Assembly: GCF_036346855.1 (NCBI RefSeq)
Contig: NZ_CP107841.1
Coordinates: forward strand, 6,700,001-6,764,000
Direction: 5' to 3'
Origin: Streptomyces europaeiscabiei
GTDB lineage: Bacteria > Actinomycetota > Actinomycetes > Streptomycetales > Streptomycetaceae
DNA length: 64,000 nucleotides
Position 1 is the stretch's first letter. Each line of letters begins with the position of its first letter. Both the position numbers and the translations under genes were made by a program. The notes beneath the pieces are model-generated. The model was not told the DNA's origin and ran no database searches. It worked only from the letters and a program-made list of their open reading frames with translations. Shown here piece by piece: positions 1 through 64,000 of this stretch.

Positions 1-185
1 GAAAGATCGCGAACGATCACTTAAATGGCGAAGGAGGTCAAACTGGACGGCTTGGGGCGTGTCCATGACCGAAAGGTGTGAGGGGTGGAGTATTTCGCAC
101 GGGTGTGCGGGGTCGCAAGGGCTTACTGAGGGCCGGCGCCTCATGGGGTGGGGGCGTGGTGCGGGGGTGGCGGCTGCGGGGGCGA

Positions 186-236
186 CGTGGCTGGTCGCGC
201 CGTTCCCCGCCCCCCTCTGAGGGGCCTTCGCCCCTT
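186..236. repeat. Dispersed GC-rich repeat, copy A (single arm)
   Basis: The run tggctggtcgcgccgttccc followed by cgcccccctctgaggggcc is a degenerate copy of the element seen at seven other places in this window. It lies just past the 3' end of the leftward hypothetical gene, followed by a small ggggccttcgcccc hairpin, so it probably serves as its terminator. Bases 1-185 show no gene I can support; a short GATCG/CGATC inverted repeat is at 5-18. Confidence 0.6.
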
Positions 237-246
237 CCCGTCCCCG

Positions 247-1365
247 TCAGCGCAGCAGCGTCGCCGGACTCCCCCCGTTCGCCTCGTAGCCCGCCACCGC
301 CAGGGCCCGGTACAGCGCGTAGTCCGCTGCCGGGTCGGAGGTGAGCGTCCAGGGGAGGGCGCCTACGTGGCCGTCGGCGTGCACGAGCTGGTCCATGGCC
401 TCGGACCAGCGCTCGGAGCGGACCAGGAAGAAGATCAGCAGATGGCGGACATGGGCCAGCATCGGGTCGTCCGGCCGCGCCGCGTGCACCGCGAACAGGG
501 CGCCGTGGATCGCCTTGGTGACGACCTCGCTCTCGTAGAAGCCCTGCACCAGGTTCACCTCGGGCAGGTGCTCGAAGACCGCGAAGAGAGGCATGGCCGC
601 GAGGAGCGACCCCCGCGGGGCGCGGGCCGCCGCCGCCTCGGCGAAGGAGTACGCCAGCTCCCGCGAGCCGTGCCACTTCTCGCACCAGTAGTGCAGGGCC
701 GCGAAGTGGGCGCCCATGTGCTCCGGGGCCCGGTCGAGGATCTTCAGCCAGAGCTGCTCGAACTCCTCACGGGAGTACGCCAGCCCGCGCGCCACCGACA
801 GCTCGACGATGTACGGGATCGGGTCACCGGGGGCCAGCAGTGCCGCGTCGCCGCACGCCGATCTGGCCTCCTCCATGATGATCCGGAAGTCGTCCGTGCC
901 CGGCGTCGACGTCCGCCACGCCTGCTGCACCAGGAACTCCGCGTGCACCGCCGCGCCGCCCGCGTCCTTGGGCGCCTCCGCGCGCCACACCCGCAGCCAC
1001 TGCCCGCCCGGCGTCTCGCCCACCCCGCCGGGCCGCTGCGCCAGCTCCAGCGCCGCCGCACCCGCGAACGCCTGTACCCGCTGCCACCGGACCTCGCCGG
1101 CCGCCTCCGTGCCGGCCAGCAGCTGCTTCGCCGCCCGGTAGTCCTGGGAACGCTGCACCACGTCCAGCACGTCCAGCAGGTCCTGGTCGGGCCCCGGCAT
1201 CCGCACGTCCAGCAGCTCCTGCCGCACGAACCCGTAGTTCTCCGGGTCCGCTGCGTCCGGATGCCCCGCCTCCACCTGCTGAATACCGGCCCTGCGACGC
1301 GCCAGAATCGGCCACGCCACAAAGCCGATCATGAGCATCGCCATCAGGACCCAGAGAATCTCCAT
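247..1365 (-). CDS. Conserved membrane-anchored hypothetical protein
   Basis: A 372-residue protein of unknown function. The ATG at 1365 gives one hydrophobic helix (about residues 3-20: MEILWVLMAMLMIGFVAW) followed by RRR, which fits an N-terminal anchor with the rest in the cytoplasm. The body is Ala/Leu-rich and helical, with Trp/Tyr-containing stretches around residues 200-330 that look like helical repeats, but no catalytic motif is visible. An upstream extension to 1569 is possible but would bury the anchor in Arg/Pro-rich sequence, so it is rejected. The gene is divergent from metB across a 231-bp gap that must hold both promoters. Confidence 0.8.
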   Translation of the reverse strand: MEILWVLMAMLMIGFVAWPILARRRAGIQQVEAGHPDAADPENYGFVRQELLDVRMPGPDQDLLDVLDVVQRSQDYRAAKQLLAGTEAAGEVRWQRVQAFAGAAALELAQRPGGVGETPGGQWLRVWRAEAPKDAGGAAVHAEFLVQQAWRTSTPGTDDFRIIMEEARSACGDAALLAPGDPIPYIVELSVARGLAYSREEFEQLWLKILDRAPEHMGAHFAALHYWCEKWHGSRELAYSFAEAAAARAPRGSLLAAMPLFAVFEHLPEVNLVQGFYESEVVTKAIHGALFAVHAARPDDPMLAHVRHLLIFFLVRSERWSEAMDQLVHADGHVGALPWTLTSDPAADYALYRALAVAGYEANGGSPATLLR

Positions 1366-1596
1366 ACGACAAGGGTTCCAGACGCGGCCGACAATTGCCC
1401 AACCCGACCGGTGTCCTGTGGATAACTCCGGACGGCGCACGGGGGCGGGGGCGCCGTGCGGGGCGCTGGGCTGTGACATGTGCGGCTCCGCCGCGCGGGC
1501 GCGACCAGCCAGGACGAACCCGCAGCCGCCGGACCCACACGGGCCCTCACCCCGGAATGCGCCCCGCACCCCGCCGAGCGCTTAGGCTCGACAACC

Positions 1597-2751
1597 ATGA
1601 GCGACAGCCACACCAGCCAACACTTCGAGACCCTCGCGATCCACGCGGGCAACACCGCGGATCCCCTCACCGGCGCGGTCGTCCCGCCGATCTACCAGGT
1701 CTCGACCTACAAGCAGGACGGCGTAGGAGGCCTGCGCGGCGGTTACGAGTACAGCCGCAGCGCCAACCCCACCCGCACCGCGCTGGAGGAGAACCTCGCC
1801 GCCCTGGAGGGCGGCCGCCGCGGCCTGGCGTTCGCGTCCGGACTGGCCGCCGAGGACTGCCTGCTGCGCACGCTGCTCAGCCCCGGCGACCACGTGGTCA
1901 TCCCCAACGACGCCTACGGCGGCACGTTCCGTCTCTTCGCGAAGGTCGTCTCCCGGTGGGGCGTGGACTGGTCGGTGGCCGACACCAGCGACCCCACGGC
2001 CGTACGGGCGGCCCTCACGCCCAGGACGAAGGTCATCTGGGTGGAGACCCCCTCCAACCCGCTGCTCGGGATCACGGACATCCCGGCCGTCGCCCAGATC
2101 GCCCGTGAGGCCGGCGCGAAGCTGGTCGTCGACAACACCTTCGCCACCCCCTACCTCCAGCAGCCGCTGGCGCTCGGCGCGGACGTCGTCGTCCACTCGC
2201 TCACCAAGTACATGGGCGGCCACTCGGACGTCGTCGGCGGCGCCCTGATCGTCGGCGACCAGGAGCTCGGCGAGGAACTGGCCTACCACCAGAACGCGAT
2301 GGGCGCGGTCGCCGGGCCCTTCGACTCCTGGCTGGTGCTGCGCGGCACCAAGACGCTCGCCGTCCGGATGGATCGCCACAGCGAGAACGCCACCAAGGTC
2401 GCCGACATGCTCACCCGGCACGCGCGCGTGTCGAGCGTGCTCTACCCGGGGCTGCCCGAGCACCCCGGGCACGAGGTCGCCGCCAAGCAGATGAAGGCGT
2501 TCGGCGGCATGGTGTCGTTCCGGGTCACGGGCGGTGAGGAGGCGGCCGTCGAGGTCTGCAACCGCGCCAAGGTGTTCACCCTGGGCGAGTCCCTGGGCGG
2601 CGTCGAGTCCCTGATCGAGCACCCGGGACGCATGACGCACGCCTCGGTGGCCGGTTCGGCCCTTGAGGTACCCGCCGACCTCGTACGCCTCTCCGTGGGC
2701 ATCGAGAACGTCGACGACCTCCTGGGGGACCTCCAGCAGGCCTTGGGCTAG
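1597..2751 (+). CDS. metB: Cystathionine gamma-synthase
   Basis: A 384-residue PLP enzyme of the Cys/Met metabolism family. It joins an activated homoserine with cysteine to make cystathionine in methionine synthesis (family knowledge). The N-terminal FETLAIHAGN, the YSRSANPTR substrate-binding segment and the PLP-lysine motif HSLTKYMGGHSD (Lys204) are all present. Length fits the family of about 380-390 residues. The ATG at 1597 is chosen because homologs begin just before FETLAIHAG; the longer open frame upstream is Pro/Arg-rich and not protein-like. Cystathionine gamma-lyase shares this fold, so the direction of the reaction is inferred from the usual actinomycete annotation. Confidence 0.9.
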   Translation: MSDSHTSQHFETLAIHAGNTADPLTGAVVPPIYQVSTYKQDGVGGLRGGYEYSRSANPTRTALEENLAALEGGRRGLAFASGLAAEDCLLRTLLSPGDHVVIPNDAYGGTFRLFAKVVSRWGVDWSVADTSDPTAVRAALTPRTKVIWVETPSNPLLGITDIPAVAQIAREAGAKLVVDNTFATPYLQQPLALGADVVVHSLTKYMGGHSDVVGGALIVGDQELGEELAYHQNAMGAVAGPFDSWLVLRGTKTLAVRMDRHSENATKVADMLTRHARVSSVLYPGLPEHPGHEVAAKQMKAFGGMVSFRVTGGEEAAVEVCNRAKVFTLGESLGGVESLIEHPGRMTHASVAGSALEVPADLVRLSVGIENVDDLLGDLQQALG

Positions 2752-2767
2752 ACCCGGCCCCGGGCGC

Positions 2768-3016
2768 TCACCAGCCCGTCATCGGTGGGGTCGTCCGCGA
2801 CGGCGGCTCCACCCAGGGGCGGGTCATCGACGCCCACACCAGGAACGCGACCACGGCGGCCGCCAGCACCAGCCACATCAGATGGCGGGCCGCCGTCCGA
2901 CGCCGCAGCATGCGCCCGCCGCGCCGCACCGCCGCCGCGCACAGGTCGGGCGGCACCTGCGCCGGCCGGCGCTCCAGGATCTGCCGTACGGCCGCCTCGC
3001 GGTTTCGCAGACTCAT
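2768..3016 (-). CDS. Small single-TM protein coupled to sigma-like gene
   Basis: An 82-residue protein. The first half is basic and cytoplasmic (SLRNREAAVRQILERRP and several Arg runs). One hydrophobic helix follows at about residues 45-62 (LMWLVLAAAVVAFLVW) with a short outside tail. Its ATG overlaps the stop of the upstream sigma-like gene by 4 bp (ATGA at 3013-3016), indicating translational coupling. Position and topology suggest an anti-sigma-like or membrane partner, but no anti-sigma domain or zinc motif is visible, so this is inference only. It converges on metB with a 16-bp gap. Confidence 0.8.
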   Translation of the reverse strand: MSLRNREAAVRQILERRPAQVPPDLCAAAVRRGGRMLRRRTAARHLMWLVLAAAVVAFLVWASMTRPWVEPPSRTTPPMTGW

Positions 3017-3507
3017 GACGGCGCCACCTCCACCACCTTCTCGGGGGCCGCCCTGCGCGGGGGATGCAGGACCGTCGTCATCGCGCGCAGACAGATCGTC
3101 GTCACGCGTTCGACGGGCAGCCCGAGCAGCGCCGCCGCCTGTTCCTCGGCGACCCCCTCGTAGAGCCGCAGGACGAGGATCAGCCGCTCCTGCGGGCTGA
3201 GGACGGCCAGGGCGCCGCCGGGCGCGGGGCGGAAGAGGCCGTGGTGGTGCCAGGCCCCGCGCGCGAAACGGACGGCCAGCTGCTGCCGGGTCCGGTCGTA
3301 CGGGTCCTCGCCGCGCAGCCGGTCCCAGGTGGCGTACGTGTGGGCGAGGGCATGGGTCAGCAGCCGTCGCGCGCGCGGGTTGTCGTCCGGCTGCTCCGCC
3401 GTGAGCAGGGTGGCGGTCTGCAGCAGCCGCCCCGCCGCACCCGCGACGAACGCCTCGAACTCCCTGGCCCGGCGGGCGCCTTGGGCCACATGCCGATCTC
3501 GCACCAC
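3013..3507 (-). CDS. Sigma-70 family (ECF/SigE-like) protein
   Basis: A 164-residue protein with a degenerate region 2 (about residues 12-65, lacking the usual acidic DLVQ motif) and a clear region 4 helix-turn-helix at about 100-150 (LSPQERLILVLRLYEGV...AALLGLPVERV). It resembles the short SigE-like sigma factors of Streptomyces, with region 4 best preserved. Two GTG codons (3507, 3504) can start it; a GGGAGG box lies just upstream. It is transcribed with the 82-residue membrane protein. Because region 2 is poor, it may not be a working sigma factor. Confidence 0.75.
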   Translation of the reverse strand: MVRDRHVAQGARRAREFEAFVAGAAGRLLQTATLLTAEQPDDNPRARRLLTHALAHTYATWDRLRGEDPYDRTRQQLAVRFARGAWHHHGLFRPAPGGALAVLSPQERLILVLRLYEGVAEEQAAALLGLPVERVTTICLRAMTTVLHPPRRAAPEKVVEVAPS

Positions 3508-3641
3508 GCCTCCCGCCTGAGGCCGACCCTGAGCGAACGGGGCCCGGCCGCGTACGGATCGGTCTGCCGCACGGATGCGTCCGCCGTCTTCGACGAGGGC
3601 CCGGTCTCATATGAGGCCAGGAGCAGGGGCGCGGTCAAGAG

Positions 3642-4154
3642 TCAGGAGGGCGACGGTGCCTCCGGCGCCGCCGCCATGCGGGTCGAGAGCGCCGTGTTGA
3701 AACGGGTGAGGAGCGAGCAGAAGGCCTCGCGCTCCTCGGGGGCCCAGTCCTGGGTGAGTTCGGCCATCAGCTGGCGCCTGGAGGAACGTACCTCCTCAAG
3801 GCGGGACAGCCCGCGCGGCGACAGCTGGAGCACGACCGCGCGGCCGTCCTCCGGGTGCGAGGTGCGCTTGACGAGTCCGGTGTCCACGAGCGGCGCCACC
3901 TGACGGGTGACCGTCGAGGAGTCGATCCCCATGCTCGCCGCGAGCGCCTTGACGCCCATCGGACCTTCCTTGTCGAGGCGGTTGAGCAGCAGGTACGCGG
4001 CACGGTCCATGGAGTTGCGCACCTGCCCGACGCCGCCGAGCCGGGTCTGTTCGGCACGGCGTGCGAACACCGCGACCTCGTGCTGCAGCGTGTCGAGAAG
4101 ACCGTTGTCACCGACGGTCGTCATGTCCATCGACATTTCAGGTGTTGTGGGCAT
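3642..4154 (-). CDS. MarR-family transcriptional regulator
   Basis: A 170-residue winged helix protein. Residues about 55-110 carry the MarR signature: MGVKALAASMGIDSSTVTRQ followed by VAPLVDTGLVKRTSHPEDGR, with the wing DGRAVVLQLSPRG. Flanking helices would form the dimer interface. An ATG at 4154 is chosen over an in-frame TTG two codons upstream. It is divergent from ilvA with a 146-bp shared promoter region. MarR proteins usually repress themselves and a neighbour in response to small phenolic or oxidative signals. Whether ilvA is a target cannot be told from sequence. Confidence 0.9.
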   Translation of the reverse strand: MPTTPEMSMDMTTVGDNGLLDTLQHEVAVFARRAEQTRLGGVGQVRNSMDRAAYLLLNRLDKEGPMGVKALAASMGIDSSTVTRQVAPLVDTGLVKRTSHPEDGRAVVLQLSPRGLSRLEEVRSSRRQLMAELTQDWAPEEREAFCSLLTRFNTALSTRMAAAPEAPSPS

Positions 4155-4300
4155 GGCCAAAGGCTCAATTCGTGCGTGGGGCGCTGGGTTGGGGGACAGA
4201 GTACGCGGAGCGGGCGCGGGGTGTACGGGCCCCGCTGAATCCGGTCCCGCCCCTTGGTCACACCCGCGTTCGCCCCCTGTGAACTGCGAGACTGGTGGTC

Positions 4301-5530
4301 ATGAGCTACAGCACGGCTGACTCCTTTCCGCGCGTGACGATCGACGACGTGCGAGGCGCGCAGAAGATGCTTACGGGCATTTCACGTGTCACCGCCATGG
4401 AGGGCAGCAGGCATCTCACTCAGCTCGTCGGCGCGCCGGTGCACTTCAAGTGCGAGAACCTCCAGCGGACGGGCTCGTTCAAGCTGCGCGGCGCGTACGT
4501 CCGTATCGCGGGCCTGCTGCCCGAGGAGCGTGCCGCCGGTGTCGTCGCCGCGAGCGCGGGCAACCACGCCCAGGGCGTCGCCCTCGCCTCCTCGCTGCTC
4601 GGCGTGCGCTCCACGGTCTTCATGCCGAAGGGCGCCCCGCTGCCGAAGATCAGCGCGACCGAGGAGTACGGCGCCGAGGTCCGCCTGCACGGCACGGTGG
4701 TCGACGAGACGCTGACCGCCGCCCAGGAGTACGCGGCCGAGACGGGCGCTGTGTTCATCCACCCGTTCGACCATCATGACGTCATCGCAGGTCAGGGCAC
4801 GGTCGGCCTGGAGATCCTGGAACAGTGTCCCGAGGTGCGCACGATCGTCGTCGGGATCGGCGGCGGCGGGCTCGCGGCGGGTATCGCGGTCGCGGTGAAG
4901 TCGCTGCGGCCGGACGTGCGCGTCGTCGGCGTCCAGGCGGAGGGTGCGGCCGCGTACCCGCCCTCGCTGGCCGCCGGGCTGCCCGTGGCCGTGGAGAACC
5001 CGGCGACGATGGCCGACGGCATCAAGGTCGGACGGCCCGGTGACGTGCCGTTCGGGATCGTCGCCGAACTGGTGGACGAGGTCCGTACGGTCTCGGAGTA
5101 CAACCTCTCCAGCGCCCTGCTGCTCTGCCTGGAGCGGGCCAAGCTGGTCGTGGAACCGGCAGGCGCCAGCCCCGTCGCGGCCCTGCTGCGCGACCCGAAG
5201 TCCTTCGAGGGCCCGGTCGTCGCGGTGCTCTCCGGCGGCAACGTCGACCCGCTGCTGATGCAGCGCATCCTGCGCCACGGCATGGCCGCCGGTGGCCGCT
5301 ACCTGCAGGTGTGCCTCCGCCTGACCGACCGCCCCGGCGCCCTCGCCACACTGCTCGGGGTGTTGTCAGGGGTCGACGCCAACGTCCTCGACGTGAGCCA
5401 TGTGCGGACCGATCCCCGGCTCGGGCTCACGGAGGTGGAGGTCGAACTGCACCTGGAGACGAGGGGGCCGACGCACTGCGCCGAGGTCAACCACGCCCTC
5501 CGCGAGGCGGGTTACACCGTCATCGACTGA
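4301..5530 (+). CDS. ilvA: Threonine ammonia-lyase (threonine deaminase)
   Basis: A 409-residue PLP enzyme that converts threonine to 2-oxobutanoate and ammonia, feeding isoleucine synthesis (family knowledge). The PLP lysine is Lys61 in SFKLRGAY, the phosphate-binding glycine loop is GIGGGGLAAG near residue 190, and a single C-terminal ACT-type domain starts near residue 330 (LQVCLRLTDRPGALATLLG). That is shorter than the two-domain E. coli IlvA and fits the single-ACT form common in actinomycetes. The ATG at 4301 is preferred to a GTG two codons upstream. A catabolic TdcB-like role is possible because of the short regulatory domain. Confidence 0.9.
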   Translation: MSYSTADSFPRVTIDDVRGAQKMLTGISRVTAMEGSRHLTQLVGAPVHFKCENLQRTGSFKLRGAYVRIAGLLPEERAAGVVAASAGNHAQGVALASSLLGVRSTVFMPKGAPLPKISATEEYGAEVRLHGTVVDETLTAAQEYAAETGAVFIHPFDHHDVIAGQGTVGLEILEQCPEVRTIVVGIGGGGLAAGIAVAVKSLRPDVRVVGVQAEGAAAYPPSLAAGLPVAVENPATMADGIKVGRPGDVPFGIVAELVDEVRTVSEYNLSSALLLCLERAKLVVEPAGASPVAALLRDPKSFEGPVVAVLSGGNVDPLLMQRILRHGMAAGGRYLQVCLRLTDRPGALATLLGVLSGVDANVLDVSHVRTDPRLGLTEVEVELHLETRGPTHCAEVNHALREAGYTVID

Positions 5531-5578
5531 GGTCGGCGGTCCGCCGTCAACTGTTCGTCACTCGTTCGGGCAAGTCCA

Positions 5579-5607
5579 TTGAGAGACGCGATACATCGCG
5601 TTATGGT
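5579..5607 (+). promoter_or_regulatory. Promoter with palindromic operator in the spacer
   Basis: A -35-like TTGAGA (5579-5584) and a -10-like TATGGT (5602-5607) are separated by exactly 17 bp. The spacer contains the perfect inverted repeat ACGCGATACATCGCGT (5586-5601). This is the usual arrangement for a repressor that blocks RNA polymerase. It lies 130 bp upstream of the ABC exporter operon. No repressor gene adjoins it, so the regulator must be encoded elsewhere. Confidence 0.65.
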
Positions 5608-5738
5608 GTGTCTCGTGGCGCCGACCGGGAAGGTCTGGCCGCTGCCCGCCCGGTGTTGTGGCCCATGCCGCTACCGCGCAGAACAAAACGTACAAAACTA
5701 GGCTTTGCGAAGGAACCCCGAAGACGTGGAGAAATCAC

Positions 5739-6761
5739 ATGCCAGGCGCCATCCATGCCGAAGGCCTGGTGAAGACCTTCGGTGATGTAAGAGCCCTCGA
5801 CGGCGTCGACCTCGACGTCCCCGAGGGCACCGTCCTGGGTCTGCTCGGGCCGAACGGCGCGGGCAAGACGACCACCGTCCGATGCCTCACCACCCTGCTG
5901 CGGCCCGACAGTGGCAGGGCCGTCGTGGCCGGCATCGACGTGCTGAAGGACCCGGACGCCGTGCGGCGCTCGGTCGGCCTCTCCGGACAGTTCGCAGCGG
6001 TCGACGAGTATCTGACGGGCCGCGAGAACCTGCAGATGGTCGGCCAGCTCTACCAGATGCGGGCCAAGGACGCGAAGGTGCGCGCCGGCGAGCTGCTGGA
6101 GCAGTTCCACCTCGCCGACGCCGCCGACCGGCCCGCCAGGACGTACTCCGGCGGTATGCGCCGCCGGCTCGACCTGGCGGCCGCGCTGGTGGTGTCGCCG
6201 CCGGTGATGTTCATGGACGAGCCGACCACCGGACTCGATCCGCGCAACCGCCAACAGCTGTGGGAAGTGATCAAGCAGCTGGTCTCCGGCGGTACGACCC
6301 TGCTGCTCACCACCCAGTACCTCGAAGAGGCCGACCACCTCGCGCACGACATCGCCGTGGTCGACCACGGCCGCGTCATCGCCCGCGGCACCTCCGACCA
6401 GCTCAAGGCCCGCACCGGCGGCGAGCGCGTCGAGGTCGTCGTGCACGAGCGCGAGCACATCCCGGCCGCCGTCGAGGTGCTGACCGGCTTCGGCAAGGGC
6501 GAGACCACCGTCGAGGAGCACACCCGTCAGCTCACCGTGCCCGTGAGCGGCGGTGCCAAGCTCCTCGCCGAGGTCATCCGCGAGCTGGACACCCGCGGTA
6601 TCGAGATCGACGACATCGGCCTGCGCCGCCCCACCCTGGACGACGTGTTCCTCTCCCTGACGGGACACCTCGCCGAGGCGAAGGCCGAGGCCGAGGCCGA
6701 GGAGCGCGGCGAGGCCGCCGACGCCAAGGGGCGGGGCCACCGGAAGGAGGGTGCGAGGTGA
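5739..6761 (+). CDS. ABC transporter ATP-binding protein, DrrA type
   Basis: A 340-residue ATPase of an efflux-type ABC transporter. Walker A is GPNGAGKTTT (about residue 40), the signature is YSGGMRRRLDLA, Walker B is VMFMDEPTTGLDP, and the switch histidine falls in the TTQYLEEADHLA block. The C-terminal extension of about 100 residues (LRRPTLDDVFLSLTGH) is typical of daunorubicin-resistance DrrA proteins. The ATG at 5739 has a purine-rich GGAG just upstream. The last residues are Glu/Ala/Lys-rich (a low-complexity tail). Its stop overlaps the permease GTG by 4 bp. The substrate cannot be deduced. Confidence 0.92.
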   Translation: MPGAIHAEGLVKTFGDVRALDGVDLDVPEGTVLGLLGPNGAGKTTTVRCLTTLLRPDSGRAVVAGIDVLKDPDAVRRSVGLSGQFAAVDEYLTGRENLQMVGQLYQMRAKDAKVRAGELLEQFHLADAADRPARTYSGGMRRRLDLAAALVVSPPVMFMDEPTTGLDPRNRQQLWEVIKQLVSGGTTLLLTTQYLEEADHLAHDIAVVDHGRVIARGTSDQLKARTGGERVEVVVHEREHIPAAVEVLTGFGKGETTVEEHTRQLTVPVSGGAKLLAEVIRELDTRGIEIDDIGLRRPTLDDVFLSLTGHLAEAKAEAEAEERGEAADAKGRGHRKEGAR

Positions 6762-7603
6762 GTATCGTCACCGGCTCCGTGCGGGTCGTACCGCCCGGCA
6801 ACCCGATCACCCAGTCCATCAGGGACTCGCTGGTCGTCGCCAAGAGGAATCTGATTCGCATGTCCCGAATTCCAGAAATGGTGATCTTCGGGCTCATCCA
6901 GCCTGTCATGTTCGTGGTGCTGTTCAGCTATGTCTTCGGCGGCTCCATGAATGTCGGCGGCACCACGGATCCCGCCGTCTACCGCGAGTTCCTGATGGCC
7001 GGCATCTTCGCGCAGACCGTCACCTTCGCCACCGCCGGCGCCGGGGCGGGCATCGCCGACGACATGCACAAGGGGCTCATCGACCGCTTCCGTTCGCTGC
7101 CCATGGCGCGCGGGGCCGTGCTCACCGGACGGACCCTCGCGGACCTGGTCCAGACGGCGCTCACCCTGGCCGTGCTGGCCGTGGTCGCGCTGCTCGTCGG
7201 CTGGCGCACCCACACCAGCTTCGGCGAGGTGCTCGGCGCCTTCGGCCTGCTGCTTCTGCTGGGGTACGCGTTCACCTGGGTCGGCGCGCTCATCGGCCTC
7301 TCGGTGCGCACCCCCGAGGCGGCCACCTCCGGCGGACTGATCTGGCTCTTCCCGGTCACGTTCATCTCGAACGCGTTCGTGGACTCCAGCCGTATGACGC
7401 CCTGGCTGCAGCATGTCGCCGACTGGAACCCGTTCAGCGCCACCGTCCAGGCCTGCCGCCAGCTGTTCGGCAACCCAGGGGTGTCGCCGTCGGACGCCTG
7501 GCCCATGCAGCACCCGGTGTGGGCCTCGCTGATGTGGTCGGTCCTCATCATCGTCATGTTCCGGACCCTGTCCGTACGGAAGTACCGCTCGGCGTCGGCG
7601 TGA
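6758..7603 (+). CDS. ABC transporter permease, DrrB/ABC-2 type
   Basis: A 281-residue integral membrane protein with about six hydrophobic segments, starting with a long cytoplasmic N-terminus (SLVVAKRNLIRMSRIPEMV) and containing the ABC-2 hallmark stretch around FRSLPMARGAVLTGRTLADL. It pairs with the ATPase in front, whose TGA overlaps its GTG (GTGA at 6758-6761). The pair would form a homodimeric-type drug or lipid exporter. It converges on greA and shares the bidirectional hairpin terminator at 7631-7659. Confidence 0.92.
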   Translation: MSIVTGSVRVVPPGNPITQSIRDSLVVAKRNLIRMSRIPEMVIFGLIQPVMFVVLFSYVFGGSMNVGGTTDPAVYREFLMAGIFAQTVTFATAGAGAGIADDMHKGLIDRFRSLPMARGAVLTGRTLADLVQTALTLAVLAVVALLVGWRTHTSFGEVLGAFGLLLLLGYAFTWVGALIGLSVRTPEAATSGGLIWLFPVTFISNAFVDSSRMTPWLQHVADWNPFSATVQACRQLFGNPGVSPSDAWPMQHPVWASLMWSVLIIVMFRTLSVRKYRSASA

Positions 7604-7630
7604 GCGGCGACCGGCCCCGGGCATGACCAA

Positions 7631-7659
7631 GCCCCCGGCGCCGAAGGGGCGCCGGGGGC
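7631..7659. terminator. Bidirectional terminator between ABC permease and greA
   Basis: A perfect 12-bp stem (GCCCCCGGCGCC / GGCGCCGGGGGC) with a 5-nt loop lies between two convergent genes. It is very stable and has no clear U-tract, as is usual in Streptomyces. Confidence 0.85.
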
Positions 7660-7683
7660 CACGGGTCGGGCGGGAGCAGGCGT

Positions 7684-8184
7684 TCAGCTCTCGTAGGGCA
7701 CGGCCTTGAGGATCTTCACCGAGGCCAGCTTGCCGTTCGGCAGCTCGTACTGCGCGTCCTGGCCGACCTTCTTGCCGGTCACGCCCGAGCCGAGCGGGGA
7801 CTGCGGCGAGTAGGTCTCGATGTCGGAGCTGGCGTACTCACGGGAGGCGAGCAGGAAGGTCACGGTGTCGTCCTCGTCGCCGTCGAAGGCGATCGTCACG
7901 ACCATGCCGGGCGCCACGGCGCCGTCCGCCGACGCGGGAGCCTCGCCGACCTTGGCGTTCTCCAGGAGCTGGGTCAGCTGGCGCACACGGAGCTCCTGCT
8001 TGCCCTGCTCCTCCTTGGCCGCGTGGTACCCGCCGTTCTCGCGCAGGTCGCCCTCCTCGCGCGCGGCCGCGATCTTGGCGGCGATCTCCGTGCGCGCGGG
8101 ACCAGACAGGTGCTCCAGCTCGGCCCTGAGCTGGTTGTACGCCGCCTGGGTCAGCCAGGTGACGTTCTCGCTGGTCTGGGTCAC
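7684..8184 (-). CDS. greA: Transcription elongation factor GreA
   Basis: A 166-residue GreA. It rescues backtracked RNA polymerase by stimulating transcript cleavage (family knowledge). The N-terminal coiled-coil with the acidic tip (AAREEGDLRENGGYHAAKEE) and the C-terminal FKBP-like domain (YSPQSPLGSGVTGKKVGQ) are complete. The start is the GTG at 8184 (reads VTQTSENVTWL) because GAGGAGCACCT lies at good spacing upstream and homologs begin there; an upstream ATG would add ten poor residues. It lies downstream of the DUF4307 gene on the same strand, about 195 bp apart, so it probably has its own promoter. Confidence 0.95.
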   Translation of the reverse strand: MTQTSENVTWLTQAAYNQLRAELEHLSGPARTEIAAKIAAAREEGDLRENGGYHAAKEEQGKQELRVRQLTQLLENAKVGEAPASADGAVAPGMVVTIAFDGDEDDTVTFLLASREYASSDIETYSPQSPLGSGVTGKKVGQDAQYELPNGKLASVKILKAVPYES

Positions 8185-8379
8185 AGGTGCTCCTCGTAGG
8201 TACTGGGAATACAAAGCATCGCCCTACCCAGAAGAATGTTCCTTCACGAGTGGGCGAAACCACGAGCCTAACAATTCAGCGGCGGGAGGGGGAGGACATA
8301 AACCACAAGCATTACGTCGACGCAGGTCAGGGGGTCGATTCGGAGAGCCGGGGGCCAGGTGGGGCCTCGGGGCCCGGGT

Positions 8380-8778
8380 TCAGCCCGCGTGACAGCCGAG
8401 GAGCTCGGCGGTGGTGCCGCGCGAGGTCGTCTTCAGAGTGACGACCTTGTCGATGTCCGTGGTGCCGGCGGCGAAGCGGAAGTCGGCGCGGCCGACCTCG
8501 GCGCCGTTCTCGGCCTGGGAGCGGACGGTGCAGTAGCCCTCGACGCCGGCGTCCTTGTCGCCCCTGAGGTGCACCTTCACCGAGTTCGCCGAGGTATCGA
8601 AGGTGTAGATCTCGACGCTGATCTTGTTTCCGGCGACATAGTGGTAGGCGAACCAGCCGATGAGGACGAGGAGGGCCGCGCCGAGGACGCGGCCGATGAC
8701 CTTGAGCTTGCGGTCGGCGCGCTCGTCCGCGGAGCGGCCGTAGCGGCCCTCGGGAAGCCGCGTGCTCGCCGTGGTCAT
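8380..8778 (-). CDS. DUF4307 membrane protein
   Basis: A 132-residue protein with a short basic N-terminus, one TM helix at about residues 28-46 (VLGAALLVLIGWFAYHYVA) and an extracytoplasmic beta-rich domain with two cysteines (EGYCTVRSQ, LLGCHAG) that may form a disulfide. This is the DUF4307 pattern of actinobacteria, usually next to mca and greA as here. Function unknown. The ATG at 8778 follows a purine-rich GAGAGGAC. It is divergent from mca across a 227-bp intergenic stretch that must carry both promoters. Confidence 0.88.
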   Translation of the reverse strand: MTTASTRLPEGRYGRSADERADRKLKVIGRVLGAALLVLIGWFAYHYVAGNKISVEIYTFDTSANSVKVHLRGDKDAGVEGYCTVRSQAENGAEVGRADFRFAAGTTDIDKVVTLKTTSRGTTAELLGCHAG

Positions 8779-9005
8779 GGTCGTCCTCTCGAAAGGGCCG
8801 GGAGCGTGCTCCCGGTAAGGGGCGTCCACGCTCTGGACCGGGAATATCCCGCCCCCCGATGCCGTCACTATAGAAGCCCCCCGCCCAGCGCCTGACGGCC
8901 GCCCCACACGGGCGTCCGAGCGGGACGGCAGTATGGACTCTCCGGATCGCGCCGGGCCGAGTCACCGAAGTTCAGGCCGGGCGCCGAGTTACGAGGGAAT
9001 GAGTC

Positions 9006-9878
9006 TTGACTGACCAGCTGCGACTGATGGCCGTGCACGCACACCCCGACGACGAGTCGAGCAAGGGTGCGGCCACCATGGCGAAGTATGTGTCCGAGGG
9101 GGTGGACGTGCTGGTCGTGACCTGCACGGGCGGGGAGCGCGGCTCCATCCTCAATCCGAAACTGCAGGGCGACAAGTACATCGAGGAGCACATTCACGAG
9201 GTACGCAAGAAGGAGATGGACGAGGCACGCGAGATTCTCGGCGTCGGGCAGGAGTGGCTCGGCTTCGTCGACTCCGGCCTCCCGGAGGGCGACCCCCTCC
9301 CTCCCCTTCCGGACGGCTGCTTCGCTCTGGAGGACGTCGACAAGGCGGCAGGTGAGCTCGTCAGGAAGATCCGTGCGTTCCGTCCCCAGGTGATCACCAC
9401 CTACGACGAGAACGGCGGGTACCCGCACCCCGACCACATCATGACCCACCAGATCTCGATGGTGGCGTTCGAGGGCGCGACGGACACCGAGAAGTACCCC
9501 GAGGCCGAGTACGGCCCGGTGTACGAGCCGCAGAAGCTGTACTACAACCAGGGCTTCAACCGCCCTCGCACCGAGGCGCTGCACAACGCCCTGGTGGCGC
9601 GCGGCATGGAGTCCCCGTACGGCGACTGGCTCAAGCGCTGGGACGAGTCCGAGCACAAGGACCGCACCCTGACCACGCACGTGCCCTGCGCCGACTTCTA
9701 CGAGATCCGTGACAAGGCCCTCATCGCCCACGCCACGCAGATCGACCCCGACGGCGGCTGGTTCCGGGTTCCGATGGAGATCCAGAAGGAGGTCTGGCCC
9801 ACCGAGGAGTACGAGCTCGCGAAGTCCCTCGTGGACACCTCGCTCCCCGAGGACGACCTCTTTGCGGGCATCCGCTAG
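9006..9878 (+). CDS. mca: Mycothiol S-conjugate amidase
   Basis: A 290-residue zinc amidase of the LmbE/MshB family. It cleaves mycothiol S-conjugates to a mercapturic acid and the GlcN-inositol moiety, completing electrophile detoxification (family knowledge). The zinc motif HAHPDDESSKG is at residues 10-20, and the second histidine site is YPHPDH near residue 140. The start is a TTG at 9006 directly before TDQLRLMAVHAHPDD, as expected for the family. Mca rather than MshB is chosen from the length, the long GDKYIEEH...RKKEMDEA block and the conserved neighbours. Confidence 0.95.
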   Translation: MTDQLRLMAVHAHPDDESSKGAATMAKYVSEGVDVLVVTCTGGERGSILNPKLQGDKYIEEHIHEVRKKEMDEAREILGVGQEWLGFVDSGLPEGDPLPPLPDGCFALEDVDKAAGELVRKIRAFRPQVITTYDENGGYPHPDHIMTHQISMVAFEGATDTEKYPEAEYGPVYEPQKLYYNQGFNRPRTEALHNALVARGMESPYGDWLKRWDESEHKDRTLTTHVPCADFYEIRDKALIAHATQIDPDGGWFRVPMEIQKEVWPTEEYELAKSLVDTSLPEDDLFAGIR

Positions 9879-9890
9879 GCCTGGGGGACA

Positions 9891-10145
9891 ATGCCAGGCA
9901 TGAGCGTAAGCCTGGCAGTCACACACCTCGTTCCCCTCGCCGAGGAGCTGGACAAGGACAAGGTCACCCCCGGCATTCTCGGCTTCATCGTCTTCGCGGT
10001 GATGGCCCTGGCCGTCTGGGGCCTGATGAAGTCCATGAACAAGCACATGGGCAAGGTCGACTTCAAGGAGTCGCCGGACGCGGACGCCTCCGTCGAGGAG
10101 ACGGCGACGGAGGCGAGTGGGAAGGCGACGTCGGCGAAGGGCTGA
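9891..10145 (+). CDS. Small one-TM protein downstream of mca
   Basis: An 84-residue protein (81 if it starts at the ATG at 9900). One hydrophobic helix occupies about residues 27-46 (GILGFIVFAVMALAVWGLM), followed by a short basic stretch and an acidic Ala/Glu/Thr tail. GGGGGACA sits just before the ATG at 9891. It follows mca by 12 bp, so the two are co-transcribed. Function unknown; it is a conserved mca companion in Streptomyces. Confidence 0.85.
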   Translation: MPGMSVSLAVTHLVPLAEELDKDKVTPGILGFIVFAVMALAVWGLMKSMNKHMGKVDFKESPDADASVEETATEASGKATSAKG

Positions 10146-10171
10146 GTGCCGGGGCGACGGCTTGACGGCAT

Positions 10172-10204
10172 GACTCCGTGACACCGTCCGGGTATCACGG
10201 AGTC
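10172..10204. terminator. Hairpin terminator after the mca operon
   Basis: A perfect 10-bp stem GACTCCGTGA / TCACGGAGTC with a 13-nt loop lies 26 bp after the small membrane protein gene. It could also stop the convergent STAND gene. The rest of the gap to 10471 contains a short CTGCTGC run and nothing else I can name. Confidence 0.8.
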
Positions 10205-10471
10205 CTGCTGCCTGCTGCCTGCTGCCCCGGCCTCGTCCCGTCCTGGCCAGGATCCACCCCTGGGCCGACGGCGACGGCGACGGCGGTCTGTCACGTTCGC
10301 TCCGGACGCTCCGGATCGGATCGCATCCGCCGAGGCAGGGGTCGCCGCGCCGCACCTGGCAGCAGTACGGCGTTCTCAAGCGCGTCGCAGGCTCGGGGCA
10401 CGCCCCCCGAACGCGACACCGCTCCCCGGACCCGTTCCACCAGATCACCGCTCCTTCCTGCCCCCGGGCCC

Positions 10472-13400
10472 TCAGCCGCCCGTCACCGGTACCCCCATCA
10501 CCTCCCGCGCGTGCCGGTTCGGGACCATGCCCAGGGTCCAGGCTCGCCAGCCGCTCTCCAGGTTCACGCCTCGCTCCAGCAGCAGCTCGTAGGCCTCGAT
10601 GTACTCGGTGAGTTTCTCGTCGCGGAGGGGATGGGCGGTGCGGGACAGATGGGCCAGGTCCTCCTGTGCCACGGCGGTGCCGATCTCGACGCCGCCGGGG
10701 GCCGCGTACGGCAGCAGGGTGCACTTCAGGAAGCGGGCCCAGTCCTCGCCACGGCGGTCGCCGTAGGAGGTGAAGAGACGGGTCGCCTCCTCGCAGAGGG
10801 CCAGGGCCTGGGGGGTGCGGGCGTTGCCCGCGTCCACCACGGCCAGTTCCAGGCAGGTCCAGGCCTCGCCGTGGGCGACGCCGATGCGCTGGAAGTCGGC
10901 GCGGGCGTCGACGAGGAGCTGGCGGGCGAAGCCGGAGTTGCGCAACGAGCCGGTCTGGACGGCTCGTTGGTCACGGGTGACGCGGGCCGAATGGTGCCTC
11001 GCACAGGCCAGGCCGTAGACGTCGCGCATGCGGGAGAACATCGTGCGGGAGCGCTCCAGTTCACGGACCGCCTGGTCGAGGTTGCCGGTCTCCTCCAGGG
11101 CCTGGCCCAGGTAGTAGCCGCTCCAGGCCTCGCCGCGGGCGTCCTCGTTGTCGCGGTGGCGGGAGGCGGCCTGGCGCAGGCCGTCGACGGCGGCCGAGGG
11201 GTCGCCGGCGACCAGGCGGGCGCGGGCGAGCTGGGTCATCGTCCAGGCCTGGCCGCGGGTGTCGCGGGTGCGGCCGAAGAGGTCCAGGGCGGTGCGCAGT
11301 TCGCTCTCGGCGCGCGGCACCTCGCCCATGCGCAGCAGCAGTTGGCCGAGTTGGAAGTACGCCCAGCCCTCGCCGTGCAGGGACTCCTGCTGGCGGTGGA
11401 TGACCAGGGCGCGGGTCAACAGGTCCAGGGAGTCGGCCAGATGGGAGCGGTCGCGTTCCACCGCCGCCAGGGCGTGCATCGTCCACGCGCGGTCCGCCGC
11501 CAGCTGGGGGGTCGACTGCATCTGGAGGGCCTCCAGGAGCTTCGCCGCCGCCTCGGTCAGGTTGCCCTGATGGTGGAGGGTGATGCCCAGGGAGCACAGG
11601 GCACGGGCGGCGCCCGCGTCGTGGTTGGTCTCCATGTAGAGGTCGACGACCGAGGCGAGCGTCGTACGGGCCTTGTCCAGCTCGCCCAGCTGACGGGCCG
11701 CGATGCCCGTACGCCACTGGACCGAGCGGGTCAGCAGGCCCTGGTCCACCGACTGGGCGAGCTCGCTCAGCTCACCGAGGCGGTAGAGGTCGCCGCGCAA
11801 CAGGCAGTAGTCGCACAGGGCGCCGAGGAGGCTGAGGACCGCCGCCTGGTTCACGCCCTCCGCGTGCCGGAGCGTGGAGGTGATGAAGCTCGTCTCGTCG
11901 TCCAGCCAGCGCAGCGCCTCGTCCAGGGAGACGAAACCGTGCTGGCCGAAGCGGTCCGAGCGGGTCGACATGTTGCCGTCGACCAGGCGTAGGACGGAGT
12001 CGGCGAGATCGGCGTAGGTGACGATCAGGCGTTCCTGCGCGGCCGTGCGCTCGCTCGGCTGCTCCTCGTCGAGGAGGCGGGCGTGGGCGAAGGCGCGCAC
12101 CAGGTCGTGCAGGCGGTAGCGGTTGCCGTGGACGTGGTCGATGAGGCCCGCACGGGCGAGCGCGGTGAGGTGGCGGGTCGCCTCCGTCTCGTCGGTGGCG
12201 AGGAGCGAGGCGGCGGCCGCCGCGCCCAGGGAGGCGCGGCCCGCCAGAGCCAGGCGGCGCAGCAGACGGCGGGAGGGTTCCGACTGGTCGGTGTAGCGGA
12301 GCCACAGGGCCCGTTCGACCGGCTCGACCGGGCCGTAGGCGCCCAGGTCCGTGGCCAGTCGGTCGGGCGTTCGCGGGCCCAGGGACGAGCCGGCGATGCG
12401 CAGGGCGAGGGGGAGGCCGCCGCACAGGTGCCGGATCCGGGCGACGGATTCGGTGTCGTAGGAGGCGGAGCCGGCGCTCGCGGGCGCTTCGGTCGGCGAC
12501 CCCGCGGAGACACCGGCCGAGGGCCCCGCCGATGCTCCCGACGGCGCCCGTGTGTTCGACGCCCCCGCCGACAGCACCGAGCCGTCCTGCGCCGCCGTGC
12601 TGAGCAGTTCGTGCGTGCCGTTCCCGTCGAGCGCCTCGACGGGGAGCTGATGGACCCAGGCGGGCAGGTCCGCCGGCAGGGCGAGCGGCGAGCGGGAGGT
12701 GACCAGGACGAGGCTGTCGGAGCGTTCGGGGACGAGGACGCGGACCTGCTCGGGGTCGGAGGCGTCGTCCAGGACGATCGTCACGGGCAGGGCCGTCAGG
12801 TGCTGGTGGTACAGCTCGCTGAGCCGTCTGACCTGCTGGTCCTGGGAAGTGCGCTCACGGAAGAGGAGCTGGTCGCGGGGGGCGCCGAGACGATTCAGCA
12901 GATGCATCAGCGCGTCCCGGGTGGAGAGCGGGGTCTCCTCCGGGCTGTCGGCGCGCAGATCGACCACACAGGCGCCGCGGAAGTGGTCCCGCAGTTCGTG
13001 GGTCGCGCGGACGGCGAGGGCGGTACGGCCGGAGCCGGGCGCGCCGTGCAGCACGACGACGGTCGGCCGGGTCTCGGTCTCGGCGCGGGCCGCCTGCACC
13101 CACTGGCGGATCCTCCCCATCTCCGTGCGCCGGCCCGCGAACCGGTCGTCCGTCTCCGGGAGTTGGGCGAACGACTGTTCAAGAACGTTGCGCCGCCGCG
13201 CCGCCGCGCTCTTGTCGGCACCGCGCAGCTGGGGCGCCTTCTTCTTCGGCGTGGACGCGGCCAGTACACGCTGCTGGTCCAGGAACGGGCGTATCCCGCG
13301 CACCTCCAGCGCCGTCAGCCACTGCAGCCGCAGCTGCTCGGGGCCGCCCGGCTGGCCCAGGGCGCCCGCGCGGTGGTGGGCCGCGGGCACGTGGGAGGCG

Positions 13401-13777
13401 GTCACCTTCAGGACCGTGGCCACGGCGCTCGCGATGCCGACGATCAGACCGGTGCTGACTGCGGTGCCGGCGTCGACGCCGAAGGAGAGGTCGGCCACCA
13501 CCGCCGTGCCGGCGGCAACGGCCGCGACCAGAAGGGGAGTTCCGGAGCCCTCCTTGGCGTAGCGCTGGCCGAAGGTGAGGCGGCCGACCTCCGACTCGTC
13601 CAGTGCGCGGGTGTACGCCTCGTACTCCTCGGCCGCGTTCCGCGCCATCGTGTCCAGCGCGGCGCGGGCGCGGCCGAGCAGGACCACCCCGTCCGTACGG
13701 CCGCCCGACCTGCGGACCTCCTCCTCGACCGCCCGGACCAACAGCCCTTCGGCCTCCCCCCGGTGGCTGTCCCGCAT
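10472..13777 (-). CDS. STAND NTPase with TPR repeats
   Basis: A 1101-residue protein. N-terminal region with two adjacent hydrophobic segments (about residues 76-125: LLVAAVAAGTAVVADLSFGV...GLIVGIASAVATVL), then an NB-ARC/NACHT-like ATPase with P-loop LHGAPGSGRTALAV near residue 243 and Walker B-like ALPVTIVLDDASD near 330, a winged-helix/HEAT-like linker (LRRLALAGRASLG), then about 450 residues of TPRs. TPR units recur as LxxLGxLxxxxG and WxxxxLA. A Ser/Pro/Ala-rich insert interrupts the NTPase near residue 420. There is no SARP or effector domain, so this is a STAND sensor-type protein of unknown output. The start is an ATG at 13777 after GGGGGA. Confidence 0.88.
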   Translation of the reverse strand: MRDSHRGEAEGLLVRAVEEEVRRSGGRTDGVVLLGRARAALDTMARNAAEEYEAYTRALDESEVGRLTFGQRYAKEGSGTPLLVAAVAAGTAVVADLSFGVDAGTAVSTGLIVGIASAVATVLKVTASHVPAAHHRAGALGQPGGPEQLRLQWLTALEVRGIRPFLDQQRVLAASTPKKKAPQLRGADKSAAARRRNVLEQSFAQLPETDDRFAGRRTEMGRIRQWVQAARAETETRPTVVVLHGAPGSGRTALAVRATHELRDHFRGACVVDLRADSPEETPLSTRDALMHLLNRLGAPRDQLLFRERTSQDQQVRRLSELYHQHLTALPVTIVLDDASDPEQVRVLVPERSDSLVLVTSRSPLALPADLPAWVHQLPVEALDGNGTHELLSTAAQDGSVLSAGASNTRAPSGASAGPSAGVSAGSPTEAPASAGSASYDTESVARIRHLCGGLPLALRIAGSSLGPRTPDRLATDLGAYGPVEPVERALWLRYTDQSEPSRRLLRRLALAGRASLGAAAAASLLATDETEATRHLTALARAGLIDHVHGNRYRLHDLVRAFAHARLLDEEQPSERTAAQERLIVTYADLADSVLRLVDGNMSTRSDRFGQHGFVSLDEALRWLDDETSFITSTLRHAEGVNQAAVLSLLGALCDYCLLRGDLYRLGELSELAQSVDQGLLTRSVQWRTGIAARQLGELDKARTTLASVVDLYMETNHDAGAARALCSLGITLHHQGNLTEAAAKLLEALQMQSTPQLAADRAWTMHALAAVERDRSHLADSLDLLTRALVIHRQQESLHGEGWAYFQLGQLLLRMGEVPRAESELRTALDLFGRTRDTRGQAWTMTQLARARLVAGDPSAAVDGLRQAASRHRDNEDARGEAWSGYYLGQALEETGNLDQAVRELERSRTMFSRMRDVYGLACARHHSARVTRDQRAVQTGSLRNSGFARQLLVDARADFQRIGVAHGEAWTCLELAVVDAGNARTPQALALCEEATRLFTSYGDRRGEDWARFLKCTLLPYAAPGGVEIGTAVAQEDLAHLSRTAHPLRDEKLTEYIEAYELLLERGVNLESGWRAWTLGMVPNRHAREVMGVPVTGG

Positions 13778-13928
13778 TCCACGTCCCCCTTCGCCGAAAC
13801 GGTTGCCTCCGGCCAGTGTGGGGCGATGGGCGCGACTAGGCGAGAGGGCGTGATCGTAGGCTGGGGGGCTGGGGGCGAGGTGCGGGGTTTCGCCGTGGGT
13901 GGTGGGGTTGTTCGCCGACCGCGGGTCC

Positions 13929-13980
13929 GTCGTGGTTGCCCGCGCGGTTCCCCGCGCCCCTGACGGGGCGCGCGCCCCGT
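13929..13980. repeat. Dispersed GC-rich repeat, copy B
   Basis: cgtggttgcccgcgcggttc followed by cccgcgcccctgacggggc matches one arm of the element at 32.6, 38.7 and 43.9 kb. It lies in the 244-bp divergent gap between the STAND gene and the DUF255 gene, an unusual place for a terminator-like element. Confidence 0.6.
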
Positions 13981-14021
13981 GCTGAACAGAGATTCCCGGG
14001 TACTGGGGAATGATGGTGTCC

Positions 14022-16070
<2,049 letters not shown>

Positions 16071-16248
16071 AACCCGCCGGTCAGGGACCGGGACAAGGCC
16101 GAACAACTAGCTGGATACAGGCTGGTGTTCTGACACATCCGATTACATGTTCCCTCGAACGGAAACACGCTTTTTATCGGAAGGGCTCCCAGGGTTCACA
16201 GTTTCCCCCTAGTCTCCTCACAGTGACGCGACGGAGGTAAATCCCGTC

Positions 16249-17547
16249 GTGGCAGGGGGTATTGGGGATCCGGGGGGATCTATCTTGGTCACGTCTGTCT
16301 TCATAGCCGTCGTCTCGGTTGCCTTGTTCTGGATGGCGGCTTTCACTCTGTGGTGGCAGATGCACGCGTGGCGCACGCCCGAAGTGCTCGCCTCCACCCG
16401 GTTCAGCAGACCGGACGGCGACGAACATGTCTCGTTCTCACTGCTGTTGCCAGCACGCCATGAACAGGCCGTGCTGGACCACACCATCCAGCGACTACTT
16501 GAATCCAGCCACGACGACTTCGAGATCATCGTGATCGTCGGGCACGACGACCCGGAGACCACCGCGGTGGCCCGGGCGGCCGAGGAGCGCGACCCGCGGG
16601 TCCGCGTGGTGGTCGACCACCACGAGAAGAAGAACAAGCCGAAGGCCATGAACACGGCGCTGCCGCACTGCCGCGGCGATGTCGTCGGAGTCTTCGACGC
16701 CGAGGACCAGGTCCATCCCGAACTGCTGTCCCACGTCGACCACGCCTTCCGCACCACGGGCGCGGACGTCGTGCAGGGCGGGGTGCAGCTCATCAACTTC
16801 CACTCCAGCTGGTACAGCCTGCGCAACTGCCTGGAGTACTTCTTCTGGTTCCGCTCCCGGCTGCACCTGCACGCGCAGAAAGGGTTCATCCCGCTCGGCG
16901 GCAACACCGTCTTCGTGCGGACCCACGTCCTGCGGGAAGCCGACGGCTGGGACCCCAACTGCCTTGCCGAGGACTGCGACCTGGGCGTACGGCTGTCGAG
17001 CGTCGGCAAGAAGGTCGTCGTCGCCTACGACTCCGACATGGTGACCCGGGAGGAGACCCCCGGCAGCCTGATGTCCCTGATGAAGCAGCGCACCCGCTGG
17101 AACCAGGGCTTCCTCCAGGTCTACCGGAAGAGGGACTGGAAGCAACTGCCCGGATTCCGGCAGCGGTTGCTGGCTCGCTACACGCTGATGACGCCGTATC
17201 TCCAGGCCTTCTCCGGGGTGATCATCCCGCTCAACGTGGCCGTCGCGCTCTTCCTCGACGTCCCCGTCGGCGTCGCCTTCATCACCTTCCTGCCGGCCGT
17301 CACCGCCCTCGTCACCTTCGTGTTCGAGGTCGTCGGGCTGCACGACTTCGGCAAGCAGTACGGCCTGCGTGTCCGGTTCGCCCACTACGCCAAGCTGATC
17401 GTGGGCGGCCCCTTCTATCAGGTGCTTCTCGCCTTCGCCGCCGTACGCGCGGTGTGGCGCGAGCAACGCGGCCGCAACGACTGGGAGTTGACCAGTCACG
17501 TCGGCGCACATCTCGCGAACGTCAACCGAGAGGACGTTCCTGCGTGA
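16249..17547 (+). CDS. Family 2 glycosyltransferase, processive-synthase type
   Basis: A 432-residue membrane glycosyltransferase. An N-terminal TM (about residues 10-32) precedes a GT-A domain with FSLLLPARHE, VFDAEDQVHPE (nucleotide/metal site), LAEDCDLGVRL (acceptor/base region) and QRTRW (Gln280-Trp284), the QXXRW motif of processive beta-glycan synthases. Two to four C-terminal TM segments follow (about 305-350, 385-400). This resembles cellulose/hyaluronan synthases and CslA, though shorter. The GTG at 16249 has GGAGGT 10 bp upstream. It heads a four-gene unit; its stop overlaps the next GTG. Confidence 0.9.
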   Translation: MAGGIGDPGGSILVTSVFIAVVSVALFWMAAFTLWWQMHAWRTPEVLASTRFSRPDGDEHVSFSLLLPARHEQAVLDHTIQRLLESSHDDFEIIVIVGHDDPETTAVARAAEERDPRVRVVVDHHEKKNKPKAMNTALPHCRGDVVGVFDAEDQVHPELLSHVDHAFRTTGADVVQGGVQLINFHSSWYSLRNCLEYFFWFRSRLHLHAQKGFIPLGGNTVFVRTHVLREADGWDPNCLAEDCDLGVRLSSVGKKVVVAYDSDMVTREETPGSLMSLMKQRTRWNQGFLQVYRKRDWKQLPGFRQRLLARYTLMTPYLQAFSGVIIPLNVAVALFLDVPVGVAFITFLPAVTALVTFVFEVVGLHDFGKQYGLRVRFAHYAKLIVGGPFYQVLLAFAAVRAVWREQRGRNDWELTSHVGAHLANVNREDVPA

Positions 17548-19340
17548 CCTCCACCCTTCCCGCGGCGACCCAGACCGAAGTCGAGGTCCCCGCGCAGCGG
17601 ACAGCTGCGCCTGCAGCCGGTTCGACCAGTCGAACGCCCGCCTCCGTTTCCCCTTCCTCTTCGCCTTCGCCTTCGCCTTCGCCTTCACCGAAGCGGCTGC
17701 GCGACTCGCGCCCCGACCTGATCCTCTGCGGTCTCCTCCTCGTCGCGATCATGATCGTGCAGGGGTGGAACATCGCCGACTACCCGACCCTCAGCGACGA
17801 CGAGGGCACCTACCTCGCGCAGGCCTGGGCCGTGCAGGAGGGCAGAGGGCTCGCCCACTACACCTACTGGTACGACCACCCGCCCCTCGGCTGGATCCAG
17901 CTCGCCGTCCTGACCTGGATCCCCGCCCAGCTCGCCCCCGAGTCGATGACCGTCGGCTCGATGCGCGTGGTGATGCTGGGGATCAGCGCGGTCAGCGCCG
18001 TCCTCGTCTACGTCCTCGGCCGCCGCCTCTCGCTGCCCCGCTGGGCCGCCGGCCTCGGCATGATCCTCTTCGGTCTGTCCCCGCTGTCGGTGGTGCTCCA
18101 GCGGGAGATCTTCCTCGACAACATCGCGGTGATGTGGACGCTGCTCGCGTTCTGCCTCGCCGCCTCACCGAACCGTCACCTCTGGCACCACTTCGGCGCG
18201 GGGCTGGCCGCCGCCGCGGCCGTGCTCACCAAGGAGACGATGCTCCTCGTCCTGCCCGCCGTGCTGCTCACCATGTGGCGGCACAGCCACCGGGACACCC
18301 GGAAGTTCGCCATCACCGGCGCTGTCACCGCCTGCACCCTGATCGGCGTCTCGTACCCGCTGTTCGCCCTGCTCAAGGGTGAGTTGTTCCCCGGCGCCGG
18401 CCATGTGTCGCTGTGGGACGGCATCGTCTACCAGATGAGCCGCCCCGGCTCCGGCTTCATCCTCACCGAGGGCACCGGCTCGTACGGTGTCCTTCAGTCC
18501 TGGCTGTACTACGACCGCGTCCTGCCCCTCGGCGGACTCGCCGGCGCGCTGCTGCTCCTGGTCACCTGGCGGTGGTCGGTGACCGCGCGAGCCCTCGCCG
18601 GACCCGCGCTCGCCGTCGCGATCCTCGCCGGAATGGCCCTGCGCCCCGGCTATCTGCCAGCGATGTACGTCCTGCAGGCCCTGCCCTTCCTCGCGCTCGT
18701 CCTCGCGGGCGGCACGGCGAGCGTCACGCACGGTGTCCTGCGCAGATGGCGGAGCACGACGGAGAAGTGGCCACTGACCTGGGCGCGCCACACGGTCGCC
18801 GTCGCCCTGGCCGCCGCCGCGGCGGTGTACGTCGTCCCCCGCTGGTACGACGGCAACCACACCGCGATGACGTTCAACGCCAACGCGCCCTACCAGAAGG
18901 CCGCCGAGTGGCTCGGCAGTGAGGTCGACGATCCCGCGGGCACCCGTGTCCTCGTGGACGACGCGCTCTGGCTCGACCTCGTCCATGAGGGGTACGAGCC
19001 AGGGCTCGGCGTCATCTGGTTCTACAAGGCCGACCTCGACCCGGCGGTGACGAAGACGATGCCGCGCGGCTGGCGCGACCTCGACTACGTGGTCGCCTCC
19101 CCGACCGTACGGCGCGACGCGGTCGACCTGCCCAACGTCAGGGACGCGATGGAGAACTCCACGCCGGTCGCCACCTTCGGCACCGGCGAGGACCGGATCG
19201 AGATCCGCAGGATCGACGCGGCCGGCGACGGCCGGGCGCGTGAGACCGAGGCGGCCCGCGACGACCCGGGGCGTGAGACCGAGGCGGCCGACGACGGCGG
19301 CCGCATCCGCGAGACCGAGGCCGCTGGAGGCGACCGATGA
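17544..19340 (+). CDS. GT39/ArnT-like membrane glycosyltransferase
   Basis: A 598-residue polytopic protein of the PMT/ArnT superfamily, which transfer sugars from polyprenyl phosphates to acceptors outside the membrane. After a Ser/Pro-rich N-terminus (an SPSPSPSPSP run), the first TM is followed by the loop DYPTLSDDEGTYLAQAW with the paired acidic residues typical of the catalytic Asp/Glu site, and about 11 TM helices. A soluble C-terminus ends in three copies of a RETEAA motif (residues about 560-595) encoded by imperfect DNA repeats. GTGA overlap (17544-17547) couples it to the GT2 gene; ATGA couples it to the next. Confidence 0.88.
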   Translation: MTSTLPAATQTEVEVPAQRTAAPAAGSTSRTPASVSPSSSPSPSPSPSPKRLRDSRPDLILCGLLLVAIMIVQGWNIADYPTLSDDEGTYLAQAWAVQEGRGLAHYTYWYDHPPLGWIQLAVLTWIPAQLAPESMTVGSMRVVMLGISAVSAVLVYVLGRRLSLPRWAAGLGMILFGLSPLSVVLQREIFLDNIAVMWTLLAFCLAASPNRHLWHHFGAGLAAAAAVLTKETMLLVLPAVLLTMWRHSHRDTRKFAITGAVTACTLIGVSYPLFALLKGELFPGAGHVSLWDGIVYQMSRPGSGFILTEGTGSYGVLQSWLYYDRVLPLGGLAGALLLLVTWRWSVTARALAGPALAVAILAGMALRPGYLPAMYVLQALPFLALVLAGGTASVTHGVLRRWRSTTEKWPLTWARHTVAVALAAAAAVYVVPRWYDGNHTAMTFNANAPYQKAAEWLGSEVDDPAGTRVLVDDALWLDLVHEGYEPGLGVIWFYKADLDPAVTKTMPRGWRDLDYVVASPTVRRDAVDLPNVRDAMENSTPVATFGTGEDRIEIRRIDAAGDGRARETEAARDDPGRETEAADDGGRIRETEAAGGDR

Positions 19341-20569
19341 ACAGCGGAAGCTACGAGTCCACCGCCCCCGAAGAACTCGGCGACCCAGCCGTGCGCGGTG
19401 CCGAGATTCCCGAGCCCGGTGCCGTCACCATCGTCGTACCGACCTTCAACGAGTCGGCCAACGTACGGGAGTTGCTGCACCGGATCACCGAGACCGTGCC
19501 GTCCCGGCTGCCCTGCGAGGTCGTCTTCGTGGACGACTCCACCGACGACACCCCCGAGGTGATCAACGAGGCGGCGCAGGACTGCCCCTTCCCGGTGACC
19601 GTGCTGCATCGCGACGAACCGGTCGGCGGACTCGGCGGCGCGGTCGTCGAGGGCATCAAGGCGGCAACGTCCGACTGGATCGTCGTCATGGACGGCGACC
19701 TGCAGCATCCGCCGTCGCTGGTACCGGAGCTGGTGGCGACCGGGGAGCGGTCGTCGGCGGGTCTGGTGGTCGCCTCCCGTTACATCAAGGGCGGCAGCCG
19801 GGCCGGGCTCGCGGGCAGCTACCGGGTGGCCGTCTCACGCGGGGCGACCTGGCTCACCAAGTCCCTCTTCCCCCGCAGGCTGCACGGCATCAGCGACCCG
19901 ATGAGCGGCTTCTTCGCGATCCGCCGCAGCGCGGTCACCGCCGACATCCTCCAGCCGCTCGGCTACAAGATCCTCCTCGAACTCGCCGTGCGCAGCCGCC
20001 CGCGGCAGGTCACGGAGGTGCCGTTCGTCTTCCAGGACCGGTACGCCGGCGAGTCCAAGTCGACCGCGCAGGAGGGCTTCAGGTTCCTGCGCCACCTCGT
20101 CGGGCTGCGCACCGCCTCTCCGCCGGCCCGCATGCTGGTCTTCGGGCTGATCGGTGTCACCGGCTTCCTGCCGAACCTGGCGGGCCTCTACGCCCTCACC
20201 TCGGCCGGCATGCACTACGTCCCCGCCGAGATCCTCGCCAACCAGCTCGGAGTGGTCTGGAACTTCTTCCTCATCGAGCACCTGTGCTTCCGTGAGCGGC
20301 GCAGACACCGCAAGGGGTGGGACCGCATCGGCCGGTTCGCGTTGCTCGCCAACGCCGATCTGGTGCTGCGCATCCCGCTGATCGCGCTGTTCGTCGGCAG
20401 GTTCGGGATGGGGGCGCTGTCCGCGACCGCGCTCGCCCTGGTGACGACGTTCGTGCTGCGCTTCGTGGGGACCGAGGCGCTGGTCTATCTGCCGCGAAAG
20501 GCGTCTCGCCGTGGGGAGCACGGCGAGCAGGAGCAGGAGCAGGTCGAGCCGGCAAGGAGAGCCGTGTGA
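19337..20569 (+). CDS. Dolichol-phosphate mannosyltransferase-like GT2 fused to GtrA
   Basis: A 410-residue two-domain protein. Residues about 28-255 are a DPM1-type GT2 domain (VTIVVPTFNESANVRELL, EVVFVDDSTDDTPEV, WIVVMDGDLQHPP, DPMSGFFAIRR), which makes polyprenyl-phosphate hexoses. Residues about 265-395 form a GtrA-like four-TM domain (LVFGLIGVTGFLPNLAGLYAL...), proposed to move the lipid-linked sugar across the membrane. This domain order is common in actinomycetes. It supplies the donor that the neighbouring GT39-like enzyme would use. The ATG overlaps the previous stop (ATGA); its TGA overlaps the next GTG. Confidence 0.92.
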   Translation: MNSGSYESTAPEELGDPAVRGAEIPEPGAVTIVVPTFNESANVRELLHRITETVPSRLPCEVVFVDDSTDDTPEVINEAAQDCPFPVTVLHRDEPVGGLGGAVVEGIKAATSDWIVVMDGDLQHPPSLVPELVATGERSSAGLVVASRYIKGGSRAGLAGSYRVAVSRGATWLTKSLFPRRLHGISDPMSGFFAIRRSAVTADILQPLGYKILLELAVRSRPRQVTEVPFVFQDRYAGESKSTAQEGFRFLRHLVGLRTASPPARMLVFGLIGVTGFLPNLAGLYALTSAGMHYVPAEILANQLGVVWNFFLIEHLCFRERRRHRKGWDRIGRFALLANADLVLRIPLIALFVGRFGMGALSATALALVTTFVLRFVGTEALVYLPRKASRRGEHGEQEQEQVEPARRAV

Positions 20570-23040
20570 GGAACCACCTGATGAGCCGCCTGAAGAGCGG
20601 CTTGAAGATCCGGATCAGCCCCAACCCCAACCACAGACCCAGACGAAGAACAGCCCTGCTGGCGGTCGGAGCACTTGCCGCCGGCCTTCTGCTGGTCTCA
20701 CCCCAGTCCGCGTCCGCCGCCAACCTCATCCAGAACCCCGGCTTCGAGACCGCCGGCAGTGACGGCATGCCGTACTGCTGGGAGAAGTCCGGCTGGGGCG
20801 ACAACGACTTCACGTTCACCACGGTGGCGGGCGCCCACTCCGGCACCAAGGCCATGAAGGTCGAGCTGACCCGCCGGGTCTCCGGCGACCGCAAGGCCCT
20901 GATCACCGAGTCGGCGGCCTGCGCGCCCTCCGTCACGGTGGGCAAGCAGTACGACCTGGCCCTCTGGTACAAGTCGACGACCCCGGACACGTCCGTCACC
21001 CTGTTCCGGCACGACACCACGGCCGGCTGGCAGTACTGGACCGACCTCAAGACGCTGGACATGGCCGGGAGCTGGACCGAGGCGACGGTCCGCACCCCCG
21101 AGATCCCGGCGGGCACCGACCGGATCACCTGGGGTGTCTCCGTCTACGGCACCGGCTCCGTCACCACCGACGACTACACGATGGACCAGGTCGCCGACCC
21201 CGTCCCCGAACCCGATTGCACGGGCACGCCCGACGAGTGCCAGAACGGCCGCTGGGACGTGCTGCCCACCCAGAACCCCGTCCGCTCCATGCACTCCGTC
21301 GTCCTCAACAACGGCAAGGTGCTGCTGATCGCCGGCTCCGGCAACAGCGAGGAGATGTTCGAGGCGGGCACCTTCACCAGCGCGGTCTACGACCCGGTGA
21401 ACGGCACGTACAAGCAGATCCCCACGCCCGACGACATGTTCTGCGCCGGCCACGTCCAACTGGACGACGGACGTGTGCTGGTGATGAGCGGCAACAAGGC
21501 GTACCCGGTGGTGGGCGGGCACGGCTACGAGGGCTACAAGGACTCGTACATCTTCGATCCGGTCACCGAGACCTACAGCAAGACCAACGACATGAACGAC
21601 GGCCACTGGTATCCGTCGGCGACGATCCTCGGCAACGGTGACGTCATCTCGTTCGGCGGTCTGCGCGAGGACTCCACCGGTTCGGTGACGGCCGAGCTGT
21701 GGTCGGACGCCGAGCAGAAGTGGCTCGAACTCTGGAAGGTCAACCAGACCTGGTCGTACTGGGGCCTGTACCCGTCGATGATCCTCATGCAGGACGGCCG
21801 CCTCTTCTACTCCGGCAGCCATGTCTTCGGCAACAACATCCCCGGCACGGGCAGCGCCATCTACGACTACGGCGCCAACACGATCACCCAGATCCCGGGC
21901 CTGCAGCGGAAGGACGAGCGCGACCAGTCCGCGAGCGTGCTGCTGCCCCCCGCCCAGGACCAGAAGGTCCTGACGATCGGCGGCGGCAACATCGAGTCCA
22001 ACCCCGACGCCAACCGTCTCACCGACGTCATCGACCTGAAGGCCGCGAACCCGGCGTACGTCGCCGGTCCGCCGATCCCGCAGGGCACGGTGGACCTGGG
22101 CAACGGGAAGGTCGCCCAGACGGGCACCCAGGGCAAGATGTACGTCTCCGCGGTTCTCCTCCCCGACGGCAAGGTCCTGGAGACGGGCGGCGCCCTGCAC
22201 AACCGCGCCGACCCGGTGTTCGAGACGTCGATCTACGACCCGGCGACCAACGCGTTCGACCCGGTGGCGACCGATCCGGAGGAGCGCGGCTACCACTCCT
22301 CGGCCTTCCTCCTCCCCGACGGCCGCGTCATGACCACGGGCGACAACCCGGGCAACGGCACGTGGAACCACGACGTGTCGATCTACACCCCGCCGTATCT
22401 GCTGAAGGGTGCCCGCCCGAAGATCACGTCGGTGATCGACAAGGAGTGGGTCTACGGCGACACGCAGCGCATCACGGTGGACCGCCCGATCGCGAAGGCG
22501 GAACTGATCCGCCCCGCAGCGGTGACCCACTCGTCCGACCCGAACCAGCGCTTCGTGGACCTACCGCTCTCGGTCGACGGCAACAACATCGACCTGAACG
22601 TGACGAGCAACCCCAACCTGGCCCCGCCCGGCTGGTACATGCTCTTCGCGGTCGACGCCAACGGCGTCCCGTCGGTGGCGGAATGGGTCCACCTCCAGGG
22701 CCCGACCGCCTTGGCCCAGGCCTCCGGCGAAGCCCCCTCGGCCCACGTCCACGACTTCGCGGACGCCCCGAGGGGCAAGACCACCGGCCCCCGGAAGAAG
22801 ACCAAGTCGAAGAAGGTCAGCCCGACGATCTCCGGCTGCGACCGCCACTACGGCACGGCGAACGTCTGCGTCCCGACCACGTTCCCGGACGAGGTAGAGA
22901 AGACGACGGCGTCCCGCTGCGAGTGGCTGAAGGAGAACGACTACGGCCGCCTGAAGGTCAACGGCAAGGACGACCCGTTGAAGCTGGACCGGAACAGGGA
23001 CGGGTCGGCCTGTGGAAAGGCGGATGTGAAGCGCCGCTGA
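20566..23040 (+). CDS. Secreted radical-copper (galactose/glyoxal) oxidase
   Basis: An 824-residue exported protein. A signal peptide (about residues 20-48, ending SPQSASA) precedes a carbohydrate-binding-like domain (LIQNPGFETAG...), a kelch-propeller glyoxal oxidase domain, a C-terminal DUF1929 domain and a C-terminal excalibur-like segment with DxDxDG-type residues (LDRNRDGSACG). The copper and cofactor residues are present: Cys293 (DMFCAGH) and Tyr349 (HWYP) for the Tyr-Cys cross-link, Tyr576-His577 (GYHSS) and His655 (VTHSSDPNQRF). So it should be catalytically competent, making aldehydes and H2O2. The GTG at 20566 overlaps the GtrA-gene stop; an ATG at 20581 is an alternative. Confidence 0.93.
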   Translation: MRNHLMSRLKSGLKIRISPNPNHRPRRRTALLAVGALAAGLLLVSPQSASAANLIQNPGFETAGSDGMPYCWEKSGWGDNDFTFTTVAGAHSGTKAMKVELTRRVSGDRKALITESAACAPSVTVGKQYDLALWYKSTTPDTSVTLFRHDTTAGWQYWTDLKTLDMAGSWTEATVRTPEIPAGTDRITWGVSVYGTGSVTTDDYTMDQVADPVPEPDCTGTPDECQNGRWDVLPTQNPVRSMHSVVLNNGKVLLIAGSGNSEEMFEAGTFTSAVYDPVNGTYKQIPTPDDMFCAGHVQLDDGRVLVMSGNKAYPVVGGHGYEGYKDSYIFDPVTETYSKTNDMNDGHWYPSATILGNGDVISFGGLREDSTGSVTAELWSDAEQKWLELWKVNQTWSYWGLYPSMILMQDGRLFYSGSHVFGNNIPGTGSAIYDYGANTITQIPGLQRKDERDQSASVLLPPAQDQKVLTIGGGNIESNPDANRLTDVIDLKAANPAYVAGPPIPQGTVDLGNGKVAQTGTQGKMYVSAVLLPDGKVLETGGALHNRADPVFETSIYDPATNAFDPVATDPEERGYHSSAFLLPDGRVMTTGDNPGNGTWNHDVSIYTPPYLLKGARPKITSVIDKEWVYGDTQRITVDRPIAKAELIRPAAVTHSSDPNQRFVDLPLSVDGNNIDLNVTSNPNLAPPGWYMLFAVDANGVPSVAEWVHLQGPTALAQASGEAPSAHVHDFADAPRGKTTGPRKKTKSKKVSPTISGCDRHYGTANVCVPTTFPDEVEKTTASRCEWLKENDYGRLKVNGKDDPLKLDRNRDGSACGKADVKRR

Positions 23041-23084
23041 GATGCGCACGCACGGCACGACCTGAGAGGTACACCGTGGGAAAG

Positions 23085-23123
23085 CGGCCCCGCACCCGGC
23101 GACAGCTGCCGGGTGCGGGGCCG
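23085..23123 (+). terminator. Strong terminator after the glycan operon
   Basis: A perfect 16-bp stem (CGGCCCCGCACCCGGC / GCCGGGTGCGGGGCCG) with a 7-nt loop lies 44 bp past the copper oxidase gene. A second hairpin (GCAGGGG / CCCCTGC, 23219-23239) follows it. Confidence 0.9.
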
Positions 23124-23295
23124 CGGTCCGGTCCGGAACGGCGGGCAAGGCAACCCCCCCTTGGAGGCATCGACATCGGTTCGCCTCCCCCGCCGACCGC
23201 ACGGCACAGCAGCCGCCGGCAGGGGGCCTTCGCCCCTGCAACACGCGTATTCCCACCGGGAAATGAGCGGCGGAGTCCCCTGCTATGGTGCGCCG

Positions 23296-23730
23296 ATGTC
23301 GTCGATCAAGCAGGTCCAAGTCACCTTCGACTGCGCGGAACCCGAGCGCGTCGCTCGCTTCTGGTGCGAGGTGCTGGGGTACGTCGTACCGCCACCACCG
23401 GAGGGGTTCGCCACGTGGGACGATTTCGATCGCTCTCTGCCGGCTGAGCGGCGGGGTGCGGCGTTCGCCTGCGGTGATCCCTCAGGCGTGGGCCCGCGCC
23501 TGTACTTCCAGCGCGTCCCCGAAGGCAAGGTCGTCAAGAACCGGGTGCATCTCGACGTGCGAGCCGGCACCGGGCTCGTGGGCGAAGAACGCCTCGCCAC
23601 GCTCGAAGCCGAGTGCGCACGACTGGTCGCGCTCGGCGCGACATGCGTGCGAGTGCTGCGTGCCGACGACTACAACGAGTCGTGCATCCTGATGCAGGAC
23701 ATCGAGGGCAACGAGTTCTGTCTCGACTGA
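23296..23730 (+). CDS. VOC-superfamily (glyoxalase-like) protein
   Basis: A 144-residue protein with the paired beta-alpha-beta-beta-beta motifs of the vicinal oxygen chelate fold: VQVTFDCAEPERVARFWCEVLGY at the N-terminus, NRVHLDVRA in the middle and MQDIEGNEFCLD at the end. It belongs to the VOC_2 type annotated as glyoxalase-like in actinomycetes. The substrate cannot be deduced. The ATG at 23296 is used; an upstream ATG would add 12 unlikely residues. It stands alone between two hairpins and a degenerate region. Confidence 0.9.
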   Translation: MSSIKQVQVTFDCAEPERVARFWCEVLGYVVPPPPEGFATWDDFDRSLPAERRGAAFACGDPSGVGPRLYFQRVPEGKVVKNRVHLDVRAGTGLVGEERLATLEAECARLVALGATCVRVLRADDYNESCILMQDIEGNEFCLD

Positions 23731-24055
23731 CCGTGTTCCGAGGGCGGTGTCGATGCCGGACCCCGATGAGAGTGCGACCGCCATGGAGTCCGGCCGGCGC
23801 ACGTCGTACTCGGGCGGGGGCGGCAGCGAGTCACGCGTGAAGCGGTATGCCGGGCCCGGCGGCCAAGAGGCTGTCGATCAGGGCGAGAGCGAGACGAGAC
23901 GCACCACAAGCGCACCGGATCGGGTGGGCAACAGCGGGGAGCCGCGGTACGAGCCGCCGGACCCGAGGAGGCCCGTACCCCCTTCATCCGCCCAGTTCGG
24001 CACGTTGACCGGCCCCGAATGATCGCAGCTTCCCAACCTCCCAAGCTGATGGCCC

Positions 24056-24252
24056 GGGTCGCGTCCCGCGACGTGGTGTAAGCGATCATGCGCTTCGCCT
24101 TCCGGTACCTGGCTCGCGATGATCTCACCGGTGGCGCGGCACGCGAAGTGGCCCGGTCAGGCGCCGGGAGTACCTCAGCCGGTCGAAGCACCGCGCGTGA
24201 CCTGCGAGTTCCGATCCGTTGATCGGCTACACCACCTCGTGGGACGCGACCA
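24056..24252. repeat. 33-bp imperfect inverted repeat, possible IS/MITE remnant
   Basis: Bases 24056-24088 and 24220-24252 are near-perfect reverse complements (about 29 of 33 positions), flanking 131 bp. Both arms read outward-in as the same short peptide start MI(A/G)YTTS(R/W)DAT. A CAGCTT/AAGCTG hairpin (24026-24048) lies just left. The surrounding 534 bp (23731-24264) contain no protein-coding gene I can support. An old mobile-element footprint is inferred. Confidence 0.5.
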
Positions 24253-24264
24253 TGGATCGACAGC

Positions 24265-24531
24265 TCAATACGGCCGCTGAATCTCGTGCTCGCCCAACGC
24301 AGCCTCGTACCGCGCCAGCAGAGCATCCAGGTTTGTCAGTAGAAGGCCGGCAGAGTCCCGAGCTTCCTCCAGATCGCCTCGCTCGCACGCCTCCACCACC
24401 TCGGCCACGTCACTGCGGAGGATGCGAAGGGAGTCGCCCTGCACCAGGACCCCGGGAAACCGTCTGCCGGGCAGGCGAACCACGGCGTCGTTGCCACCAT
24501 CTGTGAACAACTCGGCCTCGATATGCTTCAT
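24265..24531 (-). CDS. Small conserved protein, DUF6959-like
   Basis: An 88-residue soluble protein beginning MKHIEAELFTDGGNDAVVRL and continuing with RRFPGVLVQGDSLRILRSDV, a pattern I recognise from small Streptomyces proteins of the DUF6959 type. The second half is helical and acidic. No known catalytic motif. An ATG at 24531 fits this family start; a further ATG lies 12 codons upstream. Confidence 0.7.
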   Translation of the reverse strand: MKHIEAELFTDGGNDAVVRLPGRRFPGVLVQGDSLRILRSDVAEVVEACERGDLEEARDSAGLLLTNLDALLARYEAALGEHEIQRPY

Positions 24532-24800
24532 CGGACCATCCAACCCGACATCACCGGTTGACATCAACGATGGTGCACGCAGGCGCCCTTGAGTGATCAC
24601 GCACGCCATGTCGGTAGGACCGTGGGGGCCGTGGGAGAGTCGCGTGATCGAACTCCTGAAGCGGTGCTCAGTTCGGTGCAACGGCACGGAGCCCCCGGGA
24701 TCCGTCGGGGGCGATCAGGGAGCCAGGTTGAGCTGTGTGATGATGCACAAAAGCTGACTGGCCCTGGGGAGGGGTCGGGTACCTGGGAAGGGCGGGGCCC

Positions 24801-25901
24801 ATGGGGGACAAGGGCGGGGAGTCCATACCGGACGACGAGTGGGAGCGCTTCCTTCGTGAAGCCGAGGCGGGGACCAAGGACGCGCCCGAGGAGCCGTCGG
24901 CGCGGGCCCGGATGGTGGCGCGGCGGCTGCAGGAGGAGTCCGGTCGGCCGGAGCCGTGGCGGAGTCATCAACCGGCCCGGCGGCAAGGAGGCAAGGGCTG
25001 GTACGTGATCGGTCTGCTGGTCGCGGTCGCCCTGCTGGTCGTGGCGCTGGATCCGGGGCGGGTGGCCGGCTGGTTCGGAGGTGGAGGCGGCGAGAGTGCG
25101 CCGCTCGCCGTGGAGTCGAAGCGTCCGGATCAACCGCCGCCGACGGAGGCGGCAGCCGGTGATCCGACCATGGAGCAGCCGTTCAGGGGGTCGCCCGCGG
25201 CTCAGTGGGGTGACGGGACGGCTGGGGTCGGCCTGCCCGAGGCACGGGCGACCGGCTGGATGAGCAAGGGGCAGGTCGCGCAGGCGCTCGAGAAGACCCG
25301 GGACTTCCTCGCCGCGTCCAGTCTGGATCCTGGTGTGCTGCGTGGGGAGCGGCCGAGGAAGGCGATCGCGTTGATCAATCCTCATCAGCAGGATGTCCAG
25401 GACTACCTGGCGACCGCGTTCCGTGCGCCCAGCCGGGAGAACGATCCTCTGCTGCTGTTCAGCCGGTTCAGGACGACGAAGGTCCGGCTTGTCGGGGATG
25501 TGGTCAAGACACGGGGGCGAATCACGTACCGAGAAGGTGAGCGCGGTGCGGTCGAGGTGACCACCGATGTCACGTACGTATATCCGGCCGTACGCGCTGC
25601 GGCGGGAAGCGACGAAGTCGCGCGCACGATCGTGCGCCGCGAGGTCGTGATGAGCTGGGACGACCCGGCGAAGATCGTCATCGAGCCGGGTACGTTCTCC
25701 CTCGTCTCCTACAAGGTGGACAGCACCAACGGAGGCTGCGACAACCTCACCGGCTACTTCACCCCCACGTTCGGCGCAGAGCGCGCGACTTCGTCCCCGG
25801 CAGACGGCCCCGAGGTCGACCCGTACGACCGGAGCACGTCGATGGAGACGCGCATGCGGGAGGCCGGCGATGCGGGGTGCGGGACTGCCACCCGGTCGTG
25901 A
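24801..25901 (+). CDS. Hypothetical single-TM protein
   Basis: A 366-residue protein. A charged cytoplasmic N-terminus (EWERFLREAEAG, ARMVARRLQEE), one TM helix at about residues 70-88 (WYVIGLLVAVALLVVAL), a Gly/Pro-rich linker and an extracytoplasmic domain of about 240 residues with two cysteine-containing ends (GGCDNLTGYF, AGCGTATRS). No motif ties it to a known function. The ATG at 24801 follows GGGCGGGG. A hairpin GCCCCC/GGGGGC at 24691-24712 sits upstream. Confidence 0.8.
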   Translation: MGDKGGESIPDDEWERFLREAEAGTKDAPEEPSARARMVARRLQEESGRPEPWRSHQPARRQGGKGWYVIGLLVAVALLVVALDPGRVAGWFGGGGGESAPLAVESKRPDQPPPTEAAAGDPTMEQPFRGSPAAQWGDGTAGVGLPEARATGWMSKGQVAQALEKTRDFLAASSLDPGVLRGERPRKAIALINPHQQDVQDYLATAFRAPSRENDPLLLFSRFRTTKVRLVGDVVKTRGRITYREGERGAVEVTTDVTYVYPAVRAAAGSDEVARTIVRREVVMSWDDPAKIVIEPGTFSLVSYKVDSTNGGCDNLTGYFTPTFGAERATSSPADGPEVDPYDRSTSMETRMREAGDAGCGTATRS

Positions 25902-26069
25902 GCGGCGGTTGCAGGAATCAGAAGACCGAGCGGGGAACAGCAGGGGGCCGGCTGATGGCTGATCCGCCACCATCGGGCCGGGCCGTCCGGGTGGCGCCGA
26001 TGTCTGGTCGTACCCTTCGGCCAGTGTCAGATGCGCTGTGTCGTATCGACTGGAGAAGTGAGAGGTGTT

Positions 26070-26282
26070 GTGCGCGCGCTGACGGCCATACGGGAGTGGA
26101 GTCCGCGGCGCAGGGTGGCTTTCGCCGTGGTGTTGCAGGTGTTGTGGCTGTGCGCATTGCTCGGCGCCGTCCTGGGCTTGGAGTTGCCTTTGACAGTGCC
26201 TGTCGCGATCGCGCTGTGGGCCGGGCCCGCGCTGGGAGGAATCCTGGGTGTCTGGATGGGCTCGAAGTCGTCGCCCGGCTGA
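26070..26282 (+). CDS. Small two-TM hypothetical protein
   Basis: A 70-residue frame starting at a GTG with GAGAGG a few bases upstream. It has a basic N-terminus (RALTAIREWSPRRR) and two hydrophobic segments (FAVVLQVLWLCALLGAVL and TVPVAIALWAGPALGGILGVW), then a short polar tail. The composition is protein-like and unlike frameshift shadows, and nothing competes on either strand. Function unknown. Confidence 0.55.
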   Translation: MRALTAIREWSPRRRVAFAVVLQVLWLCALLGAVLGLELPLTVPVAIALWAGPALGGILGVWMGSKSSPG

Positions 26283-26450
26283 CAGGGCGCGAACACACAC
26301 TGTGCTGCCTGATCCGACTGTCGGCGTGATGTCTTCGACCGTGGAGGCCAAGAGGTAGTGGAACGCGGGGAACCACGCGAGCAACCACAGTCACCCGGTA
26401 GCCGCGAGTAGCACCGACCGTCAGCGGCGCTCGGGTGTCCGGCTGACGAA

Positions 26451-27176
26451 TCAGCCTGTGCGCATCCTCAACGCCTCCCGGACGATCGCTTCCAATTGCT
26501 CGTGGTGTGCGCCCTTCCAATAGGCCCGCCCGCACGCCTCGCACTGCGCGAACACGTCGTACGACTTCTGCGTCCCACCCTCCAGCCGGTCCGCGACCTC
26601 CTCCTTCGTCGCCGGCTTCAGGAGCCCGTTGCAGGCGGTGCACCGCGTCCACGGGCGCAGCTCGGGTGCGAACCGGTCCAGTACGTCGCGGAGTTGCTCC
26701 TCCGGCTGCGTGCTGTAGATGTACGCCCCGGCCCACAGCTCCCGCCGCCGCAGCAGCCCCCGGTCGCGGCTGAGCATCACCCGCTGTTCGGCGGCGGACC
26801 GCGTGGCCAGCGCCGGGTCGCCGATGTCCGTCGACTCGTACGCCGCGTCGACGCCCAGCAGCCGCAGCCGCCGGGCGAGCGTGCCGAGGTGGACGTCGAG
26901 GAGGAAGCGGAGAGGGGCGCCCGGGACCTGCTGGGGCCGGGGGACCGGGCGTACGGTCACCGACTCGCCGTCAGCCGGGATGTGCGACACCGGTACCTCA
27001 CGGCCGTTCACGACGAGCGCGCCCACCTCGGTGAGGGGGACCCCGAGGGACTCGATGACGTGGCCCAGCGTCGAGACACCGTCGGTGGCCAGCGGGGTAC
27101 TGCCCTCGCGGCGGGCGTGCGGGACGAACAGGGCCAGCTCGGGGGCGACTTCGACGTGGATCTCGGCTGCTTTCAC
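26451..27176 (-). CDS. Ubiquitin-like / Mut7-C PIN-RNase domain protein
   Basis: A 241-residue protein. Residues 1-80 are a ThiS/ubiquitin-like fold (Mut7-C ubiquitin domain, ending around SVTVRPVPRP). Residues about 90-240 are the Mut7-C PIN-type RNase domain: FLLDVHLGTLARRLRLLG with its acidic residue, VMLSRDRGLLRRR, and a zinc ribbon CTACNG...CEACGRAYWKG. This is the standard actinobacterial form; RNase activity is predicted from the fold. It starts at a GTG. Confidence 0.92.
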   Translation of the reverse strand: MKAAEIHVEVAPELALFVPHARREGSTPLATDGVSTLGHVIESLGVPLTEVGALVVNGREVPVSHIPADGESVTVRPVPRPQQVPGAPLRFLLDVHLGTLARRLRLLGVDAAYESTDIGDPALATRSAAEQRVMLSRDRGLLRRRELWAGAYIYSTQPEEQLRDVLDRFAPELRPWTRCTACNGLLKPATKEEVADRLEGGTQKSYDVFAQCEACGRAYWKGAHHEQLEAIVREALRMRTG

Positions 27177-27209
27177 CTGGTCAGGATGGCATGGGGGAGT
27201 GGGGTGGCC

Positions 27210-27857
27210 TCAGGGGTTTTCCGTTCGGAGGCCGTGTTGGAGGGTCGTCAGGGTGCGGTCGACGAGTTCGGCGAAGTCGTCACGGTGGCCGTTCTCGGCC
27301 CAGTAGAGGGACGTCTCCATCAGACCGCCGATGAGGGACATCGCCCAGACCCGTACCTCCAGGCTGTCCGGGTCCCGGCCGGTGCGCTCGCCGATGGCGG
27401 TGCAGAGCATGCGGCCGGTGACCGACATGCTCTGCATCATGCGGGAGCGCACCGCGGGGACCTGGACCATCAGCTGGGTGCGCAGCCGCGCGACCTCCAG
27501 GTCCTCCTCGATGCCCGTGCGGACCGCCTCCCGCATCACGTGACGGATGCTGTCCGGCCAGGGTTCGTCCGCCGGCCGGGCCCGCAGTTCCTCCAGGAGG
27601 ATCGGGTCGTACTCGTCGGTGAGGACGATGTCCTCCTTGGTGGGGAAGTAGCGGAAGACGGTCGACGGTGACACCTCCGCGCGGTCGGCGATCTGCTCGA
27701 TCGTCGTGGCGTCGTAGCCCTGTTCCCCGACCAGTGCGTAGGTCGCGGCGCGGATCGCCTCGCGGGTCTTGATCTTCTTCCGTTCACGGAGTCCGAGCTG
27801 CGGGCGGTCGGCGGGGGCCGTGGAGGTGGCGGGGGTGGTGGGGCGTGCGGCCGTCAT
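27210..27857 (-). CDS. TetR-family transcriptional regulator
   Basis: A 215-residue repressor. The N-terminal HTH is at about residues 20-70 (KTREAIRAATYALVGEQGYD, TTIEQIADRAEVSPSTVFRY); the C-terminal ligand domain begins after YFPTKEDIVLTDEYD. The ATG at 27857 starts 5 bp after the stop of the MFS gene, so both are one transcript; an ATG six codons earlier would overlap it. It probably represses the MFS unit, consistent with the palindrome near the MFS promoter (29494-29511). Confidence 0.92.
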   Translation of the reverse strand: MTAARPTTPATSTAPADRPQLGLRERKKIKTREAIRAATYALVGEQGYDATTIEQIADRAEVSPSTVFRYFPTKEDIVLTDEYDPILLEELRARPADEPWPDSIRHVMREAVRTGIEEDLEVARLRTQLMVQVPAVRSRMMQSMSVTGRMLCTAIGERTGRDPDSLEVRVWAMSLIGGLMETSLYWAENGHRDDFAELVDRTLTTLQHGLRTENP

Positions 27858-27861
27858 GCCG

Positions 27862-29484
27862 TCATTGTCGGGCATCGGCCTTCGGCGCGGCCAGGTCAGG
27901 GCCGGTGCTCCGGCGGCTTCGCCCGCTCCGGTCCATCCGCTCGCCCGGCCCCGTCGGCGTGCTCGGCAGGAAGGCCGCGGCCAGCAGCGCGGCGACCAGG
28001 GCCGCGGCGCCGCACACCAGCAGGACGAGGCCCATGCCGTGGACGTACGAGGCGTTCGCGGACGTCAGGAGATCGGCCGCGCCCGCCCGTTCGGCGACGA
28101 GGTGGGCCGCGACCACCGAGTCTCCGGCGGTGTCGGCCGCTGCCGCAGGCAGCGCGGCGGTGTCGAGCCGGTCCCGGAAGGCGCCCGCGAGCAGACTGCC
28201 GAGCAGGGCGATACCGATCGCGCCGCCCACCTGCCTCAGGGTCATCAGCACCCCGGACCCGCTGCCGGCCCGGTCGGTGGGCAGGGTGCCGAGGGCACCG
28301 GACATCGCGGGCACGATCGAGAGCCCGAATCCGGCTCCGGCGAACGACAGCCACAGTGCGGTGAATCCGTAGCCGGAGCCGACCGTCGTACGACTGCCGA
28401 GGAAGGCGGCGAAGGCCAGCACCACCAGTCCCGCGCTGACCACGGACCGGGACCCGAAGCGTTCGACGACGGGTTGCGCGACGCGCGCGCCGACCAGCAG
28501 GCCGCCCATCAGCGGCAGCAGCCGTACGCCGGTACCCAGGGCGTCGTTGCCGAGGACGGCCTGGAGGTAAGGCGGCAGAACGAACATCAGGCCGGACAGG
28601 ACGAACATGACGAGGGTCGCGGCGAGTGCGTTGAAGAGGAATCCGCGGTGGGCGAGCAGGCCCATGTCGAGCATGGGGCGCGCGGACCGCCGCTCGCGCA
28701 GCACCAGCGCGGTGACGAGGACCGCCGCGCCGGCGAACATGCCCAGGACCAGCGGGTCGCCCCAGCCACGGGTGGGTGCCTCGATGATCGCGTAGATGAG
28801 AGAGCCGAGGCCGGCGGCGGTGAGCGCGGTGGAGACGGTGTCGATCCTGGGGGAGGCGGGGTCGCGGGTCTCGGGCAGCAGGAAGACGCAGGCGGCGATG
28901 CCGATCGCCGCCATCGGGACGTTGATCAGGAACACCGAGCCCCACCAGAAGTGGTTGAGGAGCCAGCCGCCGATGATCGGGCCGAGCGGCAGGCCGAGCA
29001 TGGAGCCCGCCGAGACGATGCCGACGGCCTTGGTGCGCTCGTCGGGGGCGAAGAGCGAGGGCAGTACGGAGAGGGCGAGCGGGGTGACCAGTGCGGCGCC
29101 GATCCCCATCACGGCGCGGGCTGCGACGACCGCGTTCACGTCCTGGGCCAGTGCGCCGACGACCGATCCGGCCAGGAAGATCCCCAGCCCGACGATCAGC
29201 ATCCGCCGTCGGCCGAACCGGTCGCCGAGCAGTCCGGCGGGGAGCATCAGGGCGGCGAAGACGACGATGTACGCGTCCGCCATCCTCCCCCAGTGCTAAA
29301 CGCCTGGGGGGACCCCCAGCTGCTCACCTGTGGTCGCGCCGATCTGCTCGGCCATGGTCGGCAGCGCCACGTTGAGGATCGTCATGTCGAAACCGAGCAC
29401 CAGCATGCTCGCGACGAGGGCGCCGAGGGCCCACCAGCGGCGGGGGTCGGGCCGGACGGAGGAAGACTCTGTGACAGTAGCCAT
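27862..29484 (-). pseudogene. MFS drug transporter (DHA2/EmrB type), disrupted by in-frame stop
   Basis: The reading frame encodes a 14-TM DHA2 exporter. TM1 (residues about 17-35, ending FDMTILNVALPTM, the family motif) is at 29484-29320, and everything from ADAYIVVFAALMLPAGLLG onward is at 29283-27862. They are in the same frame but separated by 36 bp that read LGVPPGV-stop-HWGR, so TAG at 29296-29298 ends translation after TM1. Intact relatives read GEQQWMADAY here. A product starting at the ATG at 29283 would lack TM1 and half of TM2. Unless read through, the gene is probably inactive. The rest shows no decay, so the event looks recent. Confidence 0.8.
29284..29319. repeat. 36-bp palindromic insertion inside the MFS gene
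   Basis: The insert has three alternating arms: CCCCCAG (29287-29293), CTGGGGG (29304-29310) and CCCCCAG (29313-29319), so two mutually exclusive hairpins can form. It keeps the frame but carries TAG on the gene's strand. Small palindromes of this CTGGGGG type are common between genes in Streptomyces; here one sits within a coding region. Confidence 0.7.
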
Positions 29485-29493
29485 GAAATGATA

Positions 29494-29521
29494 GTAGCTC
29501 TCAAAATCTACCCACTGTCAA
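29494..29521 (-). promoter_or_regulatory. Likely MFS promoter with TetR-type operator
   Basis: On the minus strand a perfect TTGACA (-35; plus positions 29516-29521) is followed by the imperfect palindrome GTAGCTCTCAAAATCTAC (as read on the plus strand, 29494-29511), 10 bp before the MFS start codon. The downstream TACTAT -10 candidate has a 19-bp spacing. A TetR operator is inferred from the co-transcribed regulator. Confidence 0.5.
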
Positions 29522-29560
29522 TCCATGGCTGCTCTCATTCGGCGTCCGGGGGTACGGAAA

Positions 29561-29586
29561 TGGCCACGGCTCGGGAGCCGTGGCCA
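29561..29586 (-). terminator. Terminator of the hemolysin III-like gene
   Basis: A perfect 11-bp stem TGGCCACGGCT / AGCCGTGGCCA with a 4-nt loop lies 20 bp past the stop of the leftward gene. Confidence 0.85.
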
Positions 29587-29605
29587 GGAAGGAGTGGGGG
29601 GAGTG

Positions 29606-30343
29606 TTACGCGTGCTGGTAAGCCACCATCGAGATGCCCACGTAGTGCACGACGAACGCGGCGAGGGTGAAGGAGTGGAAGACCTCGTGGAAGCCGAACC
29701 AGCGAGGTGACGGGTCCGGGCGCTTGAGGCCGTAGATCACTCCGCCGACGCTGTAGAGGAGGCCGCCGACGATGACCAGGACGAGGACGGTGATGCCGCC
29801 CGTGCGCATGAAGTCGGGCAGGAAGAAGACGGCCGCCCAGCCCATCGCGATGTAGCAGGGGGTGTAGAGCCAGCGCGGGGCGCCGACCCAGAACACCCGG
29901 AAGGCGATGCCCGCGAGTGCCGCACCCCAGATGCCCCACAGCAGCCACTGCCCCTTGGCGCCCGGCAGGAGCAGCATGGTCAGCGGGGTGTAGGAGCCCG
30001 CGATGATCAGGAAGATGTTGGCGTGATCCAGTCTGCGCAGGATGCCGTCCATGCGCGGGCTCCAGGTGCCCCGGTGGTACAGCGCGCTCACACCGAACAG
30101 CAGGCAGGCCGTGAGGGTGAAGATCCCGCAGGCGATGCGTCCGCGTGTGGAGTCCGCGAGGGCGGTGAGCACCAGGCCTGCGACGAGCACGGCCGGGAAC
30201 ATGCCGAGGTGCAGCCAGCCCCGGAGTCTGGGCTTGATCTCGTCGGTGATCTGGTGAGCGATCTGATGCGGCAGGGATCGCGCGTCGGAAGGGCGGCTGT
30301 CGGCCGGCGTCTCCGGGTGCGCATCGGGGACGGACGCTGTCAT
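29606..30343 (-). CDS. Hemolysin III / PAQR-family membrane protein
   Basis: A 245-residue protein with seven TM helices. The family metal-binding motifs are present: SALYHRGTW after TM2, the LDHANIFLIIAGSYTP segment of TM3-4, and FHEVFHSFTLAAFVVH near the C-terminus. These residues are those of the zinc-containing CREST superfamily hydrolase site. Despite the name, hemolysis is not expected. The start is uncertain: ATGs at 30343 and 30352, and a longer form, are in frame; the first 35 residues before the TMs are polar either way. Confidence 0.9.
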   Translation of the reverse strand: MTASVPDAHPETPADSRPSDARSLPHQIAHQITDEIKPRLRGWLHLGMFPAVLVAGLVLTALADSTRGRIACGIFTLTACLLFGVSALYHRGTWSPRMDGILRRLDHANIFLIIAGSYTPLTMLLLPGAKGQWLLWGIWGAALAGIAFRVFWVGAPRWLYTPCYIAMGWAAVFFLPDFMRTGGITVLVLVIVGGLLYSVGGVIYGLKRPDPSPRWFGFHEVFHSFTLAAFVVHYVGISMVAYQHA

Positions 30344-30691
30344 GTCCTGCATCGTACCTACGGAGCCGTAACTTACGGGACCGTGCGGACTGTTCGTGTC
30401 CCCGGAAGTGGCCATCGTCTCACGCGGAGCCCTCGATGGGGTATCGAGCGCATGCGCTGATACTCGCGGTGAGGCAGTGGTGACGCAGGGAAACCTCTCG
30501 GGTGAAGACCGGTGAGTGGCGATGGTCACGATGCTCACCTGTGAGGCCCTCTGGACATATGGGCACTCTCGTCGGATGATCAAATGAGTGTGGTCGGCAC
30601 CGGATGAGCGCCCAGAGATCCAATCCTCGAAGCATCCGGGTCGCAGCCCCCACGGGGCCTCCAACAAAAATTCCCTCATTTAGGAGCAATC
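30344..30691. other. Intergenic region upstream of pckG
   Basis: This stretch of about 350 bp lies between the divergent hemolysin III-like gene and pckG. It is less G+C-rich than its surroundings. It includes TTTAGGAGCAATC directly before the pckG GTG (AGGAG ribosome-binding site). I could not assign a promoter with confidence and see no small gene. Confidence 0.5.
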
Positions 30692-32518
30692 GTGGCGCGC
30701 GACATCGCGGCTCCCCCTTCAACCGTCCCGACCACCCACCGAGAACTCGTGGCGTGGGTGAACGAGATCGCCGAACTGACCGAGCCGGACAACGTGGTCT
30801 GGTGCGATGGATCCGAGGCCGAGTACGAGCGCCTGTGCGGGGAGCTCGTCGAGAAGGGCACCTTCCGGAAGCTCGACCCGATCAAGCGCCCGAACTCGTA
30901 CTACGCCGCGTCCGACCCGACCGATGTCGCCCGGGTCGAGGACCGCACCTTCATCTGTTCGGAGAAGGAAGAGGACGCGGGCCCGACCAACCACTGGAAG
31001 GCCCCCGCCGAGATGCGGGACCTCTTCCAGGGCGAGAAGGGCCTGTTCCGCGGTGCGATGCGCGGTCGCACGATGTACGTCGTCCCGTTCTGCATGGGAC
31101 CGCTCGGCTCGCCGCTCTCCGCGATCGGTGTGGAGATCACCGATTCCGCGTACGTCGCCGTCTCCATGCGCACGATGACCCGTATGGGACAGCCGGTGCT
31201 GGACGAACTGGGCTCCGAGGGCTTCTTCGTGAAGGCCGTGCACACCCTCGGCGCCCCGCTGGAGCCCGGCCAGGCCGATGTGCCGTGGCCCTGCAACAGC
31301 ACCAAGTACATCTCCCACTTCCCCGAGAGCCGCGAGATCTGGTCGTACGGCTCCGGGTACGGCGGCAACGCGCTGCTCGGCAAGAAGTGCTACGCCCTGC
31401 GCATCGCGTCGGTGATGGCGCGCGACGAGGGCTGGCTGGCCGAGCACATGCTGATCCTGAAACTGACGCCCCCGCAGGGCGAGTCGAAGTACGTGGCGGC
31501 GGCCTTCCCGTCCGCCTGCGGCAAGACGAACCTGGCGATGCTGGAGCCGACCGTCAAGGGTTGGACCGTCGAGACGATCGGCGACGACATCGCGTGGATG
31601 CGCTTCGACGAGGACGGGCAGCTCTACGCCATCAACCCCGAGGCCGGGTTCTTCGGCGTCGCGCCCGGCACCGGTGAGCACACCAACGCCAACGCGATGA
31701 AGACGCTGTGGGGCAACTCGGTCTTCACCAACGTGGCGCTGACGGACGACGGCGACGTGTGGTGGGAGGGGATGACGGAGGAGACTCCGGCACACCTGAC
31801 CGACTGGAAGGGCAACGACTGGACGCCGGACACCGATACGCCGGCCGCCCACCCCAACGCCCGCTTCACGGTCCCCGCCTCCCAGTGCCCGATCATCGCG
31901 CCCGAGTGGGAGAACCCCAAGGGCGTGCCGATCTCGGCGATCCTGTTCGGTGGCCGCCGGGCCACGGCGGTGCCGCTGGTGACGGAGTCCTTCGACTGGA
32001 ACCACGGGGTGTTCCTGGGCGCGAACGTGGCGTCCGAGAAGACCGCCGCGGCCGAGGGCAAGGTCGGTGAGCTGCGCCGCGACCCCTTCGCGATGCTGCC
32101 TTTCTGCGGCTACAACATGGGCGACTACATGGGCCACTGGGTCGACGTCGCCAAGGGCAAGGACCAGGCCAAGCTGCCGAAGATCTACTACGTCAACTGG
32201 TTCCGCAAGAACGACGCGGGCAAGTTCGTCTGGCCCGGCTTCGGTGAGAACAGCCGCGTCCTGAAGTGGATCGTGGACCGGCTGGACGGCAGGGCGGAGG
32301 GGGTCGAGACCCCGATCGGCATCCTCCCGACGTCGCAGGCGCTGGACACGGAGGGGCTGGACCTCTCCTCGTCCGACCTCGACTTCCTGCTGACCGTCGA
32401 CAAGGAGGTGTGGCGGGAGGAGGCCGCGCTCGTCCCCGAACACCTCAACACCTTCGGTGACCACACGCCGAAGGAACTCTGGGACGAGTACCGGGCGCTG
32501 GTGAGCCGTCTGGGCTGA
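30692..32518 (+). CDS. pckG: Phosphoenolpyruvate carboxykinase (GTP)
   Basis: A 608-residue cytosolic enzyme converting oxaloacetate and GTP to PEP, GDP and CO2 in gluconeogenesis. The P-loop/kinase-1a motif [12 protein letters not shown] is near residue 275, PEP-site motif [18 protein letters not shown] near 220, and the guanine-binding region [15 protein letters not shown] near 510. The length matches GTP-type PEPCK and not the shorter ATP type. The GTG start has AGGAG at good spacing. The gene stands alone, followed by the long inverted repeat at 32.6 kb. Confidence 0.97.
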
Positions 32519-32641
32519 CGCCTCTGCCCCTTTTGCTCCGCGACCGGCCGGATATGGGTTGCCCTGACCAGCGACGTCTCCTCGGCCGGTCGCGGATTTC
32601 TTGCTGCGCCCGACAGCCCGGGAGTGCCTGTGGGGTGGCGA

Positions 32642-32785
32642 CTGCGGGTCCGGTGGGGCTTCTCGCGCAGTTCCCCGCGCCCCTGAGGGCCTACGGCCCT
32701 TGCGGGCCGAAAAAGCAAGGGGCGCAGCCCCTGCTTTTTCAGGGGCGCGGGGAACTGCGCGACCAGCCCCCACCGGACCCGCAGC
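32642..32785. repeat. Dispersed repeat, copy C: long inverted pair
   Basis: The left arm at 32644-32686 and right arm at about 32740-32783 are inverted copies over some 43 bp with only a few mismatches. Between them a smaller hairpin (AAAAAGCA...TGCTTTTT around GGGGC-gca-GCCCC) is nested. The whole would fold into one long stem after pckG and very likely terminates transcription from either side. The other parts of the 398-bp gap to the kinase gene show nothing else. Confidence 0.85.
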
Positions 32786-32916
32786 CGGGGGTCGAAGGGG
32801 CACAGCCCCTTCGGACGGGACGGGTAGGGGCGGAGGGGGCGAAAAGCGCTGCCGCGCACCGGATTTCGCGGGACACTCGGGACATCCGCACCGAACCCCG
32901 AAATGAGGTGAACGGG

Positions 32917-33906
32917 GTGCGTACACCCGTAAGTGACCCCCTGAGGATCGGCCCGTACAAGATAGTCGGCCGCCTCGGATCGGGCGGCATGGGCTGGGTC
33001 TACCTCGGCCGCTCACCCGCCGGCCGCGAGGTCGCCGTCAAGGTCGCCCGCCCCGAACTCGCCTCCGAACCCGAGTTCCGCGAACGCTTCGCCCGCGAGG
33101 TCGCCGCCGCCCGTGTGGTCAGCGGTGCCTACACCGCCGCCGTGGTCGACGCCGACCCGACGGCCGAACTCCCCTGGCTGGCCACCCTGTACGTCCCCGG
33201 CCCCTCGCTCGCGGAAGCGGTCCGCGCCGACGGCCCCCTCCCCGAGGCCCAGGTCCGCCCCCTCGGCGCCGGCCTCGTCGAGGCGTTGCAGGCCATCCAC
33301 GCCGCCCATGTGATCCACCGCGACCTCAAGCCGGCGAACGTCCTGCTCGCCCAGGACGGCCCCCGCGTCATCGACTTCGGCATCTCCCGGGTCGACGGCG
33401 CCCCCGGCCTCACCCGCGTCGGCGTCGTCGTCGGCACCCCGCCGTTCATGTCGCCCGAGCAGATCCGAGGCGACCGGGTCGGCCCGCCGAGTGACGTGTT
33501 CTCACTGGGCGGGGTCCTGGTGTACGCGCTCACCGGCCGCCCACCGCACGGCAGCGGGGAAGCCGTACGCGTGGAGGTCGTACGGGGAGAGCCGCGGCTC
33601 GACGGTGTACCGGCGGGACTGCGGCCCGTCATCGCCCGCTGTCTGGCCAAGCGCCCCGAGGACCGGCCCCGACTCGCAGAGATCCTGGCCCAGTTGATGG
33701 GGGAGGACGCCGGCGCCGAGGTGTGGCCGCCGCCGCAGGTGGCCCGGACCATCGAGGTACGGTACGAGGAACTGCAGGAGCGCCACCGGCACCGTACGAC
33801 GAGCGAGTCCGTCCCCTCCTGTCTGCTCCTCCACGCGCAGGCGCTGCTCGACGCCGGGCTGACCGACGCCATGGTCGCCGGGGCGGTGGTCCGTGACGGT
33901 GCCTGA
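32917..33906 (+). CDS. Serine/threonine protein kinase (PknB-like, no TM)
   Basis: A 329-residue kinase with all catalytic motifs: glycine loop GRLGSGGMGWVYLG, Lys42 (VAVKV), HRDLKPANVLL (Asp136), DFG (Asp153) and MSPEQIRG activation segment end. The catalytic domain is followed by about 70 residues without a TM helix or PASTA repeats, so it is cytoplasmic. The GTG at 32917 is chosen because GAGG lies 8 bp upstream; the GTG at 32908 is an alternative. The next gene overlaps its end by 14 bp, so both are co-translated. Confidence 0.92.
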   Translation: MRTPVSDPLRIGPYKIVGRLGSGGMGWVYLGRSPAGREVAVKVARPELASEPEFRERFAREVAAARVVSGAYTAAVVDADPTAELPWLATLYVPGPSLAEAVRADGPLPEAQVRPLGAGLVEALQAIHAAHVIHRDLKPANVLLAQDGPRVIDFGISRVDGAPGLTRVGVVVGTPPFMSPEQIRGDRVGPPSDVFSLGGVLVYALTGRPPHGSGEAVRVEVVRGEPRLDGVPAGLRPVIARCLAKRPEDRPRLAEILAQLMGEDAGAEVWPPPQVARTIEVRYEELQERHRHRTTSESVPSCLLLHAQALLDAGLTDAMVAGAVVRDGA

Positions 33907-34456
33907 CTCCTACCCCGGCCGGGATTCCTCCCCGGGCCGCGACTCCTCCCTCGGCCGCGACTCCTTCTCCGGGCGCGGCTCGTACTCCGGGAACTCCGGG
34001 CGCGACTCGTATCCGGCGGGCAATGCCGAGATATACGACCTCGGCACGCACTGGCGGCAGTTGGTGCAGAACTGGGTCGCGCGGCGGAATTACCACACGG
34101 TCCACGACACCGTCTCCGTTTCCCTGCGATTCGATCTCCATGAGGCGGGGCGGACGGTCACGGTGAGATTCATGACCACCAAGAGACTTCTCGTGGCGTT
34201 CGCGACCGACGGGAATTTCCTGCGGCAGGACCAGCTCGCCATCGCCGCGGCCGCGTCGAACGCATGGAATACCGAACAGCTGAACCCCATGCTTTCCGTG
34301 TGGGACGTGCGCGGGCCGCGCCCCTGTCTGGCCGGAGTCTGCGATCTGCCACTGACGTGCCGTATCACGCAGTCGGACTTCGACGCGCTGGCCAATGACT
34401 GGGTGGATCGGGCGCGACAGATGTTCAGTCGTTGTCATCAGGTGTTCAAGTTGTAG
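33893..34456 (+). CDS. YbjN-like (type III chaperone-fold) protein
   Basis: A 187-residue protein. The first 45 residues are low-complexity Ser/Gly/Arg/Asp (repeats of GRDS). The rest has the alternating beta-strands of the YbjN/secretion-chaperone-like fold: YHTVHDTVSVSLRFDL, TVTVRFMTTKRLLVAFATDG, and the helix AIAAAASNAWNTEQ typical of the family (NxWN). YbjN-fold proteins bind partner proteins. The GTG at 33893 overlaps the kinase gene, so the kinase or its targets are likely partners (inference). Confidence 0.75.
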   Translation: MTVPDSYPGRDSSPGRDSSLGRDSFSGRGSYSGNSGRDSYPAGNAEIYDLGTHWRQLVQNWVARRNYHTVHDTVSVSLRFDLHEAGRTVTVRFMTTKRLLVAFATDGNFLRQDQLAIAAAASNAWNTEQLNPMLSVWDVRGPRPCLAGVCDLPLTCRITQSDFDALANDWVDRARQMFSRCHQVFKL

Positions 34457-34614
34457 AAGTGAAAAGCGTATTGATCGTAAATTGACGGAAGTCGCCGTAA
34501 CTCCACCGGCGGAATTCACCAAACCCTTCCGGCCGCCGGGCCGCCTGCTCCACTATTGGATGGGTTTTTCAGGGCCGCGGGGGTGTGCCTTTCAGGCCAC
34601 GGGGGGTTGGTGCG

Positions 34615-35772
34615 ATGGGTGCGGTCGGGCGTTCGTCGTTTCTCGGTGTGCTGGTGGGGTTGTCGGTCGTGGTCCTGCCGGGGGGGCCGTCGGTGGCGGT
34701 GGCCGACTCCTGTGCCGACCGGCTCACCGAACAGTTGGAGTGCTGGGCCGAGGTGATCAAGGACGGCCCCGTGGTGATCACGCTGGACGAGCCACTGGCG
34801 TACGAGGACGTCGAGGAGCGGCAGCGCCACGACATCGAGACGCTGCGCAGGGACAGGTACCCGCTCGTGGTCCGGGTGCAGAAGGGCAAGGCCACCGGTG
34901 AGGGCGGTACGGCCCTGCTGGTCCTGGCCGAGGGGCGGCTCGTCCACCCCGAGGCCCGGATCGACCGGCTGCGGCCCGGCCCGATGGACGCTCTGCGGGA
35001 GGCGGGGCTGTGCATCGACCGGGAGCCGTTGTGCGGCCTGATCGAGCGCAAGGGCGACAAGTCCGAACCCCTGGACGGCAAGGCGCTGATCGACGCGGGG
35101 TTCGCCGCCGACCACACCACACATGTCGAGGCCATCGGCCCCGTAGAGAACGACCGGAAACCGTCCGCCTCGACCGCGCCGGGCAAATCCGCCGGCCAGG
35201 GCGGCGAGGAGCGGGACGACGACCGGGCCGCCCCCACCGACGGCGAAGCCGTCGGCTACAGCGGCGCCACCTGGACCGCCTTCTGGATGGGCCTCCTCCT
35301 CGCCCTGCTCCTTCTCGCCTTCGTGATCGTGATCCGGCGGTCCAGGGGCCCGGTGGCCGTGGGACACCGGGCGCCGTCCCCCGGGCGGGGCGTCGGCGGG
35401 CCCGCGCGGGCGGCCCCGGCCCACGCGGCGCGCGGCGGGGGCGGCGGAGCCGGGAGCGGGGGCGGCGCCGGGAGCGGCGCCGGGGACGAGAGCACCACGC
35501 GGCTGCGGGTGGCGCCCGCGCCCCGGTACGGGCGGCAGGTGGGGACCCGCCCCGCGCACGCCCGGACCGCGGTCGTACGGACCGAACTGCATCCGCAGGG
35601 CTATGTCGAGGTCGACCGGGTGCTGCGCCGGGCGGTGTGGGCCGAGCCGGGGCGGCCGCCGCCCGCGCCCGGCGGTCTCGTCGATGTCACCGACGCACGA
35701 GAACGCGACTCCGACGTCCTGTACGCCTTCCCGCCGACCGCCGCCCGGCATGCGAAGGGCACGCCCCGGTAG
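34615..35772 (+). CDS. Secreted/anchored hypothetical protein
   Basis: A 385-residue protein with a signal peptide (about residues 1-30, ending VAVADS), an extracytoplasmic domain of about 190 residues with five cysteines, one TM helix at about 222-245 (FWMGLLLALLLLAFVIVI) and a Gly/Ala/Arg-rich cytoplasmic tail. The outside domain has an organised beta-strand pattern (ALLVLAEGRLVHPEARIDRL) but no family I recognise. The ATG at 34615 follows GGGGGG. It precedes the TerY-type triad and may be its outside-facing component. Confidence 0.8.
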   Translation: MGAVGRSSFLGVLVGLSVVVLPGGPSVAVADSCADRLTEQLECWAEVIKDGPVVITLDEPLAYEDVEERQRHDIETLRRDRYPLVVRVQKGKATGEGGTALLVLAEGRLVHPEARIDRLRPGPMDALREAGLCIDREPLCGLIERKGDKSEPLDGKALIDAGFAADHTTHVEAIGPVENDRKPSASTAPGKSAGQGGEERDDDRAAPTDGEAVGYSGATWTAFWMGLLLALLLLAFVIVIRRSRGPVAVGHRAPSPGRGVGGPARAAPAHAARGGGGGAGSGGGAGSGAGDESTTRLRVAPAPRYGRQVGTRPAHARTAVVRTELHPQGYVEVDRVLRRAVWAEPGRPPPAPGGLVDVTDARERDSDVLYAFPPTAARHAKGTPR

Positions 35773-35828
35773 GGCACCGGCCGAGCCGTCGGAACGACGC
35801 CCAGGACGCACCACAGCTCGACCGCGAC

Positions 35829-35886
35829 AGCAGAGGCTCCGGAAGCACAGAGGCACCGGAAGCACAGAGGCACCAGAAGCACAGGG
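35829..35886 (+). repeat. 17-bp tandem repeat in the vWA gene leader
   Basis: The unit cacagaggcaccggaag occurs at 35846-35862 and, with one change, at 35863-35879, with a diverged copy before and a partial one after. The array ends 10 bp before the vWA gene start and includes its ribosome-binding purines. Confidence 0.75.
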
Positions 35887-35895
35887 GGAAGAACC

Positions 35896-36657
35896 ATGCA
35901 CAGCGAATACCCGCCCACGCTGCCGGCGGAGTACGCCGACATCGAGTTCGAGAACAACGCCCAGCGCATGCCGCTCGTGCTCTGCCTCGACACGTCCAGT
36001 TCCATGGCGGGCCAGCCGATCCAGACGCTCAACAACGCGCTCGCCGAGTGGACCCGCGAACTCCATGACGACGTCAGCCTCAGCTACAGCGTGGAGGTCG
36101 CCGTCGTCACCTTCGGCGGCCAGGGCGTCGGCGCCTGGCGCGGACCGCAACTCCTCGACCCACGCACCCGGACGAGCCCCTTCATACCCGCGCACGCCTT
36201 CCAGGCACCGCAGCTCACGGCCGCCGGCGTCACCCTGATGACCGAGGCGCTGGAGCTCGCGATGCACATCGTGGCGGCCCGCAAGAGCGAACTGCGGGCC
36301 TCCGGGCTGCAGTACTACCGGCCGCAGATCTGCCTCGTCACCGACGGCCTGCCCACCGACCCGACCGGCCATCTCACCGACTCCTGGCACCGGTTGGTCC
36401 CCGTCCTCGCCGAGGAGCAGCGCGCCCGCCGGTTCCGGCTGTACGCGATCGGGGTCGGCGGGATCACGGACCGGGGGGAGCAGGTGCTGCGCGCGTTCGC
36501 GCCGAAGTTCAACGCCCGGCTGCAGGGCTTCCCGTTCCGGGAGCTGCTCCAGATGATGTCCGCCAGCGCCAACGCCGAGCAGAAGGGCGCGGGGGACGAG
36601 GTGTTCGAGAAGATCTTCAGCCAGTTCAAGACACAACGCCCGGCCTGGGAGGCGTGA
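35896..36657 (+). CDS. TerY-type von Willebrand factor A protein
   Basis: A 253-residue soluble vWA protein. The MIDAS motif DTSSSM is at residues 33-38 (LVLCLDTSSSMAGQP), with the conserved Thr in GVTLMTEAL and Asp in LVTDGLPTDP. No signal peptide. Proteins of this type (TerY/YegL) bind a metal ion and scaffold stress-response partners. It is followed immediately by a PP2C phosphatase and a kinase, the same trio as E. coli yegL-yegK-yegI. One bp separates it from the phosphatase. Confidence 0.9.
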   Translation: MHSEYPPTLPAEYADIEFENNAQRMPLVLCLDTSSSMAGQPIQTLNNALAEWTRELHDDVSLSYSVEVAVVTFGGQGVGAWRGPQLLDPRTRTSPFIPAHAFQAPQLTAAGVTLMTEALELAMHIVAARKSELRASGLQYYRPQICLVTDGLPTDPTGHLTDSWHRLVPVLAEEQRARRFRLYAIGVGGITDRGEQVLRAFAPKFNARLQGFPFRELLQMMSASANAEQKGAGDEVFEKIFSQFKTQRPAWEA

Positions 36658-36658
36658 G

Positions 36659-37447
36659 GTGACCGCCGCCCCGCCCTGGCGGATCCACGGCCTGAGCGTC
36701 GAGGGCTACCGGCACCGGCGCCAGGGCCTGCCCTGTCAGGACGCGTGCGCCGCGACCGCCACGCCCTGCGTCGCCGTGCTCGCCGTCGCCGACGGGGCCG
36801 GCAGTCGGCCCCGGTCGGAGGAGGGCGCGCGGCTCGCGGTGCAGCTCGCGACCGAGCACTTCACGCGGCGGGCCGAGGCGGCCGTGGAGGTGCGGCCGGG
36901 GGAGGCCGTGCACGAGTTGCTGCGGGACGCCCTGCACGACGTGAGCAAGGACTTCCTCGACCGGACCGGCGCCGACGCGCAGGACTTCGCCACGACACTC
37001 ACGGTGGTGGTGCTCGCGCCCGGCTGGATCGGCCACGTCACCGTGGGGGACGGGTTCGTCGTCGTACGGGCCGGGACGGAGGACGGGGAGCGGCAGTTCC
37101 ATCTGCTGCCGCAGGCCGCGGCGGCGAGCGAGTACAGCAACGAGACGGTCTTTCTGACCTCGCCGGACGTGGCGCGCTGGACCCGCACCGAGTGCGTCGC
37201 GGACGACGGGGTCGACGGGGTGCTCCTGTCCACGGACGGGCTCGCCCAGGCCATGCTCAACCGTTCGGCCGACGGCGCCCAGTCCCCGAACACCTCGTTC
37301 GCCGACGCCGTCTTCCGCTCCCTCGACACCGCCCCCGAGGACGACCGCGACCCCAACCTGGCCGCCCTCCTGCGCTCCGACCGCCTCACCGCCCTCAACG
37401 CCGACGACAAGACGCTGCTGCGGGCCGTGCGCACCCACCGGCGATGA
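36659..37447 (+). CDS. PP2C-family protein phosphatase (TerY-P type)
   Basis: A 262-residue metal-dependent Ser/Thr phosphatase. The PP2C metal-site residues appear as VADGAGSRP (about residue 43), VGDGFVVV (about 125) and LSTDGLAQ (about 200). N-terminal GYRHRRQGLPCQDACAA is typical of the PP2C_2 group found with vWA and kinase genes. It lacks membrane segments. The GTG start directly follows the vWA stop. It would reverse phosphorylation by the adjoining kinase. Confidence 0.9.
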   Translation: MTAAPPWRIHGLSVEGYRHRRQGLPCQDACAATATPCVAVLAVADGAGSRPRSEEGARLAVQLATEHFTRRAEAAVEVRPGEAVHELLRDALHDVSKDFLDRTGADAQDFATTLTVVVLAPGWIGHVTVGDGFVVVRAGTEDGERQFHLLPQAAAASEYSNETVFLTSPDVARWTRTECVADDGVDGVLLSTDGLAQAMLNRSADGAQSPNTSFADAVFRSLDTAPEDDRDPNLAALLRSDRLTALNADDKTLLRAVRTHRR

Positions 37448-37517
37448 CTGCTCCGCACAGGGCGCGACCGCTTCTGCGTGGCGACGAACGGCCCGACGAA
37501 CACCCGGAGGTACGGCC

Positions 37518-38678
37518 ATGAGCGGCCGCACGGTCTTTCTCGACGGTAGGCGGGTCACTCTGGCCGAGTTGCCGCTGAAGGGCGGCGGACAGGCGGCGGT
37601 GTTCCCGGTGGAGGGGGACACGGGAATCGTCGTCAAGATCTACCGGGACACACCCGGGCCGGACCAGGAGCGGCGGCTGGCCCGCATGCTCACGATGTCC
37701 CCGCTGGCCGCCCGCCCGACGGACGCCAACCAGCCGCCCGAGCTGGCCTGGCCCACCGCGATCGCCCGGGGCACGAACGGCGAGTTCCTCGGGTACGCCA
37801 TGCGCCGCTTCGGCGAACCCCAACACGTCCAGCTGGTCGGTCTGTTCACCCGCGTCCAGCGCCTCAAGCTCTTCCCGGACCGCGCCGACTGGCGGTTCCT
37901 GCTGGGCGTCGCCTGGAACCTCGCCTTCATGACCGCCCGTATGCACTACGACGACCTCGTCATCGGCGACTTCTCCAGCAGCAACGTCGTCGTCGACGCC
38001 AACGGCTTCGTCACCTTCCTCGACTGCGACTCGATCGCCTTCACCGACCCGGTCACCGGCGAACTCTTCCCGTGCCTGATGCACACCACCGACTACTCGT
38101 CCCCCGAGCGACAGGCGGGCGGCCCCGCCACCCGGCAGAGCGACGACTTCGCCCTCGCCGTCCTCGTCTACCAGCTGCTCACCGCCGGCAACCACCCCTT
38201 CGGCGGGGTCCCGCACGAGAGCGCCTCCGAGTCGACCGTCAAGGACAACATCGCCGCGAGCTGCAGCTATGTCGTCCGTCCCGAGCGGGTCACCATTCCG
38301 CGCGGCACGATCGACCCGTCCGTCCTGCCGACCGAACTCCTCATCCTCGCCAAGGCCGCCTTCGGGCCCGGCGTCGAGATCCCCGACGCCCGGCCGCAGG
38401 CCGAGGCCTGGCTCCGCGCCCTCGACAAGGAACGCGGCGAGGTGCGCGCCTGCACGGTACGGCCCCTGCACACCTACGGCTCCCACCTGCCGACCTGTCC
38501 CTGGTGCACCCGCGCCGCGGTCACCGGCCACGACGTGTTCAACGGCCCCCGGCCGACGTCGGTGCCGGTCCCACCGCCCCCGCCCGGCCCGCCCCCGTCG
38601 CCGTACGCGGCGCTGAAGGTGCTGGCCGTGGTCGCGGGGGTGGTGTTGCTGATCGTGATCCTGACCAGCGTGGGGTGA
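37518..38678 (+). CDS. TerY-P triad protein kinase (YegI-like) with Cys pair and TM
   Basis: A 386-residue divergent kinase. A lysine in IVVKIYRD (about residue 40) and the catalytic core GDFSSSNVVVDANG and LDCDSIAF (DCD in place of DFG) lie in the usual order, followed by TDYSSPERQ. The HRD histidine/arginine is replaced (VIGDFSS). After the kinase domain come CPWC (one half of a zinc ribbon), a Pro-rich linker and one C-terminal TM helix (VLAVVAGVVLLIVIL). It thus tethers the triad to the membrane. The C-terminus is shorter than the helix-hairpin-helix kinases of Gram-negatives. Confidence 0.88.
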   Translation: MSGRTVFLDGRRVTLAELPLKGGGQAAVFPVEGDTGIVVKIYRDTPGPDQERRLARMLTMSPLAARPTDANQPPELAWPTAIARGTNGEFLGYAMRRFGEPQHVQLVGLFTRVQRLKLFPDRADWRFLLGVAWNLAFMTARMHYDDLVIGDFSSSNVVVDANGFVTFLDCDSIAFTDPVTGELFPCLMHTTDYSSPERQAGGPATRQSDDFALAVLVYQLLTAGNHPFGGVPHESASESTVKDNIAASCSYVVRPERVTIPRGTIDPSVLPTELLILAKAAFGPGVEIPDARPQAEAWLRALDKERGEVRACTVRPLHTYGSHLPTCPWCTRAAVTGHDVFNGPRPTSVPVPPPPPGPPPSPYAALKVLAVVAGVVLLIVILTSVG

Positions 38679-38722
38679 GAGTCTCGGACCGAAGGGGTGG
38701 ATGGGTGCGTGGGTGGGTGCGG

Positions 38723-38990
38723 CTCCGGTGGGGCTTCTCGCGCAGTTCCCCGCGCCCCTGAAAAGCGGGGGCCCCGCCCCGTACTTTTCGGGCCCCGCCG
38801 CCCCGTCGTCTTCCAGGCTCGCCGCCCCGTCGTCTTCCAGGCTCGCGGTGCCGATTGTCTTTCAGGACTGCGGGGCCGTGGTCTTTCAGGCCCGCAGGGG
38901 CCTGGGCTTTTAGGGGCGCGGGGAACTGCGCGAGAAGCCCCACCGGGCCCGCGCCCGACCACCGGGCCCGCGCCCGACCACCGGGCCCGC
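38723..38990. repeat. Dispersed repeat, copy D: inverted pair plus tandem repeats
   Basis: The left arm 38723-38766 and right arm 38906-38946 are inverted copies over about 41 bp. Between them are repeated variants of a CTTTCAGG/CTTCCAGG unit (two near-identical 24-bp copies around 38800-38850). After the right arm, caccgggcccgcgcccgac repeats 2.5 times (38941-38990). The structure lies between the two convergent stress operons and presumably terminates both. Confidence 0.8.
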
Positions 38991-38996
38991 GCCCCC

Positions 38997-39590
38997 TCAA
39001 CCCGACCGGTCCTCCAGATACCGCGTATGCGACTCCTGCCGACGGGCCTCCGCGTCACGCAGAGCCATCGCAAGATGCCCCAACTCATTCTGCAGCAGCC
39101 CGAGCTGACGTTCGAGGTGCCGCTCCGGCGGTTCCGTGCCCGGCGTCAGACGGGTCCACCAGCGGGTGCGTACGAAGGTGTCGACGGCCTCGGGGACGTC
39201 CTGCCGTACGGCCCGGGAGAGGGCGTGGATGCCCTCGGGGTCGCGGGCCAGGACCTCGGCGACCCAGCCGGGGTCGAGGAGGGCCGTGAGGAGTTCGGTC
39301 AGCTCGGTGAGCCGGCCGGAGGCGGCCGGCGGGAGCTCGATGTCGGCCAGGTACGCGCGGAGGATGCCGAAGTCGGTCCGCAGCTCGTCCAGTTGGGCGG
39401 AGGGGTCCGGGAAGTCCGGCAGCGGGGGGCGCTCCGGCGGGGCGATCAGCGCGCCCGCGCCGTACAGCCCGACGACCACGACCGGCCAGTACGGTCCCGC
39501 GACGCCCGCGAAGGTCAGCCCGAGCCCGGCGACCCCGAGGGCGCTGCCCGTGAGGTTCTTCCGGGACTCGAGGTACGCGAGGAATCTCAT
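38997..39590 (-). CDS. Membrane-associated hypothetical protein
   Basis: A 197-residue protein. A hydrophobic hairpin at about residues 14-52 (LTGSALGVAGLGLTFAGVAG, WPVVVVGLYGAGALI) is followed by a long, charged, mostly helical cytoplasmic domain with coiled-coil-like Leu spacing near the C-terminus (ERHLERQLGLLQNELGHLAM). No catalytic motif. It appears to be the last gene of the leftward TelA operon, but is separated from it by the IS-like remnant at 39.7 kb. Start ATG 39590 with AGGTAG upstream. Confidence 0.8.
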   Translation of the reverse strand: MRFLAYLESRKNLTGSALGVAGLGLTFAGVAGPYWPVVVVGLYGAGALIAPPERPPLPDFPDPSAQLDELRTDFGILRAYLADIELPPAASGRLTELTELLTALLDPGWVAEVLARDPEGIHALSRAVRQDVPEAVDTFVRTRWWTRLTPGTEPPERHLERQLGLLQNELGHLAMALRDAEARRQESHTRYLEDRSG

Positions 39591-39656
39591 GGATCTACCT
39601 CTGATCTTGGCCGGTGCTCCGCCTTTCAGAGCGGGGGTGAAGGCCATCTTTGGGGC

Positions 39657-39850
39657 GGAGGCGCGGAGCGCAGGAGTGCTCCGCGCCTCCGGGGTGACGG
39701 TCAGATGGGGCTCCGCTGGTTTTCGATGTACTGCCCCAGGTAGCGGCGGATGTGGTCCTGTTCGCCGTTGAACTGCTTCAGCTCGGCCTCGAAGCCCGCT
39801 GCCGCGAGGTAAGCGGGAAGCTCCCGGCTGCAGCCGGGAGAGCACTTCAC
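39657..39850. mobile_element. Probable IS200/IS605-family remnant
   Basis: Bases 39701-39850 on the minus strand encode a 49-codon frame (GTG 39850 to TGA 39701) containing AELKQFNGEQDH followed by QYIENQRSPI. These resemble an internal and the C-terminal segment of IS200/IS605 TnpA, joined by a large deletion that removed the HxH and Tyr catalytic region. A perfect 20-bp palindrome CTCCCGGCTGCAGCCGGGAG (39821-39840), followed by agcacttcac, looks like a right-end hairpin. A 13-bp-stem hairpin (39657-39669/39678-39690) would mark the left end and also act as a terminator. The frame's GTG overlaps the stop of the vWA lipoprotein gene. A genuine small coupled gene is the alternative. Confidence 0.55.
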
Positions 39851-41406
39851 TGGTAGCCACGGATCTCCTCGAAGGCGCCGTCGAGCGAGCCCTGCCGGGC
39901 GTCGAACAGGCGCCCGCCGGTCAGGTCGGCGATGTGCTCCAGCTCGCCCTTGTCGGAGTCGCCGAAGAGGATCGGGAAGACGGGGATCCGCTGCTCGGCG
40001 GCGGGCAGCCGACCGTAGAAGTCGTCGAAGTCGGCGGGGCTCGCGCCCTCGGTGTTCTCGCCGTCCGTCATCAGCACGATGGAGGTGAAGGTGTCCCGGT
40101 CAACGGTGCCGAGATGCTCGTACGCCTTCCGCAGTGAGGTGTAGATGGCGGTGTCGCCGTCGGCGGACAGCTTCCGGGTGTCGGCGCGGATGCCGTCGAG
40201 CCCGGCCTTCGGGTCCTCGGGCCGCACGACATGCGTGCGCACGCTCTTCACGTCCGAGCCGAACGGCATCAGCGTGACCTCCTCCCGGTCCCGGAAGTCG
40301 CCGGTCAGCTCGGTGAGCGCGGTCTTCAGCCGGTCGAGGCGGTCGCCCTCCATCGAGCCCGAGGTGTCCAGGACGTACACGGTCCTGGAGGGGCGGCGCA
40401 GCTCGTTCTCGTACGCGTAGAGGAGGCCGTCGGCGACGGACCGGCTGCCGGGGAAGGGGAGTTCGCGGCGGCGCGTGGTGTCGAGGCCGGCCGCGGGCGG
40501 GACGGAGGCGACGACCGGGCGGCGCAGCGTCCTCTCGGTGATCAGCCGCTGGATGCCCGGGGTGCGCAGGGCGTCCGTGAGACGGCGTACGTCGTCCCGG
40601 ACGTCCTCGCTCGTGGACGCCAGCGAGGAGAGCGGGTAGTCGGCGGTGACGACCCCGTCGCGCGGCCGGATCACCGTCAGGCCCTTCCTCCCCTTCAGCA
40701 CCGACTCGTAGTTGAGGAGCGCGTCGATGTCACCGCGCCGGTCGTACGCCGCCGCCAGCCAGCCCGACGACCCGGACGTCAGCTTCTGCCCCGTGAAGAA
40801 CTCCTTCAGCCGGGGCGTCGCCCGCGCCACGTCCGCGTCCGTGAGCGCGGACTGGGCGTCGGAGAGGCCCGACGCCACCGAGACGAGCGTCGAGAAACCG
40901 GAGTGGGAGCGGGACGGGTCGGTCATGCCGTACGTCAATTTCCCGTCCGCCACCGCGTTCTCGATGTCCGACCAGGTGACGTTCTCCGGCTTCCACCCCA
41001 GCTTCCGTACGGTCTCGTTCTTCACACCGATCGCGACCGGACTGGACATCACCGACGTCTCGGACACGACCTGCTTCGCCGCGTCCGGGCGGAGCCGCAG
41101 GTAGTCGTTGGAGGAGAGCCAGACGGCGTCGTACGAGCCCTTTGCCCGCGACTCGGTGAGCAGTTCGACCGCGTCGAGCGTGCCCATGTAGGTGGGCCGG
41201 ACCTTGATCCCGGTGTCCTTCTCGACCCGCTCCAGCACCGGCTTCATGTCGGCGAGTTCACTGGAGGCGAGGACGCGGAGGGTGCCGGGGACGTACGTGG
41301 TCGCCTCGGCCGGATCGGGCTGCGCCCGGTTCGCGGCGGTGCAGGCGGTGGCCAGGAGGGCGAGGGCGGTCGCCGCGGCGACGGCCGTCGTCGTACGTGT
41401 TCTCAT
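39847..41406 (-). CDS. Solute-binding / vWA domain lipoprotein
   Basis: A 519-residue exported lipoprotein. The signal sequence ends in a plausible lipobox (LALLATAC, Cys at about residue 22). Residues about 40-310 are a type 2 periplasmic-binding-like domain (LRVLASSELADMKPVLERV, TDPSRSHSGFSTLVSVASG). Residues about 340-515 are a vWA domain with MIDAS VLDTSGSMEGDRL and LMTDGENTEG. This fusion occurs next to TelA genes in actinobacteria. Its ATG overlaps the TelA stop by 4 bp (41403-41406). It may sense or bind a ligand outside the cell; which one is unknown. Confidence 0.9.
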   Translation of the reverse strand: MRTRTTTAVAAATALALLATACTAANRAQPDPAEATTYVPGTLRVLASSELADMKPVLERVEKDTGIKVRPTYMGTLDAVELLTESRAKGSYDAVWLSSNDYLRLRPDAAKQVVSETSVMSSPVAIGVKNETVRKLGWKPENVTWSDIENAVADGKLTYGMTDPSRSHSGFSTLVSVASGLSDAQSALTDADVARATPRLKEFFTGQKLTSGSSGWLAAAYDRRGDIDALLNYESVLKGRKGLTVIRPRDGVVTADYPLSSLASTSEDVRDDVRRLTDALRTPGIQRLITERTLRRPVVASVPPAAGLDTTRRRELPFPGSRSVADGLLYAYENELRRPSRTVYVLDTSGSMEGDRLDRLKTALTELTGDFRDREEVTLMPFGSDVKSVRTHVVRPEDPKAGLDGIRADTRKLSADGDTAIYTSLRKAYEHLGTVDRDTFTSIVLMTDGENTEGASPADFDDFYGRLPAAEQRIPVFPILFGDSDKGELEHIADLTGGRLFDARQGSLDGAFEEIRGYQ

Positions 41407-42593
41407 CCGAGGCCCCCTTCCAGCGCTCCCCGGTTCCGGCTCCGCTCCAAGTACTGCGTGGCGTTCTGGAGTTCGGAGGTCAGGGACTCGACGGTCGTGG
41501 CCATGGTCTCCGTGGCCTGCACCTTGTAGGTGTCGATGGCGTCGAGGGTGCGGTAGATCTGCTGGAAGGCCGAGCGGAGCGTCTCCGCGCCGACGGCCGG
41601 GTCGGCGGCGATGCGCTGGATCTCGCCGGTCTGGGTGGCGAGCATCTCGGCATTGCCCCGGATGAGGTCCTCGGTGGTGCCGCGCAACGCGTTGACCTGG
41701 TCGACGACCCTCTTCTGGTTGTCGAGGGCGGAGGCGAGCATCACGGAGATGCGCAGCGCCGAGACCGTGGTCGTGGCGGCCCGGTCGACGCCCTTGATCA
41801 GCTCCTCGTTGTTGCGCCGTACGACGTCCATGGCCAGATAGCCCTGGGCGCAGACGGCCAGCTGGGTGAGCAGGTCCTGGTGCTTCTGGCGGACGGGGAA
41901 GAGGACGTCGGCGCGCAGGGTGTCGCCCTGCTGCGGATCGGCCCCGTGGATGTGCGACTGGATGTGCGCCTCGACAGCCGTGTCCAGGGCCTCCGTGAGG
42001 ACGACGTACTCCTGGAGCTTGCCCATGGTCTCCCACAGCCGGACGCGTTCGGTCTGCAACGCGGCGTTGTCGCGCCGCAGTTCGTCCTGACCGCCGCGCA
42101 ACGACCCCACGATCCTGTTCAACGTCCCCTGCGCGGAGGCGTACTTGGCGACGTGGTCGCGCAGCTTGTTCCCGCCGGGCAGCCGGGACAGGAACTTGCG
42201 TCCCTTGCTCGCCGCCAGGTCACGCGGGTCCAGGTCCTCGACCACACGTCGGAGCTCGACGAGCGAACCCCCGACCTGAGACTGGGCGTCCCCGCCCTTG
42301 CTCGGCAGGCTGCGCACGGTCCGCTCCAGCATCCGGTTGGACTGCGCGGCGGCGGTGCGCATCTCGCCCGCGCCGAGCGAGGTGATCTCCCCGACCCGGC
42401 CGGCGAACTCCGGGGAGCGCGCGTCGAGAGCGGCGAGCCCCCGCACGTACTCCTCGGCCTTGCGGGCCATGTCCGTCCGCACGGACTCCTCGACCGGCAC
42501 GAGCCCGCCGGCCTTCTCCCGGGGCACGGCGGCGACCGGCTCGGGAGGGGTGAGGGTGAAGGTGCTGTCGCCGCTGCTGTCTTCGATGGTCAT
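41403..42593 (-). CDS. TelA-family toxic-anion resistance protein
   Basis: A 396-residue helical cytoplasmic protein of the TelA/KlaA family, named for tellurite resistance. Family hallmarks include LPGGNKLRDHVAKYASAQGTL, LTQLAVCAQGYLAMDVVRRN and ALDNQKRVVDQVNALRGTTEDLI near the C-terminus. Length matches the family of about 380-400 residues. It overlaps the downstream lipoprotein gene by 4 bp and follows the upstream gene by 21 bp. The biochemical activity of TelA is unknown; an association with membrane stress is established. Confidence 0.93.
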   Translation of the reverse strand: MTIEDSSGDSTFTLTPPEPVAAVPREKAGGLVPVEESVRTDMARKAEEYVRGLAALDARSPEFAGRVGEITSLGAGEMRTAAAQSNRMLERTVRSLPSKGGDAQSQVGGSLVELRRVVEDLDPRDLAASKGRKFLSRLPGGNKLRDHVAKYASAQGTLNRIVGSLRGGQDELRRDNAALQTERVRLWETMGKLQEYVVLTEALDTAVEAHIQSHIHGADPQQGDTLRADVLFPVRQKHQDLLTQLAVCAQGYLAMDVVRRNNEELIKGVDRAATTTVSALRISVMLASALDNQKRVVDQVNALRGTTEDLIRGNAEMLATQTGEIQRIAADPAVGAETLRSAFQQIYRTLDAIDTYKVQATETMATTVESLTSELQNATQYLERSRNRGALEGGLG

Positions 42594-42614
42594 GTGTCGT
42601 GTTCCCCCGTCGTC

Positions 42615-43730
42615 CTACCGGCCCCTGGCCCGGCGCGCCATCTCGTGCAGCACCTCGGAGGTGGGCACGGGCGCCTGCCGGACGGCCAGCTTCCGCATCA
42701 GATAGGTGGTGTGGCCGGCGGTCGCCGACGTGAACTCGGTGGCCGTGCCCTGCGGCCGGAATCCGTGCCGGGCGGCCAGTTCGCGCAACTTCGGGTCGGT
42801 GCCGAGGAGTTCGCCGAGCGCGCGGCCCTCGGCCGTGACCGGTACGACGGTGTGGTCGCTGAAGACGGTGGTGTCCGGATAGAGGACGACCATGTCCTCG
42901 ATGCTCTGGCCCGCCGTGAGCAGGGCGGCGACCTGCGACTCGTAGACGAGTACGAGCGGGTTGCCGACCCCGCTGACGAAGTCGCGGAAGGCCGCGTCGG
43001 TGCTCGGCTGCTGGGCGCCCTGGACGCTGATCAGCTCGTGCATCAGCGGCGCGGTCCGGTCCAGGTCCGCCTTGCTCGCGACCACCCGCCCGCCGTTGGC
43101 GACGTTGGAGGCGGCGGCGAGGTAGAGCGCTCCCGAGCTGGAGGTGGTCGGATCGGTGGTGGCGATGTACAGGAGCCCCAGCAACTCGCCGTACTTGTCG
43201 GCCCCCTTGAGGTCCTGCCACGTTCGGCCGGCCTCGGCGGCCCTCAGATATGCGCCCATGTCGAGGACGCCCCGGCTCTCGTCGAGCGTGGCGAGCCCGT
43301 TCTGCCGCAGCACCTCGGCGGCGTCCCGGTGGGCGACCACGACGAGGGGCGAGTAGAAGGGGCGCGGCAGCGGCTCACGGACCTTGTACTTCGCGGCCAG
43401 TTCGTCGGCGGGTGCCTTGCTGGACGGGAACGCGAAGTCGTACCCCTTCAGATCCAGGCCGTCCATGGCCCAGGATCCCGACGTCTCCGTCTTCACGGTG
43501 TAGCCCTTGGCGGCCAGGGCCTTCACCACCTGCGGGTCGGCGAAGAACTCCGCCTTCTCCGACCCGATCACTCCTCGCACGGTCTTCGTTGCCGTGCTCG
43601 TGTCCCCGGTTTCCCGGCCCGCCACGACGGCTGCCACCACGCCGCCGATCAGCAGTACCGCGAGGACGATTCCTGCGATTCGTCTCACACGGGGAGAGTG
43701 CTCCCGGAACCCAACGTTCCTCGGCGTCAT
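42615..43730 (-). CDS. Membrane-anchored substrate-binding-like protein
   Basis: A 371-residue protein with one N-terminal TM anchor at about residues 18-41 (IAGIVLAVLLIGGVVAAVVAG) and an extracytoplasmic type 2 binding-protein-like domain: VRGVIGSEKAEFFADPQVVK, then LLYIATTDPTTSSSGALYLA, the usual hinge region. It lacks a lipobox cysteine. First gene of the leftward TelA operon. No transporter permease accompanies it, so it is more likely a sensor or receptor than part of an uptake system (inference). Confidence 0.85.
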   Translation of the reverse strand: MTPRNVGFREHSPRVRRIAGIVLAVLLIGGVVAAVVAGRETGDTSTATKTVRGVIGSEKAEFFADPQVVKALAAKGYTVKTETSGSWAMDGLDLKGYDFAFPSSKAPADELAAKYKVREPLPRPFYSPLVVVAHRDAAEVLRQNGLATLDESRGVLDMGAYLRAAEAGRTWQDLKGADKYGELLGLLYIATTDPTTSSSGALYLAAASNVANGGRVVASKADLDRTAPLMHELISVQGAQQPSTDAAFRDFVSGVGNPLVLVYESQVAALLTAGQSIEDMVVLYPDTTVFSDHTVVPVTAEGRALGELLGTDPKLRELAARHGFRPQGTATEFTSATAGHTTYLMRKLAVRQAPVPTSEVLHEMARRARGR

Positions 43731-43843
43731 GGGTGAACGGGGGGTGAAGCGGTGGTCCCGGAACGCAACGGACGGGCTTGGCCGGGCCGGGGGGAGCTCG
43801 GGGGGTTTCGGTGTGGGGTGGGTGTGGGTGGGTGGGTGAAGGT

Positions 43844-43970
43844 CCGGTGGGGGCTGGTCGCGCAGTTCCCCGCGCCCCTTGGCGGCATGGGGCGCGCCCG
43901 GAGTCTTTCAGGGGCGCGGGGAACTGCGCGAGCAGCCACAACGCAGCCACAACGCAGCCACAACGCACCT
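43844..43970. repeat. Dispersed repeat, copy E: inverted pair plus 11-bp tandem
   Basis: The left arm 43844-43882 and right arm 43904-43937 are inverted copies of the same element, separated by 21 bp. The 11-bp unit agccacaacgc follows about three times (43935-43970). It lies between the leftward TelA operon promoter region and the end of another leftward gene. Confidence 0.8.
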
Positions 43971-44002
43971 ACAGTCGCCCGATCGCAGTCGGCCCCGAGC
44001 TG

Positions 44003-44404
44003 TCAGGCGCTCAGGGGAACACCTGCGTGCGCGTCCATCCGCTCCGCTGCCAGAATCGCGGACGCGGTATCCGCACGGGACGCCGCGACGACGAGCGCCC
44101 GCCCGGCGAGCGCGTGGGCGCGAAGGTGAAGCGCGGCGACGTCACCCACGCCCCCGCCGGAGGCGGAGCGCACCGGCGGAAGTCCGTTCCTCAGCCGGGT
44201 GACCTGCGCGGCCAGCGCCTCCGCGGCGACGTCGAGATCGTCGGAGGGGGCCAGTGCACGGAGCTCGTCGGTCGCTGCCAGCAGAGCCGCCAGATGACCC
44301 GCGAGCTGGATGTCCAGCTCTTCCTCACGTGAACGGTGAGGGAAGTCGGAGGAGGTCGTGCCGGCCATCGTGTGGACCGATTTGGTGCGGATCGGCTCGT
44401 ACAT
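44003..44404 (-). CDS. Conserved Streptomyces hypothetical protein
   Basis: A 133-residue soluble protein starting MYEPIRTKSVHTMAG. The remainder is Ala/Leu-rich and helical (EEELDIQLAGHLAALLAATDEL, VAALHLRAHALAGRALVVAAS). It looks like a helical bundle without catalytic residues. The start at 44404 gives the conserved N-terminus; an ATG ten codons upstream is less likely. Its promoter region contains a palindrome (44441-44455). Confidence 0.8.
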   Translation of the reverse strand: MYEPIRTKSVHTMAGTTSSDFPHRSREEELDIQLAGHLAALLAATDELRALAPSDDLDVAAEALAAQVTRLRNGLPPVRSASGGGVGDVAALHLRAHALAGRALVVAASRADTASAILAAERMDAHAGVPLSA

Positions 44405-44433
44405 GGGATGGCCTCCAAGCTCTCGGACGACCA

Positions 44434-44462
44434 CTCTACCTTAGATTTCGTCTAAAGTTGAG
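44434..44462 (-). promoter_or_regulatory. Promoter with palindrome in the spacer
   Basis: On the minus strand TCAACT and TAGAGT are 17 bp apart, and the inverted repeat TTAGA-N5-TCTAA (plus positions 44441-44455) fills the spacer, 30-60 bp upstream of the start at 44404. This has the same layout as the ABC exporter promoter at 5.6 kb. The -35 is a poor match, so this is tentative. Confidence 0.45.
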
Positions 44463-44502
44463 TGAGATCCGAAAGCCCTGGTACGCCATGCTCGCCTCGC
44501 GG

Positions 44503-44559
44503 TGTCACACCTGCCCGGAGCTGTCACACCTGCCCGGCGGTGTCATGCCTGCCCGTATC
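44503..44559. repeat. 19-bp tandem triplication at the aminotransferase 3' end
   Basis: Three 19-bp units (tgtcacacctgcccggagc, tgtcacacctgcccggcgg, tgtcatgcctgcccgtatc) occupy 44503-44521, 44522-44540 and 44541-44559. The last unit contains the stop codon and final residues of the aminotransferase gene, so the other two are downstream duplications of the gene's end. Confidence 0.8.
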
Positions 44560-45754
44560 CGTCCAGGAAGTTCCCGATCCGGGTGATCGCGGACCGGAGG
44601 TCACCCACCGTCGGCAGGGTGACCACCCGGAAGTGGTCGGGTTCGGCCCAGTTGAACCCGGTGCCCTGGACGACCATGATCTTCTCCTGCCGGAGCAGGT
44701 CGAGGACCATCTGACGGTCGTCCTTGATCTTGAAGACGTTCGGGTCGAGGCGTGGGAAGAGGTACAGCGCGCCCTTCGGCTTCACGCACGAGACGCCGGG
44801 GATCTGCGTGAGCAGCTCGTACGCGAGGTCCCGCTGCTCCTTGAGCCGCCCGCCCGGCAGGACCAGGTCGTTGATCGTCTGGCGCCCGCTGAGTGCGGCG
44901 ACCACCCCGTGCTGACCCGGCATGTTCGCGCACAGCCGCATGTTCGCGAGGATCGTCAGGCCCTCGATGTAGGAGTCGGCGTGTGCGCGCGGCCCGGAGA
45001 TCGCCATCCAGCCCACCCGGTAGCCGGCCACCCGGTACGCCTTCGACATGCCGTTGAAGGTGAGGGTCAGCAGGTCGGGGGCGACCGAGGCCGTCGGTGT
45101 GTGTGTGGCGTCGTCGTAGAGGATCTTGTCGTAGATCTCGTCCGAGCAGACGAGGAGGTTGTGGCGGCGCGCGATGTCCGTCAGGCCGCGCAGCATCGCC
45201 TCGTCGTACACCGCGCCCGTCGGGTTGTTCGGGTTGATGATGACGATCGCCTTGGTGCGGTCGGTGACCTTCCGCTCGACGTCCGCGAGGTCCGGCATCC
45301 AGTCGGACTGCTCGTCGCAGCGGTAGTGCACGGCCGTACCGCCGGACAGGGAGACCGCCGCCGTCCACAGCGGGTAGTCCGGGGACGGTACGAGGACCTC
45401 GTCGCCGTCGTCGAGCAGGCCCTGCATGGCCATCACGATCAGCTCGGAGACGCCGTTGCCGATGAAGACGTGCTCGACGTCCGTCTCGATGCCGAGGGTC
45501 TGGTTGTGCATGACCACCGCGCGGCGCGCCGCGAGCAGGCCCTTCGCGTCGCCGTAGCCGTGGGCCGACGACACGTTGCGGAGGATGTCCTCCAGGATCT
45601 CGGGCGGGCACTCGAAGCCGAAGGCCGCCGGATTGCCCGTGTTCAGCTTGAGGATGCGATGCCCTGCCGCCTCGAGCCGCATCGCCTCCTCGAGCACCGG
45701 GCCCCGGATCTCGTAACAGACGTTGGCGAGCTTGGTCGACTGGATCACCTGCAT
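44543..45754 (-). CDS. Class I/II PLP aminotransferase (AlaA-like)
   Basis: A 403-residue fold-type I aminotransferase. Motifs include LNTGNPAAFGF, FIGNGVSELI, IINPNNPTGAVY, CSDEIYDKILYDD and the PLP lysine in FNGMSKAYRVAGYRVGW. MQVIQSTKLANVCYEIRGPVL at the N-terminus and the overall pattern match the E. coli AlaA/YfbQ alanine-synthesising aminotransferase group. Start ATG 45754. It is divergent from the Ser/Pro-rich membrane protein gene over about 200 bp. Substrate (alanine/glutamate) is inferred from the family. Confidence 0.92.
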   Translation of the reverse strand: MQVIQSTKLANVCYEIRGPVLEEAMRLEAAGHRILKLNTGNPAAFGFECPPEILEDILRNVSSAHGYGDAKGLLAARRAVVMHNQTLGIETDVEHVFIGNGVSELIVMAMQGLLDDGDEVLVPSPDYPLWTAAVSLSGGTAVHYRCDEQSDWMPDLADVERKVTDRTKAIVIINPNNPTGAVYDEAMLRGLTDIARRHNLLVCSDEIYDKILYDDATHTPTASVAPDLLTLTFNGMSKAYRVAGYRVGWMAISGPRAHADSYIEGLTILANMRLCANMPGQHGVVAALSGRQTINDLVLPGGRLKEQRDLAYELLTQIPGVSCVKPKGALYLFPRLDPNVFKIKDDRQMVLDLLRQEKIMVVQGTGFNWAEPDHFRVVTLPTVGDLRSAITRIGNFLDGYGQA

Positions 45755-45960
45755 GTCCGTGAGCTTACGGCCCGGTAACGCGTTCCGGGTCGTGTTTTCC
45801 ACCACGTGGACGGGCCGCTATACCCCGAAATGCCCTGCCGCTGTCCCCCTGACCCTCCTCCTCTCTACAATCCGCCAGAAGTCCGGCCGTCCCCACCGCC
45901 CGGTCCTCGACCACGCGACACATGGTCATACGGCACATGACACGAAAGCGGCGGAACGAC

Positions 45961-46794
45961 ATGAATGGGGTGGGCGGCGTGGACGGGTCGCACGGACCGG
46001 ACCGGAACGAGGCCGACCTCCGGAGACCGCCGAACGTGTACCACCCTGTCGGCGACGTCCGCGCCACCCCCGCCTACGAGGCCTTCATGGACCCCGCCGC
46101 CGCCCACGGCTGGCAGAACGCCTACGACGACACCGTTCAACTGGACGAGATCGTTGCGGACGGCCCGGGTGCGGTCGGGGACGGTTCGGGCGGAAACGAT
46201 TCTGCAGTGGGACGGGTGTCGTACGGCGAGGCCGAGGCGTACGCGATGGATGCGCCGTACGTCGAGGGTGCGCCGTACGGGGCGGGCGGCCCGGGGGCGA
46301 AGGGTGGGGCGGGCGGCCCGGAGGCCCTGGACGCGGCAGGGCGTCGGGCGCGGCCGGCGGACGGCCGGCGTGTCACGCTCGGGCGGCGCCGCGCCCGGCG
46401 CCGCGGCGTGCTGATCGCGGGCGGTATCGGCGTCGCGGTGCTCGTGGGCGTCGCGGTGGCCGGACTGGCCGGGTCCGGCCCCTCGGTCCAGGAAGGTCCG
46501 GATGCCCCGGCGCCCCTTGAGTCCACCCCGGCCGCCGCTCGGTCCGGCGACGCGGAATCGGCCTCCCCGTCAGCCGGCGGATCCGGTACGGGGGCCACGA
46601 CGTCCCCCGACACCTCCATGCAGCCCTCCTCGGCCGCTACCACCCCCGAGCCCTCCGGCCCCACCTCCCCCACCCCCACCCGGACCTCCGCCACCTCGAC
46701 CGCCTCGCCCTCCGCCAAGGCGACTTCCTCACCCCGAGGCAATTCCAACGGCAACCAGGGCCGGGGTCAAGGAGCCACGAAGGGCCCCAGGTAG
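45961..46794 (+). CDS. Single-TM hypothetical with Ser/Thr/Pro-rich tail
   Basis: A 277-residue protein. A Gly/Asp/Ala-rich cytoplasmic region contains PAYEAFMDPAAAHGWQNAYD, a patch that looks conserved. A basic cluster (RRVTLGRRRARRR) precedes one TM at about residues 147-170. The outside tail of about 100 residues is almost pure Ser/Thr/Pro/Ala and is probably a glycosylated or extended stalk. An ATG at 45961 is used; one at 45937 is in frame. No domain recognised. Confidence 0.75.
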   Translation: MNGVGGVDGSHGPDRNEADLRRPPNVYHPVGDVRATPAYEAFMDPAAAHGWQNAYDDTVQLDEIVADGPGAVGDGSGGNDSAVGRVSYGEAEAYAMDAPYVEGAPYGAGGPGAKGGAGGPEALDAAGRRARPADGRRVTLGRRRARRRGVLIAGGIGVAVLVGVAVAGLAGSGPSVQEGPDAPAPLESTPAAARSGDAESASPSAGGSGTGATTSPDTSMQPSSAATTPEPSGPTSPTPTRTSATSTASPSAKATSSPRGNSNGNQGRGQGATKGPR

Positions 46795-47475
46795 CCCACG
46801 AGGCCGCTCGGGGGGTGGCCGGAGGGTGGGGCCACCCGTCGTGGGGGCGTCGTCGGTGGCTGGGTGGCTCGGTGGCTCGGTGGCGAGGTCGTGCCCAGGT
46901 GTGTGGCTGTCGTCCGGTGGGGTTGCTCGTGGACTCGGTCGGCCGGAGCGGGCGATCGTGAGCCCGCCGCCCGCCGCCCGCCGCCCGCCGCCCGCCGCCC
47001 GCCGCCCGCCGCCCGCCGACGCCTCGGCGATGGGATCCCCCCGCGCAGCCCGCGGCCGGGATGCCGTCCGGGGGCCAGTGGCGAAACCGCGCGTGCCGGT
47101 GGACGGGAGGCGCGCGTCCCTGCCGGATGCGCTCGGCGTCCTGGGCCTGCGCCGCGGCACTGCGCCCGCCGTCCCCGCGCGGTGCGCAAAGGTGAGGCAT
47201 GCGGAGTCGCCTGTCGGGTCAGCCATATGAAATGGCTCGGTGGGCGGGCGGGTTGACGCCTCGTTCGCTCTGCCGCCGTCGCGACGCCCTCGCCGTCTTC
47301 CGTCACCCATCGCCGCCTCCCGTCACCCCTTGACCCCGACCCCACCGCTTGGCCGAAGATCGTGCGGCCGGAACCAACTCCTTGCCTGGTCATCACCCGG
47401 CCTTCACAATGCGCATGACAAACTGCGGTGGCCGGAAGATCTTCTGTCACCCACGTAGCAAGAGGGGACCCCCAC
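46795..47475. other. Gene-free stretch with heptamer array
   Basis: About 680 bp without a convincing gene. It holds GGTGGCTCGGTGGCTCGG-type short repeats at 46855-46885 and an array of about eight copies of the heptamer CCGCCCG at 46963-47019. Open frames here are low-complexity readings of these repeats. The right end supplies the leader of the protease gene (AGAGGGGA before its ATG). Confidence 0.7.
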
Positions 47476-48378
47476 ATGAGAAAGCCTCTCGTTGCCTCGC
47501 TGTTCGCCCTGGTGATCACCGGAGCGGGCGCGGCACCGGCGATCGCGGCACCGGAGCCCGCGGCGGCGCCCGTGAAGGCGGTGGTCGGCAGTGTCGTCGA
47601 CACGGCGAACAGGACCGTGGCCGACGTCGCGGCCCCGGCGGTCCAGGCCGTCAACTTCGCCGGCACCGTCTCGCTCAGCAACTGTTCCGGCTCGGTCGTC
47701 CGGATGCCCGCCTCCGAGGACAACGACCCGGCGCTGGTGATGACCAACGGCCACTGTCTGGAGAGCGGCTTCCCGGACGCCGGCGAGGTCATCGTCGACC
47801 AGGCCTCCACCCGCACCTTCGGCCTGCTCAACTCCGCAGGCACCCGCGTCGGCACACTCCGCGCCAGCAAGATCGCCTACGGCACGATGACCGACACGGA
47901 CATGGCGGTGTACCAGCTCACCACCACGTACGCACAGATCAAGAGCTCGTACGGCATCGACGCCCTCGTCTACGACACCGCCCGCCCGGCCGTCGGCACC
48001 GCCATCACGGTCGTCTCCGGGTACTGGAAGCGGACCTACAGCTGCGCTGTCGACGGATACGCGTACCGCTTGAAGGAGGGAGCCTGGACCTGGAAGGACT
48101 CCATCCGCTACACCTCCGCCTGCCAGACCATCGGCGGCACCTCGGGCTCCCCGGTCCTCAACAACGCCACCGGCAAGGTCGTCGGCGTCAACAACACGGG
48201 CAACGAGAGCGGCGGGCGCTGCACCGACAACAACCCGTGCGAGGTCGACGCGAACGGCACCGTGACCGTCCGGCGGGGCATCAACTACGCCCAGCAGACC
48301 TGGCACGTCCCCGCCTGCTTCGGCGTGGACAACAAGCTCGACCTCACCCGCAGCGGCTGCATCCTTCCCAAGCCGTAG
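47476..48378 (+). CDS. Secreted trypsin-like serine protease (S1)
   Basis: A 300-residue exported protein. The signal peptide is residues 1-24 (ending APAIAAPE). The catalytic triad appears as His93 (TNGHC), Asp142 (TDTDMAVYQL) and Ser223 (GGTSGSPV), the usual order for S1/S1B proteases. Cysteines pair plausibly as the NCSGS/GHC and SCAVD/SACQT regions. It ends in CFGVDNKLDLTRSGC. It is likely a secreted peptidase; natural substrate unknown. The next gene is convergent 12 bp away. Confidence 0.93.
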   Translation: MRKPLVASLFALVITGAGAAPAIAAPEPAAAPVKAVVGSVVDTANRTVADVAAPAVQAVNFAGTVSLSNCSGSVVRMPASEDNDPALVMTNGHCLESGFPDAGEVIVDQASTRTFGLLNSAGTRVGTLRASKIAYGTMTDTDMAVYQLTTTYAQIKSSYGIDALVYDTARPAVGTAITVVSGYWKRTYSCAVDGYAYRLKEGAWTWKDSIRYTSACQTIGGTSGSPVLNNATGKVVGVNNTGNESGGRCTDNNPCEVDANGTVTVRRGINYAQQTWHVPACFGVDNKLDLTRSGCILPKP

Positions 48379-48390
48379 CGAACAGCCCTC

Positions 48391-50010
48391 TCAGTCCCCG
48401 CGCCGGATCGCCCGGCCCGCCAGTACGTCCGTCCGACGGCCGTCCTCGATGACGAAACGGCCGTCGACCAGGACGTACGGGATGCCGGTGGGCAGGGTGC
48501 GCGGTGCCTCGTACGTCGACCCGGCGGCCACGGTCGCCGGGTCGAAGAGGACGAGGTCGGCGCGGTACCCCTCGCGGACGAGTCCCCGGTCCGCGAGGCG
48601 GAGCCGCGCGGCGGGGCGTGAGGTGAGGTGGGCGACGCACTCCTCCAGGGACAGCACGCCCAACTCCCGCACGTACCGGCCGAGATAGTGGGGGAACGTC
48701 CCGTACGCGCGCGGGTGCGGCTTGTCGCCGCGCAGGATGCCGTCGGAGCCGCCGGTGTGCGCGCGGTGGCCCATGATGGTCCGCACGTTCTCCTCGTGCC
48801 CGACGTGCTGGAGGATCGTCGAACCGAGCCGGTCCTCGACGAGCAGCCGGCGCGCGGTGACCCAGGGGTCCTCGCCGTGTGCCTTCGCCGACCGCGCGAT
48901 CGTCCGGCCCACGTACGACGACAGCGCCGGTTCGGTGACGCCCGAGATCTCGATGGTGTCCCACTCGACGGGCACGCCGTGGCAGCCGTCGGCGCCGACG
49001 ACCTCCAGGTGGTGCCGGACGCGTTCGGCCGTGTCGTCGTCCCTCAGTCGCGCGAGGACCGCCTCCGGACCGCCCGCGCCCGCCCAGCTCGGCAGCAGCG
49101 CCACCAGCGTCGTGCAGCCGGGGGTGTAGGGGTAGGTGTCGAGCGTGATGTCCGCGCCGGCCGCGAGCGCGTCGTCGAGCAGGGTGAGCAGTTCCGGGGC
49201 CCGGCCCTCGTTCTCGCCGAAGTTCAGGGTGGCGTGGGCCAGATGGAGGGCGCAGCCGGCCTCGCGGGTCAGCGCGACCATCTCCGCGTACGCCTGGAGC
49301 GCGCCCGCCCCGTACGAGCGGTGGTGCGGGCAGTAGTAGCCGCCGTACGAGGCCACCACCCGGCACAGCTCGGTGAGTTCGGCGTCCTTCGCGTACATGC
49401 CGGGGGTGTAGGTGAGCCCCGACGACATGCCGACCGCGCCTTCCCGCAGCCCGGCGGCCACCGACTCCCGCATACGGTCCAGCTCCTGCGGTGTCGCGTC
49501 CCGGTCCTCCCAGCCCACGGCGAGCATCCGGACCGTGCCCTGCGGGACGAGGTACGCGGCGTTCAGGGCGATGCCCTCGCCGTCGAAGCCGTGGTCGAGG
49601 CGGTCCAGGTACTCGCCGACCGAGCGCCAGGAGAAGTCGATGTCCTCTCCGTAGCCGTTCCAGCCGGTGATCGCGCGGCGGACCTCTTCGAGGGTGCGGT
49701 CGTCGACCGGCGCGTACGACAGCCCGTCCTGGCCGATGACCTCCAGGGTCACCCCCTGTGCCGCCTTCGCGGTGTGCTCGGGGTCGCGCAGGAGCGCGAG
49801 GTCGCTGTGGGCGTGCATGTCGACGAACCCGGGGGCCAGGACCAGGCCCTCGGCGTCCAGCTCCCGCCGGGCCCTCGGCCGCTGGCACCCCGCGGCGGCC
49901 GCCTCCTTGACGATCGACGTGATCCTGCCGTCCGCCACGACCACGTCGGCGCGGTAGGAGGGGTCGCCGGAACCGTCCACGACCTCGGCGTCACGGAAGA
50001 CCAGGTCCAT
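48391..50010 (-). CDS. N-acyl-D-amino-acid deacylase (D-aminoacylase)
   Basis: A 539-residue zinc amidohydrolase. It hydrolyses N-acyl-D-amino acids to free D-amino acids (family knowledge). LAPGFVDMHAHSDLALL gives the HxHxD metal motif at about residue 65, Cys-bearing GGYYCPHHRSYG is mid-protein, TLDTYPYTPGCT follows, and the C-terminal GYRADLVLFDPATV is the second beta-sandwich piece. Length fits the 480-550 range. It lies 50 bp downstream of the dehydratase gene and is co-transcribed with it. Confidence 0.92.
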   Translation of the reverse strand: MDLVFRDAEVVDGSGDPSYRADVVVADGRITSIVKEAAAAGCQRPRARRELDAEGLVLAPGFVDMHAHSDLALLRDPEHTAKAAQGVTLEVIGQDGLSYAPVDDRTLEEVRRAITGWNGYGEDIDFSWRSVGEYLDRLDHGFDGEGIALNAAYLVPQGTVRMLAVGWEDRDATPQELDRMRESVAAGLREGAVGMSSGLTYTPGMYAKDAELTELCRVVASYGGYYCPHHRSYGAGALQAYAEMVALTREAGCALHLAHATLNFGENEGRAPELLTLLDDALAAGADITLDTYPYTPGCTTLVALLPSWAGAGGPEAVLARLRDDDTAERVRHHLEVVGADGCHGVPVEWDTIEISGVTEPALSSYVGRTIARSAKAHGEDPWVTARRLLVEDRLGSTILQHVGHEENVRTIMGHRAHTGGSDGILRGDKPHPRAYGTFPHYLGRYVRELGVLSLEECVAHLTSRPAARLRLADRGLVREGYRADLVLFDPATVAAGSTYEAPRTLPTGIPYVLVDGRFVIEDGRRTDVLAGRAIRRGD

Positions 50011-50060
50011 GTGCGTCGCCCTTCGGGCTGCGGCGGGATCGGAAGCGGATGCCGGCGGGC

Positions 50061-51350
50061 TCAGAAGAACGTGCGGACGTAGTCCACGACCGTGCCGTCC
50101 GCCTCCACCACCGGAATCAGCTTCCACTTGTCGAACGACGTGCACGGATGCGACAGCCCCAGCCCCACCCAGTCGCCGACGTCCAGCCCGGCCCCGGCCT
50201 CCGTGCGCAGCCATGCGTGCTGGTCGGACAGGCCCGTCACGGTGATTCCCGTGGCATCGCGGACCGTGCCCGTGGCGGCGTCCCGTACGACCTCGGCGGC
50301 GGGCAGGTCGAGGTCGTGCGCGGCGTCGCGCTTGCCGGCGTTGGCGAAGGCCTGGTCGGGGGAGGGGCGGGAGACGACCTGGGCCCAGAGCCGGAAGGCG
50401 GGCTCCAGGGTGCCCTCCTCGGGGACGCGGTTGAAGGGGGTGATCCGGCGGTAGTGGCCGGCGTCGTGCGAGACGTACGCGCCCGACCGCAGCAACTTAA
50501 GTACGGGCACGGACAGTTCGGGGAGTTCGGCGAACACCTCGGCCACCGTGTCGAACCAGGCGCTGCCGCCCGCGCTGACCACGATCTCGTCCAGCCCCGC
50601 GAACCGCCCCGACTTGTCGAAGTCGACGGCCAGCGAGGTGAGCCGGCGCAGCCACGCCCCCACCCGCTCGGGGTCGGCCCGCGGCACCTCGCCCTCGTAC
50701 CCGGCGACCCCCACCAGCCGCAGCGTGCCGGCCGCGGCCACCGCGTCCGCGACCGCCGCGCACTCCGCCTCCGTACGGACCCCGGTGCGCGCGCCCTCGC
50801 CCGCGCCCAGCTCCACGACGACGTCCACCGGGCGGGCGGAACGCCCGGAATCCCGTAGGGCCGCGTCCATCAGTTCGACACCGCGCACGGAGTCGACGTA
50901 ACAGACGAAGCGGAAGGAGGGGTCCGCCGCCAGTTCGGCGGCGATCCAGCGCAGGGCCGCCGGGTCGACGACCTCGTTGGCGAGGAAGATCCGCTCGATC
51001 CCGAACTCCCTCGCCACACGCATCTGATGGGGCATGGCGAGGGTGATGCCCCACGCGCCGCGCTCGATCTGCCGCCAGAACAGCCGCGGTGCCATGGACG
51101 TCTTGCCGTGCGGGGCGAAGGCGAGGCCGTGGCGGGCGGAGTAGGTCTCCATCAGCGCCAGGTTGTGCTCCAGGCGCTCGGCGGACAGGGCGAGGACCGG
51201 GGTGGTGAAGCCGCCGGTGAACAGGTTCAGTCGCCGGTCGGCCAGCTCGGCCACGGTGAGGCCGTCGGTGTCCGTCGGGAGGCCCTTGAAGCGGTGGTCG
51301 ACGCGCTCCGCGGCCAGCCGGGCCAGCGCTTCGACACTCTCGACACCCAT
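50061..51350 (-). CDS. D-amino acid dehydratase/deaminase (DSD1-like)
   Basis: A 429-residue PLP fold-type III protein. The alanine racemase-like N-terminal barrel holds the PLP lysine in FAPHGKTSMAPRLF, with AVGVAGYEGEVP-type barrel strands and VVSAGGSAWFD in the phosphate-binding area. The C-terminal part contains SHDAGHYRRITPF and HPCTSFDKW, which match zinc-dependent D-serine/D-threonine dehydratase residues (His/Cys). The product would be a 2-oxo acid and ammonia through an enamine. First gene of the leftward D-amino acid unit. ATG at 51350 follows GAGGATCCCC. Confidence 0.88.
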   Translation of the reverse strand: MGVESVEALARLAAERVDHRFKGLPTDTDGLTVAELADRRLNLFTGGFTTPVLALSAERLEHNLALMETYSARHGLAFAPHGKTSMAPRLFWRQIERGAWGITLAMPHQMRVAREFGIERIFLANEVVDPAALRWIAAELAADPSFRFVCYVDSVRGVELMDAALRDSGRSARPVDVVVELGAGEGARTGVRTEAECAAVADAVAAAGTLRLVGVAGYEGEVPRADPERVGAWLRRLTSLAVDFDKSGRFAGLDEIVVSAGGSAWFDTVAEVFAELPELSVPVLKLLRSGAYVSHDAGHYRRITPFNRVPEEGTLEPAFRLWAQVVSRPSPDQAFANAGKRDAAHDLDLPAAEVVRDAATGTVRDATGITVTGLSDQHAWLRTEAGAGLDVGDWVGLGLSHPCTSFDKWKLIPVVEADGTVVDYVRTFF

Positions 51351-51371
51351 GGGGATCCTCCCTGACGAGGT

Positions 51372-51392
51372 ACGTTGCAGTAAATGCAACGT
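51372..51392. promoter_or_regulatory. IclR-type operator
   Basis: The palindrome ACGTTGCA-N5-TGCAACGT is perfect over 8+8 bp and is 22 bp upstream of the dehydratase start and 100 bp upstream of the kinase start. A further ATTGCG half-site follows. IclR regulators bind sites of this length and symmetry, and an IclR gene is in the cluster. Confidence 0.75.
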
Positions 51393-51492
51393 TCATTGCG
51401 TATGTCGCTTACAGCTGTCTAACATCCCAGCCAGCGCCGGGTCAACGGCGCCGCCCCGCCCCCAGCCGACGCGACGAGGAGCCTCCATCATC

Positions 51493-52764
51493 GTGACCGC
51501 CGACGGACTCCGTTCCCCCGACGCCGCTCCCGGCATTGTCGACGTCGTCGCGTTCGGGGAGTCCATGGTCACGTTCCTGCCCACCCGCTCCGGGCGCCTC
51601 GCCGACGTCCACTCCTTCGACCGGGCCATCGGCGGCGCGGAGTCGAACGTCGCGTGCGCGCTGGCGGCGGCCGGGCACACGGTCAGGTGGGTGAGCCGGG
51701 TGGGGGCCGACGGATTCGGGGACCACCTGGTCGAGACGATCGGCGGACACGGCGTCGACGTGACCTCCGTGGGTCGGGATCCGGCGCGCCCGACCGGCGT
51801 GTATTTCCGCACGGCGGGGGACCGGGCCACGGACGCGCACGAGGTCGTCTACTACCGGGCCGGTTCGGCCGCCTCGGCGATGTCTGCGGAGACCGTGGAC
51901 CTGGCGGCGGTGCGCGCCGGACGTGTCCTGCACCTCTCCGGGATCACGGCGGCCCTGTCCGACGACTGTCTGAACCTGCTCCGCGACCTGATGGCCCCCC
52001 GTCCGAACCGCCCCCTGATCTCCTTCGACGTCAACCACCGCCCGGGTCTGTGGCGCGCCGCCGACGGCCCCCACGTACTGCTCGAACTGGCCCGCGCCGC
52101 CGACCTCGTGTTCGTCGGCGAGGACGAGGCCGAGGAGGCCTGGGGCGTCACGGGCGGTCCGGAGGCGGTCCGGACGCTGCTGCCGGAGCCGGCGACCCTG
52201 GTGGTGAAGCAGGGAGCGCACGGAGCCACCCTGTTCGAACGCCCGCCCGCACCGGCTGATCAGCCGGGTACGGCTGACCAGCCGGGTACGCCGACAAGGG
52301 GGTTTGCCGGGGGGTGTCCGCCCGTAGCGGCCGGTGTCCACCACCGGGCCGCCCGTGACACGGCGGCACCCGCCGGACCGAGGACGAGGACCCCCCGGCG
52401 CGTCCACGGCACCACCCCCGCCCCGGCCGCCTCCACCACGGGGCGCACCCGGCCGCCCACGGACACGACCACCTTCGTCCCCGCCCTCCAGGTGCACGTG
52501 GTCGCCCCGGTGGGCGCCGGCGACGCCTTCGCCGCCGGCTTCCTCTCCGCCACTCTGCGCGCCCTCCCCGCCCGCGACCGCCTCCGCCACGGCCACCTCA
52601 TGGCCGCCGCCGCCCTCACCGTCCCCGGCGACCTCGCCGCCCCGCCGCTCCCCGACCACGCCGATCGTCTGGCCGCCCTGGACGACGACGCGTGGGGGAG
52701 ACTTCGAATCGGCCCCGGCTGGACGCAAGCCGATCGGGCCCCCGAGGAGGTACACACCCCATGA
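51493..52764 (+). CDS. PfkB-family sugar kinase with internal insert
   Basis: A 423-residue ribokinase-type protein, likely phosphorylating 2-keto-3-deoxygluconate or a similar sugar acid. N-terminal VVAFGESMVTFLP and GGAESNVACALAAAG match the KdgK group, and the C-terminal anion-hole motif VAPVGAGDAFAAGF is intact. Between TLVVKQGAHGATLF and that motif lies a roughly 90-residue Pro/Thr/Arg/Gly-rich segment where relatives have 20-30, so the protein is about 80-100 residues longer than usual. The GTG at 51493 has GAGGAG upstream. ATGA overlap with the IclR gene. Confidence 0.88.
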   Translation: MTADGLRSPDAAPGIVDVVAFGESMVTFLPTRSGRLADVHSFDRAIGGAESNVACALAAAGHTVRWVSRVGADGFGDHLVETIGGHGVDVTSVGRDPARPTGVYFRTAGDRATDAHEVVYYRAGSAASAMSAETVDLAAVRAGRVLHLSGITAALSDDCLNLLRDLMAPRPNRPLISFDVNHRPGLWRAADGPHVLLELARAADLVFVGEDEAEEAWGVTGGPEAVRTLLPEPATLVVKQGAHGATLFERPPAPADQPGTADQPGTPTRGFAGGCPPVAAGVHHRAARDTAAPAGPRTRTPRRVHGTTPAPAASTTGRTRPPTDTTTFVPALQVHVVAPVGAGDAFAAGFLSATLRALPARDRLRHGHLMAAAALTVPGDLAAPPLPDHADRLAALDDDAWGRLRIGPGWTQADRAPEEVHTP

Positions 52765-53522
52765 GCCAGACCGTCGACCGCGCGCTGAGCATCCTGCCGC
52801 TGCTCGCCGAGGGCCCCGCAGACCTCGGCCGGGTCGCCGACCGCCTGGGCGTCCACAAGTCCACGGCCCTGCGCCTCCTGCGGACCCTCCACGAACACGG
52901 TCTGGTCTACCGCCAGTCCGACCAGCGCTACCGACTCGGCGCCCGCCTCTTCGCCCTCGCCCAGGAGGCCGTCGAGAACCTCGACATCCGCGAGATCGCC
53001 CACCCCCACCTCGTACGCGTCAACGAACACTGCGGCCACACCGTCCACCTCGCCGTCCACGAGGAGAACGAGGTCCTCTACATCGACAAGGTGGAGAGCC
53101 GCTACCCGGTCCGCATGTACTCCCGCATCGGCAAACCGGTCGCCATCACGGTCGCCGCCGTCGCCAAGCTGCTCCTCGCCGACCTCCCCGAAGCCGAGCG
53201 CCGCGCCCTCGCGGAGAAGCTCGACTACCCCCTGTACACGTCCCGTTCGACACCCAACGCTTCCGCCTTCCTCAAGGAGCTGGCGCGGGTCCGCGAACAG
53301 GGCTGGGCCACCGACCTCGGCGGCCACGAGGAGTCCATCAACTGCGTCGCCGCGCCCATCCACGGCACCGACGGCCGGGTCGTCGCCGCGATGTCGGTCT
53401 CCGCGCCCAACGTCGTCGTCACCGCCGACGAACTCCTCACCCTGCTCCCGCTGGTCCGCCGCGTCGCGGACGCGATCAGCGGCGAGTACTCCGGCAGAAC
53501 CCCAGCGAAGGACACCGTATGA
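52761..53522 (+). CDS. IclR-family transcriptional regulator
   Basis: A 253-residue regulator. The N-terminal winged helix is at about residues 5-60 (QTVDRALSILPLLAEGPADL, VHKSTALRLLRTLHEHGLV); the C-terminal effector domain follows (VLYIDKVESRYPVRMYSRIG, INCVAAPIHGTDGRVVAAMS). It is embedded between the kinase gene (4-bp overlap) and ridA (4-bp overlap). The palindrome at 51372-51392 is its likely target, controlling both arms. Confidence 0.93.
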   Translation: MSQTVDRALSILPLLAEGPADLGRVADRLGVHKSTALRLLRTLHEHGLVYRQSDQRYRLGARLFALAQEAVENLDIREIAHPHLVRVNEHCGHTVHLAVHEENEVLYIDKVESRYPVRMYSRIGKPVAITVAAVAKLLLADLPEAERRALAEKLDYPLYTSRSTPNASAFLKELARVREQGWATDLGGHEESINCVAAPIHGTDGRVVAAMSVSAPNVVVTADELLTLLPLVRRVADAISGEYSGRTPAKDTV

Positions 53523-53983
53523 CCGACACGACCGGTGAGAACGACAAGAACGACAAGAGCGGCAAGGGCGACAGGAGCGAGAAGGTCGCCCTCACCCCCG
53601 CGACCCACACCGCCCCGCCCGCCAAGTTCTCCCACGGCGTCAGGAAGGGCAACATCCTCCAGGTCGCCGGCCAGGTCGGCTTCCTCCCGGCCGTCGAGGG
53701 CCGGCCCCCGACGCCGGCCGGCCCCACCCTTCGCGAGCAGACCCTCCAGACCCTCGCCAACGTCAAGGCGATCCTGGAAGAGGGCGGCGCCACCTGGGAC
53801 GACGTGCTGATGATCCGCGTCTACCTGACCGACGTGGACCACTTCGCCGAGATGAACGCGCTCTACAACGAGTACTTCGATCAGCACCTCACGGCAGTCC
53901 CGGCAGCCCGCACCACGGTGTACGTCGGCCTCCCGGCAGGCCTGCTGATCGAGATCGACGCGCTGGCGGTACTGGACAACTGA
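53519..53983 (+). CDS. RidA-family enamine/imine deaminase
   Basis: A 154-residue protein of the RidA/YjgF family, which hydrolyses reactive 2-aminoacrylate-type enamines released by PLP dehydratases. The family pattern is complete: YSNG-like FSHGVRKGNILQVAGQVGF, LANVKAILEEGGATWDDVL, and C-terminal PAARTTVYVGLPAGLLIEID, with the catalytic Arg in PAART. An extra 25-residue Asp/Lys-rich N-terminus (ENDKNDKSGKGD) is not part of the fold. Overlaps the IclR stop (ATGA, 53519-53522). Confidence 0.92.
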   Translation: MTDTTGENDKNDKSGKGDRSEKVALTPATHTAPPAKFSHGVRKGNILQVAGQVGFLPAVEGRPPTPAGPTLREQTLQTLANVKAILEEGGATWDDVLMIRVYLTDVDHFAEMNALYNEYFDQHLTAVPAARTTVYVGLPAGLLIEIDALAVLDN

Positions 53984-53998
53984 GTCCGACACCCGCGC

Positions 53999-54143
53999 CT
54001 TCAGGGGCGCGGGATCCCTTGCCCGGGATCCCTTGCCCGGGATCCCTTGCCCGGGATCCCTTGCCCGGGATCCCTTGCCCGGGATCCCTTGCCCGGGATC
54101 CCTTGCCCGGGATCCCTTGCCCGGGATCCCTTGCCTGGGATCC
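53999..54143. repeat. 14-bp tandem array with BamHI sites
   Basis: The unit GGGATCCCTTGCCC repeats from 54011 with starts every 14 bp to 54137. Nine units are full length, eight of them identical and the last with one substitution, and a tenth is partial. Each unit contains the palindrome GGGATCCC. The array begins exactly at the end of a truncated copy of the dispersed element (tcaggggcgcgg, copy H). It lies between ridA and the next gene. Confidence 0.95.
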
Positions 54144-54275
54144 CCATGCCCCCAGGCCGGACCGTGCCGTCCCTCGCGGGTTTCGCGATGGCGGTCGTAC
54201 TGAGCCTGTTCGTACGGACGTGTCCGTATGGAGGAGGGCGCCAGGGGCGAGGTCGTGAAACCCAGATACGGACAT

Positions 54276-55076
54276 ATGCCTGGCCCGACTGTCCCCGGCA
54301 CAGGGTCGTCGACCATACTGCCCGCTGTGGAGCAGCGCATCGGTTCGAACAACCAGCCCCTGGCCGCCGCCGCGGTCGACCCGTCGCACATCCCCGGACT
54401 CACGGCACCGGTTTCCGTGAAGAAGGAGAAGCAGGAGGAGCCGGAGGACATCAAGCCGACGGAGCCCGTCGAGCCGACGGAGAACGAGGAGCCGGACGAG
54501 GCCGCCCCGGGGCGGGACGAGCCGGCTGCCGCCGAGAAGCCGTCGAAGCCGTCTCTCGCGAAGGCGCCGGCCGAGAGGACCTCGGCCGACGACGAGGCGG
54601 ACTCCGAGGACGACGGCACGGACGAAGACGATGACGCGGAAGCGGACCCGGACACTGCCGACGCGGAAGCCGAGGAAGCAGCCGAAGAGGTGACCGACGG
54701 TCCCGTCTTCGAGGCCTCCGACCGCCGCGCGAAGATCGTCGCCGACAGTCGTGGCGTACGGCTGCGCCTGGACGACCAGAATTGCGAGTTCGGCTGGGAC
54801 GAGATCGGCGCGATCGAGACGGAGTCCCCGCGCTTCGGCAAGCGTTTCACGGTCACGGTGCACACCCCCGACAGCCGTTGGTACCCCATCGAGATCGAGG
54901 CCAAGGCCAAGTCCGAGCACGCGGCCTGGGAGAAGCAGATCGACGAGGTACTGGACGCGTACTTCGACGACGGTATCGAGGAAAAAGAGGCCGAGACCGA
55001 GACCGAGACCGAGACCGAGGCCGAGGCAGGGGCCGAGACCAAGGCCGAGACCAAGGCCGAGGACAGCGCCCCCTGA
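54276..55076 (+). CDS. Acidic hypothetical protein with a PH-like core
   Basis: About 266 residues. The first 130 are disordered and strongly acidic (Glu/Asp/Ala/Pro). A folded core of about 90 residues follows (FEASDRRAKIVADSRGVRLR, FGWDEIGAIETESPRFGKRF, TVTVHTPDSRWYPIEI), which reads like a PH-type beta-barrel, then a tail of repeated ETE and AE. The start is uncertain: ATG 54276 or GTG 54327 both precede the same body and neither has a good ribosome-binding site. A similar core occurs in the protein at 61055-61624. Confidence 0.7.
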   Translation: MPGPTVPGTGSSTILPAVEQRIGSNNQPLAAAAVDPSHIPGLTAPVSVKKEKQEEPEDIKPTEPVEPTENEEPDEAAPGRDEPAAAEKPSKPSLAKAPAERTSADDEADSEDDGTDEDDDAEADPDTADAEAEEAAEEVTDGPVFEASDRRAKIVADSRGVRLRLDDQNCEFGWDEIGAIETESPRFGKRFTVTVHTPDSRWYPIEIEAKAKSEHAAWEKQIDEVLDAYFDDGIEEKEAETETETETEAEAGAETKAETKAEDSAP

Positions 55077-55135
55077 GGCGCGTGGGGAACTGCGCGACCA
55101 GCCACGACCGGCCCGCAGTTCCCCACCCACAGCTT
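55069..55135. repeat. Dispersed GC-rich repeat, copy F
   Basis: ccctgaggcgcgtggggaac plus tgcgcgaccagccac, running through the stop codon of the acidic protein gene, is one arm of the dispersed element; a short ggggaactgc/gcagttcccc inverted repeat around it could form a hairpin between the convergent genes. Confidence 0.6.
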
Positions 55136-55162
55136 CACAGCCTCACAAAACGAACCCCACGG

Positions 55163-56536
55163 CTAGCAGTACTGCGCTTCCTTGCCGATGGACCGGTACA
55201 TGCAGTCCGAGTTCTCCAGCAACTGCAACACCGCGTCCCGGTTCCGAGCGGTCTCCCGGGCGATGACCTCGTCGGGCGGGTAGAACCCACCCCCGGACGC
55301 CGACCCCGGATACATCTCGAACGTGTACCCGAAGATCTTCTGGTTGCCCCACAGCCAGTCGTCGATCGACCCGTCCGTGATGTAGAGGTCACTGGACTGC
55401 TCGGGTGTGTACCCGTTGCTCGCGGCCATCTTCCCGCCGACCGTCGCGAACGCGTTGCGGTCGTCCGCCGTCATCCCGGTCGTCGTGTTGGCGGTGGTGT
55501 ACCCGAACGGCCACAGCACCAGCTCGCTGTACGTGTGGAAGTCGATCCCGGTCCTGATCTGCTGGACCCCGCCGACGACCCGGCTGCGCACGAAGTTGGC
55601 GACGACCTTCACCTCGGGCGCCGACTCCGCCGCCGTACCCCGGTAGGTGTCCGAGGACGTCGACCCGGACGAGCCGCCGCAGCAGCCCCAGCGGTAGTTC
55701 CAGTTGCGGTTGAGGTCGGTGCCGACGGCCGACGAACCGCTGTTGGGCTGCCGGTTCTTGCGCCACGAGCGGTACGAGCCGGTGGCGACGTCGTACTCGC
55801 CGCCGTCCGGGTTGACGTCCGGGATGATCCAGATCTCGCGGTTGTTCACCATGTTGGTGACCCTTGAGTCGGTCCCGTAGTCGGAGGTCAGCTCGTTGAG
55901 CAGATAGAGCGCCATCTCGACGGTGAGGTGCTCACGGGCGTGCTGGTGGTGGGTGAACAGCACCTCGGGCTCGGCCTCGTCCGAGCCGACGTTGTCGCTG
56001 ATCTTGATGGCGACGATGTTCCGGCCCTGGTACGTCGTGCCGATCACCCGCTGGCTGGCGATCGAACTGTTCGCCGCGACCACGGAGTTGATCTCGTTCG
56101 TCATCTCCGCGTAGTTGTGATAGCGGGAGTCGGCGGACGGGAAGTCGAAGAGCCGTACGTCGCCTTCGCCGTTGGACCGGTCCGGCACCGCGCCGAGTGC
56201 CGTGACCTCGTAGCCCTGCTGCTTCAGTTTCTTGATCTGGTCCGCGCGTCCGGAGACGAACACCGAGTGGTCGTCGGCGTCGTCCACGGTCACGCCGGCC
56301 TGCTGCAGCGCCGTGCGGGACTTGCTGTCCGAGTGCATGTGGACCTCGTACTGGCGGATGTCGTCCGCCGAGGCCCTGGGCCGCTCGGCGCTCGTCGCCG
56401 TCGCGTCCGTGGTCGTCGCGGCGACCGGGGCGGCGAGGGCCAGCGTCAGCAGGGTGGCGAGGGCGGCGGTGCGGCGGCCTGATCTCCTGCCCGTGCCGCC
56501 GGGCGTCGCCGACCTGCCGCGTATGCGGAGTCGCAT
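55163..56536 (-). CDS. Secreted M14 zinc carboxypeptidase
   Basis: A 457-residue exported metallopeptidase. A signal peptide (about residues 1-40, [20 protein letters not shown]) is followed by a propeptide ([20 protein letters not shown]) and the M14 domain: HxxE motif [14 protein letters not shown], the substrate residues [13 protein letters not shown] and [12 protein letters not shown], the third zinc ligand [16 protein letters not shown] and the catalytic Glu in [12 protein letters not shown] near the centre is a Cys pair seen in Streptomyces homologs. AGGAGAC precedes the ATG. Confidence 0.95.
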
Positions 56537-56934
56537 GAAGTCTCCTATTTTCTCCAGGAGTTCCGGGGTCTCCGGAAGCGGGGAGTGGAGCGGGGGGTGG
56601 ATCCTTGCGACGTGCCTCGGGCCTGGCCGACGACCGTGGGGGCGCCCGGCAGACCCTGGTGCGGGTGTGGCGCTCATGGTCCGGGTCTGGCATGACCGGG
56701 TCAAGAGTGAGGGTGGCGGGCGCGGGGCCGCCACGGCCGGAACCTACGGGAACCGGTCGCGGCGGGGCGGGAAGCAGTCAGGGGGCGCGTAAGCCGCGCA
56801 CAACCGCGTAGGGGTACATCGGTGTCTTGCATGCCCAATTGTGGACGTACTCGGGCGGTAAACAGGTATATGCAGGGCCGGAAACGGGTAATCCTCCCCG
56901 TGTGCCGCGTACGCGCGGCGGTAACCCTGGAAGC
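56537..56934. other. Divergent intergenic region
   Basis: About 400 bp between the carboxypeptidase and the HATPase genes. It must hold both promoters. A GGAACC-TACG-GGAACC direct repeat is at 56739-56754. I see no coding sequence. Confidence 0.5.
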
Positions 56935-57411
56935 ATGCTGCAATTCTCCGGGGGGCTCCTTCCGGATTCCGGCCCCCACTTCGCCTCTTACCCCCAACCA
57001 CCCATGGGCGCAGGCCACTTGAGCGTCGAGTACGAGCCCCGGCCCACAGCCGCCGCCCAGGCCCGCGCGCAGGTGCGCAGGCAGCTGGAGGGATGGGGAC
57101 TGCTCGACCAGACCGATACGGCGGAGCTGTTGGTGAGCGAGCTGGTCACCAACGCGCTGGTGCACGCGAAGAGCCGACTGAAGCTGACCCTGTCGGCCGC
57201 GCACGGCGTACTGCGCTGCGAGGTGTCGGATACGGACTGCCGCCCGCCCCGGGTGCGCCGGGCGACGGGGATATCGGAGATCGGCAGAGGGATGTTCCTG
57301 GTGGAGGCGCTCGCCGGGCGTTGGGGCTGCCACCAGGACGGGCCGGGCAAGACCGTGTGGTTCGAGCTCGGGACCTGCGGGTCCGACGGCTGCGGTCGGC
57401 GACAGCCGTAG
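56935..57411 (+). CDS. HATPase anti-sigma-factor-type protein
   Basis: A 158-residue GHKL ATPase of the RsbW/SpoIIAB-like group abundant in Streptomyces. N-box: ELLVSELVTNALVHAKS; G1/G2-like residues EVSDTDCRPPRVR and GRGMFLVEALAGRWG. There is no histidine kinase phosphoacceptor domain. It probably regulates a sigma factor or an anti-sigma antagonist. The ATG at 56935 follows TGGAAG; a later ATG at 57004 would still keep the fold. Confidence 0.88.
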   Translation: MLQFSGGLLPDSGPHFASYPQPPMGAGHLSVEYEPRPTAAAQARAQVRRQLEGWGLLDQTDTAELLVSELVTNALVHAKSRLKLTLSAAHGVLRCEVSDTDCRPPRVRRATGISEIGRGMFLVEALAGRWGCHQDGPGKTVWFELGTCGSDGCGRRQP

Positions 57412-57450
57412 CGTTCCGCTCGGTTCGGCGGCTTCGGCGGCACCTGTCGC

Positions 57451-57575
57451 CGAGGCCGCTGTTCGGGGAGGCCACTGGGGGAGGCCGCTGTTCGGTGAGG
57501 CCGTCGTTCGCCGAGGCCGTCGTGCGTCCGCGGCGCCGTCGTGGCTGGTTGCGCAGTTCCCCGCGTCCCTGAAAG
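57451..57575. repeat. Degenerate tandem repeats and dispersed copy G
   Basis: Four or five diverged copies of gaggccgctgttcgg occupy about 57451-57520. A single arm of the dispersed element (tggctggttgcgcagttccc plus cgcgtccctgaaag) lies at 57542-57575, upstream of the Nramp-like gene. Confidence 0.6.
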
Positions 57576-57629
57576 CATCCCGGGCATGCCCTCTTGTCTG
57601 GTGGGGGCCCATGGGGTTTCTTGACCTTC

Positions 57630-58952
57630 ATGGCGGACACCACGGGAAACCCCACTGACACCCCGGCAACATCCGACATCAACCCCACACCCCGCAAATC
57701 CAGTTGGAAGTACATCGGCCCCGGCATCGTCGTCGCCGCGACCGGCGTCGGCGCCGGCGACCTGGTCGCGACCCTCATCGCGGGCAGCAACTTCGGCTAC
57801 ACCCTGCTGTGGGCGGCCGTCATCGGCTGCCTCGTCAAGATCTCCCTCGCCGAGGCGGCCGGCCGCTGGCACCTGTCCACCGGCCGCACCCTCTTCGACG
57901 GCTGGGCGAGCCTCGGCCGCTGGACGACGTGGTTCTTCGTCGTGTACGTCGTGATCTGGGGCTTCGTGTACGGCGCGGCCGCGATGTCCTCCAGCGCCCT
58001 GCCCCTGCAGGCGCTGTTCCCGGACGTCATGGACCTCAAGTGGTGGGCCGTCCTGTGCGGCCTGAGCGGCCTGGTCTTCGTCTGGTTCAACAAGTACGAG
58101 GTCTTCGAGAAGGTCATGACGGTCCTCGTGGGCGTCATGTTCGTGGTGACCGTCTACCTGGCGATCAGGGTCACCCCCAACCTCCCGGACGCCTTCGCCG
58201 GCCTCCTCCCGGTCCTGCCCGACGAGAAGGACTCGATCCTCAACACCCTCGGCCTGATCGGCGGCGTCGGCGGCACGATCACGCTGGCCGCCTACGGCTA
58301 CTGGGTCAATGCCAAGGGCTGGACCAACACCGGCTGGATGAAGGTCATGCGCCTCGACAACCGGGTCGCGTACATCACCACCGGCATCTTCGTGATCTCC
58401 ATGCTCTTCGTCGGCGCCGAACTGCTGCACTCCGCCAACATCGCCATCGCCAGCGGCGACAAGGGGCTGGTCCAGCTCAGCGACATCCTGGCGGACGAGT
58501 ACGGCACGGCCACCGCCAAGTTCTTCCTGATCGGCTTCTTCGCCACCTCGTACACCTCTCTCATCGGCGTCTGGCACGGCGTGAGCCTGATGTTCGCGGA
58601 CTTCGTGGAACGCTTCCGCAGGAAGGGCGCGGTGACGGGCGAGGAGGTCGCCTCCGGCCGGCGCGAGAAGTCCTGGCCGTTCCGCGCGTACCTGCTCTGG
58701 CTGACCTTCCCGCCCATCGTCCTGCTCTTCCAGGGCCAGCCGTTCCGCCTGATCATCCTCTACGGCGTCCTCGGCGCCGCTTTCCTCCCCTTCCTCGCAG
58801 GAACCCTCATCTGGCTCCTGAACTCCTCCCGCACGCCCCACGAATGGCGCAACGGCATCCTGAGCAACGCGATGCTGGCCATCGCGGGCCTGCTGTTCCT
58901 GGTCCTGGCCGTGAAGCAGATCTGGGACCAGCCGTGGGCGGACTTCCTCTGA
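57630..58952 (+). CDS. Nramp-family-related transporter, non-canonical
   Basis: A 440-residue protein with about 11 TM helices in the Nramp pattern. TM1 reads GPGIVVAATGVGAGDLVATL where metal-transporting Nramps have DPGN, and the TM6 region (GGTITLAAYGYWVNAKG) lacks the MPH motif. So it belongs to the Nramp fold but lacks the usual Mn/Fe ligands; it may move another ion or solute. Start ATG 57630. It converges on the next gene; a TCGGCTAGCCGA palindrome covers the junction (58974-58985). Confidence 0.88.
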   Translation: MADTTGNPTDTPATSDINPTPRKSSWKYIGPGIVVAATGVGAGDLVATLIAGSNFGYTLLWAAVIGCLVKISLAEAAGRWHLSTGRTLFDGWASLGRWTTWFFVVYVVIWGFVYGAAAMSSSALPLQALFPDVMDLKWWAVLCGLSGLVFVWFNKYEVFEKVMTVLVGVMFVVTVYLAIRVTPNLPDAFAGLLPVLPDEKDSILNTLGLIGGVGGTITLAAYGYWVNAKGWTNTGWMKVMRLDNRVAYITTGIFVISMLFVGAELLHSANIAIASGDKGLVQLSDILADEYGTATAKFFLIGFFATSYTSLIGVWHGVSLMFADFVERFRRKGAVTGEEVASGRREKSWPFRAYLLWLTFPPIVLLFQGQPFRLIILYGVLGAAFLPFLAGTLIWLLNSSRTPHEWRNGILSNAMLAIAGLLFLVLAVKQIWDQPWADFL

Positions 58953-58977
58953 CGCCTTCGAGGAGGAGAGGGGTCGG

Positions 58978-60282
58978 CTAGCCGAGCTCCTTCCACCTCT
59001 CGCTGGTGACGATCTCCTTCAGCTGAGCCATGGAGAGCGCGGGGGTCCCGCGGGTCGCGGCCGTGTGCTGGGCGCCGGAGTTGAAGGCGCTGATCACGAC
59101 CCGCAGCCCGTCGGTGCGGAGCGTGTCCACGGTCCACATGACGACCCCCTCGCCGCCCTTCTCACCGGGGCCCTGCCGCGTGACGACCTTCGTGCCGTCG
59201 GGCAGGGTCTCGGCGTCGGCGCCGAACAACGAGTCCGTGACGTCCGCCATGCCCAGCTGCACATTCACCTGCACCAGGCTCTGCCCCTTGCCGTCGTCGA
59301 GGACGACATAGGCGAAGTCCGACTCCAGCTCCTCCTCCTTGCTGACGATCTCGACGTTCTCGGGAAGGAGGCTGATGAGTGTCCGCCGGATCGCTTCGCC
59401 GCCGACCATCGGGGGCGAAGCGGGGTCCTCCGGCCTCACGGTCGACGACTCCTCCCGCTCCTCCTTGTCTTCCTTCGCCGTCTCCTCAGGAATGGCGTCG
59501 ACGACCTCCTGCCACTCCGGGGCGGTGACGATCGCCCGCAGATACGCGGTGGGGAAAGGCGGTTCGGCACGGGTGACCGGCGCGTCCATCTGCGCCCCGG
59601 CATTCCATTCCCGGACGCTGACTTCGAATCCCTCCGGGTCGACCACCTGCGCGTACCAGAACTTGGTGTCCACGCGGCGGTCCGGGTACTCGTACCCCTC
59701 GAAGAGCATCAGCCGCGAGCCGTCCGGCCGGGTGCTCTCCTTGCAGGAGTCGTACTCGATCACTGCCTTGTCCGGGCACTCCGTCAGCTGCCGGGCGTGC
59801 TCGCTGTCGGGGTCGATCCGCCCGAGCCCGAGCTCCACCGCCGCCGCACCGTTGCCGTCGTCGTACACGACATGTGCGTACGGCCCCGGCTCCGTGCCCG
59901 TGCCCCGCGCCGACTCCCCGCTGAACTTCCCCTTCGGCATCAGGTTCTTGAGCCGCTGGACCATCTCGGCGCCGGACACCTCGCCGTCGTCGCCGCTGAC
60001 CGTCTGCTCGCCGGACCGCTCCGCCGCCACGGACCGCTTCCCGTCTCCGTCCCCGCCACCGTCGCCGATCCCGGGCAGCAGGACCGCCCCGCCCACTCCG
60101 ATGAGCGCGATCCCCGCGACCCCGCCCAGCATCGCCGCCCGCTGCCGGAACAGCAGTCGACGGCCGCGTACGACTCCGCCGTCGACCATGGTGCGCCCAT
60201 CGGTCTCGAAGGAGTCTCCGGCCTGGCGCAGGGCGTCCCCGAGCCTGCCCTCGAAGGGGTCTTCGTGCTGGTCAAGGGGCAT
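58978..60282 (-). CDS. Membrane protein of the SigE-family sigma locus
   Basis: A 434-residue protein. A cytoplasmic N-terminus (EDPFEGRLGDALRQAGDSF) is followed by one TM at about residues 50-70 (AMLGGVAGIALIGVGGAVLL) and a large outside domain containing two repeated units of about 150 residues (each with AHVVYDDGNG/AYVVLDDGKG, EVSVREWNAGAQ/VVISAFNSGAQ and ending in APEWQEV/SERWKEL). The layout resembles anti-sigma-type proteins co-transcribed with SigE-like genes, but no zinc motif is seen. It lies 103 bp downstream of the sigma gene. Confidence 0.8.
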   Translation of the reverse strand: MPLDQHEDPFEGRLGDALRQAGDSFETDGRTMVDGGVVRGRRLLFRQRAAMLGGVAGIALIGVGGAVLLPGIGDGGGDGDGKRSVAAERSGEQTVSGDDGEVSGAEMVQRLKNLMPKGKFSGESARGTGTEPGPYAHVVYDDGNGAAAVELGLGRIDPDSEHARQLTECPDKAVIEYDSCKESTRPDGSRLMLFEGYEYPDRRVDTKFWYAQVVDPEGFEVSVREWNAGAQMDAPVTRAEPPFPTAYLRAIVTAPEWQEVVDAIPEETAKEDKEEREESSTVRPEDPASPPMVGGEAIRRTLISLLPENVEIVSKEEELESDFAYVVLDDGKGQSLVQVNVQLGMADVTDSLFGADAETLPDGTKVVTRQGPGEKGGEGVVMWTVDTLRTDGLRVVISAFNSGAQHTAATRGTPALSMAQLKEIVTSERWKELG

Positions 60283-60385
60283 GACGAACCGCCGTTTCTA
60301 CGAGTGGTGCGGGTGCTGGCCGGTGTGGTGTCGTTGACGTCTTGGAGGCGCTGAGAGGGCTCGGGGGCTCGCGGTCTCGGGGCGC

Positions 60386-60895
60386 TCAGGGGGTGACGTA
60401 CTCGCCGATGGTGTCCCCGAGGAGGACGCGGAGTCGGGCGAGGGCGCGGACGCATCGGGTGCGTACCGCTGCCGAACTCGCGTTCATCGCGGCGGCGGTC
60501 TCCTCGATCGAGCGGTCCTCCCAGTAGCGCAGGACGACCACCGCCCGGTCCTTGGGCGGCAGTTGGGCCAGCGCCTCGACGAGGGTGAGCCGCAGGGACG
60601 AGTCGGAGCCGGGCGCGGCGGGCACGTCCGGGATCACATCCGTGGCCCGTTCCCTGCTGCTGCGCCGCCGCTGATGGGCCAGAAAAGTCCTGGTCAACAC
60701 GGTCTGCGCGTACCCGGCAGGGTTGTCCGCCCGCTGTACCCGCCCCCACTTCACGTACAACCGGCCGAGTGTCTCCTGCACGAGGTCCTCGGCGAGATGC
60801 GTGTCCCCGCCGGTGAGCAGACACGCGGACCGGTAGAGATGCCTCGCGCGCGCCGAGGCGAACTCCTGGTACCCGTCCCCGCGGACCTGTCTCAT
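60386..60895 (-). CDS. SigE-family ECF RNA polymerase sigma factor
   Basis: A 169-residue sigma factor. Region 2 (about 10-75): FASARARHLYRSACLLTGGD, AEDLVQETLGRLYVKW. Region 4 (about 105-160): LPPKDRAVVVLRYWEDRSIE followed by ETAAAMNASSAAVRTR. Both regions are well preserved, unlike the sigma-like gene at 3.0 kb. The adjoining membrane protein gene is in the same direction and is likely its regulator. Start ATG 60895. Confidence 0.92.
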   Translation of the reverse strand: MRQVRGDGYQEFASARARHLYRSACLLTGGDTHLAEDLVQETLGRLYVKWGRVQRADNPAGYAQTVLTRTFLAHQRRRSSRERATDVIPDVPAAPGSDSSLRLTLVEALAQLPPKDRAVVVLRYWEDRSIEETAAAMNASSAAVRTRCVRALARLRVLLGDTIGEYVTP

Positions 60896-61054
60896 CTCCG
60901 GCTCCCCCTGAACGAGCTCGCGTAGGCCGTGGCCGCTTCTTCGCGTCTTCGCCTCTCACACCATTGATGCGGTGGCCCCCGGGGAATGTTTCACGGGCAG
61001 GGGAGGGATACGGTGCGGTACGAGTCACACCAACGGGGCAGAGGGACGAACACC

Positions 61055-61624
61055 ATGGACCAGCCTGATCAGGGCCACCAGTCGCCGCCGCCACCACCGC
61101 CGCAGCCTGGGACACCGCCGGGCGGCCAACAGGGCTTCGGGCCCCCGCCCCCGCCGTACGCGCCCCCGGCCGTGCCTCCGGGCCGGCCACCACAGCCGTA
61201 CGCGCAGCCGCCGCAGGGCCAGCCGTACGGGCAGCCGCCGCAGGGCCAGCCGTACGGGCAGCCGGCACCGCCTCCCGTCGGCCAGCCGCCTCACCCGTAC
61301 GCCCAGCCGCAGGCAGCCCCGGGAGCCCCAGGCGCACCCGCCCAGGGCCCGGAGTTCCTGGCCGTCGACCGCCACAACTCCGTCGTCGTCGACATCAACG
61401 GCGTCGCCTTCGAGGACCACGGCATCGCCATCGACTTCACCTGGCCCGAGATCCGCAGCGTCCACTACAAGGCGAGCGGCAACGGCAAGGCCCTCATGGT
61501 GGCCGTCATCCACCTCGACGGCGGCTTCTACGAGTGCACGGTCGAGGCGAAGCCCCGCGAGCGCCTCCACCAGTGGTTCGGGCACCTGGCCCAGGTGCTC
61601 GGCTACTACCGCCCGATGGGATAG
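61055..61624 (+). CDS. Pro/Gln-rich hypothetical with PH-like C-terminal domain
   Basis: A 189-residue protein. The first 100 residues are a Pro/Gln/Gly/Tyr-rich tract with repeats of PPQGQPYG. A C-terminal folded domain of about 85 residues (VVVDINGVAFEDHGIAIDFT, WPEIRSVHYKASGNGKALMV, GFYECTVEAKPRERLHQWFG) has the same strand order as the core of the acidic protein at 54.3 kb. The ATG at 61055 follows GAGGGACG. Function unknown. Confidence 0.8.
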   Translation: MDQPDQGHQSPPPPPPQPGTPPGGQQGFGPPPPPYAPPAVPPGRPPQPYAQPPQGQPYGQPPQGQPYGQPAPPPVGQPPHPYAQPQAAPGAPGAPAQGPEFLAVDRHNSVVVDINGVAFEDHGIAIDFTWPEIRSVHYKASGNGKALMVAVIHLDGGFYECTVEAKPRERLHQWFGHLAQVLGYYRPMG

Positions 61625-61920
61625 CCGCGTCATTCCGGCAGGGGCGCACCTGCGGCCACGGGTGTCAGGGCGACGACGCCGGAGCCGTGGGCGATGCCGT
61701 CAGCCGATCCAACAGCCCTCCCCGCCTGCCTGGTTGAGGCATATGCGTCTCACTCTGTGTCGATACGGCCACACCTTCCGTGAGTTGATCAAGGAGATTC
61801 GGTGTTGATCGGGCCATGCCGTGGATATGGTGCTGATGCAAGACGATGCAGGAGGGACGTCGAGCAGGACGTCGTTCCTCACAGGGGCCGTCTGAGGCGG
61901 TGGTCGACCACCCCGCCGAA

Positions 61921-62811
61921 GTGAACGGGGTGGTGTGCAGCGTGCCGACCGCGATAGCCGTCACCAGTTCCGATCTGGTGCTCCCACCGCTCGACCGGCA
62001 GACCCCGCCCGCGGTCGTCCAGCCGCAGGAGACCCTCGAAGCCTCCCTGTTCGCCATGCACGCGCTCATCGAGCAGCACGGCTATGTCATCGCCCTCCAC
62101 TCGGCCACCGAGGCGTCGGCCGTCACCCGGCGGCTGCACACCGTCCGTTCCGTGCTGGAGAGCGACCGCATCGCCCTGCTCGGCGTGGATCTGCCGCCGC
62201 TCGGACTCGCCCTGCTCGCCCAGCAGTTGCGGCAGCTGTCCGTGTGCGACTTCAGCCCGGGAGTGCTCGCCTCCTCCGTACGCCTCCTCGCGCACTACAT
62301 CTACGCCGGTGCCCACCTCGGCTCCGTGGCCAAGCTCGACCGGGTGCCGGTCACGCTGAAGTCGCACGCCAAGTCGTGGATGCCGGGAGCCCGGTTCGCC
62401 GTACTGGCCAACCCGCGGCCCCAGCTCGTCCGGCTCAACACCGCCGACGAGGAGCCCCTTGCCGGGCCCGAGTTCGGCACCCGGCTGCTCGTCGCGCAGG
62501 GGCCCCAGCCGCCGTCCGACTGGGTCACCGCGACGCTCGCCCCGGCCTGGCAGGTACAGGGGTCCCTGCCGGTGCCGCTGCCCGAGGGGTCCGTGCGCTG
62601 GTGGGGGACCGGCAAGCTCGTCGAGTTCGCCGCCGGCCTCTCCGACGTCTCCGTGCTCTACCAGCTGGTGTCGTCCGTACGCCGCGAGACGTGCCACTGG
62701 TGCGGTCTCGAACTCATCGGCGACCGCTGCGGGTTCTGCGCGGCCCCGTTACGGGAACCGGAGCCGGCCCCCGGCCCGGACCGGGCGGCCCTTCCGCTAG
62801 GGGTCACATGA
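61921..62811 (+). CDS. Tad-locus-associated zinc-ribbon protein
   Basis: About 296 residues. The body is helical with Leu/Ala-rich segments (ALLGVDLPPLGLALLAQQLR) and ends in a CHWCGLEL...CGFCAAPL zinc ribbon at about residues 260-282. No known domain otherwise. It lies 88 bp upstream of cpaB on the same strand and is probably part of the Tad-like locus. Several GTG codons (61900, 61921, 61930, 61942) could start it; none has a clear ribosome-binding site. Confidence 0.75.
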   Translation: MNGVVCSVPTAIAVTSSDLVLPPLDRQTPPAVVQPQETLEASLFAMHALIEQHGYVIALHSATEASAVTRRLHTVRSVLESDRIALLGVDLPPLGLALLAQQLRQLSVCDFSPGVLASSVRLLAHYIYAGAHLGSVAKLDRVPVTLKSHAKSWMPGARFAVLANPRPQLVRLNTADEEPLAGPEFGTRLLVAQGPQPPSDWVTATLAPAWQVQGSLPVPLPEGSVRWWGTGKLVEFAAGLSDVSVLYQLVSSVRRETCHWCGLELIGDRCGFCAAPLREPEPAPGPDRAALPLGVT

Positions 62812-62899
62812 CAGCCGTACGACAACTCCACAGCCCGCGAGGCAGCGGGAAAGGCAGGCCCGCTCAAGTGCCCGGCACGTTCCCACGAGGTGAGATGTA

Positions 62900-63616
62900 G
62901 TGAACTCACGCCAGCGCCGCGGCGTCATCCTGCTGGTCCTCTCGGCCCTGTGCGCCCTGGCCGCCTTCGCCGGGGTGCTCTCCGTGATCCGTGACGTGAA
63001 CGCGAAGGTCGGGCCCGAGGTGACCGCGTACCGGCTGAAGGACGACATCGCGCCCTACAAGGAGCTGTCGGCGGGCCAGTTCGAGAAGATCACGATGCCG
63101 GAGCGGTGGCTGTCCGGCACGGCCGTCACCGATCTGTCGGAGATCCGCGGGAAGATCGCCGTCACCCAGCTGCGCAGGGGCTCCCTGCTCCAGTCCGACA
63201 TGATCGTAGACCGGCCGGAACTCGAATCCGGGCAGCAGGAGATCGCGATCCTGATCGACGCGTCCACCGGTGTGGCGGGGAAGATCAACCCGGGGTCGCG
63301 GGTCAACATCTACGCCACGTTCGAGGAGAAGGACAGCGACTCCGGCAAGGACACGTCCAAGCTGATGGTCGCCGACGCACGCGTCATCGACGTCGGCAGG
63401 CTGACCCCCCTCGAATCCGGTCAGTCCAGCAGCGACCGCCGTCGCACGGCGACCGAGGCCGTCCCGATCACCTTCGCGCTCGACACCGCCGACGCCCAGC
63501 GCGTCGCGTACGCCGAGTCGTTCGCCGAGCACGTCCGTCTCGCCCTCGTCGGGGGCGGCGAGGCCACCGTCGTCGTACCGGACGACCGTTCGTACACCCT
63601 CGACGAGGACAAGTAG
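62900..63616 (+). CDS. cpaB: CpaB/RcpC-family Flp pilus assembly protein
   Basis: A 238-residue protein. An N-terminal TM (about 8-28, GVILLVLSALCALAAFAGVL) is followed by the SAF-like/CpaB domain: LKDDIAPYKELSAGQFEKIT, GKIAVTQLRRGSLLQSDM, and the RcpC-type segment AILIDASTGVAGKINPGSRV. CpaB is part of Tad/Flp-type secretion or pilus systems. The GTG at 62900 is preceded by GAGGTGAG. It is followed by a small ORF and cpaE. Confidence 0.88.
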   Translation: MNSRQRRGVILLVLSALCALAAFAGVLSVIRDVNAKVGPEVTAYRLKDDIAPYKELSAGQFEKITMPERWLSGTAVTDLSEIRGKIAVTQLRRGSLLQSDMIVDRPELESGQQEIAILIDASTGVAGKINPGSRVNIYATFEEKDSDSGKDTSKLMVADARVIDVGRLTPLESGQSSSDRRRTATEAVPITFALDTADAQRVAYAESFAEHVRLALVGGGEATVVVPDDRSYTLDEDK

Positions 63617-63627
63617 GAGGCCCCGCG

Positions 63628-63843
63628 ATGAGGTCGGTCCGGAACGTCCGTACGGGGATGCCTCGAACGAGGGTGCGTCGAATGCCGCTGCGGGTGGGCG
63701 TGCCGAGGGTGGGCATGCTCAGGGGGGTACGGCGAACGAGGGTGCCGTGGGCGGCGAGTGCGCCGCGGGTGCCGCGTGAACCCTGCTGGTGTGAGGCGGC
63801 CGAGCCCCGCACGTCCGCGACCGGAACGAGGATCCGCCGATGA
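63628..63843 (+). CDS. Arg-rich small ORF coupled to cpaE
   Basis: A 71-codon frame starting with ATG 63628 that has a perfect AGGAGG 6-8 bp upstream, overlapping the cpaB stop region (TAGGAGG). Its TGA overlaps the next ATG (ATGA, 63840-63843). The product is very basic (about a quarter Arg) with Val/Pro/Met and no recognisable domain. The signals argue for translation; the sequence does not resemble a known protein. It may be a leader that couples cpaB and cpaE translation. Confidence 0.5.
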   Translation: MRSVRNVRTGMPRTRVRRMPLRVGVPRVGMLRGVRRTRVPWAASAPRVPREPCWCEAAEPRTSATGTRIRR

Positions 63844-64000
63844 CCATCCGTATCCTCCCCGTCGCCGGAGACATCGAGTCGGCCCGTGCCCTCACCACCC
63901 TGCTCGGCCAGCTGGCCGACGCCGAACCGGCACCGCACGTGTCCGACTCCACGGCCCTGCTGGACACCCTGGCGCGGCAGGCCGCCGACTCGCTGGACGA
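63840..64000 (+). CDS. CpaE/TadZ-like ATPase, N-terminal part only
   Basis: Begins MTIRILPVAGDIESARALTT and runs off the window. The opening resembles the receiver-like N-terminal domain of CpaE-type MinD-family ATPases (residues about 1-55 visible), and the position after cpaB fits. The ATPase motifs would lie beyond the window edge. Confidence 0.65.
   Translation, partial: MTIRILPVAGDIESARALTTLLGQLADAEPAPHVSDSTALLDTLARQAADSLD

Follow-up and report, generated by a model that had tools for sequence, protein, structure and literature searches.

Ten genes in two convergent groups

The window, a stretch of 64,000 nucleotides of Streptomyces europaeiscabiei, carries ten genes in 32917..43730, all present as open reading frames (ORFs), most of which pass a GC3 coding filter. 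They form two convergent groups, cassette A on the plus strand and operon B on the minus strand, separated by 318 bp in which one weak terminator-like stem was found against 0.3 expected. Both cassettes sit between genes for PEPCK and an aminotransferase. ORFs and Pfam matches confirmed the gene contents of both operons as an earlier note on this DNA had described them; an NCBIfam search of all ten proteins gave no match above cut-off.

Cassette A opens with pkn1 (32917..33906, +), encoding a Hanks-type Ser/Thr kinase (Pfam Pkinase, 1.6e-37) with no transmembrane segment (TM) by hydropathy. Its ORF overlaps by 14 bp that of a YbjN-like protein (33893..34456, +), a gene found beside the triad described below in 19 of the 22 other triad loci of the genus. 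The YbjN-like call holds for the presence of the gene and its overlap with the kinase gene, and is weak as a family match (PF10722 in 2 of 13 members, best 8e-4). The third product (34585..35772, +), previously described as a secreted one-TM protein, does have one TM; more exactly, a 16-member alignment resolves a signal peptide, a variable ectodomain, the TM and a conserved NfeD-like tail. PF01957 (NfeD) matches this tail below threshold in 5 of the 16 members (best E 0.01), and not in the window copy.

The last three genes are adjacent, as in a TerY-P triad, and encode a TerY/YegL-type vWA protein without TM (35896..36657, +; Pfam vWA 3.9e-6), a PphC-type PP2C phosphatase (36659..37447, +; Pfam PP2C_2 1e-43) and a divergent YegI-type kinase (37518..38678, +). 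The vWA carries the MIDAS motif DTSSSM plus TDG; in its family, YegL included, DxSxSM occurs in 18 of 20 members and TDG in all 20, the middle Thr being read by eye only. A PDB sequence search with this vWA returned nothing at E 0.1. The kinase matches its Pfam model at 3.6e-4 (20 bits, below the 32-bit cut-off) and has a zinc-ribbon-like CPWC motif, a Pro-rich linker and a C-terminal TM. TerY-P triad kinases are defined with a C-terminal zinc ribbon in the description given in PMC11090510; the window kinase appears to have one, ribbon-like by motif, as C...H.Y..H...CPWC recurs in the window, most relatives and YegI, with a variant in locus L225. The earlier assignment of the triad to the YegL/PphC/YegI kind stands, since all three genes are homologous to it.

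Operon B begins with SBP1 (42615..43730, -), a solute-binding-like protein with an N-terminal TM anchor (TM 14-41). Its SBP_bac_11 match of 5.9e-5 falls just below cut-off, with matches in 3 of the 24 members of its alignment; its AF2 model is confident (pLDDT 88.0, pTM 0.81), and its matches in a PDB sequence search, a repeat protein (1.3e-4) and an aldolase (0.67), were put down to chance. TelA (41403..42593, -) is identified by PF05816 (1.3e-86, 291 bits against a cut-off of 30), with no credible relative in a PDB sequence search. This widespread protein is little understood biochemically. Its stop overlaps by 4 bp the start of SBP/vWA (39847..41406, -), in which Pfam places a type II solute-binding domain (SBP_bac_11, 3.8e-14) and a MIDAS vWA (4.4e-11) in one lipoprotein-like protein (AF2 model, pLDDT 89.6). 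By Foldseek the solute-binding domain resembles AfuA (2.9e-14) and, more widely, AfuA/FbpA/sulfate-type folds; the matches include 6lkg, an entry titled signal-transducing protein, which we take to be HptA, a sensor solute-binding protein. By sequence, its PDB matches are marginal (ModA entries at E 0.08-0.39). The protein ends in IRGYQ, and a terminal Arg-Gly-Tyr-Gln is found in 76 of 76 named-locus copies, while the ends of the partner proteins vary. Both solute-binding proteins contain many invariant residues, not mapped to the cleft, which together with the AfuA/FbpA/sulfate-type folds of one of them suggest small-ligand binding.

The fourth product, TPP (38997..39590, -), is a small protein with a hydrophobic N-terminus and a helical C-terminal domain. 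It aligns with the small protein that accompanies TelA in other Actinobacteria (hhalign, 98.3%), and 66 relatives were called in the 80 loci described below. A hydropathy scan of these found one TM in 46, two in 17 and none in 3; in the window copy no TM rose above threshold, despite the hydrophobic N-terminus. The earlier term "small membrane protein" agrees with the scan in 63 of 66 relatives. The N-terminus can be read as a hairpin and the helical domain as cytoplasmic. TPP was rejected as an XpaC member, PF10112 being matched in 1 of 24 members at E 0.2 and above cut-off in 0 of 9 genomes. Two TPP relatives carry an XpaC-type name in UniRef, contrary to the PF10112 result.

Operon B across bacteria

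Of 80 named genome loci, drawn from Proteobacteria, Actinobacteria, Deinococcales, Acidobacteria and Verrucomicrobia, 70 contain SBP1, TelA, SBP/vWA and TPP together, a proportion that is not an unbiased rate because the loci are the best matches listed for a single Sphaerotilus query. In three further loci SBP1 alone is missing, and their contigs could not have accommodated it. The four families are the most common across the loci (76, 72, 68 and 66 of 80), the next being an ABC ATPase family in 19. Where all four were called (63 loci), SBP/vWA and TPP overlap or lie no more than 100 bp apart in 60, SBP1 and TelA in 56, and TelA and SBP/vWA in 50; the gene order is the same in distant phyla. 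Among 246 genomes of the class, TelA occurs in 25 of the 29 with SBP/vWA and in 16 of the 217 without it (p 1.7e-19). The earlier note had asked whether the receptor-like pair always accompanies TelA and the triad: its association with TelA is supported (70 of 80 loci), and the triad lies beside operon B in 1 of 80. TelA is not obligatory, since it is absent from 4 of the 29 class genomes having SBP/vWA, and paralogous loci of the genus and one Deinococcus plasmid carry the solute-binding pair without an adjoining TelA. Among the literature matches listed, titles and abstract openings did not describe operon B; the 2012 Ter-system paper of Anantharaman et al. lay outside that scope.

The earlier proposal that these proteins serve sensing rather than import is supported by the 80 loci, where the neighbours of operon B include no conserved transporter family. 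In the window, operon B has no permease or ATPase gene and so, judged by linked genes only, does not have the make-up of an ABC importer. The two binding proteins of operon B probably sense an outside solute without importing it. That operon B instead scavenges or imports a solute through a permease whose gene lies elsewhere seems very improbable. The modelled fold of the SBP domain resembles those of transport solute-binding proteins, and the commonest transporter-type neighbours are the ABC ATPase-family genes, within 9 kb and on either strand in those 19 loci; 8 of the 80 loci have a GlnH-like binding-protein gene, and some have ABC permease-like genes, within 9 kb (permease labels by eye). 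A Vibrio plasmid TelA cluster includes ABC ATPase and permease genes, but its binding proteins match neither the SBP1 nor the SBP/vWA family and were rejected as relatives. The fusion of a solute-binding domain to vWA also speaks against import.

The sensing reading gains support from TelA loci away from SBP/vWA: in 7 of the 24 examined, TelA and a TPP homologue head a GlnX-GlnH-PknG operon. Sensing from GlnH to PknG has been shown experimentally, as set out in PMC6069109 and PMC9769921, making this an established binding-protein-to-kinase sensor. The window's genome has GlnX-GlnH-PknG elsewhere (L326), with no TelA match in that 20-kb stretch, and neither SBP_bac_3 sensor, GlnX nor PknG is among the Pfam matches of the two operons.

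Relation between the two cassettes

The results do not support the earlier view of the two facing operons as a single extended module. Among 323 genomes of the genus, operon B is present in 122, the triad vWA in 29 and both in 22; operon B thus occurs without the vWA in 100 of 122 genomes, and in 79 of the 80 wider loci it lacks the trio. Cassette A is found without operon B in 7 of the 29 vWA genomes and apart from it in 4, and one genome (L157) retains cassette A but, of the SBP/vWA gene, no more than a remnant of 207 bp. The independent occurrence that the earlier note had named as evidence against itself is largely borne out. We lean towards two independent, separable signalling cassettes in the PEPCK-aminotransferase interval, with operon B a self-contained transmembrane sensing complex. 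In that case cassette A would act as a TerY-P phosphorylation switch tethered to the membrane; the third product, with its single TM and NfeD-like tail, would serve it as a receptor-like protein, and it would have no need of operon B.

One integrated pathway, in which operon B receptors feed the kinase/PP2C/vWA switch, is to our minds improbable, although several observations point that way. The cassettes are adjacent in 17 of the 29 vWA genomes, plus one split contig, and co-occur above chance (operon B in 22 of 29 vWA genomes against 100 of 294 others; Fisher p 2.4e-5, kinship ignored); this excess and the often shared PEPCK-aminotransferase interval count against separable cassettes. The three states cluster on a tree built from PEPCK, with 9 changes against a shuffled mean of 12.7 and none of 200 shuffles as low, but well-supported branches force at least three changes for each state. 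The seven PknG-type operons hold TelA, a TPP homologue, a binding protein, a kinase, a PP2C and a vWA-size gene together (the vWA read by eye in six). Their PP2C and vWA do not match the window families and were rejected as orthologues of the cassette A genes; with PknG related only as a Hanks kinase, the resemblance to cassette A is one of analogy.

An anti-phage role of the TerY-P kind for cassette A is unlikely. PMC11090510, citing Gao 2020, reports a defence function for TerY-P-like modules, and presence in 29 of 323 genus genomes is patchy; against this, no nuclease gene is among the six of cassette A, which often occupies one chromosomal interval. PADLOC, run on all ten proteins, matched the two kinases to kinase families only and PP2C weakly (0.0029); the other seven, the vWA included, gave none. 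Operon B was rejected as a known anti-phage system, its four proteins being among those without a match.

Possible signalling by operon B and its known counterparts

The gene set, its order, tight coupling and conservation, and the sequence signs of topology permit a conditional model. Outside the cell would stand two type II binding proteins, SBP1 on its N-terminal TM and SBP/vWA as a lipoprotein; TPP would be a small membrane protein with its helical domain in the cytoplasm, where TelA would also reside. Ligand binding would close the cleft of a binding protein, SBP/vWA would dock onto SBP1 or TPP through its vWA MIDAS and its unvarying RGYQ terminus, TPP would transmit the change through the membrane, and TelA, as cytoplasmic output, would protect the envelope. 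The ligand may be a solute that is anionic or phosphorylated; it, the docking, the direction in which the signal runs and the output are what we infer. More speculatively, operon B could represent a class of transmembrane signalling that spans phyla and has not been described before, with a transporter-less binding-protein pair, the RGYQ of an exported MIDAS vWA as a ligand-displaceable tether docking in a partner (perhaps the SBP1 cleft), a TPP relay and TelA output; several sensors (the solute-binding pair, GlnH-GlnX-PknG, Ter) would then share TelA-TPP as their output stage. We put this forward tentatively, and hold equally doubtful that operon B is an envelope-protection scaffold whose SBP-like domains bind an envelope component or attacking compound while TelA and TPP stabilise the membrane, with no ligand signal. 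Disruption of TelA in Listeria raises nisin and tellurite susceptibility, as cited in PMC12791056, and a TelA gene and an XpaC-like gene appear in a transcriptome table of a study of the envelope sensor CesSR in Lactococcus lactis (PMC3139573), which favour a scaffold; the invariant residues of both binding proteins and the folds noted for one do not.

With its fixed partners, TPP and two binding proteins of which one carries an exported vWA, TelA presents a defined complex to reconstitute, with ligands to screen. The invariant RGYQ end allows a few-residue test of assembly, and through the association of TelA-TPP with the GlnH-GlnX-PknG operon a path from outside solute to TelA can be put to the test.

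Among known systems, HptA (PDB 6lkg) and the AfuA sugar-phosphate binding proteins share the fold of the SBP domain, but at 13-15% identity and with no vWA or TelA. TelA-XpaC (YaaN-XpaC) of Firmicutes likewise sets TelA next to a small partner, whereas TPP fails the XpaC Pfam model. Ter operons resemble operon B in L222-L224, where TelA accompanies TerD-like genes, with TerC-like genes in L222 and L224 and a TPP-like gene adjoining TelA in L223 and L224 (all labels by eye except the L223 TPP); unlike them, the window has no TerD, the genome's 17 matches lying elsewhere, the nearest about 184 kb beyond it. Cassette A keeps the three homologous genes, MIDAS and zinc-ribbon-like CPWC of YegL-PphC(YegK)-YegI and the TerY-P triad, but adds pkn1, the YbjN-like and the receptor-like genes, and its kinase ends in a TM. 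GlnH-GlnX-PknG of Actinobacteria, as proposed for operon B, joins a solute-binding lipoprotein without transporter to a membrane relay; operon B would do so with binding proteins of a different family and with no GlnX, PknG or FHA.

Separate distribution of the two facing cassettes

Every gene named in the earlier note was found in the window (G000:C1:6700001-6764000, in a genome of 10.95 Mb). Cassette A, on the + strand, comprises pkn1, a YbjN-like gene, a one-TM receptor-like gene, and the triad of vWA, PP2C and TM kinase genes. Operon B, on the - strand, comprises SBP1, TelA, SBP/vWA and a small protein that we name TPP, for TelA-partner protein. The pair is flanked by a PEPCK gene (30692-32518) and an aminotransferase gene (44543-45805).

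These operons had been proposed to form one joint module, a reading that the genus survey does not support. Orthologues of SBP/vWA (≥55% identity, with 3 genomes with split hits counted in and 17 paralogue-only genomes left out) are present in 122 of 323 genomes of the genus, and those of the triad vWA (≥68%; ten weaker matches of 31-52% left out) in 29. Both occur together in 22 of the 323, an association with a Fisher p of 2.4e-5 that ignores kinship. By coordinates, the triad vWA and operon B lie no more than 10 kb apart in 17 of the 29 vWA-bearing genomes, and in G419 the pair is split over two contigs, both ending within the kinase gene (L169, L176). The other 11 argue against a joint module, since 7 are without operon B and 4 carry it elsewhere.

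PEPCK directly adjoins TPP in 11 (L034-L039, L180-L184) of the 15 fetched genus loci that have operon B without a neighbouring cassette A, the remaining four being L033, L178, L179 and L185. At six loci (L156-L159, L162, L164) the kinase cassette stands at PEPCK and the next flank is reached without an intact operon B; the genome of L164 carries operon B elsewhere (L179). A 207-bp SBP/vWA remnant at L157:12595-12801, alongside a kinase cassette that looks intact, is likely the trace of a recent loss of operon B. On a PEPCK tree of 27 loci, the three locus states show 9 changes, against a shuffled mean of 12.7; as 0 of 200 shuffles gave 9 or fewer, the states are clustered on the tree. Its well-supported branches force each state to change at least 3 times. 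These changes, taken with the genus loci holding one cassette alone, indicate that each cassette was gained or lost more than once. A shared ancestral locus followed by repeated loss is possible; an obligate functional unit of cassette A and operon B is not. In one genome (L170), two additional pkn1-like kinase matches sit between operon B and the triad.

Operon B across bacteria

An alignment of nine SBP/vWA proteins, three of them from Sphaerotilus, Variovorax and Deinococcus plasmids, was searched against genome contigs, and gene order was taken from listed coordinates in the best 80 of 587 confirmed stretches, ranked by the Sphaerotilus protein. Profiles found SBP1, TelA and TPP together in 70 of these 80 loci. 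Three loci, on short contigs, had TelA and TPP with no SBP1, two had SBP1 and TPP, and five had SBP1 alone. Among the taxa in the record titles are Burkholderiales, Gammaproteobacteria, Actinobacteria (Lentzea and others), Deinococcales, Acidobacteriia and Spartobacteria, besides a possibly mis-binned MAG labelled Bacteroidetes. In rough gene calls, the commonest extra family nearby is an ABC ATPase family (either strand), and even this reaches no more than 19 of the 80. A GlnH-like SBP gene is present in 8 and the triad in 1 (L306, Streptomyces justiciae).

Among 246 evenly drawn genomes of the class, SBP/vWA occurs in 29, TelA in 41 and both in 25 (p 1.7e-19, ignoring kinship). Four have SBP/vWA without TelA, and in some further genomes TelA sits at another locus; the SBP1-SBP/vWA pair is thus the most constant part. 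On a Variovorax plasmid (L197), operon B is flanked by a flotillin-domain gene and Wadjet-type defence genes. Some genus genomes carry a second SBP1-SBP/vWA pair (L061, L062, L186, L187, L188; SBP/vWA identity 36-38%) with no TelA alongside and an RGC-type C-terminus rather than RGYQ; at L061, TPP's position is held by a 255-aa protein with, by eye, one hydrophobic stretch.

Proteins of operon B

All 76 called SBP/vWA proteins have DxSGS and the final residues RGYQ, the latter kept in 15/15 of those below 60% identity, and 57 have a lipobox-like start (start calls are approximate). Unlike this end, those of SBP1, TelA and TPP vary. Another 54 SBP/vWA ORFs from other loci, some nearly identical, end in RGYQ (47), RAYQ (2) or differently (5), the last being paralogous genus loci without TelA alongside. 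The AlphaFold2 model (pLDDT 89.6) has a C-terminal helix at 508-518. Among the top 50 of 1640 Foldseek matches, the SBP domain resembles binding proteins for sugar phosphates (AfuA), ferric iron, sulfate and thiamin (best E 2.9e-14 with a target TM of 0.69), and rank 14, 6lkg, is titled a two-component signalling protein; by sequence alone the match is to ModA and marginal. The ligand may be an anionic or phosphorylated solute. SBP1 (model pLDDT 88.0) has an N-terminal TM in 57 of 73 relatives.

Comparison of three-sequence profiles by hhalign (98.3%, E 2e-14) relates TPP to the small protein encoded after TelA in other Actinobacteria. A hydropathy scan gave no TM in the window copy; of 66 relatives, 46 have one, 17 have two and 3 have none. 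We read the hydrophobic N-terminus as a hairpin. TPP fell short of the XpaC cut-off (PF10112), despite an XpaC-type name on two relatives in UniRef.

Gene content, order, conservation, topology signs and fold are observed for operon B. Beyond them, the SBPs may bind a ligand outside, SBP/vWA would dock through its MIDAS and RGYQ end, and the signal would run through TPP to TelA as the putative output.

Comparison with known switches and sensor chains

Profiles of the cassette A triad (19 vWA, 19 PP2C and 19 kinase sequences) matched YegL, PphC and YegI of E. coli, and the kinase keeps both a zinc-ribbon-like CPWC motif and a C-terminal TM. The receptor-like protein (34585-35772), probably linked to this switch, has a variable, fast-changing ectodomain and a conserved tail with a sub-threshold resemblance to NfeD. 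Cassette A fits a receptor-to-switch design with no need of operon B.

TelA also occurs in other settings. TerD-like genes adjoin it in L222-L224 (by eye). In L190 and L217, TelA and a TPP-like gene lie near a very large gene labelled by eye as a dynamin-like GTPase. A TelA cluster on Vibrio plasmid pSEA2 (L201) contains ABC genes and genes for several binding proteins, a VWA protein and an OmpA-type SBP; the operon B SBP profiles match none of them. The window's own genome has a GlnX-GlnH-PknG operon elsewhere (L326), with no TelA match in that stretch, and a second, divergent PknG-like kinase (L327, G000:C1:6012000-6031999), neighboured by a distant vWA and by what looks by eye like a trypsin-like gene.

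Of the 24 TelA loci examined apart from SBP/vWA, seven (L203, L204, L206-L209, L211) share one order: TelA, a TPP homologue, AAA, GlnX, GlnH, a 371-aa-type protein, PknG, PP2C and a gene of ~425 aa, with one extra gene in L211. Pfam matches over cut-off in L191, from the same genome as L204, were AAA, SBP_bac_3, PknG rubredoxin, kinase and TPR, and PP2C; GlnX gave a weak four-helix match only (0.014). By eye, the ~425-aa gene encodes a vWA with DTSGSM in six of the seven loci, and the next gene in L204 and L209 is zinc-ribbon/FHA-like. GlnH-GlnX-PknG is a sensor chain for which PMC6069109 and PMC9769921 give experimental support. The presence of this chain with TelA and a TPP homologue at those seven loci strengthens, for operon B, the earlier note's idea that its receptors serve sensing rather than import.
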